Positions 1-64,000 of a DNA stretch of 64,000 nt are shown here, piece after piece. How positions within the stretch are numbered: position 1 is the stretch's first letter; each line of letters starts with the position of its first letter. Under the pieces are notes generated by a model. The model was not told the origin of the DNA. It searched no databases and saw nothing but the letters and a program-made list of their open reading frames with translations. Made by a program: the position numbers and the translations under genes. Origin of the DNA: Klebsiella pneumoniae (lineage in GTDB: Bacteria; Desulfobacterota; Binatia; UBA12015); contig CAMBZJ010000001.1 of assembly GCA_945872365.1 (NCBI GenBank), positions 62,001 through 126,000 on the forward strand, given 5' to 3'.

Positions 1-1
1 C

Positions 2-742
2 GAGGAGGGCCAGATGATGGCCGCCTGGCTCGCCCGTGCGGGGCACCGGCGCGTCGGCGTCTTCAACGAGATCTCGCCCAACGGCGAGGAGTACTTCCAG
101 TACTTCCGCTGGGCCGCCGACGCGGCGGGACTCTCGATCGTGCGCCTCGAGACGATCACCCAGACGCCCGACGACCTGGAGTCTTCCGTCGCGGCGCTGC
201 GCGATTCGGGCTGCGACGCACTCGCTTACATGGGCTACGGCTACCCGACGATCCTGCTCGGTCCGATCTTCCGCAAACTCGCCTGGAACCCGCCGCGCAT
301 CATGACCACCGCCTTCCAGTTCTGCTACGCGAGCCCGCAGTGGATGGAGGCCCTCGAAGGCTGGACCGGGATCGACCAGTACTGCGAGGACAACCCGCTC
401 ATCGCCCCCTTCCTCGACCGCTTCGAGGCGCGCTTCGCGCGGCGCCCCGCCGGGAATACGGTGGTCACGCTCTCGTACGACACGGCACGGGTCGTGGCCG
501 AGGCGATCCGGCGGGCCCCGATCCTGACCGGGGCGGGTCTGCGCACCGGGCTGGAGCGCTTGCGACTGCTCCCGAGCACGACCGGCGGGGCGCGGACGTT
601 CATCACCGCAACCCCGTCCGACCACCGCCTGTTCCAGGGTGACTGGCTCGTCTACCGCCGGGTCGAGGGCGGTCGAACCGTCTTCGCGGGCCTCTACGAA
701 CCGCCCGGACGCGGCGTCAGCCCGACGACCCGGGACGCATGA
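2..742 (+). CDS. ABC transporter substrate-binding protein, C-terminal part (cut by window edge)
   Basis: The reading frame is open from the first bases, so the N-terminus lies outside the window. The visible ~246 residues look like the C-terminal half of a type I periplasmic binding protein of the Leu/Ile/Val (Peripla_BP_6) class. A segment resembling lobe crossing (GHRRVGVFNEISPNG) is followed by alternating strand/helix units, a YDTARVVAEAI helix typical of the family, and a closing strand ending FQGDWLVYRRVEG. Such proteins deliver amino acids, amides or short organic acids to a membrane permease. The ligand cannot be told from this half, and no permease genes follow. The 3' end overlaps the end of the convergent TetR gene by 26 bases. 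Confidence 0.75.
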   Translation, partial: EEGQMMAAWLARAGHRRVGVFNEISPNGEEYFQYFRWAADAAGLSIVRLETITQTPDDLESSVAALRDSGCDALAYMGYGYPTILLGPIFRKLAWNPPRIMTTAFQFCYASPQWMEALEGWTGIDQYCEDNPLIAPFLDRFEARFARRPAGNTVVTLSYDTARVVAEAIRRAPILTGAGLRTGLERLRLLPSTTGGARTFITATPSDHRLFQGDWLVYRRVEGGRTVFAGLYEPPGRGVSPTTRDA

Positions 743-1355
743 GACGGCGGCTCGCATCCTTCAGAAACTCGATCTGGATGCGGCGCATTTCCGGGGCCTG
801 CGGGTCCACGCCGATCACCCGGCGCAAGAGTGCACCGGCCGTGAAGAAGCCGAAGAGCAGGTGGTACATGCCGACGACAACGAGCGGGAGTTCCTCCTCC
901 CGCCAACCGACCGGCTCCGAGGTCGCGGCCATCGCCCGCCGGCCCACGTCGTAGATCGGCGTGAGCCACTCACGGGCGAGGCTCTCGAAGTACGTACCGT
1001 CGTCGAGCATCTCGCGCTCGATCAACTTGGGCAGGTGCGGCGTGCGCCACAACTGGTCGACAAGCATCTCGAGCAATTCGTCGCCGCTCTCCGGGGTCAG
1101 GGGCTGCGCCCCGCCGCGCGCGAGGATTTCGCCGATCGGCTTCAGTCCGCGTTCGAGCACCGCTTCATAGAGCGCCTGCTTGCTCGGGAAGTGGTTGTAG
1201 AGACTCGCCTGGTTCAGCCCGACCCGGCCGGCGATCTCGCGCACCGACACGGCCGCGTAACCGCGCTCCGCGAAGAGTTGCTCGGCAGTGTCGAGGATGC
1301 GGGTCGCCGTCGAAACGGCCTCGACCGCCTGGGATCGGGTGGGTTGCGTGGACAT
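717..1355 (-). CDS. TetR/AcrR family transcriptional regulator
   Basis: A 212-residue protein of normal TetR length. Residues ~15-65 form the DNA-binding domain: an AEQLFAERGYAAVSVREIA helix pair, then GLNQASLYNHFPSKQALYEAV, the classic recognition helix. The C-terminal ~140 residues are helical and would form the ligand/dimer domain. The ATG at 1355 is preferred over a long upstream extension because it sits just before the domain, as in the family. It is divergent from the DUF4301 gene across ~170 bp, where its own operator would be expected, and tail to tail with the transporter gene. The ligand and regulon are not visible. Start moderately sure, family very sure. Confidence 0.93.
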   Translation of the reverse strand: MSTQPTRSQAVEAVSTATRILDTAEQLFAERGYAAVSVREIAGRVGLNQASLYNHFPSKQALYEAVLERGLKPIGEILARGGAQPLTPESGDELLEMLVDQLWRTPHLPKLIEREMLDDGTYFESLAREWLTPIYDVGRRAMAATSEPVGWREEELPLVVVGMYHLLFGFFTAGALLRRVIGVDPQAPEMRRIQIEFLKDASRRLMRPGSSG

Positions 1356-1526
1356 CGAAGCCGCCACCACGGGGCCGCTGCGGCGTATCAGCAGCGCGCG
1401 CGGGCGGCAAGCCGAAGCGCCTTTTTCGCGGCTCCGCCGCCGTGGTAGCCGTCTGTAAATGGACCGACCGGTACAGCGCCCGACGGCTGCTCTAGGCACC
1501 CGGGAAGACACGACCAGGGGCCGGGC

Positions 1527-3095
1527 ATGAGCCGGACCGCCTGGCGGCCGCAGGACACCGAGTGGATCGCGGCGCAGGGTCTTGCCGTCGAGGAGGTCGA
1601 ACGACAACTCGCCCTCCTGCGCAACCCGCCGCCCCCGATCCGCCTCCTGCGCAATGCGAGCCGCGGCGACGGCGTCCGCGTGCTCACCGAACACGAACAG
1701 CAGGCCTGCCTCGCCGCGTGGCGCGGGGCTACGGCCCTCGGCCGCTGGACGTCCTTCGTGCCCGCCTCCGGTGCCGCGAGCCGGATGTTCCGCGCACTCC
1801 TCTCCGCGCGCGACTGGCCGCGGCCGATCACCGTCTCCGAGGCGCAGCGACGCGCGACCGAGGGCGACGGCGATGCGAAGGAGGTCGCGACCTTTGCCGC
1901 CGGCCTCGATCGCTTCGCGTTCCGTGCGGAACTCGCCCGCATCCTCGAAGGTCGGGGCCATCCCCGCGCCGGAACCGGTCCCGACGGCGACCTCGCCCCG
2001 GTCCTCGACGCCATGGTCGCCGGCGACGGACTGGACTACGCCTCGCTTCCGAAGGGCCTGATCCTCTTTCACGACTATCCCGGCGGCCCCCGGACCGCCT
2101 TCGAGGAGCACCTCGTCGAGGCGGCGGGCATCGCGCGGGATTCCGGCGGCACCGTGCGCCTCCACTTCACCGTGTCGCCGCAGCACCGCCGGGCCTTCGA
2201 GGCGACGCTCGCACGCGTCCGCGGCGGCGTCGAAACGCGGCTCGGGGTTCATCTGGAGGTCGGATTCTCCGAGCAGAGTCCCGCGACCGACACGATTGCG
2301 ATCGACGACGCGGGCGAACCCTTCCTCTCGGCCGACGGCAACCTGCTCTTCCGTCCGGGTGGTCACGGGTCGCTCATCGAGAACGTCGCCGATCTCGGGG
2401 CCGACCTCCTCTACGTGAAGAACATCGACAACATCGTCCCCGACCACCGTCGCGCCGTGTGCGTCGAGTGGAAGCGCATCATCGGGGGGCTACTGACGCT
2501 GCTCGAGCGGCGGGTCTACTCGGTGCTCGACGACCTCGACCGGGGCGGGTCGCACGCCGTGGAACGCGCTTTCCACATGCTGACGACCGAACTCGGCCAG
2601 GAGGTGCCGCGCGCCCTGGTGGAGACGACCGGGGAGGACGCCGCGCGCTACGCGCGCAGCAAGCTCGATCGACCGCTGCGGGTCTGCGGGGTGGTCCGCG
2701 TCACAGGCGATCCCGGAGGGGGGCCGTTCTGGGTCGGCGACGAGGACACAGCGAGCCTGCAGATCGTCGAGACCGCCCAGATCGACCTGACCGAGCGCAT
2801 GCAGCGGGCGATCTTCTCCGCCTCGAGCCACTTCAATCCGGTCGACCTCGCCTGCTCCCTGAACGACCGTCACGGTCGGCCCTTCGACCTGCGCGCGCGC
2901 GTTGATTCCGCGACGGCCTTCATCGCCGAGAAGTCGAGCGGGGGCCGGGCGCTGCGCGCCCTAGAACACCCCGGCCTCTGGAACGGCGCCATGGCCGACT
3001 GGAGCACGGTCTTCGTCGAGGTTCCCTCCGAGACGTTCAACCCGGTGAAGACCGTCGTCGACCTGTTGCGGCCCGCCCACCAGAGCCCGGCGTGA
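1527..3095 (+). CDS. DUF4301 family protein
   Basis: A 522-residue protein that I recognise as DUF4301. The N-terminus resembles the family pattern with LAVEEVERQLALLRNPPPP followed by RLLRNASRGDGVRVL, then the conserved FVPASGAASRMFRALL stretch. That loop, and later FHDYPGGPRTAFEEHL and a KNIDNIVPD motif, recall sugar-nucleotidyltransferase-like folds, so a nucleotide-binding or transferase role is possible but unproven. No signal peptide or membrane segment is seen. It is 57 bp upstream of rfbB on the same strand and could be co-transcribed with the dTDP-rhamnose genes. The start ATG gives a full-length domain. Confidence 0.85.
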   Translation: MSRTAWRPQDTEWIAAQGLAVEEVERQLALLRNPPPPIRLLRNASRGDGVRVLTEHEQQACLAAWRGATALGRWTSFVPASGAASRMFRALLSARDWPRPITVSEAQRRATEGDGDAKEVATFAAGLDRFAFRAELARILEGRGHPRAGTGPDGDLAPVLDAMVAGDGLDYASLPKGLILFHDYPGGPRTAFEEHLVEAAGIARDSGGTVRLHFTVSPQHRRAFEATLARVRGGVETRLGVHLEVGFSEQSPATDTIAIDDAGEPFLSADGNLLFRPGGHGSLIENVADLGADLLYVKNIDNIVPDHRRAVCVEWKRIIGGLLTLLERRVYSVLDDLDRGGSHAVERAFHMLTTELGQEVPRALVETTGEDAARYARSKLDRPLRVCGVVRVTGDPGGGPFWVGDEDTASLQIVETAQIDLTERMQRAIFSASSHFNPVDLACSLNDRHGRPFDLRARVDSATAFIAEKSSGGRALRALEHPGLWNGAMADWSTVFVEVPSETFNPVKTVVDLLRPAHQSPA

Positions 3096-3152
3096 CGGCG
3101 GCGGGGGCCGCCGCGCGTCGATTGGCGGGTGCTCCGGACCTCCGGTAATCCG

Positions 3153-4265
3153 ATGCGAATGGACTGCTGGCTCGTCACCGGCGGGGCGGGCTTCATCGGC
3201 TGTAACTTCGTCCGGCTGGCGCTCTCCCGTACCCAAGCCCGCGTGGTCGTCCTCGACCAGCTGACCTATGCCGGCAGCCTCGCGAACCTGCGCGACGTCG
3301 AGTCGAACCCGCGCTACGCCTTCGTGCGCGGCGACATCGCCGATCCCGAGACGGTAGAGGCGGTATTTCGCGAGCACCGGCCCACCGCCGTGATCAACTT
3401 CGCCGCCGAGTCGCACGTCGACCGGTCGATCGACGGGCCGGGTGCGTTCGTCCACACGAACACGGTCGGGACGTTCGAATTGCTGCACCGCGCCCGCGCA
3501 CACCTCGCCGGCGGCGCGCCCGGCGCGCGCGAGGCGTTCCGCTTCCTCCACGTGTCGACCGACGAAGTGTACGGGAGCCTCGGCCCCGACGGTGCCTTCA
3601 GCGAGGAGACGCCCTACGCGCCGAACTCCCCCTACTCCGCCAGCAAGGCCGCCGCCGACCATCTCGTCCGGGCCTGGCACCACACCTACGGCCTGCCCAC
3701 CCTCATCACGAATTGCTCGAACAACTACGGACCGCACCAGTTCCCCGAGAAACTGATCCCCCTCATGCTCATGAACGCACTCGAGGGTCGCGACCTGCCG
3801 ATCTACGGCGACGGCGGAAACGTCCGCGACTGGCTCTACGTCGAGGACCACTGCGCGGGCATCCTCGCGGTGCTGCAACGCGGGCGGCCCGGCGAGAAGT
3901 ACAATATCGGCGGACGCAGCGAGCGGACGAACCTCGAGATCGTCGAGACCCTCTGCGCGCTCGTCGAGGAGGCGGTCCCGGCGCGCGACAACGAGGCGCT
4001 GCGCACGCGCGGCTTTTCCTCCTACGCGGAACTCCGCAAGTTCGTCCCCGACCGCCCCGGACACGACCGACGCTATGCGATCGACGATCGCAAGATCCGC
4101 CTCGAACTGGACTGGAGCCCGACCCACGACTTCACCGCCGGGCTCCGTCGCACCGTCGCCTGGTATCTCGCCCACCGCGACTGGTGCCGCGAGGTGCAGG
4201 CGGGCGGCGAGTACGGCCGCGAGCGCCTTGGCCTCGCGGGCGGGGATCGAGGGGGTCGTCCGTGA
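3153..4265 (+). CDS. rfbB: dTDP-glucose 4,6-dehydratase
   Basis: Extended-SDR enzyme converting dTDP-glucose to dTDP-4-keto-6-deoxyglucose, the second step of dTDP-L-rhamnose synthesis. Seen: the NAD-binding [15 protein letters not shown] loop near the N-terminus; [12 protein letters not shown]; the STDEVYGSL motif with the catalytic Thr-Asp-Glu set; [16 protein letters not shown] with the Tyr-x3-Lys pair; and [18 protein letters not shown], diagnostic for RmlB. Length (~370 residues) fits the family. In-frame ATGs occur at 3129, 3153 and 3159; 3153 leaves a short leader before the first strand. The stop overlaps the rfbA GTG by 4 bases, so the four rhamnose genes are probably translationally coupled. 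Confidence 0.96.
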
Positions 4266-5146
4266 ACAAGGGCATCCTGCTCGCCGGCGGCGCCGGCTCG
4301 CGCCTGCACCCGGTCACCCGGGCGGTCAGCAAGCAATTGCTGCCGATCTACGACAAGCCGATGATCTACTACCCGCTCGCGACCGTGATGCTCTCCGGCG
4401 TGCGCGACGTGCTGGTCATCACGACGCCGCACGAACAGGACGCCTTTCAACGCCTGCTGGGCGACGGCGGAGAGATCGGCCTGCGGATCTCGTGGGCGGT
4501 CCAGCCCGAGCCGGGCGGCATCGCCCAGGCGTTCCTGATCGGTCGCGACTTCGTCGGATCCGACGACGTCATGCTCGCCCTCGGCGACAACATCTTCTAC
4601 AGTCAGGGCTTTGCCGACGAGTTGCGGGCGGCGGCTGCGCGCCGCCGCGGCGCCACGGTCTTCGGCTACCGGGTGCGCGACCCGGAGCGCTACGGCGTGG
4701 TCGAGTTCGACTCGCAAGGTCGGGCCGTCGGACTCGAGGAGAAGCCGGCGCGGCCGCGCTCGCCCTTCGCCGTGACCGGGCTCTACTTCTACGACAATCG
4801 CGTCCTCGACGTCGCGGCGAGCCTCGCCCCGTCGCCGCGCGGCGAACTCGAGATCACCGACGTCAACCTGCACTACCTGCGGGCGGGGGAGCTCCACGTG
4901 CAGCGTCTCGGTCGCGGCACCGCCTGGCTCGACACCGGCACCCACGAGGCGCTGCTGCAGGCCTCGAACTTCATCCAGGCGATCGAGGAGCGCCAGGGGC
5001 TGAAGGTCGCCTGCATCGAGGAGATCGCCTACCGCCTGGGCTACATCGATGCCGCCGCCCTCGAGCGCCTCGGCCGCGCGATGGGCAAGAGCCCCTACGG
5101 CGAGTACCTGCGCGGCATCCTCGACCAGGAGGACGGCATCCGGTGA
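4262..5146 (+). CDS. rfbA: glucose-1-phosphate thymidylyltransferase
   Basis: Makes dTDP-glucose from glucose-1-phosphate and dTTP, the first and feedback-regulated step of dTDP-rhamnose synthesis. The 294-residue protein opens with the nucleotidyltransferase signature [20 protein letters not shown], then [27 protein letters not shown] and [20 protein letters not shown], all strongly RmlA. It starts with GTG inside the rfbB stop codon (GTGA overlap) and ends with the same arrangement into rfbC. Gene order B-A-C-D differs from the common B-D-A-C order of enterobacteria, but the content is complete. Confidence 0.97.
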
Positions 5147-5706
5147 AGTTCCTGCCCACCGAACTCGACGGTGTGATCGTCGTCGAGCCCGACGTCTGGC
5201 GCGATCCCCGGGGGTTCTTTCTCGAGACCTACCGGGCCGATCGCTGGGCGGAGGGAGGCGTCGACTGCACCTTCGTGCAGGACAACCACTCGCGCTCCGT
5301 ACGCGGCACCCTGCGCGGCCTCCACGCACAGTTGCAGCGCCCGCAGGCGAAGCTCGTGCGCGTGCTCCAGGGATCGATCGTCGACGTGGTCGTCGACATC
5401 CGCCGCGGTTCGCCGACCTTCGCGCGCTGGATCGCGGTCGACCTCTCGTCGGAGAACTTCCGCCAGATCTTCGTGCCCGCCGGCTTCGCCCACGGGCTCT
5501 GCGTCACGAGCGAGACGGCCGAGGTCGAGTACAAGTGTAGCGACCTCTACGATCCGTCCGACGAACTCCGCCTGCTCTGGAGCGATCCGGCCATCGGCGT
5601 CCACTGGCCGATCACCGATCCCATCCTGTCGGACAAGGACCTCGCGGCCCTGCCGCTCGCAGCATGGATGGACCGCCTGCCGAACTGGAACGAACCCGCG
5701 CGATGA
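5143..5706 (+). CDS. rfbC: dTDP-4-dehydrorhamnose 3,5-epimerase
   Basis: Cupin enzyme that epimerises dTDP-4-keto-6-deoxyglucose at C3 and C5. The 187-residue protein shows the family landmarks: [15 protein letters not shown] near the N-terminus, [16 protein letters not shown] with the catalytic His, [15 protein letters not shown], and [12 protein letters not shown] followed by [13 protein letters not shown]. It begins with GTG overlapping the rfbA stop by 4 bases and its stop overlaps the rfbD ATG. No irregularities. Confidence 0.96.
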
Positions 5707-6530
5707 GGATTCTCCTTGCGGGCGGCGCCGGCCAACTCGGGGCCCTCCTGCCCCGGGCGCTCGGCAACCACGAGGTGGTGGTACCGGCACGCGACCGGCT
5801 CGACATCGCGGACCTCGCCGCGGTGCGCGAGGTGGTGCGCGCCACGCGACCGCAACTCGTCGTGAACGCCGCCGCCTACAACCGGGTCGACCAGGCGGAG
5901 AGCGATCGCGAGGCCGCCTATCGCGGGAACGCGCTCGGGCCGCGCAACCTCGCCATCGCCACCGCCGAGGTGGGCGTCCCGGTCCTGCACGTCTCGACCG
6001 ACTATGTCTTCGACGGACGCGCCGGGCGGGCCTACCACGAGTACGATGCGACGGGGCCGCTCTCGGTCTACGGAGCGAGCAAGCTCGCCGGCGAAGAGGC
6101 GATCCGCGGACTGAACGCACGCCACTACGTCGTGCGCACCGCCTGGCTCTATGCCACGGGCCACGCCAACTTCCCGACGACCATGATCGGACTCGGGCGA
6201 CGGGGCCCGGTCCGGGTGGTCGACGATCAGGTCGGCTCACCGACCTATGCGCCCCATCTCGCGAGCGCGATCGCCCGCCTCGTCGAGAGCGCTGCCTTCG
6301 GCACCTGGCACCTCGCCGGTTCCGGCGCCACGAACTGGCACGGCCTCACCCGGCGATTGTTCGCGCGTCTGGGAATCGACTCCGAGGTGCAAGCCGTCAC
6401 GACCGCCGCGTTCCCGCGACCGGCCGCCCGACCGGCTTACTCCGCCCTGGTTTCGATCCAGGACCCGCCGCTGGCACTGCCCCCCTGGGAGGACGGCCTC
6501 GACGAGTTCTGCCGCCGCGTCGATCCCTGA
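5703..6530 (+). CDS. rfbD: dTDP-4-dehydrorhamnose reductase
   Basis: Last enzyme of the pathway; reduces dTDP-4-keto-rhamnose to dTDP-L-rhamnose with NAD(P)H. The 275-residue SDR has [20 protein letters not shown] (nucleotide loop), VVNAAAYNRVDQAE, HVSTDYVFDGRAG, SVYGASKLAGEEA with the Tyr-x3-Lys pair, and DDQVGSPTYAPHLASAI, all RmlD hallmarks. The ATG overlaps the rfbC stop (ATGA). It is the last gene of the cluster. No rhamnosyltransferase is adjacent, so the user of dTDP-rhamnose must be elsewhere. Confidence 0.96.
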   Translation: MRILLAGGAGQLGALLPRALGNHEVVVPARDRLDIADLAAVREVVRATRPQLVVNAAAYNRVDQAESDREAAYRGNALGPRNLAIATAEVGVPVLHVSTDYVFDGRAGRAYHEYDATGPLSVYGASKLAGEEAIRGLNARHYVVRTAWLYATGHANFPTTMIGLGRRGPVRVVDDQVGSPTYAPHLASAIARLVESAAFGTWHLAGSGATNWHGLTRRLFARLGIDSEVQAVTTAAFPRPAARPAYSALVSIQDPPLALPPWEDGLDEFCRRVDP

Positions 6531-6562
6531 AGCGCCTCGTTCCCAGGGCGCCGCCGGGTGCG

Positions 6563-8653
6563 TCAGCGCGGCCGGAAGAACGACCCCGGCAACGTCACGC
6601 TCGAGTAGAACGACCAGTCAGACACGGCGCAGGTTTCCCCCGTACAGCGCTGCGCGACCGAGCACGAGTAGGTGAGCAGCACCGCCGCCGGATCCGGATT
6701 ACCGTCACTCGAGACGAAAGTGCAGAAGACGAATTGCGGATCTCCACCGCCCGGCGCGTAGACGTTGCCGGTGACGGTGCCGTCGTCGGCGTTACGGGCG
6801 ATCGACCAGCGCTGGCCACCGACCGTCTTGCTGACCAGCGTCGCCGCGGAGCCGGGTGTCACCTGGAGCGCGCTCGGCGGATCGGTGGCCGTCGCCGCGA
6901 GGCCCTCGACGGAGGCGCTCGACGCGCCCGCCGTCGCGCCGGAAGAGGTACGGGGCAGGAAGAACGATCCCGGGAGAGTGACGGCGCCCGCCGGGTGCCA
7001 CTGGCCGTTCGGGCAAGTCGGCGAGTCGCAATTCGCCGCGACCTCGCAGGCGAAGTCGATCTGCTCCGCGTAGGGGTCGGGATTCCCGTCGCTGCCGGTG
7101 CGCTTGCACCACAGGAAGGCCGGGTCGCCCCCCGAGGAGGAGAACACGTTGCCGGTCACGGTCGCGACATCGCCGGTCGTCGAAAGTGCCCAGCGTTCCA
7201 CGCCGATGTCCTTGCTGATGAGCGTGTGCTTGCCGTCGGGCGTGATCTGCAGGCCCGAGCCGGGCGAGTCCGACTCGCCGAGCGAGTCCATCGCATCCTT
7301 GATCCTGATGCGCGGGAAGGTGAGTCCGTTGCGGGAATCGAGAAGGGGAAGCCCGGTGCTGCGAAGGGCGGCGAGCGCCTCGTCGACGGAAGCCCGACCC
7401 ATGTGATCGTAGAGCACGGCGAAGGCCCCGGCGACGTGTGGCGTCGCCTGCGAGGTGCCCGAGATCACCGCGTAGCGATCACGGGGAATCGACGAGTAGA
7501 TCTGGTAGCCGGGCGCGAGTAGCGACAGGAAGGGGGCCGCGTCCGAGAACGAAGCGATCGCGTCCTGCTTGGTGACGGCGCCGACGCTGACCACGCCGGA
7601 GAGGCAGCCGGGTGCCGAGAGCTGGTTAGACTTGCCCTCGTTGCCCGCCGCGGCGACGACCGGAATGCCCGCCTGGCGCAGCAACTGGACGATCTCCTCG
7701 CGCGACGGGTCGTCGGCGTCGCACTCCGCCTGCGTGGAATAGAGGCCCCCGCCGAGGCTCATGTTCGCCGCCGCGATCTTGAAGGTCTGGCGCTTCTGGT
7801 AGACGTAGTCGAGCGCGGCCAGCGTGTCGGAGTTGTAGCTGCGCGCGCAGGGATCCTCGCCGTCGCCGCAGGTGTCCTTGCCGGTGAAGCGCGAGAACAC
7901 CTGTATCGCCATGATCGAGGCACCGCGCGCGACCCCGGAGAATTCGGCCCCGCGACCGGCGGCGATGCCCGCGACGTGCGTACCATGGACGCAGGAAGAC
8001 GAAGCCCAGCCGCAGGGCGCAGCCGCCCCCGGGCCGGTCTGCGTCCGCGATCCGTTCGGGCAACTACCGTTGCCGGAGAAGCACACCTCGTCCACCACCT
8101 TGCCGAGCAGGAACGGGTGGGCGGCGTCGATCCCCGTGTCGAGCACGGCGATGGTCCATCCGGTGCCGTCGGCACCGGCCTCCCAGGCCAGATCGGCCTG
8201 AACCATCGGGGCGCTCTCGGCGAGCATCGGCTTTTCGAGACGGTCCTCGACGATGGCGGCGACTCCCTGCGAGAGGGCGAGTGCCTCGAGCGCGTCGCGC
8301 GACACCTCCATCGCCACGATCGGAACGGACGGGAATTCGCGTTCGAGAGACCAGCGACGACCGGCGAGATCCCGCTCGATCGATCTCCGGGCCGGCGCGA
8401 CGGCCGAATCGCCGTCGGTGAAAGGCACGGCTTGGCCGTCGGAATTCCCCGCGGTGCGCAACTGCACGAGCACGCGCACCGAGCCGCGCGCCTGTGCCTT
8501 CGCCCGAAGGCCACCGCCCACGATCGGCGTGAGAGTGCCCGCGCTGGCAAGCGCCGGCCACAGGGCCACCGCGGCCAGCAACGCGGCGACCACGACGGGG
8601 CGCTTCACCGGGTGGGATTCCCGCGCGAAGAGGTCACCTGCCTTGCGCCGCAT
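6563..8653 (-). CDS. secreted subtilisin-like serine protease (S8) with two C-terminal repeat domains
   Basis: A 696-residue exported protease. A hydrophobic signal segment lies at ~17-38 (VVVAALLAAVALWPALASAG), followed by an inhibitor-like propeptide to ~150. The catalytic triad is seen as Asp172 (AVLDTGID), His223 (CVHGTHVAG) and Ser401 (SGTSQATPHVAG), with the oxyanion Asn338 in AAAGNEG. From ~468 there are two copies of a ~100-residue module, each starting LQ(I/V)TP, containing TVTGNV and SDGNPDP, with paired cysteines, and ending VTLPGSFF-PR. GGAAGG-type Shine-Dalgarno bases precede the chosen ATG. Disulphides in the modules would fit oxidation by the DsbA-like protein encoded upstream. 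The substrate is unknown. Confidence 0.93.
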   Translation of the reverse strand: MRRKAGDLFARESHPVKRPVVVAALLAAVALWPALASAGTLTPIVGGGLRAKAQARGSVRVLVQLRTAGNSDGQAVPFTDGDSAVAPARRSIERDLAGRRWSLEREFPSVPIVAMEVSRDALEALALSQGVAAIVEDRLEKPMLAESAPMVQADLAWEAGADGTGWTIAVLDTGIDAAHPFLLGKVVDEVCFSGNGSCPNGSRTQTGPGAAAPCGWASSSCVHGTHVAGIAAGRGAEFSGVARGASIMAIQVFSRFTGKDTCGDGEDPCARSYNSDTLAALDYVYQKRQTFKIAAANMSLGGGLYSTQAECDADDPSREEIVQLLRQAGIPVVAAAGNEGKSNQLSAPGCLSGVVSVGAVTKQDAIASFSDAAPFLSLLAPGYQIYSSIPRDRYAVISGTSQATPHVAGAFAVLYDHMGRASVDEALAALRSTGLPLLDSRNGLTFPRIRIKDAMDSLGESDSPGSGLQITPDGKHTLISKDIGVERWALSTTGDVATVTGNVFSSSGGDPAFLWCKRTGSDGNPDPYAEQIDFACEVAANCDSPTCPNGQWHPAGAVTLPGSFFLPRTSSGATAGASSASVEGLAATATDPPSALQVTPGSAATLVSKTVGGQRWSIARNADDGTVTGNVYAPGGGDPQFVFCTFVSSDGNPDPAAVLLTYSCSVAQRCTGETCAVSDWSFYSSVTLPGSFFRPR

Positions 8654-8730
8654 CGTTCCGCCTTCCCATCGACCGCCCCGGCCCCGGTGCCGGAATCGCC
8701 CGGCCCTCCCGGGCAATGGACGTAGGTGCA

Positions 8731-10380
8731 TCATGGAACCTTCACCCCGGCCCGCAAGCCGGGAATTTCCCGAGGTGCCGTCGCCAGCCCGACCGGCGCG
8801 GTGTGCTCGAAGATCCCCGTGCCGGGGGGCGACCCGTCGAAGACGCAGCCGGCCACCCCCACGGTGACCAGCGCATGGCGGCCGTCCCCCTGACTGCGCA
8901 GCCACGAGAGGTGGCCGCCGGGCCTGCACCGCAAGGCGCGTCCGGCCACGTCGATCGAGAATTCGTGCGGCGGACGGGGTTCGGCCAAGGGGGCCCCCCG
9001 CAGTTCCACTCCCGGCTCGCCGGCGAGGTTGAGCCGCTGACCCACGGCCTCCCCGGCGCGCACGCGCAAGGTGACGCCCAGGTCGTCCCCGAAACTCGCC
9101 GCCAGGCGGGTCTCGGCCACCGCGGCGTCCGGGACGCCGCCGCCCCAGGGTGCTCCGGAGAAACCGCGCGTCTCGACCTCGCGGCGCTCCCCGTCGAACT
9201 CGACGAAGCCCGCGACGCCGCCGAATCCCGATCCCACCCCCGAGAACTCGAGGTCGACCCGCAGCGCCACGACCCGGGCGCCGAGTTGCGCCGCTTCGCT
9301 ACGGAAGTGCCCGCACCCGTCCGCCGCCGCCAGTGCGTGTCCGTCGAAGCGGAGACGCATGCGATCGTCGGCCCGCTCGATCTCCAGGGCCCCGACCCTC
9401 GTCCGATCGGCGCGACGCTCCTCTCCGGTGAAGAGAACCAGCCTCGGCCCCCCGGGAAACAGGAGCAGGCGTCCCCCGAGCCGTCCCCCCGGCATGGGGC
9501 CGATACCGGCGACGAGTCCGAGGCCCTCGCAGCCGGCCCGTGGTGCGAAGAAGCGCAGGCCTGCCGACGGACGATCCCCGGCCGCCTGGGCCGGGACCGG
9601 TGCGGCTTCGCCGGCGGACACACCGGGCGTCGTGCCACGCCGCCTGTGCGGACTCGGCGCCTGCACGGGCGGCGCCGCGAAGGTCGCGGCGAAAGCCTCC
9701 ACGAAGGACTCGCGCAATGCTCCCGGCCAGCGCAGCACGCCACCGAGTTCGAGTTGGACCGCCTGTACGCGCCCCGCGCGCGCGCCCGCCGCGAGCCGGG
9801 TCGCATCACCTTCGAAGCGGCGCTCCGAGAAGCGACGAAACACCTGCAGCACGTTGTTCGGGTGCGCCCCGGGCCATCGGTCGCCGAAGCCGGCGGCGAC
9901 GCCGATCCGGGCGAGTTCCCGGCGCAAGGTCGCGAGCCGTCCGTCGAGGTAGTCGCGATCGACCGTGAGCCGTTCCGCGGGGGCGGCGGACGGATCGGCG
10001 AACCGCGCACCGGTTCCGATGTCGCACCGCGGCTGCACGACGTGCCAGCCGTGGACGAAGAACACCTCCGCGCGGCCGTGCAGCGCGAGCAGGCGGTCGA
10101 CCTCCGCGGCGAGCGCGGCGAAGAGCGCGGGCGCCCGCTCGCTGACCTCGTCGATCCGGTTCAGGTCGACGTGGTTGCGGTCGAGTCCCTCGTTGGCGAT
10201 CGCCGAGCCGTCGATACGCTCGGCGAGGAGCAGCGCCAGGTCGGCGGTATGGAGGTCGTTCGAGCGCGCGGCGGATGGCGGGACGGCCCAGAGGTCGCGC
10301 TCGCTCAGGCCCCCGTGCGGCGCGACCAGAACGACCGGTCGCGTGCCCCGGCGTGTACGGAAGCGGAGATTCGGTGCCAC
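8731..10380 (-). CDS. N-formylglutamate amidohydrolase-like protein with C-terminal extra domain
   Basis: A 549-residue protein. The first ~240 residues carry an N-formylglutamate amidohydrolase (FGase)-like pattern: VLVAPHGG near the start (metal-binding His), ANEGLDRNHVDLNR matching the Asp-x-Asn-Arg motif of the family, and a later HGWHVVQPRCDIGTG. This suggests a zinc hydrolase acting on an N-acyl or amide substrate. A Pro/Ala-rich linker near 240-280 leads to ~270 residues of beta-rich sequence (for example EFSGVGSGFGGVAGFVEFDG) that I do not recognise. FGases are usually ~270 residues, so this is a two-domain protein. It lies upstream of the protease gene on the same strand, 77 bp away. 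Enzyme family moderately sure, substrate unknown. Confidence 0.7.
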   Translation of the reverse strand: MAPNLRFRTRRGTRPVVLVAPHGGLSERDLWAVPPSAARSNDLHTADLALLLAERIDGSAIANEGLDRNHVDLNRIDEVSERAPALFAALAAEVDRLLALHGRAEVFFVHGWHVVQPRCDIGTGARFADPSAAPAERLTVDRDYLDGRLATLRRELARIGVAAGFGDRWPGAHPNNVLQVFRRFSERRFEGDATRLAAGARAGRVQAVQLELGGVLRWPGALRESFVEAFAATFAAPPVQAPSPHRRRGTTPGVSAGEAAPVPAQAAGDRPSAGLRFFAPRAGCEGLGLVAGIGPMPGGRLGGRLLLFPGGPRLVLFTGEERRADRTRVGALEIERADDRMRLRFDGHALAAADGCGHFRSEAAQLGARVVALRVDLEFSGVGSGFGGVAGFVEFDGERREVETRGFSGAPWGGGVPDAAVAETRLAASFGDDLGVTLRVRAGEAVGQRLNLAGEPGVELRGAPLAEPRPPHEFSIDVAGRALRCRPGGHLSWLRSQGDGRHALVTVGVAGCVFDGSPPGTGIFEHTAPVGLATAPREIPGLRAGVKVP

Positions 10381-10439
10381 CCGCGGACGCTACCGCGGCC
10401 ACCGGCGCCTGACCAGCCCGGCGCCTGACCAACTCGAGT

Positions 10440-10844
10440 TCAGTTCAGGAGCCCGGGTGGCGGCTCGTCGTCCTCGTCTTCGGACGCGATCGGACCGGCG
10501 TGGTGGTGCACGAGACGCCAGGTCCCGTCCTCCCGGGCGAAGACGTTGGTCGCAGCCATCTCGCCACCCGGCAGGTCCTCGATGCAGAGCACGAAGGCCA
10601 GGTCGCCGTGCACCCGGACCTCTTCGTCGTGGCACACGACCTCGGGGGCCTCGGGATTGCCTAGGATCGCGAACCAGCTCGACAGCACCTCGTCGCGGCC
10701 TAGGAGCGCGCGCCAGCCGGGGTGTACGCAAACCACATCCTCGCTCTGCGACCAGAGGTGCTCCATCGCCTCGGCGTCGCGACCGGCGAACGCCCGATAG
10801 AACGCGGCGTTCGCGGCGAGGACCTGCTCACGGTCGGATGCCAT
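10440..10844 (-). CDS. SnoaL/NTF2-like (DUF4440-type) protein
   Basis: A 134-residue cone-fold protein. AANAAFYRAFAGRDAEAMEHLW is the typical N-terminal helix pair, followed by VVCVHPGWRALLGRDEVLSSW and paired strands ending TWRLVHHHAGP. This family binds small hydrophobic ligands or acts as a helper domain; many members have no assigned reaction. The ATG at 10844 was chosen because the domain starts there; an in-frame start 14 codons upstream gives an unstructured leader. It lies between the FGase-like and DsbA-like genes on the same strand. Confidence 0.8.
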   Translation of the reverse strand: MASDREQVLAANAAFYRAFAGRDAEAMEHLWSQSEDVVCVHPGWRALLGRDEVLSSWFAILGNPEAPEVVCHDEEVRVHGDLAFVLCIEDLPGGEMAATNVFAREDGTWRLVHHHAGPIASEDEDDEPPPGLLN

Positions 10845-10869
10845 GGGAAACGGGGAGCCGGAGAGCCGC

Positions 10870-10912
10870 GCGGGGCCGGAGGGCACGTCTGGCGACGCCC
10901 GTCCGGCCCCGC
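10870..10912 (-). terminator. candidate hairpin downstream of the DsbA-like gene
   Basis: An 11-bp perfect inverted repeat (arms 10870-10880 and 10902-10912, GC-rich) with a 21-base loop lies just past the stop of the DsbA-like gene. No T-run follows, so it may be a pause or 3'-end stabilising hairpin rather than a classical intrinsic terminator. Confidence 0.4.
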
Positions 10913-10925
10913 TGTGCGGATCGGT

Positions 10926-11750
10926 CTACTTCGCGTTCGCGAGCTCGTCGTCGATGATGACCTTGAAGCGATCTCCCGGCTGCGCCCCCTTCAACTGGCG
11001 GCCGTTGATCACGAAGGACGGCGTGCCGGAGATGCCGAGCGCGGCCGCCTCGGCCTTGTCCTTGTTGATCCCGGGCAGGGTCTTCTTGTTGTCGATGCAG
11101 TCGTCGAGCTTGGCCTTGTCGATCTTCTTGTCCCCGTAGAACTCGATGGCCTTGGCCTTCACGTTCTCCGGGTTGATGTCCTTCTGGTTCTCGAAGTAGC
11201 CCTTGTAGACGGCCCATCCGGCCTCGGGATCCTGCTGCTTTACGCACTCGTAGGCGATCGCGGCGGGCTCGGCCCAGGGATGGAACGGCAGCGGGTAGTG
11301 CTTGTAGTAGAACTTGACCTTGTCGCCGTAGACCTTGACGACGTCGTTCTCGATCGTGTTGTAGCCCTTGTTGCAGAACGGGCACTGGAAGTCGGAGTAC
11401 TCGACGACCGTGACCTTGGCGTCCTTGCCGCCCTTGAAGGGCTGGCCGGCGAGCGAGATCTTCTCCATCACGGCCTTGGACGGATCGATCGTGATGTCGT
11501 CGACCTCGCCGAAGACGACGTAGTGCAGGTCGGGGGAGGCGACGAAGCCCACCTTCTGGTTGCCGACGCTCAGGGTGCCCTGCTTGGCGCCCTTGATGAC
11601 GGAGTCCTTCACGTCGGACACGGTGATCGGCGCGGTCGTCGGAAGATTGTTCTTCTTGCGGTAGTACTTGACGAGAGCCTCGTTGTCGTCGGCCCGGGCG
11701 GTCCCGGCCAGAGCGAGCAAAGCGACGGCGAATCCAATACGAAGAAACAT
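10926..11750 (-). CDS. DsbA-family thiol:disulfide oxidoreductase, exported
   Basis: A 274-residue thioredoxin-fold protein with a signal peptide (MFLRIGFAVALLALAGTARA). Residues ~40-95 form an N-terminal helper region rich in beta (DLHYVVFGEVDD), as in DsbC/DsbG-like proteins. The core starts at ~112 with VTVVEYSDFQCPFCNKGY; the active-site CPFC is Cys123-Cys126. The cis-Pro loop is GTPSFVING. This fits the BdbD/DsbA 'thioredoxin_4' group that oxidises or isomerises disulphides in the envelope. A strong ribosome-binding site (AAGGAGG, ~6 bases before ATG) supports the start. Likely clients include the Cys-containing secreted protease encoded downstream. Confidence 0.93.
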   Translation of the reverse strand: MFLRIGFAVALLALAGTARADDNEALVKYYRKKNNLPTTAPITVSDVKDSVIKGAKQGTLSVGNQKVGFVASPDLHYVVFGEVDDITIDPSKAVMEKISLAGQPFKGGKDAKVTVVEYSDFQCPFCNKGYNTIENDVVKVYGDKVKFYYKHYPLPFHPWAEPAAIAYECVKQQDPEAGWAVYKGYFENQKDINPENVKAKAIEFYGDKKIDKAKLDDCIDNKKTLPGINKDKAEAAALGISGTPSFVINGRQLKGAQPGDRFKVIIDDELANAK

Positions 11751-11962
11751 CCAATCCTCCTTGGTTTGGTGCAGACTAGCGGAACTTGCATGGGTTTCCC
11801 GGCGCGGTCAAGCCGAGGGGGCGGCGCGTCGCCGGGCCGCGAAGGCGGTGCGTCGCGGGGGCGGCCGGCGCGATGCTATAGGCCGGGCCCCATGGGTCGC
11901 GGAACCAAGGCTCCTCCGGCCGCTGGCGCCGCCCTCGGGCAACCCGGCACGAGCTGACGCGG

Positions 11963-14514
<2,552 letters not shown>

Positions 14515-14703
14515 TCAGCGCGACCGGTCGGGGCGGCCTTCTCGGGTCCGCCGCGTCGAAACCAGTTCCGCGACGGACGATAGAAAGCCGACGGCGCCAG
14601 TTCAACACGGGCCTCCCGATGCGGACCCGCTAGCCAGGCCAGCGCGGTTCGCATAGCGTCCCGATCCACGCCGACCGACCAGCGTCCCGGCAGACACTCC
14701 GCC

Positions 14704-16050
14704 ATGGCCGAACGACCGCCGAACGATGCCGAATCGATGCGCCCGACGGCGGCCGACCTGGCGATCACCCGCCTCGGCGAGGCTCGCCATCCCAGCCCGA
14801 TCCCGGCGCGCGTGGAGCGACGCGTCAGCGACGACGACCGGGTCCTGCTCGATCCGACGATCGGCGGGCTGCGCCGCTGCCTCGAGTCCGGCGAGGAGCC
14901 ACCCTCCCTCGAAGCCGCGGGCCCCCGCGATCGGGTCTTCTTCGACCCCGAGGATCTCTCCTGCGGCATCCTCACCTGCGGCGGCCTCTGCCCCGGCCTG
15001 AACAACGTCGTCCGCGCGATCGTCCTCGAACTCCACTACGCTTACGGCGTCCGGCGCATCCTGGGTTTCCGCTACGGCTACGCGGGCCTCGCCCACGGCT
15101 CGATCCACGAGGCGATCCCCCTCACGCCGAATCTGGTCGAGAATCTCCACGAGCGCGGCGGGACGATGCTCGGCTCCTCGCGCGGCCCGCAGGAGGTCGG
15201 CGGCATGGTCGACACGCTCGTCGAGCGTGGACTCGGCGTCCTCTTCGTCCTCGGCGGCGATGGCGGCTTGCGCGGGGCCGCCGCGATCGCCGACGAGATC
15301 GACCGGCGCGGACTTCCGATCTCCGTCGTCGGGATCCCCAAGACGATCGACAACGACCTGCAGTGGACGACGCGCAGCTTCGGGTTTGCGACCGCCGTGG
15401 AGGCCGCGCGCGACGTGATTTCGACCGCGCACGTCGAGGCGCGGGCTGCGTGGAACGGCATAGGCCTCGTGAAGCTCATGGGGCGCCACTCGGGTTTCAT
15501 CGCGGCGCATGCCGCGCTCGCGAGCAGCGATGTCAACTTCTGCCTCGTCCCCGAGGTCCCGTTCGCCCTCGATGGTCGCAAGGGCTTCCTCGCCGAACTC
15601 GAACGGCGGCTTGCCGCGAAGCGACACGCGGTCGTGGTCGTCGCCGAGGGCGCCGGGCAGGACCTCGTCGCCGCCGCAGGCCCCGAGGGGCACGACGCCT
15701 CGGGGAACCTGAAGCTCAAGGACATCGGCGTCTTCCTGCGCGAGCGCATCAGCGAGCACTTCGCCGAGCAGGGTACCGAGGCGACCATCCGCTACTTCGA
15801 CCCGAGCTACACCATCCGCAGCCAGCCCGCGGGCGCGATCGACGCCGAGTACTGCCTCGCGCTCGGGCACCACGCGGTCCATGCCGCGCTCTCCGGCCGC
15901 ACCCGGATGATCGTCGGCTCCTGGAACACCCGCTTCGTCCATGTGCCGATCACCCTGGCGATCGGGCGCAGGCGCCAGCTCGACCCGGTCGGCGAGGACT
16001 GGCAGCGGGTGCTCGAATCGACCGGCCAGTCGCCCTCGATGATCGGCTGA
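14704..16050 (+). CDS. 6-phosphofructokinase, group with Gly104/Lys124-type active site
   Basis: A 448-residue phosphofructokinase-family protein. A ~75-residue N-terminal extension precedes CGILTCGGLCPGLNNVVRAIV. The phosphoryl-donor site reads FVLGGDGGLRGAA: the Gly in the GGDG position is the ATP-type residue (PPi enzymes have GGDD). The substrate loop reads GIPKTIDND, with Lys where classical ATP enzymes have Gly. This Gly/Lys combination is known from the long 'clade X' enzymes such as those of trypanosomes and spirochaetes, which use ATP. Other seen motifs are KLMGRHSGFIAAHA and AEGAGQD. Predicted reaction: fructose-6-phosphate to fructose-1,6-bisphosphate. The stop codon lies in the first unit of a tandem repeat. 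Confidence 0.92.
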   Translation: MAERPPNDAESMRPTAADLAITRLGEARHPSPIPARVERRVSDDDRVLLDPTIGGLRRCLESGEEPPSLEAAGPRDRVFFDPEDLSCGILTCGGLCPGLNNVVRAIVLELHYAYGVRRILGFRYGYAGLAHGSIHEAIPLTPNLVENLHERGGTMLGSSRGPQEVGGMVDTLVERGLGVLFVLGGDGGLRGAAAIADEIDRRGLPISVVGIPKTIDNDLQWTTRSFGFATAVEAARDVISTAHVEARAAWNGIGLVKLMGRHSGFIAAHAALASSDVNFCLVPEVPFALDGRKGFLAELERRLAAKRHAVVVVAEGAGQDLVAAAGPEGHDASGNLKLKDIGVFLRERISEHFAEQGTEATIRYFDPSYTIRSQPAGAIDAEYCLALGHHAVHAALSGRTRMIVGSWNTRFVHVPITLAIGRRRQLDPVGEDWQRVLESTGQSPSMIG

Positions 16051-16093
16051 TCGGCTGATCGGCTGATCGGCTGGTCGGCTGATCGGCTGATCG
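16041..16093. repeat. 8-bp tandem repeat across the phosphofructokinase stop codon
   Basis: The unit GATCGGCT occurs six times in a row (one copy with a single A-to-G change) and a partial seventh copy follows. The phosphofructokinase TGA (16048-16050) is formed at the junction of the first two units. The repeat fills most of the 58-bp space between two convergent genes. Copy-number change would not extend the protein, since the stop is in unit one. Confidence 0.9.
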
Positions 16094-16108
16094 AGGGGCC
16101 GGCGCGAC

Positions 16109-17947
16109 TCAGGCGTCGAGCAGCGCGACCGGCAGTTCGACGAGCCGGGAGCGCAGGTACTCGCCGAGGCCCTTCGCCTGCGGGTCGGAGCGCACCGAGG
16201 CCGCGACCCCGTCGCCCAGCAAGCCGACGAGGACGAAGTTGAGCGCGAGCAGGTTCGGGAGCTCGTGGCGTCGCACCTCGAGCGCAACCGCCTCGGGAAG
16301 CAGTTCCCGGAGCCGCTCGATGGTGAGAAAGCCGCGCAGCCACTCGAAGTCGCGCGCGCGACGCGCCCACAGGCCGACGTTGGCGTTGCCGCCCTTGTCG
16401 CCCGAACGCGCGCCGAAGAGGGTTCCGAGCGCAACGCACCGGGTCGGACCGGGGATGTCCGCCGCATCCAGCTTCGCAGCACCCGGCGCGGTGCACGGCG
16501 CGTCGCTTCGCGACGTCGTCCCGACCGGAAACCCGCCGGCCGCCCCCGGCGCGGGCGCACTCGCCCGGCCTTCGGGACGCAGCGCCGTCGGCACGATCGG
16601 CAGGCGCCGCCCGTCGTCGAGGACGACCTCCTCGCGCAGGGCCTCGACCGCGACGAGGGTCGGCCAGTAGACGCCGAAGGGCGACTCCGGCGTCGGCGGC
16701 GAGGTACAGAAGAACCCGGGGTAGTTGGCGACCGCCATCTCGACCGCCGCGTTGGTGAACGCGCGTCCGACCTTGCGCGGGTCGCGGTCCTTCACGGTGA
16801 CCCTGAGGAGAGCCGTCGCCTCATCGTTCGTCGGCGCGTCGGGCTTGTCCTGGCGAACGAGCCGGACGTCCACCTCGTCGAAGTTCGCCTCGCCACCGAC
16901 CGCCGCGAAGAGCGTGCGCCGCACGAGTGCGGCCTTCTCCTCGACGTCGAGGCCGGTGAGCACGAACGTCGCGCCGTTGCGGTAGCCGCCGACGTAGTTG
17001 ATGCAAACTTTCGCGCGGTCGGGCGCCGGCTCGCCGCGCGCGCCCGAGACCAGCACGCGATCGGGGCCGTCGTCGGACAGCTCGATCGTCTCGAAGCGGG
17101 CGACGACGTCCGGGTTCGGGTAGGCATGCCCGTCGATCTCGTAGAGCAGCTGCGCGGTCACCGTGCCGACCGAGACGAGGCCGCCGGTGCCGGGGTGCTT
17201 GGTGATCACCGAGGATCCGTCCTCGCGAACCTCGGCGATCGGGAACCCGGGCCGCTCGAGTCCCGGAACCTCGCGGAAGAAGCTGTAGTTACCGCCGGTC
17301 GCCTGCGGTCCACACTCGATCACGTGCCCCGCAACCACCGCTCCGGCGAGCCGATCCCAGTCGTCGCGCTTCCACCCGAAGTGCCAGGCGGCCGGCCCCA
17401 CGACGAGCGAGGCGTCGGTCACTCGGGGACAGACGACGACGTCGGCCCCGGCCTCGAGCGCCGCGACGATGCCCCAGGCGCCGAGGTACGCGTTGGCGGA
17501 CACGGGCTGCACGCCGGAGCCGGCGAGCGGGCGCCCGGTGTCGAGGTGCGCGAGCGTCTCGCCGGACTCCCCCAGTGCGTGCAGGCGATGGAGGAGGTCG
17601 TCGCCCTCGACGTGCGCGACGCGCACCGCGATCCCGAGCCGGGCCGCGATCTCGCGCAGCCGCGCGGCGAGTCCCGCCGGATTGAGTCCGCCGGCGTTCG
17701 CGACGATGCGTACGCCGTGTTCCCGCGCGAGCCCGAGACAATCCTCCATCTGGCGCAGGAACGTCGTCGCATAGCCGAGCGAGGCGTCCTTCGCGCGCGC
17801 CTTCCACAGGATCAGCATGGTCAACTCGGCCAGGTAGTCGCCGGTCAGGAAGTCGATCGGGCCGCCTTCGAGCATCTCCCGCGCGGCCGACAGGCGATCG
17901 CCGAGGAACGCAGAGCAGTTGGCGATGCGCAGAGGCGGTCGGCTCAA
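16109..17947 (-). CDS. AtuA-like protein (DUF1446 + C-terminal AtuA-like domain)
   Basis: A 612-residue protein. The large N-terminal DUF1446 domain starts LRIANCSAFLGDRL, with DFLTGDYLAELTM, VRIVANAGGLNPAG, VCPRVTDASLVVGP and GPQATGGNYS. After a Gly/Ala-rich linker (~475-510), the last ~100 residues are the AtuA-like ferredoxin-fold domain with the GARSGDKGGNANVGLW motif. AtuA is needed for acyclic-terpene (citronellol/geraniol) use in Pseudomonas, but its reaction is unsettled. The start is TTG, overlapping the upstream crotonase stop (TTGA); no better start precedes the conserved first strand. Last gene of the carboxylase cluster. Confidence 0.9.
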   Translation of the reverse strand: MSRPPLRIANCSAFLGDRLSAAREMLEGGPIDFLTGDYLAELTMLILWKARAKDASLGYATTFLRQMEDCLGLAREHGVRIVANAGGLNPAGLAARLREIAARLGIAVRVAHVEGDDLLHRLHALGESGETLAHLDTGRPLAGSGVQPVSANAYLGAWGIVAALEAGADVVVCPRVTDASLVVGPAAWHFGWKRDDWDRLAGAVVAGHVIECGPQATGGNYSFFREVPGLERPGFPIAEVREDGSSVITKHPGTGGLVSVGTVTAQLLYEIDGHAYPNPDVVARFETIELSDDGPDRVLVSGARGEPAPDRAKVCINYVGGYRNGATFVLTGLDVEEKAALVRRTLFAAVGGEANFDEVDVRLVRQDKPDAPTNDEATALLRVTVKDRDPRKVGRAFTNAAVEMAVANYPGFFCTSPPTPESPFGVYWPTLVAVEALREEVVLDDGRRLPIVPTALRPEGRASAPAPGAAGGFPVGTTSRSDAPCTAPGAAKLDAADIPGPTRCVALGTLFGARSGDKGGNANVGLWARRARDFEWLRGFLTIERLRELLPEAVALEVRRHELPNLLALNFVLVGLLGDGVAASVRSDPQAKGLGEYLRSRLVELPVALLDA

Positions 17948-18711
17948 CGCCCGCTCCAGCGCGGGCGGCGCTTCTCGCGGAAGGCACGCGGGCCCTCCTG
18001 TGCATCCTCGCTCTTGTAGACGGACTCGAAGAGGCGGTCGCCCTCGTCGAGCGCCTCGTGCCAGCCGAGTTCGGCCGCCGCGTAGACCAGCGCCTTGCCG
18101 GCGCGCACCGACAGCGGGGCGTTGCCCGCGATGCGCAGCGCCATCTCCCGGGCGGCGGAGCGCAACTCGCCCGCCGGCACGACGCGGTTCACGAGTCCGA
18201 CCTCGCGCGCGCGCTCGGCGTCGATCGGATCGGCGGTCATGAGCAGTTCGAGCGCGACCCGCGGCGGCACGAGCCACGGCAACGGGGCCGCCCACGGCGC
18301 ACCTCGGCCCCAGCGCGCCTCGGTGATCCCGAACTTCGCCGTATCGGCGGCGATGCAGAGATCGCACATCTGCGCGAGCAGGAAACCTCCCGCGTAAGCG
18401 ATACCGTTCACGGCGGCGATGACCGGCTTGGGCATCTCGATGTTGCGACCGAGGTAGGGTGCGAAGTCCGGCGGCGGCACCTCGAGCTTGCGCTCGGCCA
18501 TCTCCTTGAGGTCGGCACCTGCGCAGAACGCCTCGTCGCCGGCCCCGGTGACCACGAGCACCGCCGACTCGGCCGCGCCGGCAAAGCGCCGGAAGCCGGC
18601 CCACAGGCCGTCGCGCACCGCCTGGTCCATCGCGTTGCGCGCCTCGGGCCGGTTGATCGTCAGCCAGGCGACGGCGCCGTCCTGCTCGTAGAGAACCTCG
18701 TTTCCGCTCAT
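17944..18711 (-). CDS. enoyl-CoA hydratase/isomerase family protein
   Basis: A 255-residue crotonase-fold protein. AWLTINRPEARNAMD and AFCAGADLKEMAE (first oxyanion loop) are followed by AAVNGIAYAGGFLLAQMCDLCIA (second oxyanion Gly) and FGITEARWGRGAPWAAPLPW. In classical hydratases the catalytic glutamates lie in the second loop and in ITEA; here only the latter Glu is clearly conserved, so the exact reaction (hydration of a glutaconyl-type CoA, as AtuE or LiuC, or isomerisation) is uncertain. It is 34 bp downstream of the biotin carboxylase gene and overlaps the AtuA-like gene by 4 bp, so it is in the same operon. Confidence 0.9.
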   Translation of the reverse strand: MSGNEVLYEQDGAVAWLTINRPEARNAMDQAVRDGLWAGFRRFAGAAESAVLVVTGAGDEAFCAGADLKEMAERKLEVPPPDFAPYLGRNIEMPKPVIAAVNGIAYAGGFLLAQMCDLCIAADTAKFGITEARWGRGAPWAAPLPWLVPPRVALELLMTADPIDAERAREVGLVNRVVPAGELRSAAREMALRIAGNAPLSVRAGKALVYAAAELGWHEALDEGDRLFESVYKSEDAQEGPRAFREKRRPRWSGR

Positions 18712-18745
18712 GCGCCCTCCCGACGCGCGACGCCCACGGCGACGC

Positions 18746-20824
18746 TCAGCCCTTCGCCCCGGAATCCGGTGCTTTCCCGCCGGCGATCACCACCAGGACG
18801 ACCCCCGCCTCGACCGTATCGCCCGCGGCGACGCGCACCTCGGTGACGCGACCCGCCTGCGGTGCGAGCACCCGGTGCTCCATCTTCATCGCCTCGAGCA
18901 CGACGAGTTCGTCGCCGTCCTCGACCGCGTCGCCCTCGCCGACGTTCACGCGGACGATCTTGCCGGGCATCGGCGCGAGCAGCGAACCCGCGGCGACGAC
19001 CGGTGCATGGCTCGGAAAGCGGTCGACCTCCGCGAACTCGCTCGAACCAGCCGGACCGTCGACCCAGGCCGTCGCGCCGTCGAGGTGGACCGCGTGGCGA
19101 TGCAGGACGCCGTCGATCTCGATCTCGACTTCCTCCGGCGTGCAGGCCCCGAGCCGGAGGTCCCCGACCGGCGCGCCGTCGATCCGCACCTCGAGGCCGT
19201 CGCGACCGAAGCGGTAGCCGACGTCGATCCGGCGGGTGGCACCGCCGCCGAGCCTCGCCTCCCAGGCCGCCTCCTGCAGCGCCGAGGGCACGTTGCGCCA
19301 GCCCGACGGCAACGAGCGCAAAGTCGGTGCCGCCTCCCGGCGCGCGGCCTGCCGGGCAAGCGTCGCCGCGAGGGCGTTGGCCGCATCGGCATCGAGCGTA
19401 CCGGTCGCGCGCGCGGCACGCGCCGCGGCGACGATCGCCGCCGGCTCGAAGCGCGCGAGGAATTGCGTGTCGGTCCTCCCGGCGAGGAACTCGGGATGGC
19501 GCAGGATACCCGCGAGCAACTCGCGGTTGGTCCGCAGCCCGTGGATCCGCATCGCGTCGAGGGCCGCCGCAAGCCGGCGCGCGGCCGAGGTGCGATCGGG
19601 CGCGTGCACGACCAGTTTGGCGAGCATCGGGTCGTAGTGGACGCCGACGACGCTCGCGTCCTCCACCCCGCCGTCGATGCGCAGCCCGCTCGCCGCGGGA
19701 AAGCGGAAGCGCCGCAGCGTACCGGTGGTCGGCAGGAAGCCCTGCTCCGGATCCTCCGCGCACAGGCGCACCTCGATCGCATGGCCCTCGCGGCGCGGCC
19801 GTCGCGCCGCCTCGGGAAGCGGGCGCCCCTCGGCGACCTCGATCTGCAGGCGCACGAGGTCGAGGCCGGTCAGGCACTCGGTCACCGGGTGCTCGACCTG
19901 CAGCCGGGTGTTGACCTCCAGGAAGGCGAACCGGCCGTCGTTCGCCAGCAGGAACTCGACGGTGCCCGCCCCGACGTAGCCGATCGCGCGACCGAGCGCG
20001 GTCGCCGCAGCGCCCATCGCCTCGCGCAGCGCCTCGTCGACCGCGGGCGACGGCGCCTCCTCGACCAGCTTCTGGTGGCGGCGCTGGATCGAGCACTCGC
20101 GCTCGAAGAGATGCACGACCTCGCCGTGACGGTCGCCGAAGATCTGGATCTCGACGTGTCGCGCCCCCTCGAGATACGGCTCGAGGAAGAGCGTGCCGTC
20201 GCCGAAGGACTGGCGCGCCTCGCGCTCGGCCGCGTCGATCTCGCGCTCGAGCGCAGCCGGTTCGCGCACCACGCGCATGCCCTTGCCACCACCACCCGCC
20301 GACGCCTTCACCAGGACCGGAAACCCGACCCGCGCGGCCGACGCCGCGCGCTCGGCCGGCGACACGCCGTCGAGCGCGATCGTCTCGAGCAGCGGAATCC
20401 CCGCCTCGCGCGCCCGCTGCTTCGCCTCGAGCTTCGAGCCCATCGCCGCGATGACCTCGGCCGGCGGACCGACGAAGACCAGCCCCGCCGCCGCGCAGAG
20501 ACGGGCGAAACCGGCGTCCTCCGAGAGGAAGCCGTAGCCCGGATGAAGCGCGTCGGCGCCGACCCGGCAGGCCGCGGCGACGATCGCGTCGCCGCGCAGG
20601 TAGGATTCGGCCGGCGTCGCGCCGCCCAGGCGCACCGCCTCGTCCGCCTCGCGCACGAAGGGAGCGTCGCGGTCGGGGTCCGAGAATACCGCGACGGTCG
20701 CGATGCCCATCTCGCGGCAGGTGCGAAACACGCGCCGTGCGATCTCGCCGCGGTTCGCGACGAGGAGCTTGCGGATCGGGCGCGGCTCGACGACCGTCGG
20801 GGCGCTCTTCGATGGCTTGGCCAC
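18746..20824 (-). CDS. acyl-CoA carboxylase alpha subunit (biotin carboxylase + BCCP)
   Basis: A 692-residue fused subunit. The biotin carboxylase part opens IRKLLVANRGEIARRVFRTC. The ATP-grasp Gly loop is SAGGGGKGMRVV, followed by FLEVNTRLQVEHPVTE. A middle BT-type linker region precedes the C-terminal biotinyl domain with VLEAMKMEHRVLAP (biotinyl-lysine in AMKM). The enzyme carboxylates biotin with bicarbonate and ATP for transfer to an acyl-CoA (methylcrotonyl-, geranyl- or propionyl-CoA class). The GTG at 20824 is chosen because an AGGAGG lies 6 bases upstream; an in-frame GTG at 20857 overlaps the upstream stop but lacks a leader. Confidence 0.96.
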   Translation of the reverse strand: MAKPSKSAPTVVEPRPIRKLLVANRGEIARRVFRTCREMGIATVAVFSDPDRDAPFVREADEAVRLGGATPAESYLRGDAIVAAACRVGADALHPGYGFLSEDAGFARLCAAAGLVFVGPPAEVIAAMGSKLEAKQRAREAGIPLLETIALDGVSPAERAASAARVGFPVLVKASAGGGGKGMRVVREPAALEREIDAAEREARQSFGDGTLFLEPYLEGARHVEIQIFGDRHGEVVHLFERECSIQRRHQKLVEEAPSPAVDEALREAMGAAATALGRAIGYVGAGTVEFLLANDGRFAFLEVNTRLQVEHPVTECLTGLDLVRLQIEVAEGRPLPEAARRPRREGHAIEVRLCAEDPEQGFLPTTGTLRRFRFPAASGLRIDGGVEDASVVGVHYDPMLAKLVVHAPDRTSAARRLAAALDAMRIHGLRTNRELLAGILRHPEFLAGRTDTQFLARFEPAAIVAAARAARATGTLDADAANALAATLARQAARREAAPTLRSLPSGWRNVPSALQEAAWEARLGGGATRRIDVGYRFGRDGLEVRIDGAPVGDLRLGACTPEEVEIEIDGVLHRHAVHLDGATAWVDGPAGSSEFAEVDRFPSHAPVVAAGSLLAPMPGKIVRVNVGEGDAVEDGDELVVLEAMKMEHRVLAPQAGRVTEVRVAAGDTVEAGVVLVVIAGGKAPDSGAKG

Positions 20825-20853
20825 TCGCTTCCTCCTCGCGGCGCGCGCCGCCC

Positions 20854-22452
20854 TCACATCCGGAAGACGCCGAAGGCGTCGCTGCCGCGCACCGGCGCGG
20901 AGTGGCAGGCGGAGAGCGCGAGGCCGAGCACGGTGCGGCTGTCGCGCGGGTCGATGATGCCGTCGTCATAGAGCAGCGCCGAGTTGAAGGCGGCGAGCGA
21001 CTCGCGCTCGATCTGCTCCTCGACCATGGCACGCAGCGCGGCGTCCTGGGCCTCGTCGAAGGGCTTGCCCGTGGCCTCCGCCGACTGGCGTGCGACGATC
21101 GAGAGGACGCCGGCCAGCTGCTGCGGCCCCATGACTGCGGTCTTCCCGTTGGGCCAGACGAACAGGAAGCGGGGTTCGTAGGCACGGCCGCACATGCCGT
21201 AGTTGCCGGCCCCGTAGCTGGCGCCGATCTGCAGGGTGACGTGCGGCACCCGGCTGTTCGAGACGGCGTTGATCATCTTGGAGCCGTCCTTGATCATGCC
21301 GCGCTGCTCGTAGGCCTTGCCGACCATGTAGCCGGTCGTGTTCTGCACGAAGACGAGCGGCATGTCGGCCCGGTTGGCGAGCTGGATGAATTGAGCGGCC
21401 TTTTCCGCCTCTTCGGAGAAGAGCACGCCGACGTCGTTGGCGAGGATGCCGACCGGGTAGCCGTGGATCGCGGCCCAGCCGGTCAGCAGGTTCGCGCCGT
21501 AGAGCGGCTTGAACTCGTCGACGCGGGAGCCGTCGACGATCCGCGCGAGCACCTCGCGCACGTCGATCGGCTGGCGCAGGTCGAGCGATGCGATCCCGAG
21601 CAGGTCCTCGGGGTCGTGCAGCGGCGGGTCGCCCGGCCCCGATGGACCCGGGCCCGCCTTGCGCCAGTTCAGCCGCTTCACGATCGCCCGGCCGAGCCGG
21701 AGCGCATCGCGCTCGTCGGCGGCGAGGAAGTCGGAGACGCCCGAGACCCGCGAGTGCATCTCGGCGCCGCCGAGTTCCTCCTCATCGGCGACCTCGCCGG
21801 TCGCCATCTTCACGAGCGGCGGTCCGCCGAGGAAGACGCGTGCCTGACCGCGTACCATCACGACGTGGTCGCAGAGACCCGGCAGGTAGGCCCCGCCGGC
21901 GGTCGCGTTGCCGAAAACGAGCGCGATCGTGGGAATGCCCGCGGCCGAGAGCCGGGTCAGGTCGCGGAACATGGCGCCGCCCGGGACGAAGACCTCGGCC
22001 TGCCTCGGTAGGTCGGCGCCGCCGGATTCGACGAGCTGGATGCACGGCAGGCGATTCCGACGCGCGATGTCCATCGCGCGAAGCGCCTTCTTCATCGTGA
22101 ACGGATTCGTCGCTCCCCCGCGCACGGTCGGGTCGTGGGCGACGATCACGCACTCGACCCCCGAGACGACGCCGACGCCGGTCACCACGCTCGCGCCCAC
22201 GACGTACTCGCTGCCCAGCGCCGCGATCGGCGAGAGTTCCAGGAAGGGAGCGTCGCGGTCGACGAGCAACTCGATCCGCTCCCGCGGCAGCAGCTTGCCG
22301 CGCGCCCGGTGGCGGGCGAGGTAGCGCTCGCCGCCGCCGGCCCGCGCCTGGTCGAGGTGCCGCTCGAGTTCGGCGAGCTTTCCGAGCATCCCGACGCGGT
22401 TGGCGACGAACGCCGCGGCGGCGCGGTCGAGCCGCGACGGGATCACCGACAC
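20854..22452 (-). CDS. acyl-CoA carboxylase carboxyltransferase (beta) subunit
   Basis: A 532-residue crotonase-fold carboxyltransferase of the methylcrotonyl-/geranyl-CoA carboxylase type (LiuB/AtuC-like). Seen: RGKLLPRERIELLVD, VAHDPTVRGGATNPFTMKKA, LPCIQLVESGGADLPRQ, GNATAGGAYLPGLCDH, FVQNTTGYMVGKAYEQRG, HVTLQIGASYGAGNYGMCGR, and WPNGKTAVMGPQQLAGVL. The length and the GYMVG and GAGNYGMCGRAY stretches favour MCC/GCC over propionyl-CoA carboxylase. The GTG start at 22452 matches the family N-terminus. First of four tightly packed genes with the alpha subunit, crotonase and AtuA-like protein. Confidence 0.95.
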   Translation of the reverse strand: MSVIPSRLDRAAAAFVANRVGMLGKLAELERHLDQARAGGGERYLARHRARGKLLPRERIELLVDRDAPFLELSPIAALGSEYVVGASVVTGVGVVSGVECVIVAHDPTVRGGATNPFTMKKALRAMDIARRNRLPCIQLVESGGADLPRQAEVFVPGGAMFRDLTRLSAAGIPTIALVFGNATAGGAYLPGLCDHVVMVRGQARVFLGGPPLVKMATGEVADEEELGGAEMHSRVSGVSDFLAADERDALRLGRAIVKRLNWRKAGPGPSGPGDPPLHDPEDLLGIASLDLRQPIDVREVLARIVDGSRVDEFKPLYGANLLTGWAAIHGYPVGILANDVGVLFSEEAEKAAQFIQLANRADMPLVFVQNTTGYMVGKAYEQRGMIKDGSKMINAVSNSRVPHVTLQIGASYGAGNYGMCGRAYEPRFLFVWPNGKTAVMGPQQLAGVLSIVARQSAEATGKPFDEAQDAALRAMVEEQIERESLAAFNSALLYDDGIIDPRDSRTVLGLALSACHSAPVRGSDAFGVFRM

Positions 22453-22668
22453 GGCAGCCCCCTGCCCGGCCCTCGGCCCGCTGTCCTCGGAGAAGCCACC
22501 GACATCACCGCGACGTGATAGCGCCCCGGGTGGGGTCCGATCCAGCGCCACCGACCTGCCCACCGGCCGCCCCGGCCCGGCGGGCGCCACCCGGGCACCG
22601 CGCGGCCGAGCGCCCGGTTCCCGCCGCGGCGCGAACCGGCGGGAGGTCGACGCTCGCCGGGGACCGCC

Positions 22669-23676
22669 TCAGTCGCGCAACCAGCGCAGGCAGTCGGTGT
22701 CGTCGAGAACCCGGTCCAGAGCCGAGCGCTCGGCGACCGCCGCGTAGCGCCTGCGCAGCACGTCGAGCGAACGTGCGTGGTACTTCTGCGTCTCCTGCCG
22801 GAAGGGCCGACCGGCGAGATCGAGCGCGAACTCCTTCTCGCCCGCGGCCAGCGCCTTCGCGTTGGCGGTGGACCAGGGAAGGAACACGCCCGCGACCTCG
22901 TCGCGCAACAGCGGCGCGAGCGTCGGGGCGAGCGCCTCCCACGACTCGAACCAGCCGTCCGCGCTCGGCGAGAGCATGCGCTGCGTCCAGGCGAGCACCC
23001 CCGGAAAGCGCTCCCGGAGCAGCGCGCCGGCCGTCGGGTCGGTCGCCGCCTGGCGGATCTGCGGGTAGAGCCCGAAGTCGGCGAAGGCCGGGCGGCCGCC
23101 GAAGACGTAGGGGCGGCCCGCGAGGTGTTCTTCGAGGATCGACGCCAGGCGCAGGAACGACCCCTCGATCGCCGGGCGCGTCGCGTCCGAGGAGCCGACG
23201 AACGAGAGACGCGGCACCATGCGAGCGCGCACCATCTCGACCGCCTGCGCGAGCGTCGCCTCGTCGATGCCCGGCATCATCTCCACGGCGATGCGGCGCG
23301 CCGCACTCGCCTGGTCGGGCTCGTAGGCCCAGCGGTAGTGGAACATCGGCTTGTTGCCCCACTCGTCGCCGTATTCCTCGAGCAGCGCCGAGACGAAGGC
23401 CGCGACGGGCCCCGGGGGATGGATCGACGGCTCGGGGTGGACCTGCTCCAGTCGCTCGATGATCGGTGTCGAATCCTGGAGAACGCTGCCGTCGGGCATG
23501 ACCAGGAGCGGCACCAGAGGGAGTTTCGCGAGGCCGCGGAACTCGTCCTCGTTGGCCTGGCTGCGCACGATCCAGTCGTGCGGCAGTTCCTTGTAGCGGA
23601 GGTAGGACCGCACCTTGATCGAGTAGGGCGAGAGTTCCGCGCCGAAGAGCCGGTAGCGTCCATCCTGGCTGTTCAT
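22669..23676 (-). CDS. glutathione S-transferase family protein
   Basis: A 335-residue protein. The N-terminal ~80 residues have a GST thioredoxin fold: YRLFGAELSPYSIKVRSYLRYK, then PLVPLLVMPDGSVLQDSTPIIERLE with the cis-Pro and the Asp-Ser-Thr glutathione gamma-glutamyl motif. The C-terminal part is a longer-than-usual helical domain containing AGRPYVFGGRPAFADFGLY, typical of GST C-domains, and extends ~100 residues beyond. A GGAAGGAAGAAGA leader precedes the ATG. It lies 30 bp downstream of an SDR gene and 216 bp upstream of the carboxylase cluster on the same strand. The substrate is unknown. Confidence 0.88.
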   Translation of the reverse strand: MNSQDGRYRLFGAELSPYSIKVRSYLRYKELPHDWIVRSQANEDEFRGLAKLPLVPLLVMPDGSVLQDSTPIIERLEQVHPEPSIHPPGPVAAFVSALLEEYGDEWGNKPMFHYRWAYEPDQASAARRIAVEMMPGIDEATLAQAVEMVRARMVPRLSFVGSSDATRPAIEGSFLRLASILEEHLAGRPYVFGGRPAFADFGLYPQIRQAATDPTAGALLRERFPGVLAWTQRMLSPSADGWFESWEALAPTLAPLLRDEVAGVFLPWSTANAKALAAGEKEFALDLAGRPFRQETQKYHARSLDVLRRRYAAVAERSALDRVLDDTDCLRWLRD

Positions 23677-23706
23677 CTTCTTCTTCCTTCCGCTCCGGTC
23701 CCGGAC

Positions 23707-24477
23707 TCAGGGCCGCTCGGGGAACATCATGGCGTCGGTGCCGCCGTCGACGAAGAGCACCGAGCCGCAGCAGAAGCGCGCGCCCTCGCCGAGCAGGAAT
23801 GCCACCGCCGAGGCGACCTGTTCGGGCGCCCCCATGGCGCCGAGCGGCACCGGGAGACCGCGGATCGCCGGCCCGAGCACCGGGTCGTCGAGCCCGGCCT
23901 GCAAGAGAGGCGTCGTGATCGGACCGGGCGCGACCGCGTTCAGGCGGATGCCTGCGCCGGCCCATGGCGCCGACGGTGCATGGTGCCGCACCCAGCGTGC
24001 GAGCGCGAGCTTCGCGCCGGCATAGGCGATCGTCCCGTGCATTGCGGCGGCGAGGCGCTTCGCCTCCGTTTCGTCGGCGGCGAGGCAGGCGCGCGACAAC
24101 TCGCCGTCGGCGCCCGGGGCGATCGTGGCGGAGTTCGAGGAGATCGCCACCGCCGCCGCCGACGGCGACGCGGCGAGCAGCGGGCGCAGGCCGTCGAGGA
24201 TCGAGACCGCACCGAAGAAGTTCACCGAGGGAATCGCCGCGACCGGCGCGAAGTGCGGTCCGACGCCGGCGCAGGCGACCAGCCCGTCGAGCCGCCCCCC
24301 GGCGAGCCCGCGGACGCCGTCGATCGCGAGCCTGCGTCCGCGCTCGGTCGAAAGGTCCGTGCCGACCTCGACGTCGCGGAGGTCGACGCCGATCACCCGC
24401 CAGCCCTCGGACTCCAGCCGGGCCCGCGTCGCACGCCCGATCCCCGAGGCCGCTCCGGTCACCGCCGCCGTTCGCAC
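23707..24477 (-). CDS. SDR family oxidoreductase (3-alpha-hydroxysteroid dehydrogenase/carbonyl reductase-like)
   Basis: A 256-residue short-chain dehydrogenase. TAAVTGAASGIGRATRARL is the cofactor loop, VIGVDLRD suggests NAD preference (Asp after the second strand), and LVACAGVGPH is an NNAG-equivalent. The catalytic Ser (AISSNSATIAPG) is followed by a ~30-residue insertion before YAGAKLALARWV (Tyr-x3-Lys). That insertion is typical of the 3-alpha-HSD/carbonyl reductase subgroup. GTG at 24477 is the start that directly precedes the first strand. It is divergent from moxR across 166 bp and probably heads the SDR-GST-carboxylase strand. Confidence 0.88.
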   Translation of the reverse strand: MRTAAVTGAASGIGRATRARLESEGWRVIGVDLRDVEVGTDLSTERGRRLAIDGVRGLAGGRLDGLVACAGVGPHFAPVAAIPSVNFFGAVSILDGLRPLLAASPSAAAVAISSNSATIAPGADGELSRACLAADETEAKRLAAAMHGTIAYAGAKLALARWVRHHAPSAPWAGAGIRLNAVAPGPITTPLLQAGLDDPVLGPAIRGLPVPLGAMGAPEQVASAVAFLLGEGARFCCGSVLFVDGGTDAMMFPERP

Positions 24478-24643
24478 TCGCTCGATCCTTCCCGACCCGG
24501 AGGGGCCGCGGCATGCGCGCCGCGCGAGCCGGCCGGGCCGCCGACGCCGCAGCGCTACACGGCGCGGCCGATCGGCACAAGCCACGGGCCGGAAGATCCC
24601 GGTTTGACAACCCGGCGAAGCGCCGGCATCGCTCGGAATCGTC

Positions 24644-25632
<989 letters not shown>

Positions 25633-25633
<1 letters not shown>

Positions 25634-26571
25634 TGCCGGCCGGCCCGCGCCCCGCCGCCGGCGAGGCCCCGCGCGTCCCGGCCGATCCGCGCGAGATCCT
25701 CGAGAAGGTCCGGCACATCGAGATCCGCACCCAGCGGCTCGCCCAGGAGACCCTCGCCGGGCAGTACCACTCGGTCTTCAAGGGCCGCGGCATCGACTTC
25801 GAGGAGGTGCGCGAGTACGTGCCCGGCGACGAGATCCGCTCGATCGACTGGAACGTGACTGCGCGCACCGGGCGTCCGTTCGTGAAGAAGTTCCGCGAGG
25901 AGCGCGAACTGACGATCGTGCTGGTCGTCGACCTGAGCGCCTCGGGTCACTTCGGCTCGGCGGCGCAGACCAAGCGGGAGATCGCGGCCGAAGTCGCCGC
26001 GGTGCTCGCCTTCTCGGCGATCCGCAACAACGACAAGGTGGCGCTCGTGCTCTTCACCGACGAGGTCGAGCACTACGTGCCCGCGGGCAAGGGGCGCGCC
26101 CACGTCCTGCGCATCGTGCGCGACATCCTCTACTTCGCCCCGGCGCGGCGCGGCACCGACGTCGCGCGGGCGCTCGAGTTCACGACCCGCGTGCTGCATC
26201 GACGCGCCGTCGTCTTCCTGGTCTCGGACTTCATGGTGCCGCTCGACGACCCGGACCTCCGCCGCAAGCTCGACATCGCCTCGCGACGCCACGACCTGGT
26301 CGGCGTCTGCGTGTCGGATCCGCGCGAACGCGAGCTGCCCGACGTCGGGCGCGTCGCGATCGAGGACGCCGAGTGCGGCGAGCAGGTCGAGGTCGACACC
26401 TCCGACCCATCCTTCCGCGCCGCCTATGCGCGCCTCGCCACCGAACGCCGCGCCGCTGTGCTCCACCGCCTGCGCAGCGCCGGGCTCGACACCCTCGAGC
26501 TCGACACGACGCTCTCCTACATGCCCGCGCTGCAGCGCTTCTTCCGCCAGAGAGCGGCCCGACGGCGATGA
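25633..26571 (+). CDS. DUF58 domain-containing protein
   Basis: A 312-residue cytoplasmic DUF58 protein, a relative of VWA domains usually encoded after moxR. Seen: LAGQYHSVFKGRGIDFEEVRE and the family signature YVPGDEIRSIDWNVTARTG, then FVKKFREERELTIVLVVDLS with a VWA-like metal-site Asp. It is proposed in such operons to act with MoxR on the membrane Bat proteins. It overlaps both neighbours by 1-4 bases. The protein ends FFRQRAARRR. Confidence 0.95.
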
Positions 26572-27089
26572 ATCCGACCGACATCCGCGACATCCGTGGC
26601 CCGCTCGACATCGTGCCCGCCTGGCTCTGGCCGGCGATCGTCGCCGCCGCCATCGCCGCCGGGGCGCTGCTCGGTTGGCTCGCCGTGCGCTGGTGGCGTC
26701 GCCGCCGCGCACGGCCCTCGGTCACACCGACCCCGGAGGACGTGGCGCTCGCGCGCCTCGAGCGCGCCCGCTCGCTCATGGAGCCGGACCATGCTCGCGA
26801 GTTCGGCGCGGCGGTATCCGACGCCGTCCGCCTCTACGTCGAGGAGCGCTTCGCGGTACGCGCCGCCCGCCGGACGACCGACGAATTCATCGGCGACCTG
26901 CTGCGCGACCGTGTGCCGGCGCTCGCTGCGCACCGCGAACAGCTCGGCGACTTCCTGGCGCACTGCGACCTCGCGAAGTTCGCGCGCCTGCCGCTCGGCC
27001 GCGACGAGATGGACGCGCTCCACGGGAGTGCGAGGCGCTTCGTCGAGAGCGCGCGCCCGCGGATCGCGCCCGGATCGGAGGAGCGCTAG
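26568..27089 (+). CDS. single-span membrane protein of the Bat operon (DUF4381-like)
   Basis: A 173-residue protein with one membrane span at ~18-42 (WLWPAIVAAAIAAGALLGWL), then a basic stop-transfer run and a cytoplasmic helical domain (VSDAVRLYVEERFAVRAARRT and later CDLAKFARLPLGRDE). Position between DUF58 and BatA, plus the TM + FxxhCDxxKFA pattern, match the DUF4381-like component of these operons. Function unknown. The ATG overlaps the DUF58 stop (ATGA). Confidence 0.8.
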   Translation: MNPTDIRDIRGPLDIVPAWLWPAIVAAAIAAGALLGWLAVRWWRRRRARPSVTPTPEDVALARLERARSLMEPDHAREFGAAVSDAVRLYVEERFAVRAARRTTDEFIGDLLRDRVPALAAHREQLGDFLAHCDLAKFARLPLGRDEMDALHGSARRFVESARPRIAPGSEER

Positions 27090-28087
27090 TGCGCTTCGCG
27101 GACCCCTGGGCGCTCTGGCTGCTCGCGACCCTGCCGCTGCTCGCGTGGCTGCGGGGCCGCGTCGGCCCGGCACCGGCCGTCGTCTTCCCCTCGGCCGACC
27201 TGGTGCGTCAGGCAGCGCGCGAGGTCGCGCCGTCGCACCCCGGCCGACTGCGCGGGGCGCTGCGCCTCGGGGCGCTCGGGCTGCTGATCCTCGCGCTGGC
27301 CCGACCCCAGCAGGGACTCGGCACCGCCGACGTCGAGGCGAGCGGCATCGACATCGTTCTCGCGATCGACGTCTCGGGCTCGATGGCCGCGCTCGACTTC
27401 CAGTCCGAGGGCAAGCCGGGTTCACGCCTCGACGCGGTAAAGAAGGTCGTCGAGGACTTCGTCGCCGGCCGCCCGAACGACCGCCTGGGACTGGTCGCCT
27501 TCGCCGGTCGACCCTATCTCGTCAGTCCGCTCACCCTCGACCACGACTGGCTCGTGCGCGGACTCGAGCGCCTGCGCATCGGGCTGGTCGAGGACGGCAC
27601 CGCCATAGGTTCCGGAATCGCCTCGAGCGTGAACCGCCTGCGCGACCGGCGGGCCAAGTCGCGCGTCGTCATCCTGCTCACCGACGGCGTGAACAACTCC
27701 GGCAAGGTCTCGCCGCTCACCGCCGCCGACGCCGCACGCGCCCTCGGCGTCCGGGTCTACACGATCGGCGCCGGCACCCGCGGCGAAGCCCCGATGCCGA
27801 TCGTCGATCGCTTCGGCCGCCAGCGCATCGTCATGACGCCGGTCGACGTCGACGAGGAGACCCTGCAGAAGGTCGCCGAGACCACCGGGGCGAAGTTCTT
27901 CCGCGCGACCGACACCGACTCCCTGCGGCGCATCTACGAGGAGATCGACCAGCTCGAGAAGACGACCGAGACGATGAAGCACTTCGAGGAGTACCGGGAG
28001 CTCTTCCCGTGGGTGATCCTCGGCGCCTTGTCGCTGCTCTGTCTCGAAGCCCTGCGCGCCGCCGGGGCGCGGCGGGGTCTGCCGTGA
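27089..28087 (+). CDS. batA: BatA-like VWA-domain membrane protein
   Basis: A 332-residue protein. The N-terminal BatA region has two membrane spans (~6-18 and ~57-70), then a VWA domain starting IDIVLAIDVSGSMAALDF with an intact DxSxS metal-ion-dependent adhesion site, LLTDGVNNSG further on, and a C-terminal span WVILGALSLLCLEAL. VWA proteins of this operon type face the periplasm. Genetic work in Bacteroides and Leptospira links Bat to stress or oxygen tolerance; the mechanism is open. The GTG start overlaps the preceding TAG, with GGAGGA just upstream. Confidence 0.93.
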   Translation: MRFADPWALWLLATLPLLAWLRGRVGPAPAVVFPSADLVRQAAREVAPSHPGRLRGALRLGALGLLILALARPQQGLGTADVEASGIDIVLAIDVSGSMAALDFQSEGKPGSRLDAVKKVVEDFVAGRPNDRLGLVAFAGRPYLVSPLTLDHDWLVRGLERLRIGLVEDGTAIGSGIASSVNRLRDRRAKSRVVILLTDGVNNSGKVSPLTAADAARALGVRVYTIGAGTRGEAPMPIVDRFGRQRIVMTPVDVDEETLQKVAETTGAKFFRATDTDSLRRIYEEIDQLEKTTETMKHFEEYRELFPWVILGALSLLCLEALRAAGARRGLP

Positions 28088-30195
28088 GCTTCGGGCAGCC
28101 CGCCTGGCTGCTCGCGGGCGCCATCCTGCTGGGACTGCTCGTGGCCCTGCTGCGCCGGTCGGACGCACGGCGTGCCACCGACCTGGCGCGCTTCGTCGCG
28201 GCGCGTCTCGTACCCGAATTGACGACGAGCCTGTCGCCGCAGCAGCGGTTGACCAAGCGCGCTCTGCTGCTCGGCTCGATCGGCCTCCTCTGCGCCGCCC
28301 TCGCCCGCCCGCTGGCGGGCGTCGAGTGGGAGGAGTCGCGACGGCGCGGCATCGACGTCCTGATCGCGGTCGACGTCTCGAAGAGCATGCTCGCCCGCGA
28401 CGTGGTGCCCGATCGCCTCGCGCGCGCGAAGCTCGCCATCGCCGACCTGGCCGAAGGCCTCGAAGGCGACCGGCTCGGCTTGATCGCGTTCGCGGGCAGC
28501 GCGTTCCTGCAATGCCCGCTCACGCTCGACCGCACGGCGTTCCTCGAGTCGCTCGGAGCGCTCGCACCGGGGATCGTCGAGACCCCGGGCAGCGACCTCG
28601 CGAGTGCGCTCACCGTCGCCGAGGAGGCGTTGCGCACCGAGGGGCGCAACGTGAAGCTCCTGGTGCTGTTCAGCGACGGCGAGGATCTCGGCGGGGCGGC
28701 CATCGAGGCGGCGCAGCGGATCGCCAAGGCGGGCGTCAAGGTCTACACGGTCGGCGTTGGCAGCCCGGCGGGGGAACTCGTGCCGCTCCCGCAAACCGAC
28801 GGCGGAACCGGCTTCGTGCGCGACGAGCGCGGCGAGTTCGTGAAGTCGCGCCTCGACGAGGCGACCCTGCGCGGGGTCGCCGAAGCGACCGGCGGCTTCT
28901 ACGAGCCGCTCGGACAGCGCGGTGAGGGCGTGGCGGCGCTGATCTCGCGCGCGCTCCAGCCCATCCCGAAGGAGGAGCTCGCGGCCCGCATGCGCAAGGT
29001 GCCGATCGACCGCTACCGCTGGCCGCTCGCAACCGCGATCGGGCTGCTCGCCGCCGACATGCTGCTGCGCGAGCGCCGCCGGACAACGGGTTGGCGTCCC
29101 GGTGGAAAGAGTGGCGGCGACGCCGGAGCGGGCGCCCGCCGCAGCCGCGGCGTCGCCGCTCGCCGCACCCTCGTCGCATTGGCGGTGCCGAGCCTCCTCG
29201 CCGGGCTGGCGGGAAACGCCCGGGCCTCGGCGCGATCGGCGCTCTCGCGTTTCGAGTCCGGCGACTACGCGGGCGCCCTCGAGGAGTATCAGGCGCTCGC
29301 CAGGCGCGACGAGTCCGACGCCCGGCTCGACTTCAACGTCGGGGCGTCCGCCTACAAGGCCGGTAAATTCGACGAGGCGGCGGCCGCGTTTGCCCGCGCG
29401 CTCCGCAGCCGGGTACCCGAACAGCAGGCGATGGCGTTCTACAACCTCGGCAACAGCCAATACCGGCTCGGCCAGCAGACGCTCGAGCGCGATCGCGAGG
29501 GGACGCGCAAGTCCTGGCAGCAGGCCCTCGACGCCTACGAACAGGCCCTGCGCCTGCGGCCCGAGGATTCCGACGCGCGCTACAACCGCGACTTGGTCGC
29601 CGCCGCGCTCGAGCAGATGCAGCAGCAGGACGAGCAGAAGAAACAGGAAGAAGAACACAAGAAGAAAGACGAAGACCAGCAGAAGCAGGACCAGCAGCAG
29701 AAGGACGGCGACCAGCAGCCGCCGTCCGGCGAGAACGGCGAGCCGCGCCCGACCGCTGGCGGCGAACCGCAGTCCTCGCCCTCGCCCGCACCCGACGACG
29801 GACCGCACCCTTCGCCTTCACCCGGCGAGGACGGTGGAGCCGGGCGGCCGACCCCGCAGGACGGCGAGTCCCCGTCCCCCGAGGCGAGTCCGTCGCCGGG
29901 TGGAGACCAGGGGGATGGCGGCCCGTCGCCGACGCCGACGGCCGGCGAGGGAGCGGCCGCGGGCGCGAGTCCCGGTGCGCAGGCGAGTCCCGCGCCCGAA
30001 GGTGCCTCCGGCTCGGAGGACGGGAGCGAGGGCGAGGAGGCTGCGGCCGAGGACGGCTCGCCGCCCGGGCAACTCGGCGCGAAGGATGCCGCGACGCTGC
30101 TCGACTCGCTGCGCGGCGAAGAACGCCGCGTGCCGATCTTCGGCGGCAGCCGTGGCGGCCGCCCACCGGGCTCCGGTACGGTGCGTGACTGGTGA
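28084..30195 (+). CDS. BatB/BatC fusion: VWA domain + TPR + low-complexity tail
   Basis: A 703-residue protein joining two usual gene products. Residues ~1-330 are BatB: N-terminal spans, VWA with VLIAVDVSKSMLARD (DxSxS site) and VLFSDGEDLGG. A second hydrophobic stretch (~360-375) leads to tetratricopeptide repeats at ~385-510 (SRFESGDYAGALEEYQALAR, FYNLGNSQYRLGQ), as in BatC. The last ~180 residues are a charged Gln/Lys/Glu run and then a Pro/Ser/Gly/Glu-rich tail ending in a conserved-looking LLDSLRGEERR motif. Fusion of the VWA and TPR parts is known in several proteobacteria. Stop and start overlaps tie it to BatA and BatD. Confidence 0.92.
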   Translation: MSFGQPAWLLAGAILLGLLVALLRRSDARRATDLARFVAARLVPELTTSLSPQQRLTKRALLLGSIGLLCAALARPLAGVEWEESRRRGIDVLIAVDVSKSMLARDVVPDRLARAKLAIADLAEGLEGDRLGLIAFAGSAFLQCPLTLDRTAFLESLGALAPGIVETPGSDLASALTVAEEALRTEGRNVKLLVLFSDGEDLGGAAIEAAQRIAKAGVKVYTVGVGSPAGELVPLPQTDGGTGFVRDERGEFVKSRLDEATLRGVAEATGGFYEPLGQRGEGVAALISRALQPIPKEELAARMRKVPIDRYRWPLATAIGLLAADMLLRERRRTTGWRPGGKSGGDAGAGARRSRGVAARRTLVALAVPSLLAGLAGNARASARSALSRFESGDYAGALEEYQALARRDESDARLDFNVGASAYKAGKFDEAAAAFARALRSRVPEQQAMAFYNLGNSQYRLGQQTLERDREGTRKSWQQALDAYEQALRLRPEDSDARYNRDLVAAALEQMQQQDEQKKQEEEHKKKDEDQQKQDQQQKDGDQQPPSGENGEPRPTAGGEPQSSPSPAPDDGPHPSPSPGEDGGAGRPTPQDGESPSPEASPSPGGDQGDGGPSPTPTAGEGAAAGASPGAQASPAPEGASGSEDGSEGEEAAAEDGSPPGQLGAKDAATLLDSLRGEERRVPIFGGSRGGRPPGSGTVRDW

Positions 30196-32186
30196 TGGGG
30201 CGCCCGAAGCGAGAGGGCGGCCGGGCGACGATCGTCGTCGCGACCGGACTGCTGGTCGCCACGCTCTTCGGAGCGGGCTGCGCCGCGGCCGAGGAGCCCC
30301 GGGTCACCGCCGACGTCTCGCCGCGCGAGATCCGCCCCGGGGAGACCGCGCGCCTGACCGTGCGGATCTCCGGGGCCCGCTCGGCCGGCGCCCCGGTGCT
30401 GCCGCCGATCGACGGTCTCGAACCCGGGGGCCGCAGCCAGCAGACCAGTTTCAGCATCGTGAACGGCTCGATGAGTTCCGAGGTCGTCTACTCCTGGTCG
30501 CTGCTCGCGATGCGCGGCGGCGACTTCGCGATCCCGCCACTCGAGGTCGAGGTCGGCGGACGCCGGCTCTCCACCGAACCGCTGTCGCTGCGCGTGGTCG
30601 CCGCCGGCCTGCCCGCGCGCAACGCGCCGGGAACCGCGGTGGGCGCCGGCCACCCCGCCGGTGGCGCGGGATCGAACGCACCGGGCGGTGCCGCGGGCGC
30701 GGACCGAGGCGGCGAGGAGCCGCCCGCGATCGCGGCGCTCGAGATCCACGTCCCGGATCGCGAACTCTTCGTCGGCGAGTCGGTGCCCGGCACGCTCCGT
30801 CTCGTGATCCGCGACGGCGTGCGCGTGACCGACGTCGACCAGCCGCAGGTCGTCGGCGACGCCTTCACCGTCACCAGGCCGACCGACCGCCAGCCCGACC
30901 AGACGACGACCACGATCGGCGGGCAGCTCTACCACCTGGTCTCCTTCCCGGTCGCGATCAGCCCGATCCGCCCGGGCGTCCACGACCTCGCCGCGAGCAC
31001 AGCCATCCACGCGATCCTACCCCGCGGCCGCGACCGCCGACGCGACGCCGACGAGGACGACCCGTTCTCCAACTCCTTCTTCGGCGGCCTGATCGGCGAG
31101 TCCCGCAAGCTCGATGTGCGCGCGCGTCCGCTCGTGCTGCGGGTGCTGCCGCTGCCCGAGGAGGGGCGTCCCACCGACTTCTCGGGCGCCATCGGCCGCT
31201 TCACGATCAGTGGCACGGCGGAGCCGCGGTCGATCTCCCTCGGCGACCCGATCACCCAGCGCGTCACCGTCCAAGGCGAGGGGAACCTCGACCGGGTGGA
31301 CCTGCCCGCGCTCGTCGCCGACCGCGACTGGAGGATCTACCCCGGTTCGTCGCGCATCGAGACGACCGACCCGCTCGGCGTCCGCGGCGCCAAGATCTTC
31401 GAGCAGGCGATCGTGCCGCAAAGCACCGACCTGGCCGCCCTGCCCGTACGTCGATTGAGCTACTTCGACCCCGCCGAGCGCCGCTACGTGACGATCGCGA
31501 CGCAACCGATCGCGATCGCGGTGGCGGCGGCGAGTGGCGGTCCGGCGGGCGCCGCGGCGGGAAGCCCCGGCTCGGGTGCGACTTCCGCTGCGCCGGCCGC
31601 ATCGGGCGGTGTGCCCCCGGGCGGCGCGAACCCGGCGCAGCCGGCGGCCGCCGTGAACCCGGCCGGCGAAGACGAACTCGCCCCGAACGAGATCGCCTCC
31701 GGCGCGACGCTGCGACGCTTCACCCCGCTGGTGCGGCAGCCCGGGTGGCTCGCCCGCCACCTGCTGGCGTTGCTGGCCGCGTTGCTCGCGTTCGCCTGGG
31801 CGCGCCATGCCGAGCGGCGACGGATCGACCCGGTGCTGCAACGCGAGCGGGAAGCGCGAAGGCGCGCGGCAGAACGCGCGGCCGAGATGGCGGGCGCACG
31901 GCAGTCGGGCGACGCCGGCGCCTTCTTAGCGGCCGCGCGGCACGCCGTCCAGGAAAGCGTCGCCCGGCGCGGCGACACGCCGCCCGCCGCTCTCGACGCG
32001 GACGCGATCGCCGCCCTGCTCGAGCGCGGGGGCGACGGCGACGCAAGCCTCGCACGAGAGGTCCGCGAACTCTTCGCCGCCGCCGATGCGGCGACCTATG
32101 CCGGTGGCCGGCCCGACCCCGGACTGGTCGGCACCTGGGAGGTGCGCGTGGACGCGCTGCTGCGCGAACTCGAAGGGCGGACGTGA
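30195..32186 (+). CDS. batD: BatD-like protein (oxygen-tolerance family)
   Basis: A 663-residue protein. A signal or lipoprotein-type N-terminus (VVATGLLVATLFGAGCAAAEE; the lipobox is imperfect) is followed by repeated beta-sandwich domains starting VTADVSPREIRPGETARLTVRIS. BatD features seen: SFSIVNGSMSSEVVYSWSLLA, the FVGESVPGTLRL second domain, and YHLVSFPVAISPIRPG. A single membrane span (LARHLLALLAALLAFAWA, ~518-535) is followed by a cytoplasmic helical tail. Ala/Gly/Pro-rich linkers separate the domains. The ATG at 30195 forms TGATG with the BatB/C stop; a GTG one codon earlier is the alternative. Confidence 0.92.
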   Translation: MGRPKREGGRATIVVATGLLVATLFGAGCAAAEEPRVTADVSPREIRPGETARLTVRISGARSAGAPVLPPIDGLEPGGRSQQTSFSIVNGSMSSEVVYSWSLLAMRGGDFAIPPLEVEVGGRRLSTEPLSLRVVAAGLPARNAPGTAVGAGHPAGGAGSNAPGGAAGADRGGEEPPAIAALEIHVPDRELFVGESVPGTLRLVIRDGVRVTDVDQPQVVGDAFTVTRPTDRQPDQTTTTIGGQLYHLVSFPVAISPIRPGVHDLAASTAIHAILPRGRDRRRDADEDDPFSNSFFGGLIGESRKLDVRARPLVLRVLPLPEEGRPTDFSGAIGRFTISGTAEPRSISLGDPITQRVTVQGEGNLDRVDLPALVADRDWRIYPGSSRIETTDPLGVRGAKIFEQAIVPQSTDLAALPVRRLSYFDPAERRYVTIATQPIAIAVAAASGGPAGAAAGSPGSGATSAAPAASGGVPPGGANPAQPAAAVNPAGEDELAPNEIASGATLRRFTPLVRQPGWLARHLLALLAALLAFAWARHAERRRIDPVLQREREARRRAAERAAEMAGARQSGDAGAFLAAARHAVQESVARRGDTPPAALDADAIAALLERGGDGDASLAREVRELFAAADAATYAGGRPDPGLVGTWEVRVDALLRELEGRT

Positions 32187-33136
32187 CGATGCCGGCCGCG
32201 ACTTCGCACCGGCAACGCAGGCACGCGGACCACGACGGGCTCGGGCGCTTCCTGCTCGCGTTCTCCCTCGCGACGACGCTGCTCTTCGCCTGCGGCGAGC
32301 GCCCGGCGGCGTTGCCGCCGGGTGGTGCTGGCGCGGGTGCGCCGTCGAGCGTACCGGCATCGCCGGCGAGCGCGCCGGCCGCGGGGCCCGGTGCGCAAGC
32401 CGCCGACGCCTTCTCCCGCGCGAACGCCGCCGACGCCGCCGGACGGCACGCCGAGGCGGCGGATGCCTTCGCGGCCTTCGCCCGGGATCACGGCAGTTCG
32501 GCCGCAGCACTCTACAACCTCGGCAACGCGAGCGCCCGCGCCGGTCGCATCGGCGAAGCGGTCCTCGCCTGGGAGCGCGCCCTGGTGCTCGGACCCGGGG
32601 ACGAGCAGGTCCGTGCAAACCTGCGCGCGGTCCGGCGGCGCAGCCATCTGCCCGAGGACGAGGGCGGCCCCTGGCGCGGCGTCGTCGATCGCTTCGGCGC
32701 CGACGGCTGGGCGCGGATCGCCAGCGTCGCCTGGTACCTCGGCTGCGCCCTCCTGCTCGTCGCCGGTCTCGGACGCGCACGGCTCGCCGGACGGCCCGGG
32801 CCGCAGCGACTGTTGCGCTGGTCGTGGCCGGTGCTGCTGGCCGTCTTCGCCCTCGCCGTCGCGGCGGAACGCTCCGCGCTCGCCGGCCTGGAGCGCGCCG
32901 TCGTGCTCGGCAGCGGCGGCGGCCTGCGTGCCGCCCCGTTTGCCTCCGCTCCAGTCGGCCAGGCGGTGGCACCCGGGGAAATCGTCCGGCCCGAGCGCGA
33001 GCATGAGGGCTGGGTGCTGCTGACCACCGCCGCGGGCAAGAGCGGCTGGCTCGAGGCGGCGCACCTCGGCCGGATCGGCGCCCTGCCCGGCCCGGTCGAC
33101 CCATCCCCTGCCCCGGGGGGCGCAAGCGGAAGCTGA
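32183..33136 (+). CDS. batE: BatE-like TPR/SH3 lipoprotein
   Basis: A 317-residue protein. An N-terminal LATTLLFACGE is a good lipobox (Leu-Phe-Ala-Cys). Tetratricopeptide repeats span ~75-150 (AALYNLGNASARAGRIGEAVLAWERALVL), two membrane spans follow (~190-205 and ~220-235), and a C-terminal bacterial SH3-like domain contains RAAPFASAPVGQAVAPGE and EGWVLLTTAAGKSGWLEAAHL. This is the BatE arrangement and closes the operon. The GTG start overlaps the BatD stop; an ATG two codons later is possible. Confidence 0.9.
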   Translation: MTMPAATSHRQRRHADHDGLGRFLLAFSLATTLLFACGERPAALPPGGAGAGAPSSVPASPASAPAAGPGAQAADAFSRANAADAAGRHAEAADAFAAFARDHGSSAAALYNLGNASARAGRIGEAVLAWERALVLGPGDEQVRANLRAVRRRSHLPEDEGGPWRGVVDRFGADGWARIASVAWYLGCALLLVAGLGRARLAGRPGPQRLLRWSWPVLLAVFALAVAAERSALAGLERAVVLGSGGGLRAAPFASAPVGQAVAPGEIVRPEREHEGWVLLTTAAGKSGWLEAAHLGRIGALPGPVDPSPAPGGASGS

Positions 33137-33176
33137 TGGTTGACAAGGCGTTGCCGGGCGACCAGACCTAAATTCC

Positions 33177-34430
33177 ATGAGGATCGCCTTGCCGATGCGT
33201 CCGAGCCCCCTCGTGGCGATCGCCGTCCTGCTCGCCGTCGGAGCCGCGCCGGCCCCGGCGGCCGCCGTCACCTGCAACCAGGCGGCGATCGAGGGCTCGG
33301 GGTCGATCCCGGCGACCCTCGCCTATCGCTTCGAGCCGCGCTCGCGGGTGCTGCCCTTCTACCAGTGGCTGAACAACAACGGCTACTGCGGCGAGGTCTC
33401 GCTCATCGAAGCCGGCCTCGCCAACGGGCAGTGGATCTCGCAGTACAACGCGCGCTCGATCGCAACGCCGTTCACCGCCTACACGCAGACCGGCCAGAGG
33501 AGCGGCATCAGTTTCTACTCCCAGATGCTGCTCGACGACTTCGCGAGCCCGACGACGACCTCGGCGGTGAGCTACGGCAAGGCCGCCGGTCACCTGAAGC
33601 TCAAGGCCACCGCTTACCCGTCGGCACAGCAGGCGACCGGACAGGCCGGGTACGAGAACTTCATGCTCTGGATCAGGGCCCGGATCGTCGCCGGCGACCA
33701 GGTGACGCTCGGGGTGGTCGACACCTTCGACAATTCGCCGCCCTACTCGCACATCGTCAACGTGCAGCGCATCGAGTCGAAATACACGGGCACCAACACC
33801 ACGTACCACGCGGACGACGTGCTCTACGTCGAGGACCATGGGCTTGTCACCTACGGCGGGTTGAACCCGGCCGTCCCGCCGGGCACGACCGGCACCTCCG
33901 ACTGCACGCCCTTCGTCTTCGGCTACTCGTTCGCAAAGTGGAGTTCGGCGGTCGGAAGCAAGAAGATCTACGGGTTCCTGCTGCCGAGGTCCGGGGCGAA
34001 GAATTACGCCTACGCGGTCTCGGGCGTGCAGGACACGCAGGGGGTGACGCTGCCGGTCCGGGTCGGCCTCTCCGGCAACGGCGGCGCGATGAATACGATC
34101 GCCGGATGGAATTACGAGTCGCCGATGATCGGCACCTCCACCTCGGGCGGCAGCGTGACGAACACGGCCCCGACCGCCGCGACGCTGACCCTCTCCGCGA
34201 CCGTGAGCGGGCTGACGGCGGGGCGCTTCTACAACCTCTACGTCTACCGTTTCACCGCGCGCCCGCTGCTCGGTCCGCTCCCGGTGCCGACAGCCAACTT
34301 CAACGCGAACGCGAACCTCGCCTCGCAGAAGCTCACGTTCCTCGCGAGCGCGACGACCTACACGGCCACCCTCAACGTGCCATCCTCGGACACGGTGGTG
34401 TTCCGGGCGGTCGCGGCCTCGGCGCCCTGA
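33177..34430 (+). CDS. secreted protein with a possible cysteine-peptidase-like motif
   Basis: A 417-residue protein with a clear signal peptide (~1-30, ending APAAAV). I do not recognise the family. The stretch PFYQWLNNNGYCGEVSLIEA (Cys72) resembles the Gln...Cys-Gly start of C39/papain-like cysteine peptidases; a later NSPPYSHIVNV could supply the His and FDN or the following strand an Asn/Asp. The C-terminal third is Ser/Thr/Asn-rich beta sequence (TLTLSATVSGLTAGRFYNLYVY), probably a surface beta-sandwich. It begins 40 bp after batE; a TTGACA lies at 33140 but the -10 is poor. The enzyme role is inference only. Confidence 0.75.
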   Translation: MRIALPMRPSPLVAIAVLLAVGAAPAPAAAVTCNQAAIEGSGSIPATLAYRFEPRSRVLPFYQWLNNNGYCGEVSLIEAGLANGQWISQYNARSIATPFTAYTQTGQRSGISFYSQMLLDDFASPTTTSAVSYGKAAGHLKLKATAYPSAQQATGQAGYENFMLWIRARIVAGDQVTLGVVDTFDNSPPYSHIVNVQRIESKYTGTNTTYHADDVLYVEDHGLVTYGGLNPAVPPGTTGTSDCTPFVFGYSFAKWSSAVGSKKIYGFLLPRSGAKNYAYAVSGVQDTQGVTLPVRVGLSGNGGAMNTIAGWNYESPMIGTSTSGGSVTNTAPTAATLTLSATVSGLTAGRFYNLYVYRFTARPLLGPLPVPTANFNANANLASQKLTFLASATTYTATLNVPSSDTVVFRAVAASAP

Positions 34431-34435
34431 GGAGA

Positions 34436-34475
34436 GCGCGCGGCGCGCATGCTTCTCGACGGGCGCGCCGCGCGC
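34436..34475. terminator. hairpin between convergent genes
   Basis: A perfect 13-bp GC-only inverted repeat (arms 34436-34448 and 34463-34475) with a 14-base loop fills the 49-bp gap between the secreted-protein stop and the SDR stop. It is likely a bidirectional terminator, though no T-run is present on either side. Confidence 0.65.
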
Positions 34476-34479
34476 CCCG

Positions 34480-35301
34480 TCAGATGTTCAGCTGCTTGGC
34501 CGGCCGCACCACGATGTCAGCGACGTTCACGTGGATCGGCAGCGTGACCGCGTAGAGCACCGCGTCCGCCACGTCCTCGGGGCGGCCTAGCAATTGCTTC
34601 ATCGCCGGCTGCAGGCGCTCGAAGACCTCGTCGGGGATGCGCTCGCCGCGTTTCGGCTCGACCTGCAGGCCGCTCGCCGCCACCAGGCCGGAGAGCACGG
34701 CCGGCTCGAAGTTGCGCGCGAAGTTGGTCGCGATCGCGCCGGGCATCACGTTCACGACCCGGATCGTGTCGTCCTCGAGTTCGCGTCGCAGGGTCGCCGA
34801 GATGCAGTTCACGGCGTGCTTGGTCGCCCCGTAGACGCCGGAGTCGGCCCGCAGAGCCGCTATCGACGAGATGTTCACGACATGGCCTTCGGCCCCGCAG
34901 GCCCGCATGGCGCGCACCGCCGCCTGGCAGCCGGCGAGCAGCGACAGGACGTTCGTCTCGAGCATGGTCCGCCAGTGCTCGGGCTCGCCGTCGAGGATCG
35001 CGGCCGGGAAGGACACCCCGGCGTTGTTCACCATGACGTCGAGGCGACCGGTCGCGCGCACCGCCTCGTCGACCAGCGCGCGCACCTCCGCGGGGTCGCG
35101 CACGTCGCCGACACGAACCGTCGCGCGACCGCCCGCCGCCTCGATGCGCGCCCGCGCGGCGTCCATCGCGTCGCGGGTGCGCCCCGAGAGGAAGACGTGC
35201 GCGCCGGCCCCGCCGAGGTGTTCCGCGATCGCCCGTCCGATGCCGCTCGATGCCCCCGTGACGACCGCCGTGCGGCCCTGCAGACGACCCTTCTCGCTCA
35301 T
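34480..35301 (-). CDS. SDR family oxidoreductase
   Basis: A 273-residue classical short-chain dehydrogenase: RTAVVTGASSGIGRAIAEHL (cofactor loop), VFLSGRTRDAMDAA (basic residue after the second strand, favouring NADPH), MVNNAGVSFPAA, HVVNISSIAALRAD (catalytic Ser) and VYGATKHAVNCISATLRREL (Tyr-x3-Lys). The substrate is unknown; the closest general type is the YdfG-like serine/3-hydroxy acid dehydrogenases. The ATG at 35301 has GGAGGAGGG 7-8 bases upstream and precedes the fold directly. Confidence 0.92.
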   Translation of the reverse strand: MSEKGRLQGRTAVVTGASSGIGRAIAEHLGGAGAHVFLSGRTRDAMDAARARIEAAGGRATVRVGDVRDPAEVRALVDEAVRATGRLDVMVNNAGVSFPAAILDGEPEHWRTMLETNVLSLLAGCQAAVRAMRACGAEGHVVNISSIAALRADSGVYGATKHAVNCISATLRRELEDDTIRVVNVMPGAIATNFARNFEPAVLSGLVAASGLQVEPKRGERIPDEVFERLQPAMKQLLGRPEDVADAVLYAVTLPIHVNVADIVVRPAKQLNI

Positions 35302-35440
35302 GTCGCAGCCCTCCTCCCGGAACTTTCGCACATCGACGGGCTCGCACCAGCATGAGACGTCGGACTTCTCTGGCTCTCGGCGGTGCACGCGACCGCGGCC
35401 GGGACGGCACCCTGGGCCCGCGGTACCCGGGGCCCATGGG

Positions 35441-37039
35441 TCAATCCGGCCGCGCCGGCGCAAGGGCCGAACGCGCGGGCGGAAGCTTCAGTCGGAACAA
35501 TTCCGCGACCGGCGTCGCGCCGTCGGAAAGCCTGCGCCGCTCCAGCACGACGGCGCCGGGCACGAGGACCGCGGGGTCCAAGCGAAGCGGACCCGTCAGC
35601 AGCCAGGCCTCGGCGCCGGCGAGTTCCGAGAGGTCGGCCCGACCGGGCCGGTTCAGCCGGACCAGCGTGCGCGGGAAGACTCCCTCGCCGCGACTCGCCG
35701 CGAGCAGGAGCGTCTGGTCGTACCACCATGTCCCCTCCCCGCGGAAGACGAGCAGCGGCTGCCCGGGCCGCAGCCCCGCCGCGAGCGCCTCGGGCACTTG
35801 CCGCAGGTCGCGTTCGGCCCGGCCGATGCGCGGGAAACGGAACAGGATCGTCCCGACGACGGCGGCGGCAAGCAGCGTCGCGACGGCGCCGTAACCGCGC
35901 CAACGCGGCGACTTCAGATCCGCCGGCAGCAGACCCGCGACGAGAAGAGTCGCCGCCGGGGCCGCGACGAACGCGTAGCGCAGGATCGCGAGTTGGCGCG
36001 TTCCGCGCAGCAGGTCGAGGAATGCGAGCATGCTCGCGACGCCAATCACGCACGCCCAGGGTAGCGCCAAACCCGGGCGCCGACCGAAGAGGAACACCGG
36101 CAGGGCGACCAGGAAGCTCCCGAGGAAGGCCTCCCAGCCCATGGTCGACGGGGTCCCGCCGACGACCAGTCGAACCGGCAGTCCGAGCATGCGCAGCAGC
36201 GTCAGCCACGACGACGGATTCGCGTCGAGGGCGAACGCCTTCGTCATGGGATTCACCTCGGGAAGTTGGCGCAGCACGCTCGGGCCCCAGAGGATTGCGA
36301 AGGCCACGCCCGCGGCGATCATCGCCGCGAGCAAGCGGCGCCGGACGGAACCGCGCAGGCGCCACGCCGCCCAGGCGAAGGCACCGGCGAGAAAGCCCGC
36401 AGCGAAGTAGTGCGTCAGCAGCATCGCGAGCGCGACGACACCGATCGCCGCGGTGCGTCCGGGCGAGGCGCCGTCGCGCTCGACCCCGGCCAGCAGGCAG
36501 AGGACGATCGCGCCCAAGCCGGCGTTCATCGTGTAGCTCCTGATCTCGGGTGCGAAGAGCACCTCGGCCGGTGCGACGGCGCAGAGTGAGGCCGCCGCAA
36601 GCCCGGTCCATGGATCGAACAGGCGCGCGCCGGCGAGTCCGACGGCGGCCACCGCGACCAGCGACCAGAGGATCGAATAGCCTTCGGCGACGCGATCGCC
36701 CGCGCCGAAGGCCTCGCGCCAGATCCGCAGCGCCATCGGGTAGAGAGGCGGGTACGGCACGTGCTCCATCGCGAACCACGGGCGCCACCACTCGCGCGCG
36801 TCGACGAGTCCGGTGATCGAGGGTGCGTCCCCGATCACCCGGTCGCGCGGCCAGGACAGCTGCGGCGAGCCGTGCCCGGTCGAGAGCGCGAGGTGCCACA
36901 ATTGGTCGTGGTCGAGGCTTCTGCGCCCGGCGAGCGGACAGCGCAGCGCCGCCGCGAGCACGAGCAGCAGCAGGAGCGCGCTGGGGAAGCGCCAGTCCGC
37001 GGCGGCGCTGCCCCGAGCATCCTCCATGCCCGTCGGCAT
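35441..37039 (-). CDS. membrane glycosyltransferase of the PMT/ArnT-like (GT-C) superfamily
   Basis: A 532-residue polytopic protein with about ten hydrophobic segments, beginning FPSALLLLLVLAAALRCPLAG. The early loop has RRSLDHDQLWHL, with acidic residues where GT-C enzymes keep the catalytic Asp, followed by HVPYPPLYPMALRIW, a typical PMT-family stretch. A soluble C-terminal domain (~430-532) follows the last span. Such enzymes transfer sugars from polyprenyl-phosphate donors to lipids or proteins in the envelope. The acceptor is unknown. The ATG at 37039 is chosen, with another Met four codons later. It lies 70 bp after yihY on the same strand. Confidence 0.82.
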   Translation of the reverse strand: MPTGMEDARGSAAADWRFPSALLLLLVLAAALRCPLAGRRSLDHDQLWHLALSTGHGSPQLSWPRDRVIGDAPSITGLVDAREWWRPWFAMEHVPYPPLYPMALRIWREAFGAGDRVAEGYSILWSLVAVAAVGLAGARLFDPWTGLAAASLCAVAPAEVLFAPEIRSYTMNAGLGAIVLCLLAGVERDGASPGRTAAIGVVALAMLLTHYFAAGFLAGAFAWAAWRLRGSVRRRLLAAMIAAGVAFAILWGPSVLRQLPEVNPMTKAFALDANPSSWLTLLRMLGLPVRLVVGGTPSTMGWEAFLGSFLVALPVFLFGRRPGLALPWACVIGVASMLAFLDLLRGTRQLAILRYAFVAAPAATLLVAGLLPADLKSPRWRGYGAVATLLAAAVVGTILFRFPRIGRAERDLRQVPEALAAGLRPGQPLLVFRGEGTWWYDQTLLLAASRGEGVFPRTLVRLNRPGRADLSELAGAEAWLLTGPLRLDPAVLVPGAVVLERRRLSDGATPVAELFRLKLPPARSALAPARPD

Positions 37040-37109
37040 ACCGGAGCGGTAGCACCGGCGACACCCGCCGACGAGCGATCGCGCACCCGACCGAGACGTC
37101 GGGCCCCGC

Positions 37110-38390
37110 TCAGTGCCGCAGCTCGCCGTGGCGCAGCCGCTCGTCGAGCAGGTCGGCGAGCGTCGTCTCGGAGAGGTCGCCGTGGCGGCGCGCCTCGACG
37201 CGGTCAAGGACATCGACGATCCGCGGGTCGCAGGCGAAGGGTGGCGTCGCGCGCTCGAACCAGCCCTCCACCGCGGCGAGGTCGACCCGCCCGGGCTCGC
37301 GGGCGAGGATCACTCTGCCCGTCTCGGCCTCGACCGCGACCAGGCCCGCCTCGCGCATGCGGTCGGCGACGTCCGAGAGGTGGCCCGGGTCGCAGCGCAG
37401 GTCGCGCGCGAGACGGAGGAGATCGACGCCGCCGGCGCCACCGCCCCCGCCCTCGCGCATCGACGTGCCGGCCCGCACCAGGAGTTCGAGCGCCATCCCG
37501 AAGTCCGAGGTCCGGGCGCCGAAGCGCCCCTCGGAGGTCCCGCCGATCTCGAGCACCGCCGCGATCTCGGCCGCGGCGAGCACGACGACCCAGCTGACGT
37601 AGATCCAGACGAGGGTGACCGGCAACTGCGCGAGCGCCCCGTAGATCGCGTTGTAGCGGGCCACGCCGAACTGGAGCGCGACATAGCTCGACTGCAGCAG
37701 TTGCCAGACCACGCCGCCGACGAGCGCGCCCACGAGCAGCGAGCGCGGGTGCGGGCGGCGGTTCGGCATGATCGCGAACAGGCTCGCAAGCAGGCCGACG
37801 TTGATCACGTAGGGCGCGAGCCGCAGCAGGCGGCCCGCGATCGGCCCGATCGTGTCGTCCGCGAGCAGTTTCTGCATCATCTCGTGCTGCTGGACGAAGG
37901 AGGTGATGCCGACGGCCGCGAGCAGCAGGAACGGCGTCACCAGCACGGCCGAGAGGTAGTCGGTCGCCATGCGCCACCAGGAGCGCGGGTGACGGACCCG
38001 CCAGATGTGGTTGAAGCTCGACTCGATCGCGCCGAGGACGGAGATGACGGTGGTCAGCAGGCCGAGCGCTCCTATGGTGCCGAGCGTGCCGAAGTTCGTG
38101 TTCTCGATGTAGGAGATGAGGCGGTCCACGGTCGCCTCGGGCAGTGCGAGGCGCGAGAGCAGGATCGACTCGAGCCCGCGCTGGGCGCCGAGGCCCTTGA
38201 GGACAGCGAACATGAGCGCCAGCAGCGGCACGATTGAGAGCAGGCTCGTGTAGGTGAGCGCCGAGGCGTGCAGCAGGCAGCGGTCGTCGCGAAAGCGCCG
38301 CAGCACGACGAGTGCGAAATCGCCGAGGCGCCGGATGCCCTCGCCGCCCTCGACGACGGCCATCCGCCCCTCGCTTCGGGAAGGAACCAT
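37110..38390 (-). CDS. YihY/BrkB-like membrane protein with winged-helix-like C-terminal extension
   Basis: A 426-residue protein. Residues ~20-300 are the YihY/BrkB domain with six hydrophobic segments: LLHASALTYTSLLSIVPLLAL is the family N-terminal signature, then GTLGTIGALGLLTTVISVLG, FLLLAAVGITSF, ASLFAIMPNRRPHPRSLLVG and LVWIYVSWVVVLAAAEIAA. The last ~120 residues (LRLARDLRCDPGHLSDVADRMREAGLV) look like a winged helix, found in a subset of the family. The family is an inner-membrane protein group of uncertain role, not RNase BN as once annotated. The ATG at 38390 or 38363 are both possible. Confidence 0.92.
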   Translation of the reverse strand: MVPSRSEGRMAVVEGGEGIRRLGDFALVVLRRFRDDRCLLHASALTYTSLLSIVPLLALMFAVLKGLGAQRGLESILLSRLALPEATVDRLISYIENTNFGTLGTIGALGLLTTVISVLGAIESSFNHIWRVRHPRSWWRMATDYLSAVLVTPFLLLAAVGITSFVQQHEMMQKLLADDTIGPIAGRLLRLAPYVINVGLLASLFAIMPNRRPHPRSLLVGALVGGVVWQLLQSSYVALQFGVARYNAIYGALAQLPVTLVWIYVSWVVVLAAAEIAAVLEIGGTSEGRFGARTSDFGMALELLVRAGTSMREGGGGGAGGVDLLRLARDLRCDPGHLSDVADRMREAGLVAVEAETGRVILAREPGRVDLAAVEGWFERATPPFACDPRIVDVLDRVEARRHGDLSETTLADLLDERLRHGELRH

Positions 38391-38545
38391 CGGGGCCCTC
38401 TTGGCACGCCGGCGGCGCGTGCGCGACCCCCGGGCGCCATCGGCGGGCACCCGAACCTCCGCTCGACCGGTGGGACGGGCTCCCTTGCGGCGGCTCGGCC
38501 ATGCGGGTATCGCCCGCGTTCGTGACGCAGCCGCCGGAGGGACCC

Positions 38546-38974
38546 ATGGCCGATTCCACGTCGAAGAACACACTCTCTCTCGAAGACCGGCTCGCGATCG
38601 GCGAGTTGATCGCCCGCTACTGCCACTGCGTCGACCGCGGTCGCTGGGAGGATTTTCCTGAGTTGTTCGCCGCCGACGGCACGCTCGACCTCCGACCGCT
38701 CATGGGCGTCTACGAGGGCCGCGACGCAATCCGCACCGGCTTCTGCGACATGCTGAAGTCGGTGCCGATCACGATGCGCCACCTGACGAGCAACCTCGTC
38801 GTGACAGGAGCGGGCGATCGCGCGCGCGCCGAGTGCTACGTGCTCGCGATCACCAGCGGCGAGGGCATGCCCACGCAGCAGATGACCGGATTCTACGACG
38901 ACGAGTTCGTCCGCGACGGCGGGCCGTGGCGCTTCCGCGCGCGCCGCATCCTGCCCGACGTGCCGGGCAAGTGA
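38546..38974 (+). CDS. SnoaL-like (nuclear transport factor 2 fold) protein
   Basis: A 142-residue SnoaL_4-type protein. LEDRLAIGELIARYCHCVDRG is the typical N-terminal helix, DLRPLMGVYEGRDAIRTGF follows, and MRHLTSNLVVTGAGDRARAECYVL carries the His-x-x-x-Asn strand of the family, with GGPWRFRARRI at the end. Related proteins are small isomerases, hydratases or accessory proteins in aromatic and steroid degradation. Its stop overlaps the GTG of the PhyH gene (GTGA), so the pair probably works together. GGAGGGA precedes the ATG. Confidence 0.9.
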   Translation: MADSTSKNTLSLEDRLAIGELIARYCHCVDRGRWEDFPELFAADGTLDLRPLMGVYEGRDAIRTGFCDMLKSVPITMRHLTSNLVVTGAGDRARAECYVLAITSGEGMPTQQMTGFYDDEFVRDGGPWRFRARRILPDVPGK

Positions 38975-39843
38975 CCGCCGGGGCGGTTTCCACGCCCGCG
39001 GGGTCGGCCGCTACGGCGGCCGAGCGCGCGCCGCGCATCTTCCCGATGCCCGAGTTCACGCTCGGCGATCGCCTCACCCCCGAGCAGCGCGACTTCCTCG
39101 ACGAGTGGGGCTTCATCCGCTTTCGGGACTTCGCTGATCCCTCGGTCGTGCGCGAGCTCTCGGACGAGACCGAGGAGATCGACCGGCGCATCGTCGCCGA
39201 GGGGCGCGAGTCGATCTTCGGTGTGCCGCTGGTGATCGGAAAGCGCGGCGACGGCACGCGCTACGTGCAGCGCATGGTGTTCACGTCGCTGTTCGGAACC
39301 AAGCTCTCGGCCTTCCTGCGCGACCCGCGCTTCCGGGGAATCCTCGAGGTCGCGGGCCACGACTACCGGATCGCCGAGCGGGAGCGCGACGGGCTCGTGC
39401 TGAACCACTTCCGCCACGAGGCGGGTTCGGCCCACCAGCAACTCGGCTGGCACACCGACAGCCTGCGCGACGTCTTCTACTTCGAGAAGCCGCGCCGCTA
39501 CCTGAACGTCGGCTTCTACCTCGACGACTCGCCGATCGCGAAGGGCGGCCTGCGCGTGCTGCCGAAGACGCATGAGCAGCCGATCCGCCAGATGCTGCTG
39601 CGCAAGATCCACTTCCTCGACTTCGAGCCCGACGCGGAAGAGTTCGCGATCGAGGCTCGCGCCGGCGATCTCACGATCCACGACGGACGCCTCTGGCACC
39701 GCGTCGCGAAGTCCGAGTTGACCGGCGACGCGAGCCGCAGGCGGGTCATGTACCTGCCGCTCATGAACGGCCCGGTGAAGCCCAAGGACGAGAACAGCCC
39801 GACGCCGTTCTACTTCCGGCTGCGCAGGTTGGCGCGAGGGTAG
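38971..39843 (+). CDS. phytanoyl-CoA dioxygenase (PhyH) family oxygenase
   Basis: A 290-residue Fe(II)/2-oxoglutarate-dependent oxygenase. The double-stranded beta-helix carries the metal ligands His161 and Asp163 (LGWHTDSLRDVFYF) and distal His243 (IHDGRLWHRVAKS). The 2-oxoglutarate-binding Arg is in the DASRRRVMYLP strand. The N-terminal FLDEWGFIRFRDFADPSVV is typical PhyH. The substrate is unknown; the family hydroxylates acyl-CoAs and many natural products. Start GTG inside the SnoaL-like stop; a Met at residue 26 is an alternative. Confidence 0.92.
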   Translation: MTAGAVSTPAGSAATAAERAPRIFPMPEFTLGDRLTPEQRDFLDEWGFIRFRDFADPSVVRELSDETEEIDRRIVAEGRESIFGVPLVIGKRGDGTRYVQRMVFTSLFGTKLSAFLRDPRFRGILEVAGHDYRIAERERDGLVLNHFRHEAGSAHQQLGWHTDSLRDVFYFEKPRRYLNVGFYLDDSPIAKGGLRVLPKTHEQPIRQMLLRKIHFLDFEPDAEEFAIEARAGDLTIHDGRLWHRVAKSELTGDASRRRVMYLPLMNGPVKPKDENSPTPFYFRLRRLARG

Positions 39844-39850
39844 GCTTCAG

Positions 39851-39879
39851 CGCCGACCGCCGAGAGGATCTCGTCGGCG
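39851..39879 (+). terminator. weak hairpin after the PhyH gene
   Basis: A 7-bp inverted repeat (39851-39857 and 39873-39879) with a 15-base loop begins 8 bases past the PhyH stop. There is no T-run. It is the only structure seen in the 184-bp gap before topA, which otherwise holds nothing recognisable. Confidence 0.3.
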
Positions 39880-40027
39880 ACGGGTGGCCGGCGTGCCGGA
39901 CCGCAGCGCTTGAGGCTCTGACGGACCACGCCGAACGCCGTGCCGCACGCGGCGCGATCGACCTCGGGCGAAGACCGCGGCGAACCCGCCGCCGGACGCG
40001 GACCGCCGGTCCGGCCCTGCTCCGGCG

Positions 40028-42832
40028 TCAGCCGGCGAACGGCGGAAGGACCGCCACGCCACCCTCCATCCGCAGGGCCGCCAGGGGCGTGCCTTCCGGC
40101 ACCGGCGTCCGGCCGTCACGGCGGGTGAGCGCGAGTTTCGTGTGGCCGGCGAGGATCTCCGCGAGCTCACGCTCGAGTTCCTTCTGCCTCGGCTCCGGCA
40201 GCTTGCCGAAGGCCTCGCGGCCCCGGCACTTGGGGAATCCGCTGCAGCCCAGCCACGGACCCCGCTTGCCTTCGCGCAGGTTCATCAGGGCGCCGCACTT
40301 CGGGCAGGCGATGTCGGTGACCAGCGGGGGCAGTGAGGGCAACTTGAGCCCATCCTTGCGATCGAGGTTGAGGATGAACGGTGGCGGCTCCGTCACCCCC
40401 CCCGCCGCAGCCTTGCCGCGGGGAGGCTTCGGCGGCCGCGGCTTGTCCTCGACGAGGAAGTGGCCGAAGCGTCCCGTGCGCTTGACCATCGGTACCCCCG
40501 ACGGCGAGAGCAGGTCGATCTGTTCCGGCAGGAGCGGCCGCCGTTGGCGATCGACCGGCATGGCGAAGGTGCAAGCCGGCTTCTCCTTCGGCTTCGCCTT
40601 CTTCGTGGCCTTCTTCGCGGCCTTCTTCGCCGTGCGGCCCCTGCCCGCTGCCGGCTTCGCCGGCTCTTCGATCACCTTCTCGTTGTAGCCGCTGCAGGAG
40701 AGGAACTCTCCCTTTCCGCCCAGCCGAAACTCGAGCCGCCGGCCGCACTCCGGGCAGGCGTAGGGGGACGGTTCCGACTTCGCCTTCTCGTGGGGCTCCT
40801 GCAGGGCCGACTCGAGCTTGGGCGCGAGCTCCCCGTGGAACTCGCGGAGCACCTCGGTCCACTTCTTCCTGCCCTGCGCGACCTGGTCGAACTCCTTCTC
40901 GATCTCGCGCGTGTAGCCGATCTCGATGAACTGGTCGCGGAATCCCCGCTTCAGGAAGCCCGTCACGGCCTCCCCGAGTGCGGTGGCGTGGAAGCGGCGG
41001 TCCTGCTGGGTGACGTAGCCGCGGCTCTCGATGACGTTGATGGTACTCGCGTAGGTGGAAGGGCGGCCGATGCCCTCCTCCTCCATTTTCTTGACGAGCG
41101 TGGCCTCGGTGTAGCGGGGCGGCGGGGATTGGAACTTCTGCCGCGGATCGATGGAGAACGGTGCGAGCACCTCCCCCTTCGCGATCTCCGGCAGCACCTG
41201 GTCGCCGTCGTCGCGCGGCGTCCCCGTGATGCGGTAGAAGCCGTCGAACTTCAGCACCCGCCCGTTGCCCTTGAAGACCGCTCCGGTGTCGCGGTCGCTT
41301 CGCCGCAGACGGACGGCCGTCGAGTCCCACTCGGCGTCGGTGGCCTGGCAGGCGAGGAAGCTCTGCCAGATGAGCCTGTAGAGCTTGAATTGTTCGTCGG
41401 TGAGAGCCGAGGCGATGCGGTCGGGGTCTCGATCCGCTTCGGTGGGGCGGATCGCCTCGTGGGCCTCCTGGGCGTTCTCGTTGGAGCTCGCGTAGATCCG
41501 CGGCTTCTCCGGGACGTAGGCCGCGCCGTGCTTCTCCTGAAGGTAGCGGCGGGCCATGTCGACGGCCTCGCGCGAGAGGTTCGTCGAGTCGGTCCTCATA
41601 TAGGTGATGAGACCGACGCGGCCCTCGCCCGGCAGGTCGATGCCCTCGTAGAGCTGCTGCGCGATCCGCATGACGCGGTCGGTGGACATGCCGAGCCGGC
41701 TCGAGGCCGCCTGCTGGAGCGTACTCGTGATGAACGGGGGAGACGGCCTGGACTTCGTGCGAGTGACGTCGATCGACTCGACGGCGTAGCGAGCGGCGGG
41801 ATCGGGCCGGCCGGAGATCCGCGCCACGTTCCTGCCGCGGCCCTTGCCGTCGGCGGCGGTCTCGCGGTCCACCTGCACGTCGAGGAGTCCCACGGCCTCG
41901 GCCGCGCTGCGGGCGGCCCCGGCGAGGTCGACGTCCGAGGTGTTCCCGGCCTCGATGGCGAAAGGCTTGCCGCCCAGTTCGACGAGGTCGCAGGAGAAGG
42001 CCCGGCGTTCCGCCAGCCAGGCCATCTGGTCGCGGACGAGGGGCGGCCGGTTCCGCTCGTCGCGGCGGGCCATGAACGCGGACCATTCGCCGTGGAGCCC
42101 GGCGGCACGCGTCACGTCGAAGGTCATGGCGGCCTTCACCTCCCACGACTCGGAAGGCGTGAACGCGCGGATCTCCTGCTCGCGCTCGACGACGATGCGC
42201 GCGGCCACGCTCTGCACTCGGCCGGCCGAGAGTCCGCCGGCCACCTTCTTCCACAGGACGGGCGACACCCGGTAGCCGACGATGCGGTCGATGATCCGCC
42301 GGGCCTGCTGGGCCTCGACCCGGGGCATGTTGATCGCCCGCGGCTCCTGAAAGGCCCGCTGCACCTCGGACTTCGTGATGGCGTCGAAGGTGACCCGCTT
42401 GGCATGGAGGGGATCGACGCCCAGCACCTGGGTCAGGTGCCAGGCGATGGCCTCCCCCTCTCGGTCGAGGTCGGTGGCGAACCAGATCTCGCGGGCCCCC
42501 TTGGCGAGCTTCCGCAACTCCGTGACCGTCTTCGCCTTGTCGGCGGCGATCTCGTAGGTGGGGGCGAAGTCGTTTTCCACGTCGACGCCCGGCACAGCTT
42601 CCTTCGCGCCCTTCGCGGGCTTGGAGGACTTGGGCAGGTCGCGGATGTGGCCGACCGACGCCTTCACGACGAAGCCCGGGCCCAGGTACTTCTCGATGGT
42701 CTTGGCCTTCGCCGGGCTCTCGACGATTACGAGGTCGTAGGCGCCGGACGGGACGCGGGTCGACTCGGCCCGACCTGCGGAGCGAGGGGCGGCGGTCCGG
42801 CGGGAACGCTTTTTCGTGGCCGCCTTCTCCAT
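40028..42832 (-). CDS. topA: DNA topoisomerase I (type IA)
   Basis: A 934-residue enzyme relaxing negative supercoils. A ~30-residue basic leader precedes YDLVIVESPAKAKTIEKYL (Toprim start); the Toprim acidic motif is FATDLDREGEAIA (Asp121, Asp123, Glu125). The active-site Tyr411 is in GLITYMRTDSTNLS, and ARRIIDRIVGYRVSPVLW and ISRGYVTQ-like ESRGYVTQQDRRF are also seen. C-terminal zinc-ribbon repeats are visible (CPECGRRLEFRLGGKGEF and CPKCGALMNLREG), with Lys/Ala-rich linkers between. In many bacteria dprA is directly upstream, and a dprA fragment is found there. Confidence 0.98.
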   Translation of the reverse strand: MEKAATKKRSRRTAAPRSAGRAESTRVPSGAYDLVIVESPAKAKTIEKYLGPGFVVKASVGHIRDLPKSSKPAKGAKEAVPGVDVENDFAPTYEIAADKAKTVTELRKLAKGAREIWFATDLDREGEAIAWHLTQVLGVDPLHAKRVTFDAITKSEVQRAFQEPRAINMPRVEAQQARRIIDRIVGYRVSPVLWKKVAGGLSAGRVQSVAARIVVEREQEIRAFTPSESWEVKAAMTFDVTRAAGLHGEWSAFMARRDERNRPPLVRDQMAWLAERRAFSCDLVELGGKPFAIEAGNTSDVDLAGAARSAAEAVGLLDVQVDRETAADGKGRGRNVARISGRPDPAARYAVESIDVTRTKSRPSPPFITSTLQQAASSRLGMSTDRVMRIAQQLYEGIDLPGEGRVGLITYMRTDSTNLSREAVDMARRYLQEKHGAAYVPEKPRIYASSNENAQEAHEAIRPTEADRDPDRIASALTDEQFKLYRLIWQSFLACQATDAEWDSTAVRLRRSDRDTGAVFKGNGRVLKFDGFYRITGTPRDDGDQVLPEIAKGEVLAPFSIDPRQKFQSPPPRYTEATLVKKMEEEGIGRPSTYASTINVIESRGYVTQQDRRFHATALGEAVTGFLKRGFRDQFIEIGYTREIEKEFDQVAQGRKKWTEVLREFHGELAPKLESALQEPHEKAKSEPSPYACPECGRRLEFRLGGKGEFLSCSGYNEKVIEEPAKPAAGRGRTAKKAAKKATKKAKPKEKPACTFAMPVDRQRRPLLPEQIDLLSPSGVPMVKRTGRFGHFLVEDKPRPPKPPRGKAAAGGVTEPPPFILNLDRKDGLKLPSLPPLVTDIACPKCGALMNLREGKRGPWLGCSGFPKCRGREAFGKLPEPRQKELERELAEILAGHTKLALTRRDGRTPVPEGTPLAALRMEGGVAVLPPFAG

Positions 42833-42890
42833 CGTCGTCCGATTTTCTCCTTCCCGAGAAGCGTTCGGCTAACTCCGGTTTCGAGGTCCG

Positions 42891-43334
42891 TCAATCCTGC
42901 CCCTCCCCGGGCCTGCCGGCCGAGGACGCCCTGGCGAGGCTGCCGGACGGCCCGCGGAGCACCTCTCCACGGATCTCCAGGTCGAGGAGATCCTCAATGA
43001 TTCCGGGCACTTTCCGACCGAGCCGGCGGGCGATCGCATCGGCGCTCGAAGCCCCTTCGGAGATGGCCTCGAGAATTTTGACGCAGGGCTCCGACAGCCC
43101 ACCGGACCGCTCCCTGGCGGGAGGCCGGGACAACCCGGGCAGCTCCCCGAGGACGTCCTCGACCCCCTCGACGAGCCGCGCCCCCTGCTTGAGCAGCCAG
43201 TGAGGCCCGCGCGACCGGGGCGAGTTGACCGGCCCCGGCACGGCGAAGACCTCGCGCCTCTGTTCGAGGGCATGCCGGGCAGTCGAGAGCGAGCCGCTCC
43301 GAAGCGTCGCCTCGACCACGACCACCCTTCGCAA
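42891..43334 (-). pseudogene. dprA: dprA, 5'-truncated (C-terminal third only)
   Basis: About 148 codons of the DNA-processing protein A, which loads RecA on incoming single-stranded DNA. VVVVEATLRSGSLSTARHAL and REVFAVPGPVNSPRSRG, then GPHWLLKQGARLVEG, are the end of the DprA Rossmann fold. The last ~60 residues form the DML1-like winged helix (SEPCVKILEAISEGASSADAIA). The Rossmann start with the GSR motif and the N-terminal SAM domain, ~200-250 residues, are missing. In the same frame a stop occurs ~14 codons upstream, and the sequence beyond about 43335 no longer matches. The gene is probably inactivated by the rearrangement that begins the accessory region. Confidence 0.85.
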
Positions 43335-43722
43335 GCGCCATATAGGCCGTGATCGGTCGTTCGAGAAGCCGCGTCAACCTCGGCAAGGACGGCCGCCTCA
43401 AGGGCACGATCCGAATCTAAGGACGGCGACTCCAGCACGTTCGTCGCCGGGCGCATCGAGGAGCCCGACGAGCCGATCCATTTTACGCCGCGGTTCAAGG
43501 ATGCCGCACCACGTCAGCGACAACTCGGCGGCGTTGGCCGGTCGGAGCGGCCGTGCGTCGTCGAGTACCAAGAGCGCGACGATCGCCGCTGAGGCGTGCT
43601 GGCCCAAGTTCGTCGGGGCGCGAGTTCTGAAGTCGAGTACCAGGACAGCGTCGGCCGCCGCTGAAGAGGGGTGGCCGGATTCGGGCTTGTGTCGGACCGG
43701 CGATGTGTGATTCGGTCTCTCC
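43335..43722. other. gene-free junction between dprA fragment and accessory region
   Basis: About 390 bp with no supportable gene. The minus strand has a 146-codon open frame with hydrophobic VLVLDF/LLVLDD repeats, but it has no recognisable family and includes the direct repeat described next. This is the likely left edge of the transferred region. Confidence 0.6.
43559..43669. repeat. degenerate direct repeat, 72-bp spacing
   Basis: Two ~39-bp copies (about 43560-43598 and 43632-43670) both start GTCGAGTACCA and share roughly three quarters of their bases, including a common CGCCGCTGA. Origin unknown; it could be a decayed end of a mobile element. Confidence 0.5.
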
Positions 43723-46700
43723 ATGAAAAGCAAGACTCGAGTGCTCAGCCGCCTATCGTCTTTACGCCCGCTGGTCGCCCTGAGTGTCGCCCTCGTCACG
43801 CTGGGCGCTCCACTCGCGGCAGGCGCCGTGGTTCTCAAATCACAGCTTACCTGTCAGGCGATGCTCTCTAAAAGTGGCGAGAAATACTTGACGACGATTC
43901 TGAATGTTCTCATCAAATGTAGAAAAAAGGACGCTTCGAGCGGAACCGTGAATGCCTGCACGGCAAGCAGCGTGAGATCCTCGATCGACCTTGCAGTAAA
44001 TGTTTTCGATCTCAAGGTGGGGAAGGCCTGTACGCCGCTTTCGGAGGCGGCGCTGACCAGCCCGCGCCCCGCGGGTCTCGCCCTGGTCGCGATGGACCGA
44101 CTTCCCGCCACGCAACGGGCCGAATATGATCGGCTCGCCGATGGGCTGGTCGATCTCCTCTATGGCGAGAGCGGAGACTCTGTGCCGACGCAGACGAGGT
44201 CAACTCAGATTATTACGGCTTCGCTCGCCTGTCAATCGGCTCTCGACAAGGCTGTTGCGAGCCAGGTTGGCAATTCCTTCAAGGAGCTTGGAACCCGCTG
44301 CCACGACAAAGAGGATCGGGGCAAGACCGTCATCGGCACGCCCTTTCGGATTACCGATGCTTGCCTTGATTTCTCCAAGGTCAAGCTGGACGCGGCGGCG
44401 GCCAAGCTCAAGGTCGGCGTTGCCTCGATATGTTCAGAGAGTGCCATGCAGGAGCTGTCGGCTTGTGCGGGCACGCCCAGCGCGACCCGTACGGTTTCGG
44501 CGGTGGCCTCGTGCCTGCTCGACCGAGCCCGCGACACGGTGGCTGCAGCGCTCGACGCCGGGCACGGACAGAGTGGGCCGCGAGTTGCAGGGCGAGTTGC
44601 AGTCAGGTTGAGAGGGACAGAGGCTTCGTTCATCTTGGCGGACGAGCCGATGCTGCTGGTCGCGGCGGATGGCTCCACCACCACCGGGCAGAGCGACGTC
44701 AATGGTCGTGTCGAGTTCGAGGCACGGCCGCTTGAGCGCTATCGCCTCTGTCGCGACCGCCAGGGCTCGGAGAGTACGTACCGAGCGTGCGCCAGTGGGC
44801 CGATCGACGTCGTCCGGCGTGCGGTTTTGTTTGAGCAGAAGACGCTGAAGTTGCCTCTAATAAGTACGGAAGAAACAGTGTTTGCTGGCGTGGTTCTCCG
44901 CAGAGATGGCGAACCTTGTGTTGATTCAAATACGCACGCCGATTTCGCCATGCGAGGCAAGGTTTCTCTCGTGACGCCGCGAGGTGAGGTTGTAGATAGC
45001 GAGCGGGAGGTAGCCGCAGACGGTAGCTTTCTTCTGCTTGCGCCTGCATTCGGCGAATACGTCGTGCAAGCGCATTGCGGCGATGAGGCGATCACGCAGA
45101 GCGTGTCGGCCAGCGGCACCACGGAAGGGGCTACAACACTTGAATTACGGGGAACCACGCAGAACATCCCACTTCCCACGGTCCGCATGACGACGCTTGG
45201 AGGCACGCCGATCACCGACCCCCAGACTATCAGCAGCGGTCAAACAATTGTATTGAGCGCCGTTTTCGCTACGGCGGATAACTACCCGGTTTCCGGGATC
45301 GAGCCCAAGTTTCGCTGGCGGGTCACCAAGGGCGACGGTGAATTGCAGAGTGTTGACCAGACCACGGGAAGCTCGAACTCGCGGGTCAGGTTCAAGGTTG
45401 GTGACCGTCGGGTCCCGAATCAGGTGACGGTTTGGGCGAGCGACGGACGTGGCGGGTCGAAGGCTTGGATTTTTGTTATCTACCCGATTCTGGGATTCAC
45501 CCCCTGTGCGCTGCTTTCTCTCCTGACCGATCAGGACGATCTCTGCAAACAGGGCTACACCTCGACTACTCCCGATCCAGCCGGCGGCGACGATAAATTC
45601 CTGACCTATAAGTTCGATAATCGACCGCTGAACAGCGAGAATGAGTCTTGCCTCTATTATAATATCGTTGATCCGCAATGTGTCGATCTTGATTGCGACG
45701 GGGTGGTTGATCCGGGGACCGATCCGAGTGGTAAGTGCAAACGAATGACGCTCGGCGGCTGGTGGCAGAAGAACGGCTTCGATTCTTCGACTGGGCTCGG
45801 CGCGGATGTGGCCAGCGGCTGGTACCTGAACAGCAACGATCTCGGTTTCGGTCGCGAGATGCATTGTCGCGTGACCTCGTGGGGGGGGCCAGTCGCCTGG
45901 AACCTGATAAGCAAAGATCGCGGTTTCGGGGCGGAGCCTTCGTTCTTCCCAAATTTCGACACCACGACCGCGCCGCTTTCGTCGGTCCTGCTGCTCGACG
46001 CGCTCGAGCCAGAGTTCAAGGCTGCCGGCACCCTGAAGGACTGGCAGTCGCTCTTCGGCCTATTTCCGTCCACCGTTGCCTGCTACGTTGCCAATTATAC
46101 GACGGATCTTTGTTTCGATTACCCGACCAATCATCCCGTCAACGCCGATCTGGCTTTTCAGGGGCAACTGGAGATTGAGGCAAACCCAACCGTGAACCCG
46201 GCGCGTGCCTATGGCACGGTCGCGATGGAGTTCCGCGCGGTGGAGGGATTCGGCTCGCTCGGGCCGATCACCAAATTTTTTGTCTACGGTGGTCGGGTTG
46301 CTACCAGCAAAAGGGTTGGTGCAGCGAATTTGGATGGCTGCGGCGCAAAGAACGTGCCACAGGTCTGCATGACCTGCCACGGCGGTGCCTGGAGCGACAC
46401 TAGCGTGCTCGATGCGATTGTCGCTGGCATTGATGAAGGCGCCGGTGTCCTCGCTGGCATTGACGCAAGCGATACGGCCCATGGTGACGCCGGGTTCGAG
46501 ACTCGCAAGGACCTGTTGCAAGCACTCACGCGCGGCCAGAGCGGATTCTCAAGCTTCTTGCCTTTTGACCCAAAGACCTACCAGTTTCCGGCGGCTGCCG
46601 GCGAGGCGGCGCAGCACGACGGGATCCGGCGACTGAACCAGATCGTGCACTTGACGGAGCCGTCGGACGCGATCGATGAGTTGATTTACGGTTGGTACGG

Positions 46701-47079
46701 GAACAATCTGTCGAGCGGACTTTTTGCCCCCTGGCGACCAGCGGCGTGGAACGACGACGGCGCAGCCGCAGGCGATGAGTCAGACCTTTACGATGATGTC
46801 TACGCCTTGAGTTGTAGGAGCTGCCATACGGCACATTATCCGTTGTTTGATTCGCCATATTTTCCTTCCCCCTCTCGGCTCTGTGCAGATTCCAACACGG
46901 GCGAAGCCGGCGCCTCACCGTGCCCTCCCGGCACGCCCGGGTGCTACCGGCCGACCATGCCCCACGCCAAGCTGACCTATCTGAATCTGTGGCAAAGTGC
47001 TTTCCCCCAGCTCGATGCCCTGTCGACCCTGGAGACGTGGTACGCGGCGACGGTGAACAACTTCGTGAGTTGTGATTAG
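43723..47079 (+). CDS. large secreted protein with two haem-c-type CxxCH motifs
   Basis: An 1118-residue exported protein (signal peptide ~1-35, ending AAGAVV). Residues ~40-270 hold two Cys-rich helical units (LTCQAMLSKSGEKYLTTIL... and LACQSALDKAVASQVGNSF...). The middle (~290-580) is beta-rich and Ig/bacterial carboxypeptidase-like (WRVTKGDGELQSVDQTTGSS). The C-terminal ~500 residues contain CMTCHGG near residue 881 and CRSCHTAHYP near 1031, each able to bind haem c covalently, with Trp- and Cys-rich surroundings. It may be a periplasmic or outer-surface electron-transfer protein or a degradative oxidase component. Base use is clearly less GC-rich than in the neighbours, suggesting transfer. 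Function unknown. Confidence 0.85.
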   Translation: MKSKTRVLSRLSSLRPLVALSVALVTLGAPLAAGAVVLKSQLTCQAMLSKSGEKYLTTILNVLIKCRKKDASSGTVNACTASSVRSSIDLAVNVFDLKVGKACTPLSEAALTSPRPAGLALVAMDRLPATQRAEYDRLADGLVDLLYGESGDSVPTQTRSTQIITASLACQSALDKAVASQVGNSFKELGTRCHDKEDRGKTVIGTPFRITDACLDFSKVKLDAAAAKLKVGVASICSESAMQELSACAGTPSATRTVSAVASCLLDRARDTVAAALDAGHGQSGPRVAGRVAVRLRGTEASFILADEPMLLVAADGSTTTGQSDVNGRVEFEARPLERYRLCRDRQGSESTYRACASGPIDVVRRAVLFEQKTLKLPLISTEETVFAGVVLRRDGEPCVDSNTHADFAMRGKVSLVTPRGEVVDSEREVAADGSFLLLAPAFGEYVVQAHCGDEAITQSVSASGTTEGATTLELRGTTQNIPLPTVRMTTLGGTPITDPQTISSGQTIVLSAVFATADNYPVSGIEPKFRWRVTKGDGELQSVDQTTGSSNSRVRFKVGDRRVPNQVTVWASDGRGGSKAWIFVIYPILGFTPCALLSLLTDQDDLCKQGYTSTTPDPAGGDDKFLTYKFDNRPLNSENESCLYYNIVDPQCVDLDCDGVVDPGTDPSGKCKRMTLGGWWQKNGFDSSTGLGADVASGWYLNSNDLGFGREMHCRVTSWGGPVAWNLISKDRGFGAEPSFFPNFDTTTAPLSSVLLLDALEPEFKAAGTLKDWQSLFGLFPSTVACYVANYTTDLCFDYPTNHPVNADLAFQGQLEIEANPTVNPARAYGTVAMEFRAVEGFGSLGPITKFFVYGGRVATSKRVGAANLDGCGAKNVPQVCMTCHGGAWSDTSVLDAIVAGIDEGAGVLAGIDASDTAHGDAGFETRKDLLQALTRGQSGFSSFLPFDPKTYQFPAAAGEAAQHDGIRRLNQIVHLTEPSDAIDELIYGWYGNNLSSGLFAPWRPAAWNDDGAAAGDESDLYDDVYALSCRSCHTAHYPLFDSPYFPSPSRLCADSNTGEAGASPCPPGTPGCYRPTMPHAKLTYLNLWQSAFPQLDALSTLETWYAATVNNFVSCD

Positions 47080-47115
47080 AGGCGGCTATAGCGGTAGACC
47101 GGGTCAGGCTCCCGG

Positions 47116-47404
47116 ATGGAACTTTCGATCATCGACGTGGGACCGCTTTGCGGCAAAGGCGGCGTTAGCGAGGCCGCTGCCGCGCATATCGGCAAGGCCT
47201 GTCGAGCGAGTGGCTTTTCCTACGCGGTCGGACACGGCGTGGACGAGGGCTTGCAGACCCGGCTCTTCGAATCGAGTCGGCAGTTTTTTGAGCTTGATGA
47301 AGCGACGAAACTAGCGATCGATATGAAGCACGGTGGCCGGGCCTGGCGGGGCTTCATCCCGCTTGGCCGCGAACTCGCCTCAGGTTTTCCCGACCTCAAG
47401 GAGG
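47116..47404 (+). pseudogene. 2OG-Fe(II) oxygenase (isopenicillin-N-synthase-like), 3'-truncated
   Basis: About 96 codons of the DIOX_N domain: ELSIIDVGPLCGKGG, GKACRASGFSYAVGHGVDEG, LFESSRQFFELDEATKLAID, RAWRGFIPLGRELASGFPDL and KE. In the family this is the non-catalytic N-terminal part; the double-stranded beta-helix with its iron ligands should follow but is cut by the IS30-family element at 47405. The frame runs into the element and stops at 47433. No 3' part of the gene is found beyond the element, so it was lost or moved, not simply interrupted. It starts 36 bp after the CxxCH protein. Confidence 0.82.
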
Positions 47405-47430
47405 GGTGGGCTCAAGGCGTCGGTGCAACG
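47405..47430. repeat. left terminal inverted repeat of the IS30-family element
   Basis: 26 bp, an exact reverse complement of 48594-48619. The transposase stop codon (47412-47414) lies inside it. Confidence 0.92.
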
Positions 47431-48587
47431 TAAGTCGCCATTTTATCAGCCGGCGTGTAGTAGTCCAGCGTCTTGCGCGGGCGCATGTTGAGGCGGCGCG
47501 CGACCGCGTTGAGATTCGCCTGAGTGTAGGTCGAGAGGTCGGTGCCGTCGGGAAAATACTGTCGCAACAGACCGTTCATGTTTTCATTCGAGCCGCGCTG
47601 CCAGGGACTGTGTGGATCGCAGAAGTACACCTTGACGTTCGTAGCTATGGAGAAGGACTTGTGCGCGGCCAGTTCCATCCCACGATCCCAGGTGAGCGAC
47701 GACATTAGCCCCTTCGGGAGCTCGCGTACCCGTCGAGACAGCGCCCGCACAACACTCGTGGTATCCTTGCCACGTAGACGCACCAGCATCACGAAGCGCG
47801 ACTGCCGCTCGACGAGCGTCGCTATGTGAGAGTTGGATTTGCCCGCGAGAAGGTCGCCCTCCCAGTGACCGGGGATGGCACGATCTTCGACACTGGCGGG
47901 GCGCTCGCGGATCGACACGGCGTCGATGATCTGCCCGCGTGCCTGGCCGGCCATGGTCGCATGCTGAGAGCGGCGCATCGTCTTTCGACGTCGGAGGTGC
48001 CGGATGAGAGCTTGCTTGAGTACGCCTCGACTCTGCACGAACAGGCTCAGATAAATCGTCTCGTGCGACACCTGCATGTCCGGATCCTCGGCATAGGTTC
48101 GTTTAAGCCAGCCGGCGATCTGCCCGGGCGACCAGTCGGCTTCCAGCCTCTCCGCCACGCGAGCGCGCAAGGCGGGATGCTGCGCGAGTCGACAGAGCTG
48201 GGGACGCAAGGCGCGGTTCCACGTCTCAGCGTCCGCAACCGCGGCACGATACCAACGGCGACCACCATGCCGACCCACTTCCCGGCTTACCGTGGACGTC
48301 GGTCGACCGAGCCGCGCGGCGATCTGCCTGAATGATACGCCCGTGGCCAGCCCTCGAGAGATCTCCTCTCGCTCGGCGACCGTTAGAGCATGAGACGACC
48401 GGCGTCGAGGCGCTGGTGGGACCCCGCCACGTGCCCGCACCACGTGGAAGATCGCACCGGGAGTACGATCGAGGGCCCGGCCGATTTCACTCAGCGATTC
48501 CCCACGCTTCCATCGTTCCCACATCGCGGCCTTGTCGCTGACGCTCATCCGCGATCTTCGCACGCACTGCATGAGCCCTCCGATCAT
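47412..48587 (-). CDS. IS30-family transposase
   Basis: A 391-residue DDE transposase. The N-terminal helix-turn-helix region includes RGESLSEIGRALDRTPGAIF and a second one, GVSFRQIAARLGRPTSTVSR, as usual for IS30. The catalytic core shows the first Asp in GHWEGDLLAGK, the second in SLTWDRGMELAAH, and the Glu in PWQRGSNENMNGLLRQYFP, followed by GTDLSTY; all three acidic residues are present. The start at 48587 is followed by in-frame Met codons at 48572 and 48548; the last begins right before the first helix-turn-helix. Confidence 0.95.
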   Translation of the reverse strand: MIGGLMQCVRRSRMSVSDKAAMWERWKRGESLSEIGRALDRTPGAIFHVVRARGGVPPAPRRRSSHALTVAEREEISRGLATGVSFRQIAARLGRPTSTVSREVGRHGGRRWYRAAVADAETWNRALRPQLCRLAQHPALRARVAERLEADWSPGQIAGWLKRTYAEDPDMQVSHETIYLSLFVQSRGVLKQALIRHLRRRKTMRRSQHATMAGQARGQIIDAVSIRERPASVEDRAIPGHWEGDLLAGKSNSHIATLVERQSRFVMLVRLRGKDTTSVVRALSRRVRELPKGLMSSLTWDRGMELAAHKSFSIATNVKVYFCDPHSPWQRGSNENMNGLLRQYFPDGTDLSTYTQANLNAVARRLNMRPRKTLDYYTPADKMATYVAPTP

Positions 48588-48593
48588 TTATCG

Positions 48594-48619
48594 CGTTGCA
48601 CCGACGCCTTGAGCCCACC
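48594..48619. repeat. right terminal inverted repeat of the IS30-family element
   Basis: 26 bp, an exact reverse complement of 47405-47430. Immediately outside it, the IS3-type orfA reading frame resumes at 48620. Confidence 0.92.
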
Positions 48620-49284
48620 GCGGCCTTCTTCGCGAAGGAGAGCACGTGAGGTTCGTGTTCATCAACGCGGAGAAGGCGCTGTACCCGGTGCGCGTGCTCT
48701 GTTCGGTGCTGGGCGTGTCGCGCAGCGGCTACTACGCGTGGATCGCGCGGCCGAGGGCAGCGCGCGCGCAGGCTGATCAGCAACTCGTCATCGAGATCGT
48801 GGCGGCGCACCGGCGAAGCCGGGCGACCTAAGGCAGCCCGCGCGTGCACTCGGAGCTGCGCTCGAGAGGCACCCGAGTCGGCCGGAAGCGGCTCGAGCGG
48901 CTGATGTGTGAGCGCGGCATCCGGGCGCGCCGCAAGCGGCGATTCCGGCGCACGACGGACTCAAGACACGCGTACCCGATCGCGCCGAACGTTCTCGGTC
49001 GGAGGTTCGCGGTGAAGTCCGCAAACGCGGTCTGGGTCACCGATGTGACCTCCATCTGGACGGGAGAGGGCTGGACCTTCCTTGCGGTGATGCTCGATCT
49101 GTTCGCACGTCGCGTGGTGGGCTGGGCGGCGAGCGAGACGAACGACACGGCACTCGCGCTCGCCGTTCTCGACAGCGCCCTGCGCGAGAGGAGCCCCGCC
49201 CCTGGGCTCCTCCACCACTCGGATAGAGGCAGTCCCTACGCCAGCCGGGACTACCAGGGCGTGCTCGCGGCTCGCGGTATCGTC
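48620..49284 (+). pseudogene. IS3-family transposase remnant (orfA tail + orfB with nonsense codon, 3'-truncated)
   Basis: The first codons (AAFFAKEST, stop 48647-48649) are the usual end of an IS3-type orfA. orfB begins with GTG at 48646 inside that stop, and reads RVLCSVLGVSRSGYYAWIAR, then stops at TAA (48829-48831) exactly where the family has Tyr in ...AT-Y-GSPRVH. The same frame then continues to GSPRVHSELRSRGTRVGRKR, the rve core WVTDVTSIWTGEGWTF (first Asp), LLHHSDRGSPYAS (second Asp), and ends at GIV, before the Glu-bearing region. Beyond 49284 the sequence is unrelated. It is disabled by a point mutation and a deletion. Confidence 0.88.
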
Positions 49285-49359
49285 GATCGACGGGCAGTAT
49301 CCGCTCCGAGAATGCAGGAATGGCCGGTCCAAGTCCCGCGTCCCCGCGACCACCTAAGT

Positions 49360-49480
49360 CGGGACCAAGTCGAAGTGCTGGAACTCGCCGACGTTCCGCG
49401 CGTGCTTGCGGAGCTCATGGTGCCCTCTGGCCGCTCCGACCGGACGAGGTTCCGAGACCAGATCATCGCCCCGCTGGGAC
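49360..49480 (+). pseudogene. possible winged-helix C-terminus remnant
   Basis: In the frame left open after the IS3 remnant, VPRVLAELMVPSGRSDRTRF and RDQIIAPL resemble the winged helix that ends many Fic-type and RecG-like ATPase proteins (...R--FR---I-PLLEAGLIE). The expected closing strand is lost after a frameshift. No start or domain precedes it. Weak evidence. Confidence 0.3.
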
Positions 49481-49528
49481 ATCGCGGCGGGCGGAAATCC
49501 GACGACGCGCGCTTGCTCTCGGCGCGCG

Positions 49529-51025
49529 TCAGTGGAGCGCCACCGCAAGCCTCGCGCGCTGCACCTCGTCCTCATCGATGGGGAAGCCGTCCTCGTCGAT
49601 GAGCCACGTGCGCCAGCCGCTGGCGTCCTGCTCGACGTGCGCGAGGCGGACGCGTGACCACGGCTCGCCCCACCCCGGCGCGCTGCCGACCACGACCTCG
49701 AGCGGCACGTTCATCGTCAGCGCGGACCGCTTCAGGTCGTGGAGCATCGGCTCGTCGCGGTGGACCCACGGCGCCGGGATGCGCTCGTCGAGGAAGCCCC
49801 AGTAGAGCCGCACCGCGCCGTGGAGGCGGCCGTACTCGTAGAGCGCGTAGAGCGACTTCACGTCGGCTTCGAGCCGGCGACGCAGCTTGGTCTCGTCGCC
49901 CTTGGCCAGGTACTCGGCGAGCTTCTTCTCGTTGCCGAAGGGCTTGCCGATACCGCACGAGCCCTGCACGAGCAGCGCGGTCGTGATCTTCAGCGTGCGC
50001 CCCCGTTGGTTGAGCTTCTTGGTCTTCTGCGGCGGCCCGAGCTCGGCGAGCCGGCGCTCACCCGGATCGAAGCTGAGGGCGCGCAGCAGGCCGCGCACGT
50101 CCATGGCGCCGAGGATGTCGAACGCCTCGAGCCGCGACGGAAGCGACGAGAGCTCGTCGCCGAGGAAGGTCGTGATCTCATGCTCGCCGAGGTCGAGGAG
50201 CGCCACCGCCGCGGGCCGGGCCGTCGGGAACGCGACCAGCAGCGCCCGCGGGAGGCTCGCGAGCTCGGCCCCGTGTGCGGCGCGCTTCTTCTCCCACTCC
50301 GCACGCCGCTGCTCGACCACCGCAGGGTCGGTGCGCATCGCCGTGTGCCGCCGCGCGACGGCGCCCATGTCGCGGACGGCTGACCGCGCCTGCTTCACGG
50401 TCGCGGCTGCGTTTGCGGCGATCGCCCACCGGCCATCCGCGAGCACGTCGACAGCACTGCCGCGCCGCTTGAATTTCGCGGCGTCCTCCTTGAGCCCATG
50501 CCACTTCGTGCGCGCGGCGACGGCCGCCATGACCTCGGCGGGCGTGAGCGGCCCGCCATGGGCGTCGACCACCGCGACCGCCAGGCGCTGGGCCGACCAG
50601 ATGACGAGGCTCGCGTCCTTCCACGCCTCGTCCAGCTCGCTGACGCTGAGCGCCGTATCGGGCTCGGGGCGTGGCGCGGCCTCGACCTCGGTCGCCGGAG
50701 TCCGAGCGACCTTGGGTGGGCGCAGCCCGAGCCGGAACACCCAGAGGTCGAGCTCGTCGTCGTGCGGGTCGAGGTGGTAGAGGTCGCCCTCACGATAGAC
50801 CGGCGGGCGCCCCGGCTTGCAGCGCTGCAGCGAGAGCAGCGCGCGCGAGCGCTCCGCGATGCCGGCCTCCTCGAAGCGGGCGGCCACGTCGGCCAGCGTC
50901 ACCGGCTCGCCGCGCTCAAGCAACGCCACGAGCAGGAGCGCGAACGTATTCGCCTCGCGGTGGCCTGCGACCGCCGCGAGCTTCGGCGGCGAAATGCCGA
51001 GAGTCTGGCACCAGTGGGTGTTCAT
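49529..51025 (-). CDS. uncharacterised protein with winged-helix-like segments
   Basis: A 498-residue soluble protein of no family I recognise. Residues ~25-95 (FALLLVALLERGEPVTLADVA, then PGRPPVYREGDLYHLDPHDD) look like a winged helix with its wing, and ~165-225 (PLTPAEVMAAVAARTKWHGL, then RRGSAVDVLADGRWAIA) like a second one of HARE-HTH type. A charged helical linker (~240-275) leads to a C-terminal half with VQGSCGIGKPFGNEKKLAEY, RLYWGFLDERIPAPWVH and a closing WRTWLIDEDGFPIDEDEV strand. A DNA-binding role is inference. The ATG overlaps the stop of a 30-codon frame upstream (TGATG). Codon use matches the GC-rich host. It lies between the IS3 and IS21 remnants. Confidence 0.75.
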   Translation of the reverse strand: MNTHWCQTLGISPPKLAAVAGHREANTFALLLVALLERGEPVTLADVAARFEEAGIAERSRALLSLQRCKPGRPPVYREGDLYHLDPHDDELDLWVFRLGLRPPKVARTPATEVEAAPRPEPDTALSVSELDEAWKDASLVIWSAQRLAVAVVDAHGGPLTPAEVMAAVAARTKWHGLKEDAAKFKRRGSAVDVLADGRWAIAANAAATVKQARSAVRDMGAVARRHTAMRTDPAVVEQRRAEWEKKRAAHGAELASLPRALLVAFPTARPAAVALLDLGEHEITTFLGDELSSLPSRLEAFDILGAMDVRGLLRALSFDPGERRLAELGPPQKTKKLNQRGRTLKITTALLVQGSCGIGKPFGNEKKLAEYLAKGDETKLRRRLEADVKSLYALYEYGRLHGAVRLYWGFLDERIPAPWVHRDEPMLHDLKRSALTMNVPLEVVVGSAPGWGEPWSRVRLAHVEQDASGWRTWLIDEDGFPIDEDEVQRARLAVALH

Positions 51026-51117
51026 CAGGTGCCGATGCGCCCCGCGTACGTGTGCGCGGTCGCGTTGATGAGCGCGTCGATCGCCGTACGCACGTGTTGG
51101 CCGAGTCGATCGCTCAT
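51025..51117 (-). CDS. possible small upstream ORF (30 codons)
   Basis: ATG at 51117, peptide starting MSDRLGQHVRTAIDALINAT, stop overlapping the ATG of the 498-residue protein (TGATG). The coupling geometry and amphipathic helix make it plausible. No ribosome-binding site or homologue is recognised, and the same frame stays open upstream, so it could be the end of a longer decayed gene. Confidence 0.35.
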   Translation of the reverse strand: MSDRLGQHVRTAIDALINATAHTYAGRIGT

Positions 51118-51366
51118 CGCCGAGCCCCCGCACACGCACGACCCGGTCGCTCCCTGCCAGAGTAGCGTTCCTGGCTGGATCGCCCACGAACTGAGACGAC
51201 CGCGCAGGTCCTTGGGGTCGCACCGTGGAGCCCTTGCTGCAGAGCGCCGATTGCAGCTCGGCGGCGCTGAACTCTCGGCCACCACATGCCGAGTACTGCT
51301 TCTTCCTCTGCTTGATACGTGCGCCGAATCAGCCGATGCAGTTCCTGCGAGATTCGGTCGACAGCT

Positions 51367-51414
51367 GTGGATTCTCAGCAGGATTCCCCCGTGGATTCTC
51401 ACGAGCATTCCCCC
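51367..51414. repeat. 24-bp tandem repeat, probable IS21-family element end
   Basis: Two adjacent 24-bp units (51367-51390, 51391-51414) both begin GTGGATTCTC and end ATTCCCCC, differing at five central positions. On the plus strand the first is preceded by T, giving TGTGGATTC; IS21-family ends carry such multiple internal repeats and a terminal TG/CA. They lie just downstream of the istB remnant (minus strand), where the right end is expected. Confidence 0.65.
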
Positions 51415-51446
51415 CCGGGGCAGCCGCCCCGACCCTGCGTGACGTG

Positions 51447-51942
51447 TTAGTGGTTGATCCGTCTCCTGCTTGGTTTTGTCTTCTGTCCTGACGCCGGCGG
51501 CGTGTCCAGCGATGGCTTCGGGCGCTTGCGGTAGCTTTCACCGTCGATGACCAGGTCGTAGGCGTTCTTGACGAAGCGGTCGCTGGCGGACTGCGTACGC
51601 AGTGGATCGGCGAAAGTCGCGAGCCACTCGTCGGGGCCCCGATTCGCGGTGACGATGATCGATCCCGAGCGGTGCCGCTCGTTGAGGATCTCTTAGGTGT
51701 CGCGGCTGCAGCTCCTGCTCGTAGGTATGGTCGAGGCGGGTGGGCCGGAGCGCCTTGAGCATCTTGTCGGCGGCGACGCACAGCGCGCTCGCACCCCTGC
51801 GGCAGGCGATCCAGCCGAGCGCGTGCGCGAGGAAGGTCTTGCCGACGCCGACGGGGCCGACGATCGCGACGTGGGCGTGCGCGTCGATGAAGCGCAGCGA
51901 CGCGGGCTCGTTCCACAGCGCTCGGTCGTAGGTGATCTTGAA
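51447..51942 (-). pseudogene. istB: istB (IS21-family helper ATPase), internal deletion and frameshift
   Basis: The first part (51942 down to ~51690) reads FKITYDRALWNEPASLRFID, then HVAIVGPVGVGKTFLAHALG with an intact Walker A, and RLDHTYEQELQ. It then loses the Walker B region (~35-40 codons in the family). Sequence resumes in another frame with EILNERHRSGSIIVTANRGP, DEWLATFADPL and YDLVIDGESYRKRPKPSL, stopping at 51447. The N-terminal ~40 residues of IstB are replaced by an AbrB-like segment in the same frame. No istA is present. A non-functional remnant of an IS21-type element. Confidence 0.85.
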
Positions 51943-52101
51943 CTCCGAGACGGCGGGCGGCTCCAGCACTTTCAGAATGACGACGTCGCGATCCGCCACG
52001 ACCACGAACTGGGCACCGGTCTTCAGACCGAGGCGCTCGCGAATGGCTTCGGGGATGACGACCTGCCCTTTCGAGGACAAGGTCGTGGTCGCGGCATCGA
52101 A
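51943..52101 (-). pseudogene. AbrB/MazE-type DNA-binding domain fragment fused to istB remnant
   Basis: About 50 codons: TTTLSSKGQVVIPEAIRERL, then GLKTGAQFVVVADRDVVILK, a complete swapped-hairpin AbrB domain of toxin-antitoxin type. No start codon precedes it at a sensible distance (the frame is open further upstream without a ribosome-binding site), and its 3' end runs straight into the istB remnant. It is most likely the broken antitoxin gene of a former toxin-antitoxin locus hit by the IS21 element. Confidence 0.7.
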
Positions 52102-52104
52102 TAT

Positions 52105-52445
52105 CTTGGGCGCTGACGGATGTTCTGGCCGCCACAATTGCGAGGAGAAGGCCGACCGTCGTTCCGATGTAATGACTCGCCGCGCCCCGTCTGGCGGGGA
52201 GCGATGTTGACGTGAGAGCGTCGCGGTTTCTCTGGACGGAGGGATCGCGATGGGGAACGAGGCAAGGGAAGTTACGGCGGCGCATCGTGGCGCTGGGCCG
52301 TCGGTCACGAGGGGCGCAGATTCCCGAGGCGCTGCGGGCGGAGGTGATCCGCCACGCGACGTCCGCAAGTAAACTCCCGCTTTCGTTCAAGTAGCAGAGT
52401 GCGGGCCTTCCGGGTTGCCCCCAGGTCTTTCCGCGTGGTGATCCG
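52105..52445. other. gene-free stretch with a possible transposase N-terminus scrap
   Basis: No intact gene. On the plus strand, ~52270-52394 encodes KLRRRIVALGRRSRGAQIPE followed by ALRAEVIRHA, resembling the N-terminal region of small IS66-type or HTH transposase helper proteins, then a stop. The remainder shows nothing recognisable. Confidence 0.4.
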
Positions 52446-52835
52446 TCAGACCGGACGAGAGGTCATGGCGAGCCAATCGGCGTAGCCGGCCTCATCGAGT
52501 TCACTGGCGGCCAACGCCAGGGTACGAACGATCGCATCGGCTTCCGTGGCGAGGAATCGTCGCTTGTTCACCTCGAGGAACAGGACGGCCGCCGTGAAGC
52601 CGGTGCGCTTGTTGCCGTCGACGAAGGGGTGGTTCTTCACGATCCCGAACGCGCAGCTGGCGGCCAGTTCGCAGAGTGTTGCGGAGGACTTGTACGCGAA
52701 GAGATTGCCCGGCCGCGCGAGCGCCGATTCGAGCAACCCCAGGTCGCGAACTCCTGCCGAGCCTCCGAACTCCGCGAGCAGACGTTCGTGCACGGCGAGC
52801 ACGACTTCGCGAAGGAGCCACTGCGGCTCCTTCAC
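52446..52835 (-). CDS. doc: Doc-like toxin of a type II toxin-antitoxin system
   Basis: A 129-residue Fic-fold protein of the death-on-curing type. ESALARPGNLFAYK is typical of Doc, and the active-site loop is HPFVDGNKRTGF (His69 to Arg76), matching HPFxxGNKR; the Lys after Asn distinguishes Doc kinases from AMPylating Fic proteins. Doc phosphorylates elongation factor Tu and stops translation. The ATG overlaps the stop of the AbrB-type antitoxin gene upstream (ATGA). The full length and conserved loop suggest it is active. Confidence 0.95.
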   Translation of the reverse strand: MKEPQWLLREVVLAVHERLLAEFGGSAGVRDLGLLESALARPGNLFAYKSSATLCELAASCAFGIVKNHPFVDGNKRTGFTAAVLFLEVNKRRFLATEADAIVRTLALAASELDEAGYADWLAMTSRPV

Positions 52836-53062
52836 TTGGCGAGTTCCCTCAGCGTGTTCCGGTAGCGCCGGATCACGTCCTCGGCCGCCTCCATCTGCCG
52901 GTTGAACTCGGGGCTGGACGGGCTGACGCGCAGGCTGCCGTCGGGGGCCTCGGAGACGCAGACCGTGTCGCCCTCCCCGATCTTGAGGTAGGAGAGCACC
53001 TCCTTGGGGAGGACCACGCCGACCGAGTTCCCGACTTTACGGAGTTTGAGTTCGTGGAGCAT
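52832..53062 (-). CDS. AbrB/MazE-family antitoxin
   Basis: A 76-residue antitoxin. LKLRKVGNSVGVVLPKEVLS, then LKIGEGDTVCVSEAPDG, is the AbrB swapped-hairpin DNA-binding domain; the C-terminal ~30 residues (FNRQMEAAEDVIRRYRNTL) form a helix that would cap the Doc toxin. AbrB-type partners replace Phd in many doc operons. The ATG at 53062 is the only start next to the domain. It probably represses its own promoter; a TATAAC and a palindrome lie 22-43 bp upstream. Confidence 0.92.
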   Translation of the reverse strand: MLHELKLRKVGNSVGVVLPKEVLSYLKIGEGDTVCVSEAPDGSLRVSPSSPEFNRQMEAAEDVIRRYRNTLRELAK

Positions 53063-53083
53063 GAGGCGAACGTACCCACACCT

Positions 53084-53105
53084 GTTATAACTCGCAAGTC
53101 GCGAG
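53084..53105 (-). promoter_or_regulatory. candidate promoter/operator of the doc locus
   Basis: On the minus strand, TATAAC (53089-53084) is a plausible -10 box. Directly upstream is an inverted repeat CTCGC-AAGTC-GCGAG (53091-53105) where a dimeric AbrB-type antitoxin could bind and block RNA polymerase. The -35 is not clear. Nothing else is seen in the 270-bp gap to the Fic gene. Confidence 0.5.
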
Positions 53106-53332
53106 GTGGGCTTGGTTGGCCCCGGGACGGGGACGGGGTTTACAGAGGTCGAGGCCGCCGGGACACGGGTGCCGTGCCTCGACGGCAATCTGCGAATGTC
53201 GGGGAGGTGGGGGGTGGCGTCCAAGGCCACGAAGATATCGCGGCACGCGGAAGGGCCACGAGGCCGAGCCGGCTCATGGGAGGGAAAAGCGCCCCGCGAG
53301 AGCGAATGGGGACATGCCCCGCGACGAATTCT

Positions 53333-54532
53333 TCAGCGACCGGGGGCCTGTGCGCCACCGAGATCGGTGCCGACGCGGAGTCGATCGAGGTAGCCCCGGT
53401 ACACGAAGGAGCGGTCGCGCCTCTTGCCGGTCGTCTCGACGAGAACGCCCGCGGCCACGAGCAGCTCGATCGCCCGCCCTGCGGTGGGCTTGGTCGTCTC
53501 CACGAGCTTCATCACCGATGCGACGGTCACGACGGGGTGGCGCGGCAAGAGCTCGAAGAGGCGCAGCGCAACGACCGACATCCCTTCGTGCGCGAGCACG
53601 TGCGCGCGATCCGCGGCCACCAGCGCGAACAGATCCCGCGCTGAGGCGACTGCTTCGTCGGCGATCGTCCCGACCCCATCGAGGAAGAAGTCGAGCCAGC
53701 CCTCCCAGTCGCCATCGACTCGGACGGCGTTGAGCCGACGGTAGTAGTCCTCGCGATGCCGCTTGAAGAAGAGGCTCAGGTAGAGGAGCGGCTTGGTCAG
53801 CAGCTTCCAGTGCTCGAGCAGCAGCGTCACGAGCAGGCGTCCGATGCGGCCGTTGCCGTCGAGGTAGGGGTGGATGGTCTCGAACTGTACGTGCAGGAGT
53901 CCGGCACGCACGAGCGGCGGCAGAGAGTCGTCTGCGTGCAGGTACTTCTCGAACGCGCCGAGCACCTCGCCCAGCACCTGCGGAGGTGGCGGCACGTACG
54001 CGGCGTTGCCGGGACGGCTTCCGCCGATCCAGTTCTGGCTGCGACGCACCTCGCCCGGAAGCTTCTCGGCGCCGCGCACGCCGCGCATGAGGCGCGAGTG
54101 TGTCTCGCTCAACAGGCGCATCGAGAGCGGCAGGCCCTTCGGGGTGGCAAGCTGCGCGCGCGCGTAGGCGAGCGCATCGAGGTAGTTGCACACCTCCTCG
54201 ACGTCGGCGTTGGGCGCGGCGTTCTGCTCGGCGCCGCCCTGGGCCTCGAACGTGAGGAGGTCGACGAGGGTCGCCTGTGTTCCCTCGATCTGCGACGAGA
54301 GTACGGCTTCCTTGCGGACGAACGCGTAGATGAACCAGTCGAGCGAGGGGACCATCTCCCCAGCCAGCTCGAGGCGAACGAGCGCCTGCTCCGCCGCACG
54401 AAGGCGCTCGGCCAGGGCGGCGTCGACGACGACGGGCGGATCCACGGGTGGCAGCGCGTGCGGGACAAAGGCCGCGACCTCCTCCCCACCCACGGTGCTC
54501 CGCTCGTATCGTCCGGTCGCTCGCTTTGGCAT
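53333..54532 (-). CDS. Fic family protein (AMPylator type, N-terminal inhibitory motif)
   Basis: A 399-residue protein. An N-terminal DUF4172-like region contains SSQIEGT at residues 79-85, fitting the (S/T)xxxE(G/N) auto-inhibitory motif before the Fic domain (class II). The Fic core has the active loop HPYLDGNGRIGRLL with catalytic His221. The C-terminal ~90 residues form a winged helix (HPVVTVASVMKLVETTKPTAG...). Such proteins transfer AMP to target proteins and are regulated by the inhibitory Glu. The start ATG at 54532 gives the complete inhibitory region. No adjacent antitoxin gene, consistent with class II. Confidence 0.94.
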   Translation of the reverse strand: MPKRATGRYERSTVGGEEVAAFVPHALPPVDPPVVVDAALAERLRAAEQALVRLELAGEMVPSLDWFIYAFVRKEAVLSSQIEGTQATLVDLLTFEAQGGAEQNAAPNADVEEVCNYLDALAYARAQLATPKGLPLSMRLLSETHSRLMRGVRGAEKLPGEVRRSQNWIGGSRPGNAAYVPPPPQVLGEVLGAFEKYLHADDSLPPLVRAGLLHVQFETIHPYLDGNGRIGRLLVTLLLEHWKLLTKPLLYLSLFFKRHREDYYRRLNAVRVDGDWEGWLDFFLDGVGTIADEAVASARDLFALVAADRAHVLAHEGMSVVALRLFELLPRHPVVTVASVMKLVETTKPTAGRAIELLVAAGVLVETTGKRRDRSFVYRGYLDRLRVGTDLGGAQAPGR

Positions 54533-54932
54533 GTCGGCTCCGCTCGGAACGCCCGCTTAGCTTGGCGCGCAGGCTGGGAAAGCCGGCGTGACTAGGGTGG
54601 TGCGCTCGAAACGAATCCTTTACCAGTGTCCATCGTTAGTCAAGTGCGCGTTACTAGCGATGCCGAGGCCGGCCGACGCGGAGGTCGCGCCGGAGGTACG
54701 CCGTGACGCGCTGGTTAACTGCATTACGGCCTGCTCACCTGCCGTTCGTGTGGCGGCCGCCTCCGCCTCGTCGCGACGATCCAGGCCCCTGCCATGGTAC
54801 TGCGCTGAAACGCGACGAAACGCTGCGGTTCATCGCGCCACCGCGTCGCCCCGGATCCGCCTCGTCCCACGTGGTGATCGTCCGGGCACGGGGGTTGCTC
54901 CCCCGGACGGCCATGGTGCTATCCTTCGGCTC
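54533..54932. other. 400-bp stretch without a recognisable gene
   Basis: Separates the divergent Fic and Uma2-type genes. The bases around 54590-54730 are less GC-rich than the surroundings, but no domain, tRNA or convincing promoter was found. Confidence 0.5.
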
Positions 54933-55499
54933 GTGTCGAGCCCCAAGCGACGCGCCACGTACGAGGATCTGATGGAGGTCCCCGACACGAAGGTCGCCGA
55001 GATCATCGACGGCCAACTGATCGTCAGCCCGCGGCCGGCGAGCCCGCATGCGTACGCGGCCACAGTGCTGGGGAGCGACGTGGCCGGATCCTTCCATGGC
55101 CCACCGGGGCCGCCGCCCGCTCCCGGAGGCTGGTGGATCCTTCTCGAGCCGGAACTCCACCTGGGGAACGACGTCCTCGTCCCCGATGGGGCGGGCTGGC
55201 GTCGCGAGCGACTGCCGGTATTCCCGAAGGGCGCCTTTTTCACGGCGGCACCCGACTGGGTCTGCGAGATCGTCTCGCCGTCGACGGGACGCACCGACCG
55301 CAGCGCCAAGATGCGCCTCTATGCCGCCGCCGGGATCGGCCACCTCTGGATGGTCGATCCCGAACTGGAAACCCTCGAGGTCTACGGCCTCGAGGCCGGA
55401 CGCTGGGTCGTTCTCGACGTCCAGGCGGGCGACGCGGTAACTCGCGCCGCGCCCTTCGACGCCGTCGACCTGCGCCTCGGCCGCTGGTGGGTTCCATGA
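54933..55499 (+). CDS. Uma2 family (DUF820) putative restriction-endonuclease-like protein
   Basis: A 188-residue protein. RRATYEDLMEVPDTKVAEII is the typical start with DGQLIVSPRPASPHA, then ELHLGNDVLVPDGAGWR (metal-site Asp), WVCEIVSPSTGRTDRSAKMR (Glu...Lys, the PD-(D/E)xK core) and LYAAAGIGHLWMVDPE. These proteins are common in accessory regions and have no settled biological role. The GTG start at 54933 fits the family N-terminus; no strong ribosome-binding site is seen. Confidence 0.9.
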   Translation: MSSPKRRATYEDLMEVPDTKVAEIIDGQLIVSPRPASPHAYAATVLGSDVAGSFHGPPGPPPAPGGWWILLEPELHLGNDVLVPDGAGWRRERLPVFPKGAFFTAAPDWVCEIVSPSTGRTDRSAKMRLYAAAGIGHLWMVDPELETLEVYGLEAGRWVVLDVQAGDAVTRAAPFDAVDLRLGRWWVP

Positions 55500-55960
55500 A
55501 GCGCCGCTCTGCTCGACAGCCCGCCATCCCGCGACATACCGCGGCGGCACCCCGCGCGCGCCACTAGGAGGGAACGAAACGCGGGTTCTCCGTGTTCATC
55601 CGAGCAGGGTCATGTACTCGCGCCTGGATCCGCGGCCTCGAACTGGTGACGGCGGCGCGCAAGGCAGGAGTGACGCCGACGACCTCACGATTCCGACGTC
55701 CGGCCGTCTGGGAGGGCCGTCTTGCGGCGGGACGTGATGCCTGGTGCCTGTGCTCGAGCAGCTGGTTGAGATCCATGGCTGTCCGAGGGCAATACCCTGC
55801 GGCTCGACAACGGGCCTGAATTCACGGCCGAGGTCTTCCACGAGCGGTGCCGGGCGCACGGGATCGGGTGTAGGGCGGATTCAGGATCGGGTGGTCGAAG
55901 AAATCGTCGGCCGCCGAAGTCAAGACTATGACCCGACGCCGACCCTGTTCGCAGTCGACC
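55500..55960. other. gap holding only a transposase scrap
   Basis: Besides the transposase fragment at 55744-55890, no gene or regulatory structure is visible in this ~460-bp gap. Confidence 0.5.
55744..55890 (+). pseudogene. IS3-type transposase fragment with frameshift
   Basis: LEQLVEIHGCPRAI in one frame is followed, after a frame change near 55796, by LRLDNGPEFTAEVFHERCRA with HGI, the second catalytic Asp region of rve-type transposases. Only ~45 codons remain. It differs in sequence from the remnant at 48.6-49.3 kb, so it comes from another element. Confidence 0.7.
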
Positions 55961-56644
55961 CTACCTCGCCGCCGTCAGGTCGTTCGTGACCAGCGCCCTC
56001 TTCGACCAGTGCTCGCCGATCCCCTGCACGAACTCCGGGCGGACGAGCTTGGCGCGATCGACCAGCCGCCCCGCGGACTCGACGCGGACGTAGAGTCCTT
56101 CCGCAGGCCCGTCGGTGAGTTTCGAGGCTCCGAGCAGCTTCCGCAGTCCGGCCAGGTCGAACCGGCCGCGGCCGAGCTCCGGCACGACCGACACGCCGAT
56201 CCGACCCGCCAACTCGTTCCTCCGGTCGACGCTCCAGAACTCCTCTACCTCCCGGTCGAACACGTCGAAGGCGAGAAACCAGTCAGGCAGCCGCGTGTAG
56301 CGCACGCTGTGAACCGCGTGGCACCACTCGCCGAACAGGACCAGGTGCGGGGCGAGCACCGCCTCGAGATCGTGGCGCTTCGTCGAGAGCCACCGTCGTA
56401 GAGGTCGCCACTGCCCCTGCAGGTCTTCGAGGTCGAGGTAGCTCCCGCGGTTCTGTGCCTGCAGCGCGCCCTCGCCGTCGACGGAGAACCCGAGGTTCGC
56501 CCCGTCCACCTTCTCCTCCACGACGACGTCCTGCGCCAGCAGCGCCCGTACCGACTCCTCGGGAAGCACCTTGTCGTCGCGCGGCACCCCGGCCCCGAGC
56601 CAGGCGAGGTGCGGGGTGTGGGGGAACCGGAAGAACTCGCTCAT
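55961..56644 (-). CDS. small RNA ligase family protein
   Basis: A 227-residue nucleotidyltransferase with the RNA-ligase motifs in order: motif I VVEEKVDGANLGF (Lys45 would carry AMP), motif III-like LVLFGEWCHAVHSV, IIIa WFLAFDVFD, motif IV AEGLYVRVES, and motif V DRAKLVRPEFVQ. It fits the short stand-alone ligase group that joins or repairs RNA ends using ATP. The ATG at 56644 is chosen because the fold starts there; the frame continues upstream without a stop into the broken ATPase gene. Role unknown; an RNA-repair or defence function is inference from the neighbour. Confidence 0.88.
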   Translation of the reverse strand: MSEFFRFPHTPHLAWLGAGVPRDDKVLPEESVRALLAQDVVVEEKVDGANLGFSVDGEGALQAQNRGSYLDLEDLQGQWRPLRRWLSTKRHDLEAVLAPHLVLFGEWCHAVHSVRYTRLPDWFLAFDVFDREVEEFWSVDRRNELAGRIGVSVVPELGRGRFDLAGLRKLLGASKLTDGPAEGLYVRVESAGRLVDRAKLVRPEFVQGIGEHWSKRALVTNDLTAAR

Positions 56645-57612
56645 CCCGGATCCACCTGCGCCCGCAACCAGACATCGAGGACCTACCCCCTGACCGGGTT
56701 GGCCAGCACGCTCGATCATCTTGCGCGTCTGTCGCTCGGTCTCGCCGATGGCGTCGCCGAAGAAGTGCTTCGGCCAGTTGCGGACGCGGCCGGAGGGATC
56801 GACCTCGAGGCGTGTCAGCTGGGGGGCCCCGTGCTCGTCGCGATCCACGAAGTAGAGCCGGCAGTCCTCGCTCGCGAACTTCTCCTCCGCGATCATCGTC
56901 TGCAGGCGCCGGAACAGGTGCTCCGAGTGCGTCTCCACCAGGAACTGCACCTTCCGCTCGCGCGCGACCTCGACCATGAGCTCGGCGAGCCCGCCCTGGG
57001 CTCGCGGGTGCAGGTGGATCTCCGGCTGCTCGGCGACGATGGTCGTCCCCGGCTTCACGAAGTGGGCCAGCACGAGCATCGGGAGCACCTGGGAGATCCC
57101 GAAGCCGACGTCCATGATGTTGGCTCGCCGGGAACCGCGGATGACGATGAGTTCGTAGTGCCTCGACTTACCCTGGCGCTCCAGCACCAATTGGTCGGCC
57201 ACCCCGAGTCGCTTGAGCCAGTCCGACACGCGGTCCACGAGCCATTGGGCACCGCCTTCCTTGCCCGGGCGCTGTTTCTTCTTGATGTCGTTGCTCGCGA
57301 GCAAGGCGTGGACGGCCGTCTCGCCGCGCTTTCCGAGGTCGCCGGGCTCGACCCCGCTCCACAGGTAGCGTGGATGACCGACTCGGCGGTGCCGACGTCG
57401 ACGAGGTCCACGGCCTGGCCGCCGAGGTTCAGGTCGAGGGTTCGGTCCGGGCTGTCGAAGGTCTGCTTCAGGAGGAGCGGCACCTGCAGAATCGAAGTCT
57501 TGCCGGCGGAGTTCGGGCCGAGAAAGAGTGTGATCGGAGCGAGTTCGATGCCGGGAGCCCAGAGCTGCTCGCCCCACGCTTTGAAGTTCTTGATACGCAG
57601 GTTGGTCAGCAT
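56645..57612 (-). pseudogene. AAA ATPase (DUF3696-like), internally deleted and frameshifted
   Basis: A good ribosome-binding site (GGGAGG) and ATG at 57612 start LTNLRIKNFKAWGEQLW, followed by ITLFLGPNSAGKTSILQ (Walker A) and LGGQAVDLVDVGTAESVIH. The frame then changes near 57370 and the match resumes far downstream in the family with YLWSGVEPGDLGKRGETAVH, GFGISQVLPMLVL (signature-like), VAEQPEIHLHPRAQG (Walker B) and FLVETHSEHLFRRLQTM. Some 150-200 codons of the usual middle are missing. The second frame has no stop before the RNA ligase. Non-functional as it stands; a SMC/OLD-like ATPase paired with a ligase in its intact form. Confidence 0.8.
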
Positions 57613-57811
57613 TGCCGTGCCTCCCGCTCGCGCGGCCATGGACCGGGTGGCACCTTGCCGCCCGGCCAGCCGCGAAAGATGTACCCGAGGCCGGAGCGGC
57701 GGACCAGCCGAGCGAACCGGTCTCCTCGATTGTTCGCTTCCCCATGTGTTCCCTCGCATGACCGCACTCCCCGACGGTTGACGCCCCCACCCCCGTCCGC
57801 TTGAACCCTTC

Positions 57812-59815
<2,004 letters not shown>

Positions 59816-59930
59816 CTCTTGCTTGCCGGAGGTGAGCATTCGTGGGTACCCCAGGCAGCGGCCCTGATCGACGAACTGCGCTGCGACCGGTGAGCTTGCG
59901 AGCCCCCTCCACCTGAACTCGTCGGCGGTC

Positions 59931-59978
59931 CTCGCCGAGCGCGTACCGGCCGACGTGCTGGCGATGCTCGAGGGCTCG
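59931..59978. repeat. duplicate of a recQ HRDC-coding segment
   Basis: 48 bp here match 59690-59737 inside recQ at about 85% (CTCGCCGAGCGCGT start, common CGATGCT). In frame it reads [16 protein letters not shown] versus [16 protein letters not shown]. It lies 115 bp past the recQ stop and has no start, so it is a decayed partial duplication. Confidence 0.8.
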
Positions 59979-60067
59979 AGCGAGGGCCGGCGCTGGCGAC
60001 CGGAAGCGGCGAGCCGTCGGCGCCGCCTTCGCAACGCCGACGCCTCGCCTCCGTTCTCGGACGACGG

Positions 60068-60715
60068 CTATTCCTCGAGTTCGAGGGTCACGATTCCGTT
60101 CGTCGACGACTTGATCGTCACGTGAACCTGCTTGCCCGAGTTGTTGTCCAGGAAGTAGTGGTTTTCGACCACGTCATTCTCCACCGTGAGGTCCAATGTC
60201 GGGTAGAACAACTTCGCGGACAAGATCGCGGTCGTCACGTCCGTGACGGCGAAAGTTCCCTGGATGGCATCGAAGTAGACCGACGAGAAATACCCGGTGC
60301 CGTTGATGAAGAAGTCCTTGTAAGTGTAGGCTTTGTCAGGCTGCAACTCGCCCGTCGTGTTGTAATACACATACGTCAGGGTCAGGGGCTCATGCGGCGG
60401 ATACTCGTTCGTCAGCTTGAGGACCTGCACGATCTCCCGCAGCGGCGGGTTGATCGGATTCATCGCCGGAGTCGGATCTTCCTCATAAGAATGGTTGCCC
60501 AGCGTGGCGGTTTCGAACGAGACCTTCACGCGCTTGATGTATTTGCCGGACCCGCCGCCGACGAAGTGCGGGCCATTCCCCTTGGAAACGGGGCCGGCCA
60601 CCGAAGAACCACCCGAGGCGACGGCACCCGCGTTCGCGCCAGCCACCTCGCAGACCATCCCGAGGAGACTCGCGGCCACCGCTAGAGTCATCGAAATCCG
60701 AACCTGTTTCAGCAT
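60068..60715 (-). CDS. uncharacterised exported protein
   Basis: A 215-residue protein with a signal peptide (hydrophobic ~9-27, TLAVAASLLGMVCEVAG) and a Gly/Ser-rich linker. The mature part is beta-rich: KVSFETATLGNHSYEEDPTP, LTYVYYNTTGELQPDKAYTY, FFINGTGYFSSVYFDA, LFYPTLDLTVENDVV, and a closing VHVTIKSSTNGIVTLELEE strand. No known family. Base composition is lower in GC than most neighbours. The ATG at 60715 follows a GGAGAAG-type leader. It is divergent from the DUF35 gene across 288 bp, in which nothing is recognised. Confidence 0.75.
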   Translation of the reverse strand: MLKQVRISMTLAVAASLLGMVCEVAGANAGAVASGGSSVAGPVSKGNGPHFVGGGSGKYIKRVKVSFETATLGNHSYEEDPTPAMNPINPPLREIVQVLKLTNEYPPHEPLTLTYVYYNTTGELQPDKAYTYKDFFINGTGYFSSVYFDAIQGTFAVTDVTTAILSAKLFYPTLDLTVENDVVENHYFLDNNSGKQVHVTIKSSTNGIVTLELEE

Positions 60716-61003
60716 CGTCTTCTCCGCTTCTCCTCCGGTCGATCCTCGCCGGAGGCCGTTTTGGAGCTGGTCGTCAGCAGCTCGAGAACCTGATCCTAGG
60801 CTGCCCGACGCAATTCGTCGAGTGTCTATTATCTCGTGGTTTCGTCGGCAATCAGGCCGGCCCGACGCCGGGCACCGGCTCGACCGCCAGCCCCCCGGCC
60901 TGCCCGGCGGCCGGGCTTCGGCGCCCGCCTTGACCCTCGGCCGCGCGGCTGCGACGGTGCAGCGAATCGATCTTCGCAAGACCACCCGGAGGACCTGCCA
61001 CCG

Positions 61004-61414
61004 ATGTCCAAGCCGCTGCCCGCCGTCGACTTCCTGAAGATTCCCGAACAAGGCGACCCCTACCTTGAGGCCCACAAGTGCGGCCCGTGCGGGTCGATCT
61101 ACCTCGACCCGCGCAACACCTGCGCGAAGTGCAGCGCTCGCGGCCAGTTCACCCCGACACGACTGTCGAACGACGGGCACCTCTATGTCTTCTCGGTCGT
61201 CTACCGGTCGTTCCCGGGCGTCGACGTCCCCTACATCTCGGCGATCGTCGACCTCGAGGGAGGCGGCACGATCAAGGGTAACCTGATCGGTATCGAGCCC
61301 GATCCCGCGAAGATCAAGATGGGAATGCCCATCCGCGTCGTCTACAAGGACGCGCTCGGCCGCAAGGACCGGGAGGGCAACTCCTACCTGAGCTACTTCT
61401 TCGAGCCGCGCTGA
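61004..61414 (+). CDS. DUF35 OB-fold / zinc-ribbon protein (acyl-CoA-associated)
   Basis: A 136-residue protein. The N-terminal rubredoxin-like zinc ribbon is HKCGPCGSIYLDPRNTCAKC (four Cys), followed by an OB fold (GHLYVFSVVYRSFPGVDVPY, GGTIKGNLIGIEPDP, VYKDALGRKDREG). DUF35 proteins are encoded next to SCP2-type thiolases and form complexes that stabilise or channel acyl-CoA in steroid, fatty-acid or terpenoid side-chain degradation. It lies 42 bp upstream of the thiolase gene, with CGGAGG as ribosome-binding site. Confidence 0.93.
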   Translation: MSKPLPAVDFLKIPEQGDPYLEAHKCGPCGSIYLDPRNTCAKCSARGQFTPTRLSNDGHLYVFSVVYRSFPGVDVPYISAIVDLEGGGTIKGNLIGIEPDPAKIKMGMPIRVVYKDALGRKDREGNSYLSYFFEPR

Positions 61415-61456
61415 GCGCTCGATTCCACCGACACCGCATCACGCGAGGAGATCGCC

Positions 61457-62605
61457 ATGAGTGACGTCTACGTCGTCGGCATCGACATGATCAAGTTCAT
61501 GAAGGCGGGCACCGGCCCCGCCGTGGAGCAACTGGGAGCCCAGGCGGCGCTGATGGCGCTCGACGACTGCGGGCTCAAGATCCAGGACATGCAGGCTCTC
61601 TACTGCGGCAACCTCGGCCAGGCCGACGCGATGGTCGGCCAGCGCGTGCTGCAGCAAATCGGCCAGACCGGCATCCCGGTGGTGAACTGCGCAAACGCCT
61701 GCGCGACCGGTGCGACGGCCTTCCGCGAGGCCTGGATGTCGATCAAGGCGGGCGTCAACGACGTCGTGCTCGCCGTCGGCGTCGAGAAGATGGGCGCGGG
61801 CCTGCTCGGCGGAGGCGGTGGCCGCAAGGGGATTCCGCGCGAGGGCCTGCTCGGCTCGATGACGATGCCCGCGGTCTTCGCCGAGGCCGGACAGGAGCAT
61901 GCCCGGAAGTACGGCACCACCTTCGAGCAATTCGCCAAGGTCTCGGTGAAGAACCACCACCACTCGACCCTGAACCCCAAGGCGATGTACCAGATCGAGA
62001 CGCCACTCGAGACGGTCATGGGCGCCGAGATGATCGCCTACCCGAACACCAAGCTCATGTGCTCGGTGAACGTCGACGGCTCGGCCGCGGCCGTGCTGTG
62101 CAGCGAGGCCAAGGCAAAGCAGCTCGGCCTCATGAAGCGCGCGGTCCGCGTGAAGGCGTCGGTCATGACGAGCGACCCCTGGCAGGAGCGCGACCTCGTC
62201 ATGCCCGACGTGAACACCTGCACGCGACTCGCCGCGAAGAAGGCCTACGAGACCGCCGGCGTCGGCCCCGAGGACATCGACCTCGTCGAGCTGCACGACT
62301 GCTTCGCGACCGCCGAGCTGCTGCACTACGAGAACCTCTCGCTTTGCAAGGACGGCGAGGCCGGACGGATGATCGACAGCGGTGCGACCTCGATCGGCGG
62401 CAAGATCCCGGTGAATCTCTCCGGCGGCCTGCTCTCGAAGGGCCACCCGCTCGGCGCGACCGGCATCGCGAACATCTACGAGATCTCGACCCACCTGCGC
62501 GGCGAGGCGGGTAAGCGCCAGGTGCCGAACGCGCGGCTCGGGCTCACGCACGTCATCGGGCTCGGCAGCGCGTGCGCGATCCACGTGCTCGAGAAGGTCG
62601 CCTGA
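61457..62605 (+). CDS. thiolase-family protein (SCP2/lipid-transfer type)
   Basis: A 382-residue thiolase of the nondecarboxylating SCP2 type. The nucleophile is Cys82 in NCANACATGATAFREA, the catalytic loop is VELHDCFATAELL, and GHPLGATGIANIYEI supplies the last catalytic His. It probably cleaves a 3-ketoacyl-CoA with the adjacent DUF35 partner; some family members are aldolases. AGGAG lies 8-10 bases before the ATG. Typical length and no irregularities. Confidence 0.94.
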   Translation: MSDVYVVGIDMIKFMKAGTGPAVEQLGAQAALMALDDCGLKIQDMQALYCGNLGQADAMVGQRVLQQIGQTGIPVVNCANACATGATAFREAWMSIKAGVNDVVLAVGVEKMGAGLLGGGGGRKGIPREGLLGSMTMPAVFAEAGQEHARKYGTTFEQFAKVSVKNHHHSTLNPKAMYQIETPLETVMGAEMIAYPNTKLMCSVNVDGSAAAVLCSEAKAKQLGLMKRAVRVKASVMTSDPWQERDLVMPDVNTCTRLAAKKAYETAGVGPEDIDLVELHDCFATAELLHYENLSLCKDGEAGRMIDSGATSIGGKIPVNLSGGLLSKGHPLGATGIANIYEISTHLRGEAGKRQVPNARLGLTHVIGLGSACAIHVLEKVA

Positions 62606-62616
62606 CGGGCCGGCCC

Positions 62617-63099
62617 ATGCGCATCGGGGTGGTGAGCGACACCCACAACCACCTCGCCAACGTCGCTCGCATCGTCGAACTGCTGAACCGCGCCGGTGTG
62701 GACCACGTCGTCCACACCGGCGACATCACCCAGCCCAAGACCCTCGACGTTCTCGCCCGGCTCGTAGCACCGCTCACCGGCGTGCTCGGCAACAACGACC
62801 TAGGCGAGCGCGAAGGGCTGGTCGCGGCGGCCGGCCGCCACGGCATGACGCTGGTCGACCCGCCGCTTTCACTCGAACTCGGCGAGCGCCGCCTGCTCGT
62901 CGCCCACGATCCCCGGGTCCTCGCCGGCCGCGACGACTTCGAACTCGCGCTGCACGGGCACACCCACCGGCACTCGGTCGTCCGCGAGGCGGGTCGCCTC
63001 GTGCTGAACCCCGGCGAGTGCGCCGGGCACCTCCCCGGCCAGAACTCGGTCGGGATCGTCGACCTCGGCGGGCTGGAGGTCGAGATCCTGCGCTTCTAG
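62617..63099 (+). CDS. YfcE/MJ0936-type metallophosphoesterase
   Basis: A 160-residue calcineurin-like phosphodiesterase. Metal ligands are visible in MRIGVVSDTHNHLANV (Asp, His), VVHTGDITQ (Asp), GVLGNNDLGE (Asn), VAHDPR (His), LHGHTHRHSV (two His) and LNPGECAG. Such enzymes hydrolyse phosphodiesters, often 2',3'-cyclic or bis-p-nitrophenyl substrates; the natural substrate is rarely known. It starts 11 bp after the thiolase gene and is probably in the same transcript. Confidence 0.93.
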   Translation: MRIGVVSDTHNHLANVARIVELLNRAGVDHVVHTGDITQPKTLDVLARLVAPLTGVLGNNDLGEREGLVAAAGRHGMTLVDPPLSLELGERRLLVAHDPRVLAGRDDFELALHGHTHRHSVVREAGRLVLNPGECAGHLPGQNSVGIVDLGGLEVEILRF

Positions 63100-63209
63100 G
63101 CGTTTGCGCAGGCCGGGGGGCGGACGCACCCGCGTGCCGCTTGGCTCTCGCCGCGAGCGTCGGCATTCTTCTCCCTTGCGCGCCCCGGGGAATCCGGCGA
63201 CAAGAGCGC

Positions 63210-64000
63210 GTGCACACGACGACTCGCTCCCGGACCCGCCACCTCGCCACGCTCCTTGCGATGGCACTCCTCGCCATCGCGGTCGCCTCTCCCCGGGCCG
63301 CCGTCGCGACGGACACGCCCTTCACGGTGCGCCCGAGCGTGCACCAGGTCGCCGTCCTCGACGCGCCTCCGGGCGCGGTCGTCCGCCTGCTGCGCAACGG
63401 TGAGCGACTCCAGGAGGCGGCGATCGACTCGCTCGGTTCGCACCTCTTCCGCAACGTCGAGTCCGGGCCGGGTTACCGCGTTCGGGTGATCGACGGCACG
63501 CGACTGCGCCGCTCCACCGCCTTCGAGGTCCTCGATGCAAAAGCGACGCCCGACGCTTCGCTCTACGCGGGCCAGGTGCTGCCGACCTCGAACCTGGGTC
63601 CGAACGCCGGCTACGGCTACCTCAGGATGCGCGACGGCACGACGCTCTCGGCGCAGGTCGCCTTGCCCGGCCCGCCCGAAAAGGGTCCCTACCCGGTGGT
63701 CGTCGAGTACTCCGGCTACGACCCGTCGAGCCCGTCGACCGGGCAGCCGCAGTACAAGCTGCTCCTGCCGAGCCTCGGCATCGCCTGGGTCGGCGTGAAC
63801 ATCCGCGGCACCGGCTGTTCCGGGGGCGCCTTCAACTACTTCGAGAACCTCCAGGCCCTCGACGGCTACGACGTGATCGAGACGGTCGCGGCGCAACCGT
63901 GGTCGAACGGGCACGTCGGCATGGTCGGGATCTCCTACGCGGGCATCAGCCAGCTCTTCGTCGCCCGCACCCGCCCGCCGCACCTCGATGCGATCACGCC
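63210..64000 (+). CDS. secreted CocE/X-Pro dipeptidyl-peptidase (S15) type hydrolase, cut by window edge
   Basis: An open frame from GTG at 63210 to the window end, ~263 codons. A signal peptide (~1-33, LATLLAMALLAIAVASPRAA) precedes a beta-rich N-terminal domain (VHQVAVLDAPPGAVVRLLRN). The alpha/beta-hydrolase start is MRDGTTLSAQVALPGPPEKG, PYPVVVEYSGYDPS, then the nucleophile elbow GMVGISYAGISQLFVA, whose Ser fits the GxSYxG of this family. The catalytic Asp and His lie beyond the window. An ATG at 63261 is the alternative start, but would shorten the signal peptide. Confidence 0.85.
   Translation, partial: MHTTTRSRTRHLATLLAMALLAIAVASPRAAVATDTPFTVRPSVHQVAVLDAPPGAVVRLLRNGERLQEAAIDSLGSHLFRNVESGPGYRVRVIDGTRLRRSTAFEVLDAKATPDASLYAGQVLPTSNLGPNAGYGYLRMRDGTTLSAQVALPGPPEKGPYPVVVEYSGYDPSSPSTGQPQYKLLLPSLGIAWVGVNIRGTGCSGGAFNYFENLQALDGYDVIETVAAQPWSNGHVGMVGISYAGISQLFVARTRPPHLDAIT

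Follow-up and report, generated by a model that had tools for sequence, protein, structure and literature searches.

The window, a stretch of 64,000 nucleotides, carries a three-gene operon copy that was broken recently; in such an operon, an HEC-03 ATPase gene is followed by a gene for a probable PIN-type nuclease and by an RNA ligase gene. Four parts of this statement we hold to be certain or very nearly so: the ligase is intact, the ATPase is broken, the middle gene has been deleted by comparison with the closest intact relative, and the trio recurs in other genomes. If the assignment is right, an RNA-repair gene joins a candidate system that is listed with two genes, and the uncharacterized middle gene of HEC-03 gains a predicted fold.

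The locus in the window and its intact relative

The original prediction had described a complete small RNA ligase beside a DUF3696-like ATPase that has lost its middle, and both descriptions hold (Table 1). PF09414 matches the 227-aa ligase at E 2.8e-32 (112.7 bits against a curated cut-off of 27), and the window's genome carries one copy of this gene. The ATPase survives as two HEC-03B pieces in different frames. The N-terminal piece, read from the ATG at 57612, matches profile positions 1-76 (E 1.9e-17), and the C-terminal piece matches positions 232-446 (E 2.5e-63) as well as DUF3696 (E 1.1e-9). The ATPase and ligase had been said to share a frame; this is true of the C-terminal piece, which a single open frame (55961-59383) spans together with the ligase, but not of the N-terminal piece. 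The shared frame is itself, judging from the alignment, a by-product of two deletions.

Table 1. Coordinates of the operon remnant in the window
Feature	Position	Strand	Basis or remark
RNA ligase gene, intact, 227 aa	55961-56644	-	PF09414, Rnl2/Rnl5-like catalytic core
Ligase coding part (stop codon 55961-55963)	55964-56644	-	227 aa
3'-end remnant of the middle (predicted PIN nuclease) gene	56641-56684	-	DNA alignment with L014
ATPase C-terminal piece, SMC/OLD-like: Walker B side and DUF3696	56682-57367	-	HEC-03B, DUF3696, L014 alignment
ATPase N-terminal piece: start codon and Walker A (GPNSAGKT)	57368-57612	-	HEC-03B, L014 alignment
Block common to the window and L014	55932-57720	-	blastn

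The closest relative, L014 (contig C146 of genome G709), belongs to the same genus as the window's genome and has a ligase that is ~90% identical. In L014 the ATPase, the middle gene and the ligase are all present and tightly packed, and two more genomes of the same family (L172 and L173) also carry intact trios. At the DNA level, the N-terminal ATPase piece is 92% identical to L014, and the C-terminal piece is 91% identical to its positions 1361-2046. By this comparison, ~395 bp are missing inside the window ATPase, at the junction 57367/57368, and one extra base causes a frameshift. A second deletion, which the original prediction had missed and which removed an entire gene, the middle one of the trio, took ~454 bp at about 56683, comprising the end of the ATPase gene and nearly all of the PIN gene; its junction shows a 3-bp microhomology, AGG. 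It is improbable that these breaks are assembly artefacts and that the real genome holds an intact trio. The assembly does consist of 57 contigs, and dN/dS gives no sign of relaxed constraint, but there are two separate, clean junctions, one of them with microhomology, and no PIN fragment lies elsewhere in the genome.

Of the two components of HEC-03, HEC-03B is thus found in the window as two pieces, and HEC-03A is absent from its place next to the ATPase, from the window and from the whole genome, where a genome search returned no PIN match elsewhere. The window copy is therefore a remnant of HEC-03, not a complete member, and cannot function as the full system. An Rfam scan of the window at gathering scores gave no match.

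Against L014, the ligase has a dN/dS of 0.16 and the two ATPase pieces have 0.15 and 0.07; such low values in remnants indicate that gene loss was recent. The proposal that the system decayed because it was costly while the ligase was kept is not borne out: the ATPase remnants are as constrained as the ligase and, with deletions this recent, the values say little about selection. We likewise rejected selective retention of the ligase, which has no dN/dS support and for which other loci point both ways, L026 and L197 having the ligase alone intact and L103 and L107 showing the opposite.

Outside the block shared with L014 the neighbourhoods differ, so the two congeners carry the operon at different places. 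A 50-bp segment of the window beyond this block (54799-54848), single-copy in the window's genome, is 94% identical to the extreme end of the L014 contig. The Doc, Fic and Uma2 neighbours named in the original prediction are present: at 52446-53230 a Fic/Doc gene comes right after a MazE/AbrB-type antitoxin gene, likely forming a toxin-antitoxin pair, and a second Fic gene (53333-54532) and a Uma2 gene (54588-55499) are also there. On the other side, just past recQ, lies a partial duplication, a 58-bp direct repeat of 83% identity (59690-59747 and 59931-59988) that stems from the end of the HRDC region of recQ.

Recurrence and surroundings of the operon

What had been taken for an unnamed pair of ATPase and ligase does recur in many genomes, but as a three-gene operon whose ATPase and PIN genes already bear the candidate name HEC-03. 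The suggestion to look for a third conserved gene was sound, since one exists between ATPase and ligase and encodes a predicted PIN-type nuclease. In relatives from several phyla, the ATPase, a middle protein of ~165 aa and the ligase form one tight operon. Ligase relatives at about 44-54% identity occur within the window's phylum and also on Azotobacter, Aeromonas, Tistrella and Rhodococcus plasmids; there the ligase comes after an ATPase of the DUF3696 or AAA family and a hypothetical protein of ~175 aa.

A GTDB contig scan seeded with nine ligases yielded 80 loci. Among the 72 with at least 2 kb of upstream sequence, 63 have the order ATPase-PIN-ligase, four have PIN and ligase without the ATPase, and five have neither gene. 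The ATPase-PIN gap is at most 20 bp in 65 of 66 cases and the PIN-ligase gap at most 50 bp in 72 of 73, with ATGA-type overlaps at 41 ATPase-PIN and 39 PIN-ligase junctions. That the genes are chance neighbours is ruled out by the recurrence of this order, with overlapping genes, across several phyla.

Because the 80-locus set was seeded with the ligase, we also sampled by the middle gene, using four phylum samples with 1,145 genomes in all. The gene was found in 15 of 398 Pseudomonadota, in 7 of 297 genomes of the window's phylum and, for the phyla to which a planctomycete and a myxobacterium belong, in 3 of 255 and 12 of 195 genomes, respectively. All 37 of these PIN genes adjoin an ATPase, a few with broken frames, and 26 of the 37 adjoin a ligase; three of the 37 come from the centre genomes themselves, already known as trios. 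Counted from the ligase side, in the two samples that were also searched by ligase, every close-family ligase adjoins a PIN gene (11/11 in Pseudomonadota and 3/3 in the window's phylum with the window excluded, 14/14 together), whereas more distant PF09414 ligases in these samples do not. A partial ligase, L120, stands alone.

As the ligase is missing beside 11 of the 37 PIN genes sampled, it is dispensable, a frequent third gene and not an obligate one. HEC-03 pairs that keep ATPase and PIN with no ligase exist, for example at L103 and L107. In an ATPase tree that includes seven such pairs, five group in a single clade and the other two sit as tips inside clades of trios. Ligase distances track those of PIN and ATPase weakly (Mantel 0.30 for ligase and PIN, against 0.85 for PIN and ATPase), which means that operons exchange the ligase. 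Among the loci we found no protein fusion of PIN and ligase; E. coli genomes gave no match to the Lelliottia trio, and phage records yielded nothing nearer than distant ligase relatives, and no relative of the PIN protein. At L026 (4259-6816) and L197, the ATPase and PIN genes are in several broken frames beside an intact ligase; these two loci seem to represent a single copy, perhaps from a MAG that contains frameshift errors.

As for clustering in defence islands, some copies do lie in defence contexts, with DISARM methylases or a P4-like integrase. A DrmMI-like (DISARM) methylase gene is directly upstream in 9 of the 64 operons with enough upstream sequence, and an HNH gene is downstream in nine loci. 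On the IMG/VR contigs L132 (1-3810) and L133 (862-4669), the trio directly follows a phage integrase, P4-like by our own reading, and on L131 (2101-4690) it lies a few genes from a portal gene that we read as P2-like. Trio copies on Aeromonas plasmids have AbiEii and GASH genes as neighbours. We consider the trio probably to be a defence system.

The PIN-ligase units without ATPase were found in Burkholderiales-type genomes (L040, L045, L051 and L074, about 5450-6690), where they occupy a fixed chromosomal place, divergent from a gene that we read as gspA/ExeA-like. They speak for a direct link between PIN and ligase, and are possibly a chromosomal two-gene cut-and-seal unit.

The ligase and the predicted nuclease

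All residues that are invariant in 47 relatives are present in the window ligase, as follows from the construction of the alignment, and they include the three named residues of the nucleotidyl-transfer motif K45-x-D47-G48. The AlphaFold model (pLDDT 92.4) comes closest to Naegleria Rnl (Z 16.9), T4 Rnl2 (16.4), trypanosome REL1 (15.2) and T4 Rnl1 (14.3). The PF09414 fold and motifs are common to the trio ligase and T4 Rnl2, Naegleria Rnl and REL1. Solved relatives are longer; the trio ligase is a catalytic core of about 225 aa (227 in the window) with no extra domain at either terminus. On this modelling, it is a relative of the Rnl2/Rnl5-type ATP-dependent RNA ligases and not a member of Rnl2 or Rnl5. 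Rnl-type ligases join a 3'-OH to a 5'-phosphate.

The middle protein has no match in Pfam (its PIN families included), in NCBIfam or among PDB sequences, and PADLOC's HEC-03A matches it at E 1e-7 to 1e-33. With its AlphaFold model (pLDDT 95.9), plain Foldseek gave weak matches; VIA-align ranked VapC21 highest (Z 10.4; 2.7 A across 119 residues), followed mostly by PIN proteins. No substitution occurs in 66 sequences at D7, T8, N9, V10, D54, E62, D107, D110 and W134, and D131 is almost invariant. Judged by predicted fold and residue pattern, the middle protein is probably a PIN-type nuclease. It resembles VapC-type PIN toxins in that fold (Z 8 to 10) and in its acidic residues, but differs from them in lacking a Pfam PIN match and in having the ATPase and the ligase as partners instead of a VapB. 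PIN nucleases are metal-dependent and generally leave 3'-OH and 5'-phosphate ends.

Known systems and possible roles of the trio

The ATPase and middle gene correspond to the PADLOC candidate pair HEC-03, in the same gene order: HEC-03B matches the ATPases of the intact relatives at E 1e-92 to 1e-132, and HEC-03A matches the middle protein. The trio departs from this pair in the RNA ligase, which is the third gene in the 26 sampled operons and has no matching model in PADLOC, and in the PIN fold that our modelling assigns to HEC-03A, a protein without description there. We found no paper that joins DUF3696 with an RNA ligase; the literature found names HEC-03 merely in passing and does not extend to the defining HEC work, which might mention the ligase.

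A further comparison is with PARIS, in which a phage protein is sensed by AriA, and tRNA is nicked by AriB to give 3'-OH and 5'-phosphate ends; whether recovery is possible for a cell once a tRNA-cutting immune system has fired is stated to be open for PARIS (PMC12409363). Both systems have an ABC/OLD-like ATPase gene followed by a small nuclease gene, and P4-like elements carry both; antiphage systems, PARIS among them, are known to concentrate in hotspots on P2 and P4 elements (PMC9122126). The middle protein, however, is PIN-like, whereas AriB is a DUF4435/Toprim protein, and the trio adds the RNA ligase. AriA models match the trio ATPase at E 4e-24, but HEC-03B matches it far better. We rejected membership in PARIS, as there is no Toprim partner: the middle gene is without a Pfam match and its model is PIN-like.

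The best explanation that we can offer, tentatively and by analogy, is a PARIS-like, ATPase-gated ribonuclease whose own 3'-OH/5'-phosphate nicks would be resealed by the ligase; we would put it just short of an even call. The SMC/OLD-like ATPase would hold the nuclease in check, as in PARIS, and on sensing infection would release or activate it. The PIN nuclease would then nick RNA, perhaps host tRNA, to give 3'-OH and 5'-phosphate ends, which the co-transcribed ligase, resembling the nick-sealing enzymes Rnl2 and Rnl5, could join without end-healing enzymes. Resealing would limit leaky damage or allow the cell to recover. Here we infer the defence role itself, the gating by the ATPase, the RNA target, the chemistry of the ends and the self-repair. 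That a nuclease and a ligase of matching chemistry share one overlapping operon suggests cutting and resealing. Because pairs without the ligase exist, the ligase cannot be an obligate antidote; a role in tuning or recovery fits better. With ends that are joinable in principle, reversible immunity could be tested by changing one lysine. The idea of nuclease-cut RNA being sealed in a phage-host conflict is shared with tRNA repair by T4 Pnk/Rnl1 against PrrC. The trio ligase differs in that it lies in one operon with the nuclease, instead of being encoded by the opposing phage, and in that no kinase/phosphatase gene is beside it.

A more far-reaching form of this proposal, possible but on balance doubtful, is that of a self-reversing immune operon, in which a ribonuclease would halt translation and a resealing ligase would undo the arrest, the ligase being a recovery module that a few other defence cassettes also use. 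At single loci, the ligase follows PD-T4-4 A and B (L057:3975-6738), PDC-S46 (L077:1453-4419) or MqsR-MqsA-SecB-like genes (L039:2422-4583), so it is perhaps a shared module. These loci also keep alive a rather unlikely alternative, that the ligase mends RNA damaged by phage nucleases or other ribotoxins, as general RNA-repair cargo of defence loci and not as the partner of PIN. The weak co-divergence of ligase and PIN is in keeping with this alternative, but in two unbiased samples all 14 close-family ligases adjoin PIN, the genes overlap, and PIN-ligase units exist without the ATPase.

We give little credence to the trio being outside defence altogether, as a module for RNA maturation or stress that mobile elements carry incidentally. 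PIN proteins and RNA ligases can both serve RNA processing, and the units beside gspA-like genes hold a fixed chromosomal place; against this, the distribution is patchy across phyla (37 of 1,145 genomes), the pair is a PADLOC candidate, and DISARM methylases and satellite integrases are among the neighbours. Very unlikely is a joint effector, in which PIN and ligase would cut and rejoin RNAs into altered, circular or chimeric products and so block translation in phage or host: the coupling of PIN and ligase is tight with and without the ATPase, but pairs without the ligase would have no effector, and we know of no precedent in bacterial immunity.

Two further ligase loci deserve mention. At L134 (3998-4660), a close ligase relative with 43% identity stands alone in an 80-kb IMG/VR viral contig and could be a phage counter-measure. 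On a Deinococcus radiodurans plasmid (L013:5992-8686), a distant PF09414 ligase, a TIGR02452 protein and an AAA ATPase are encoded one after another and a second RNA ligase gene lies close by, making up another RNA-repair-like cluster.
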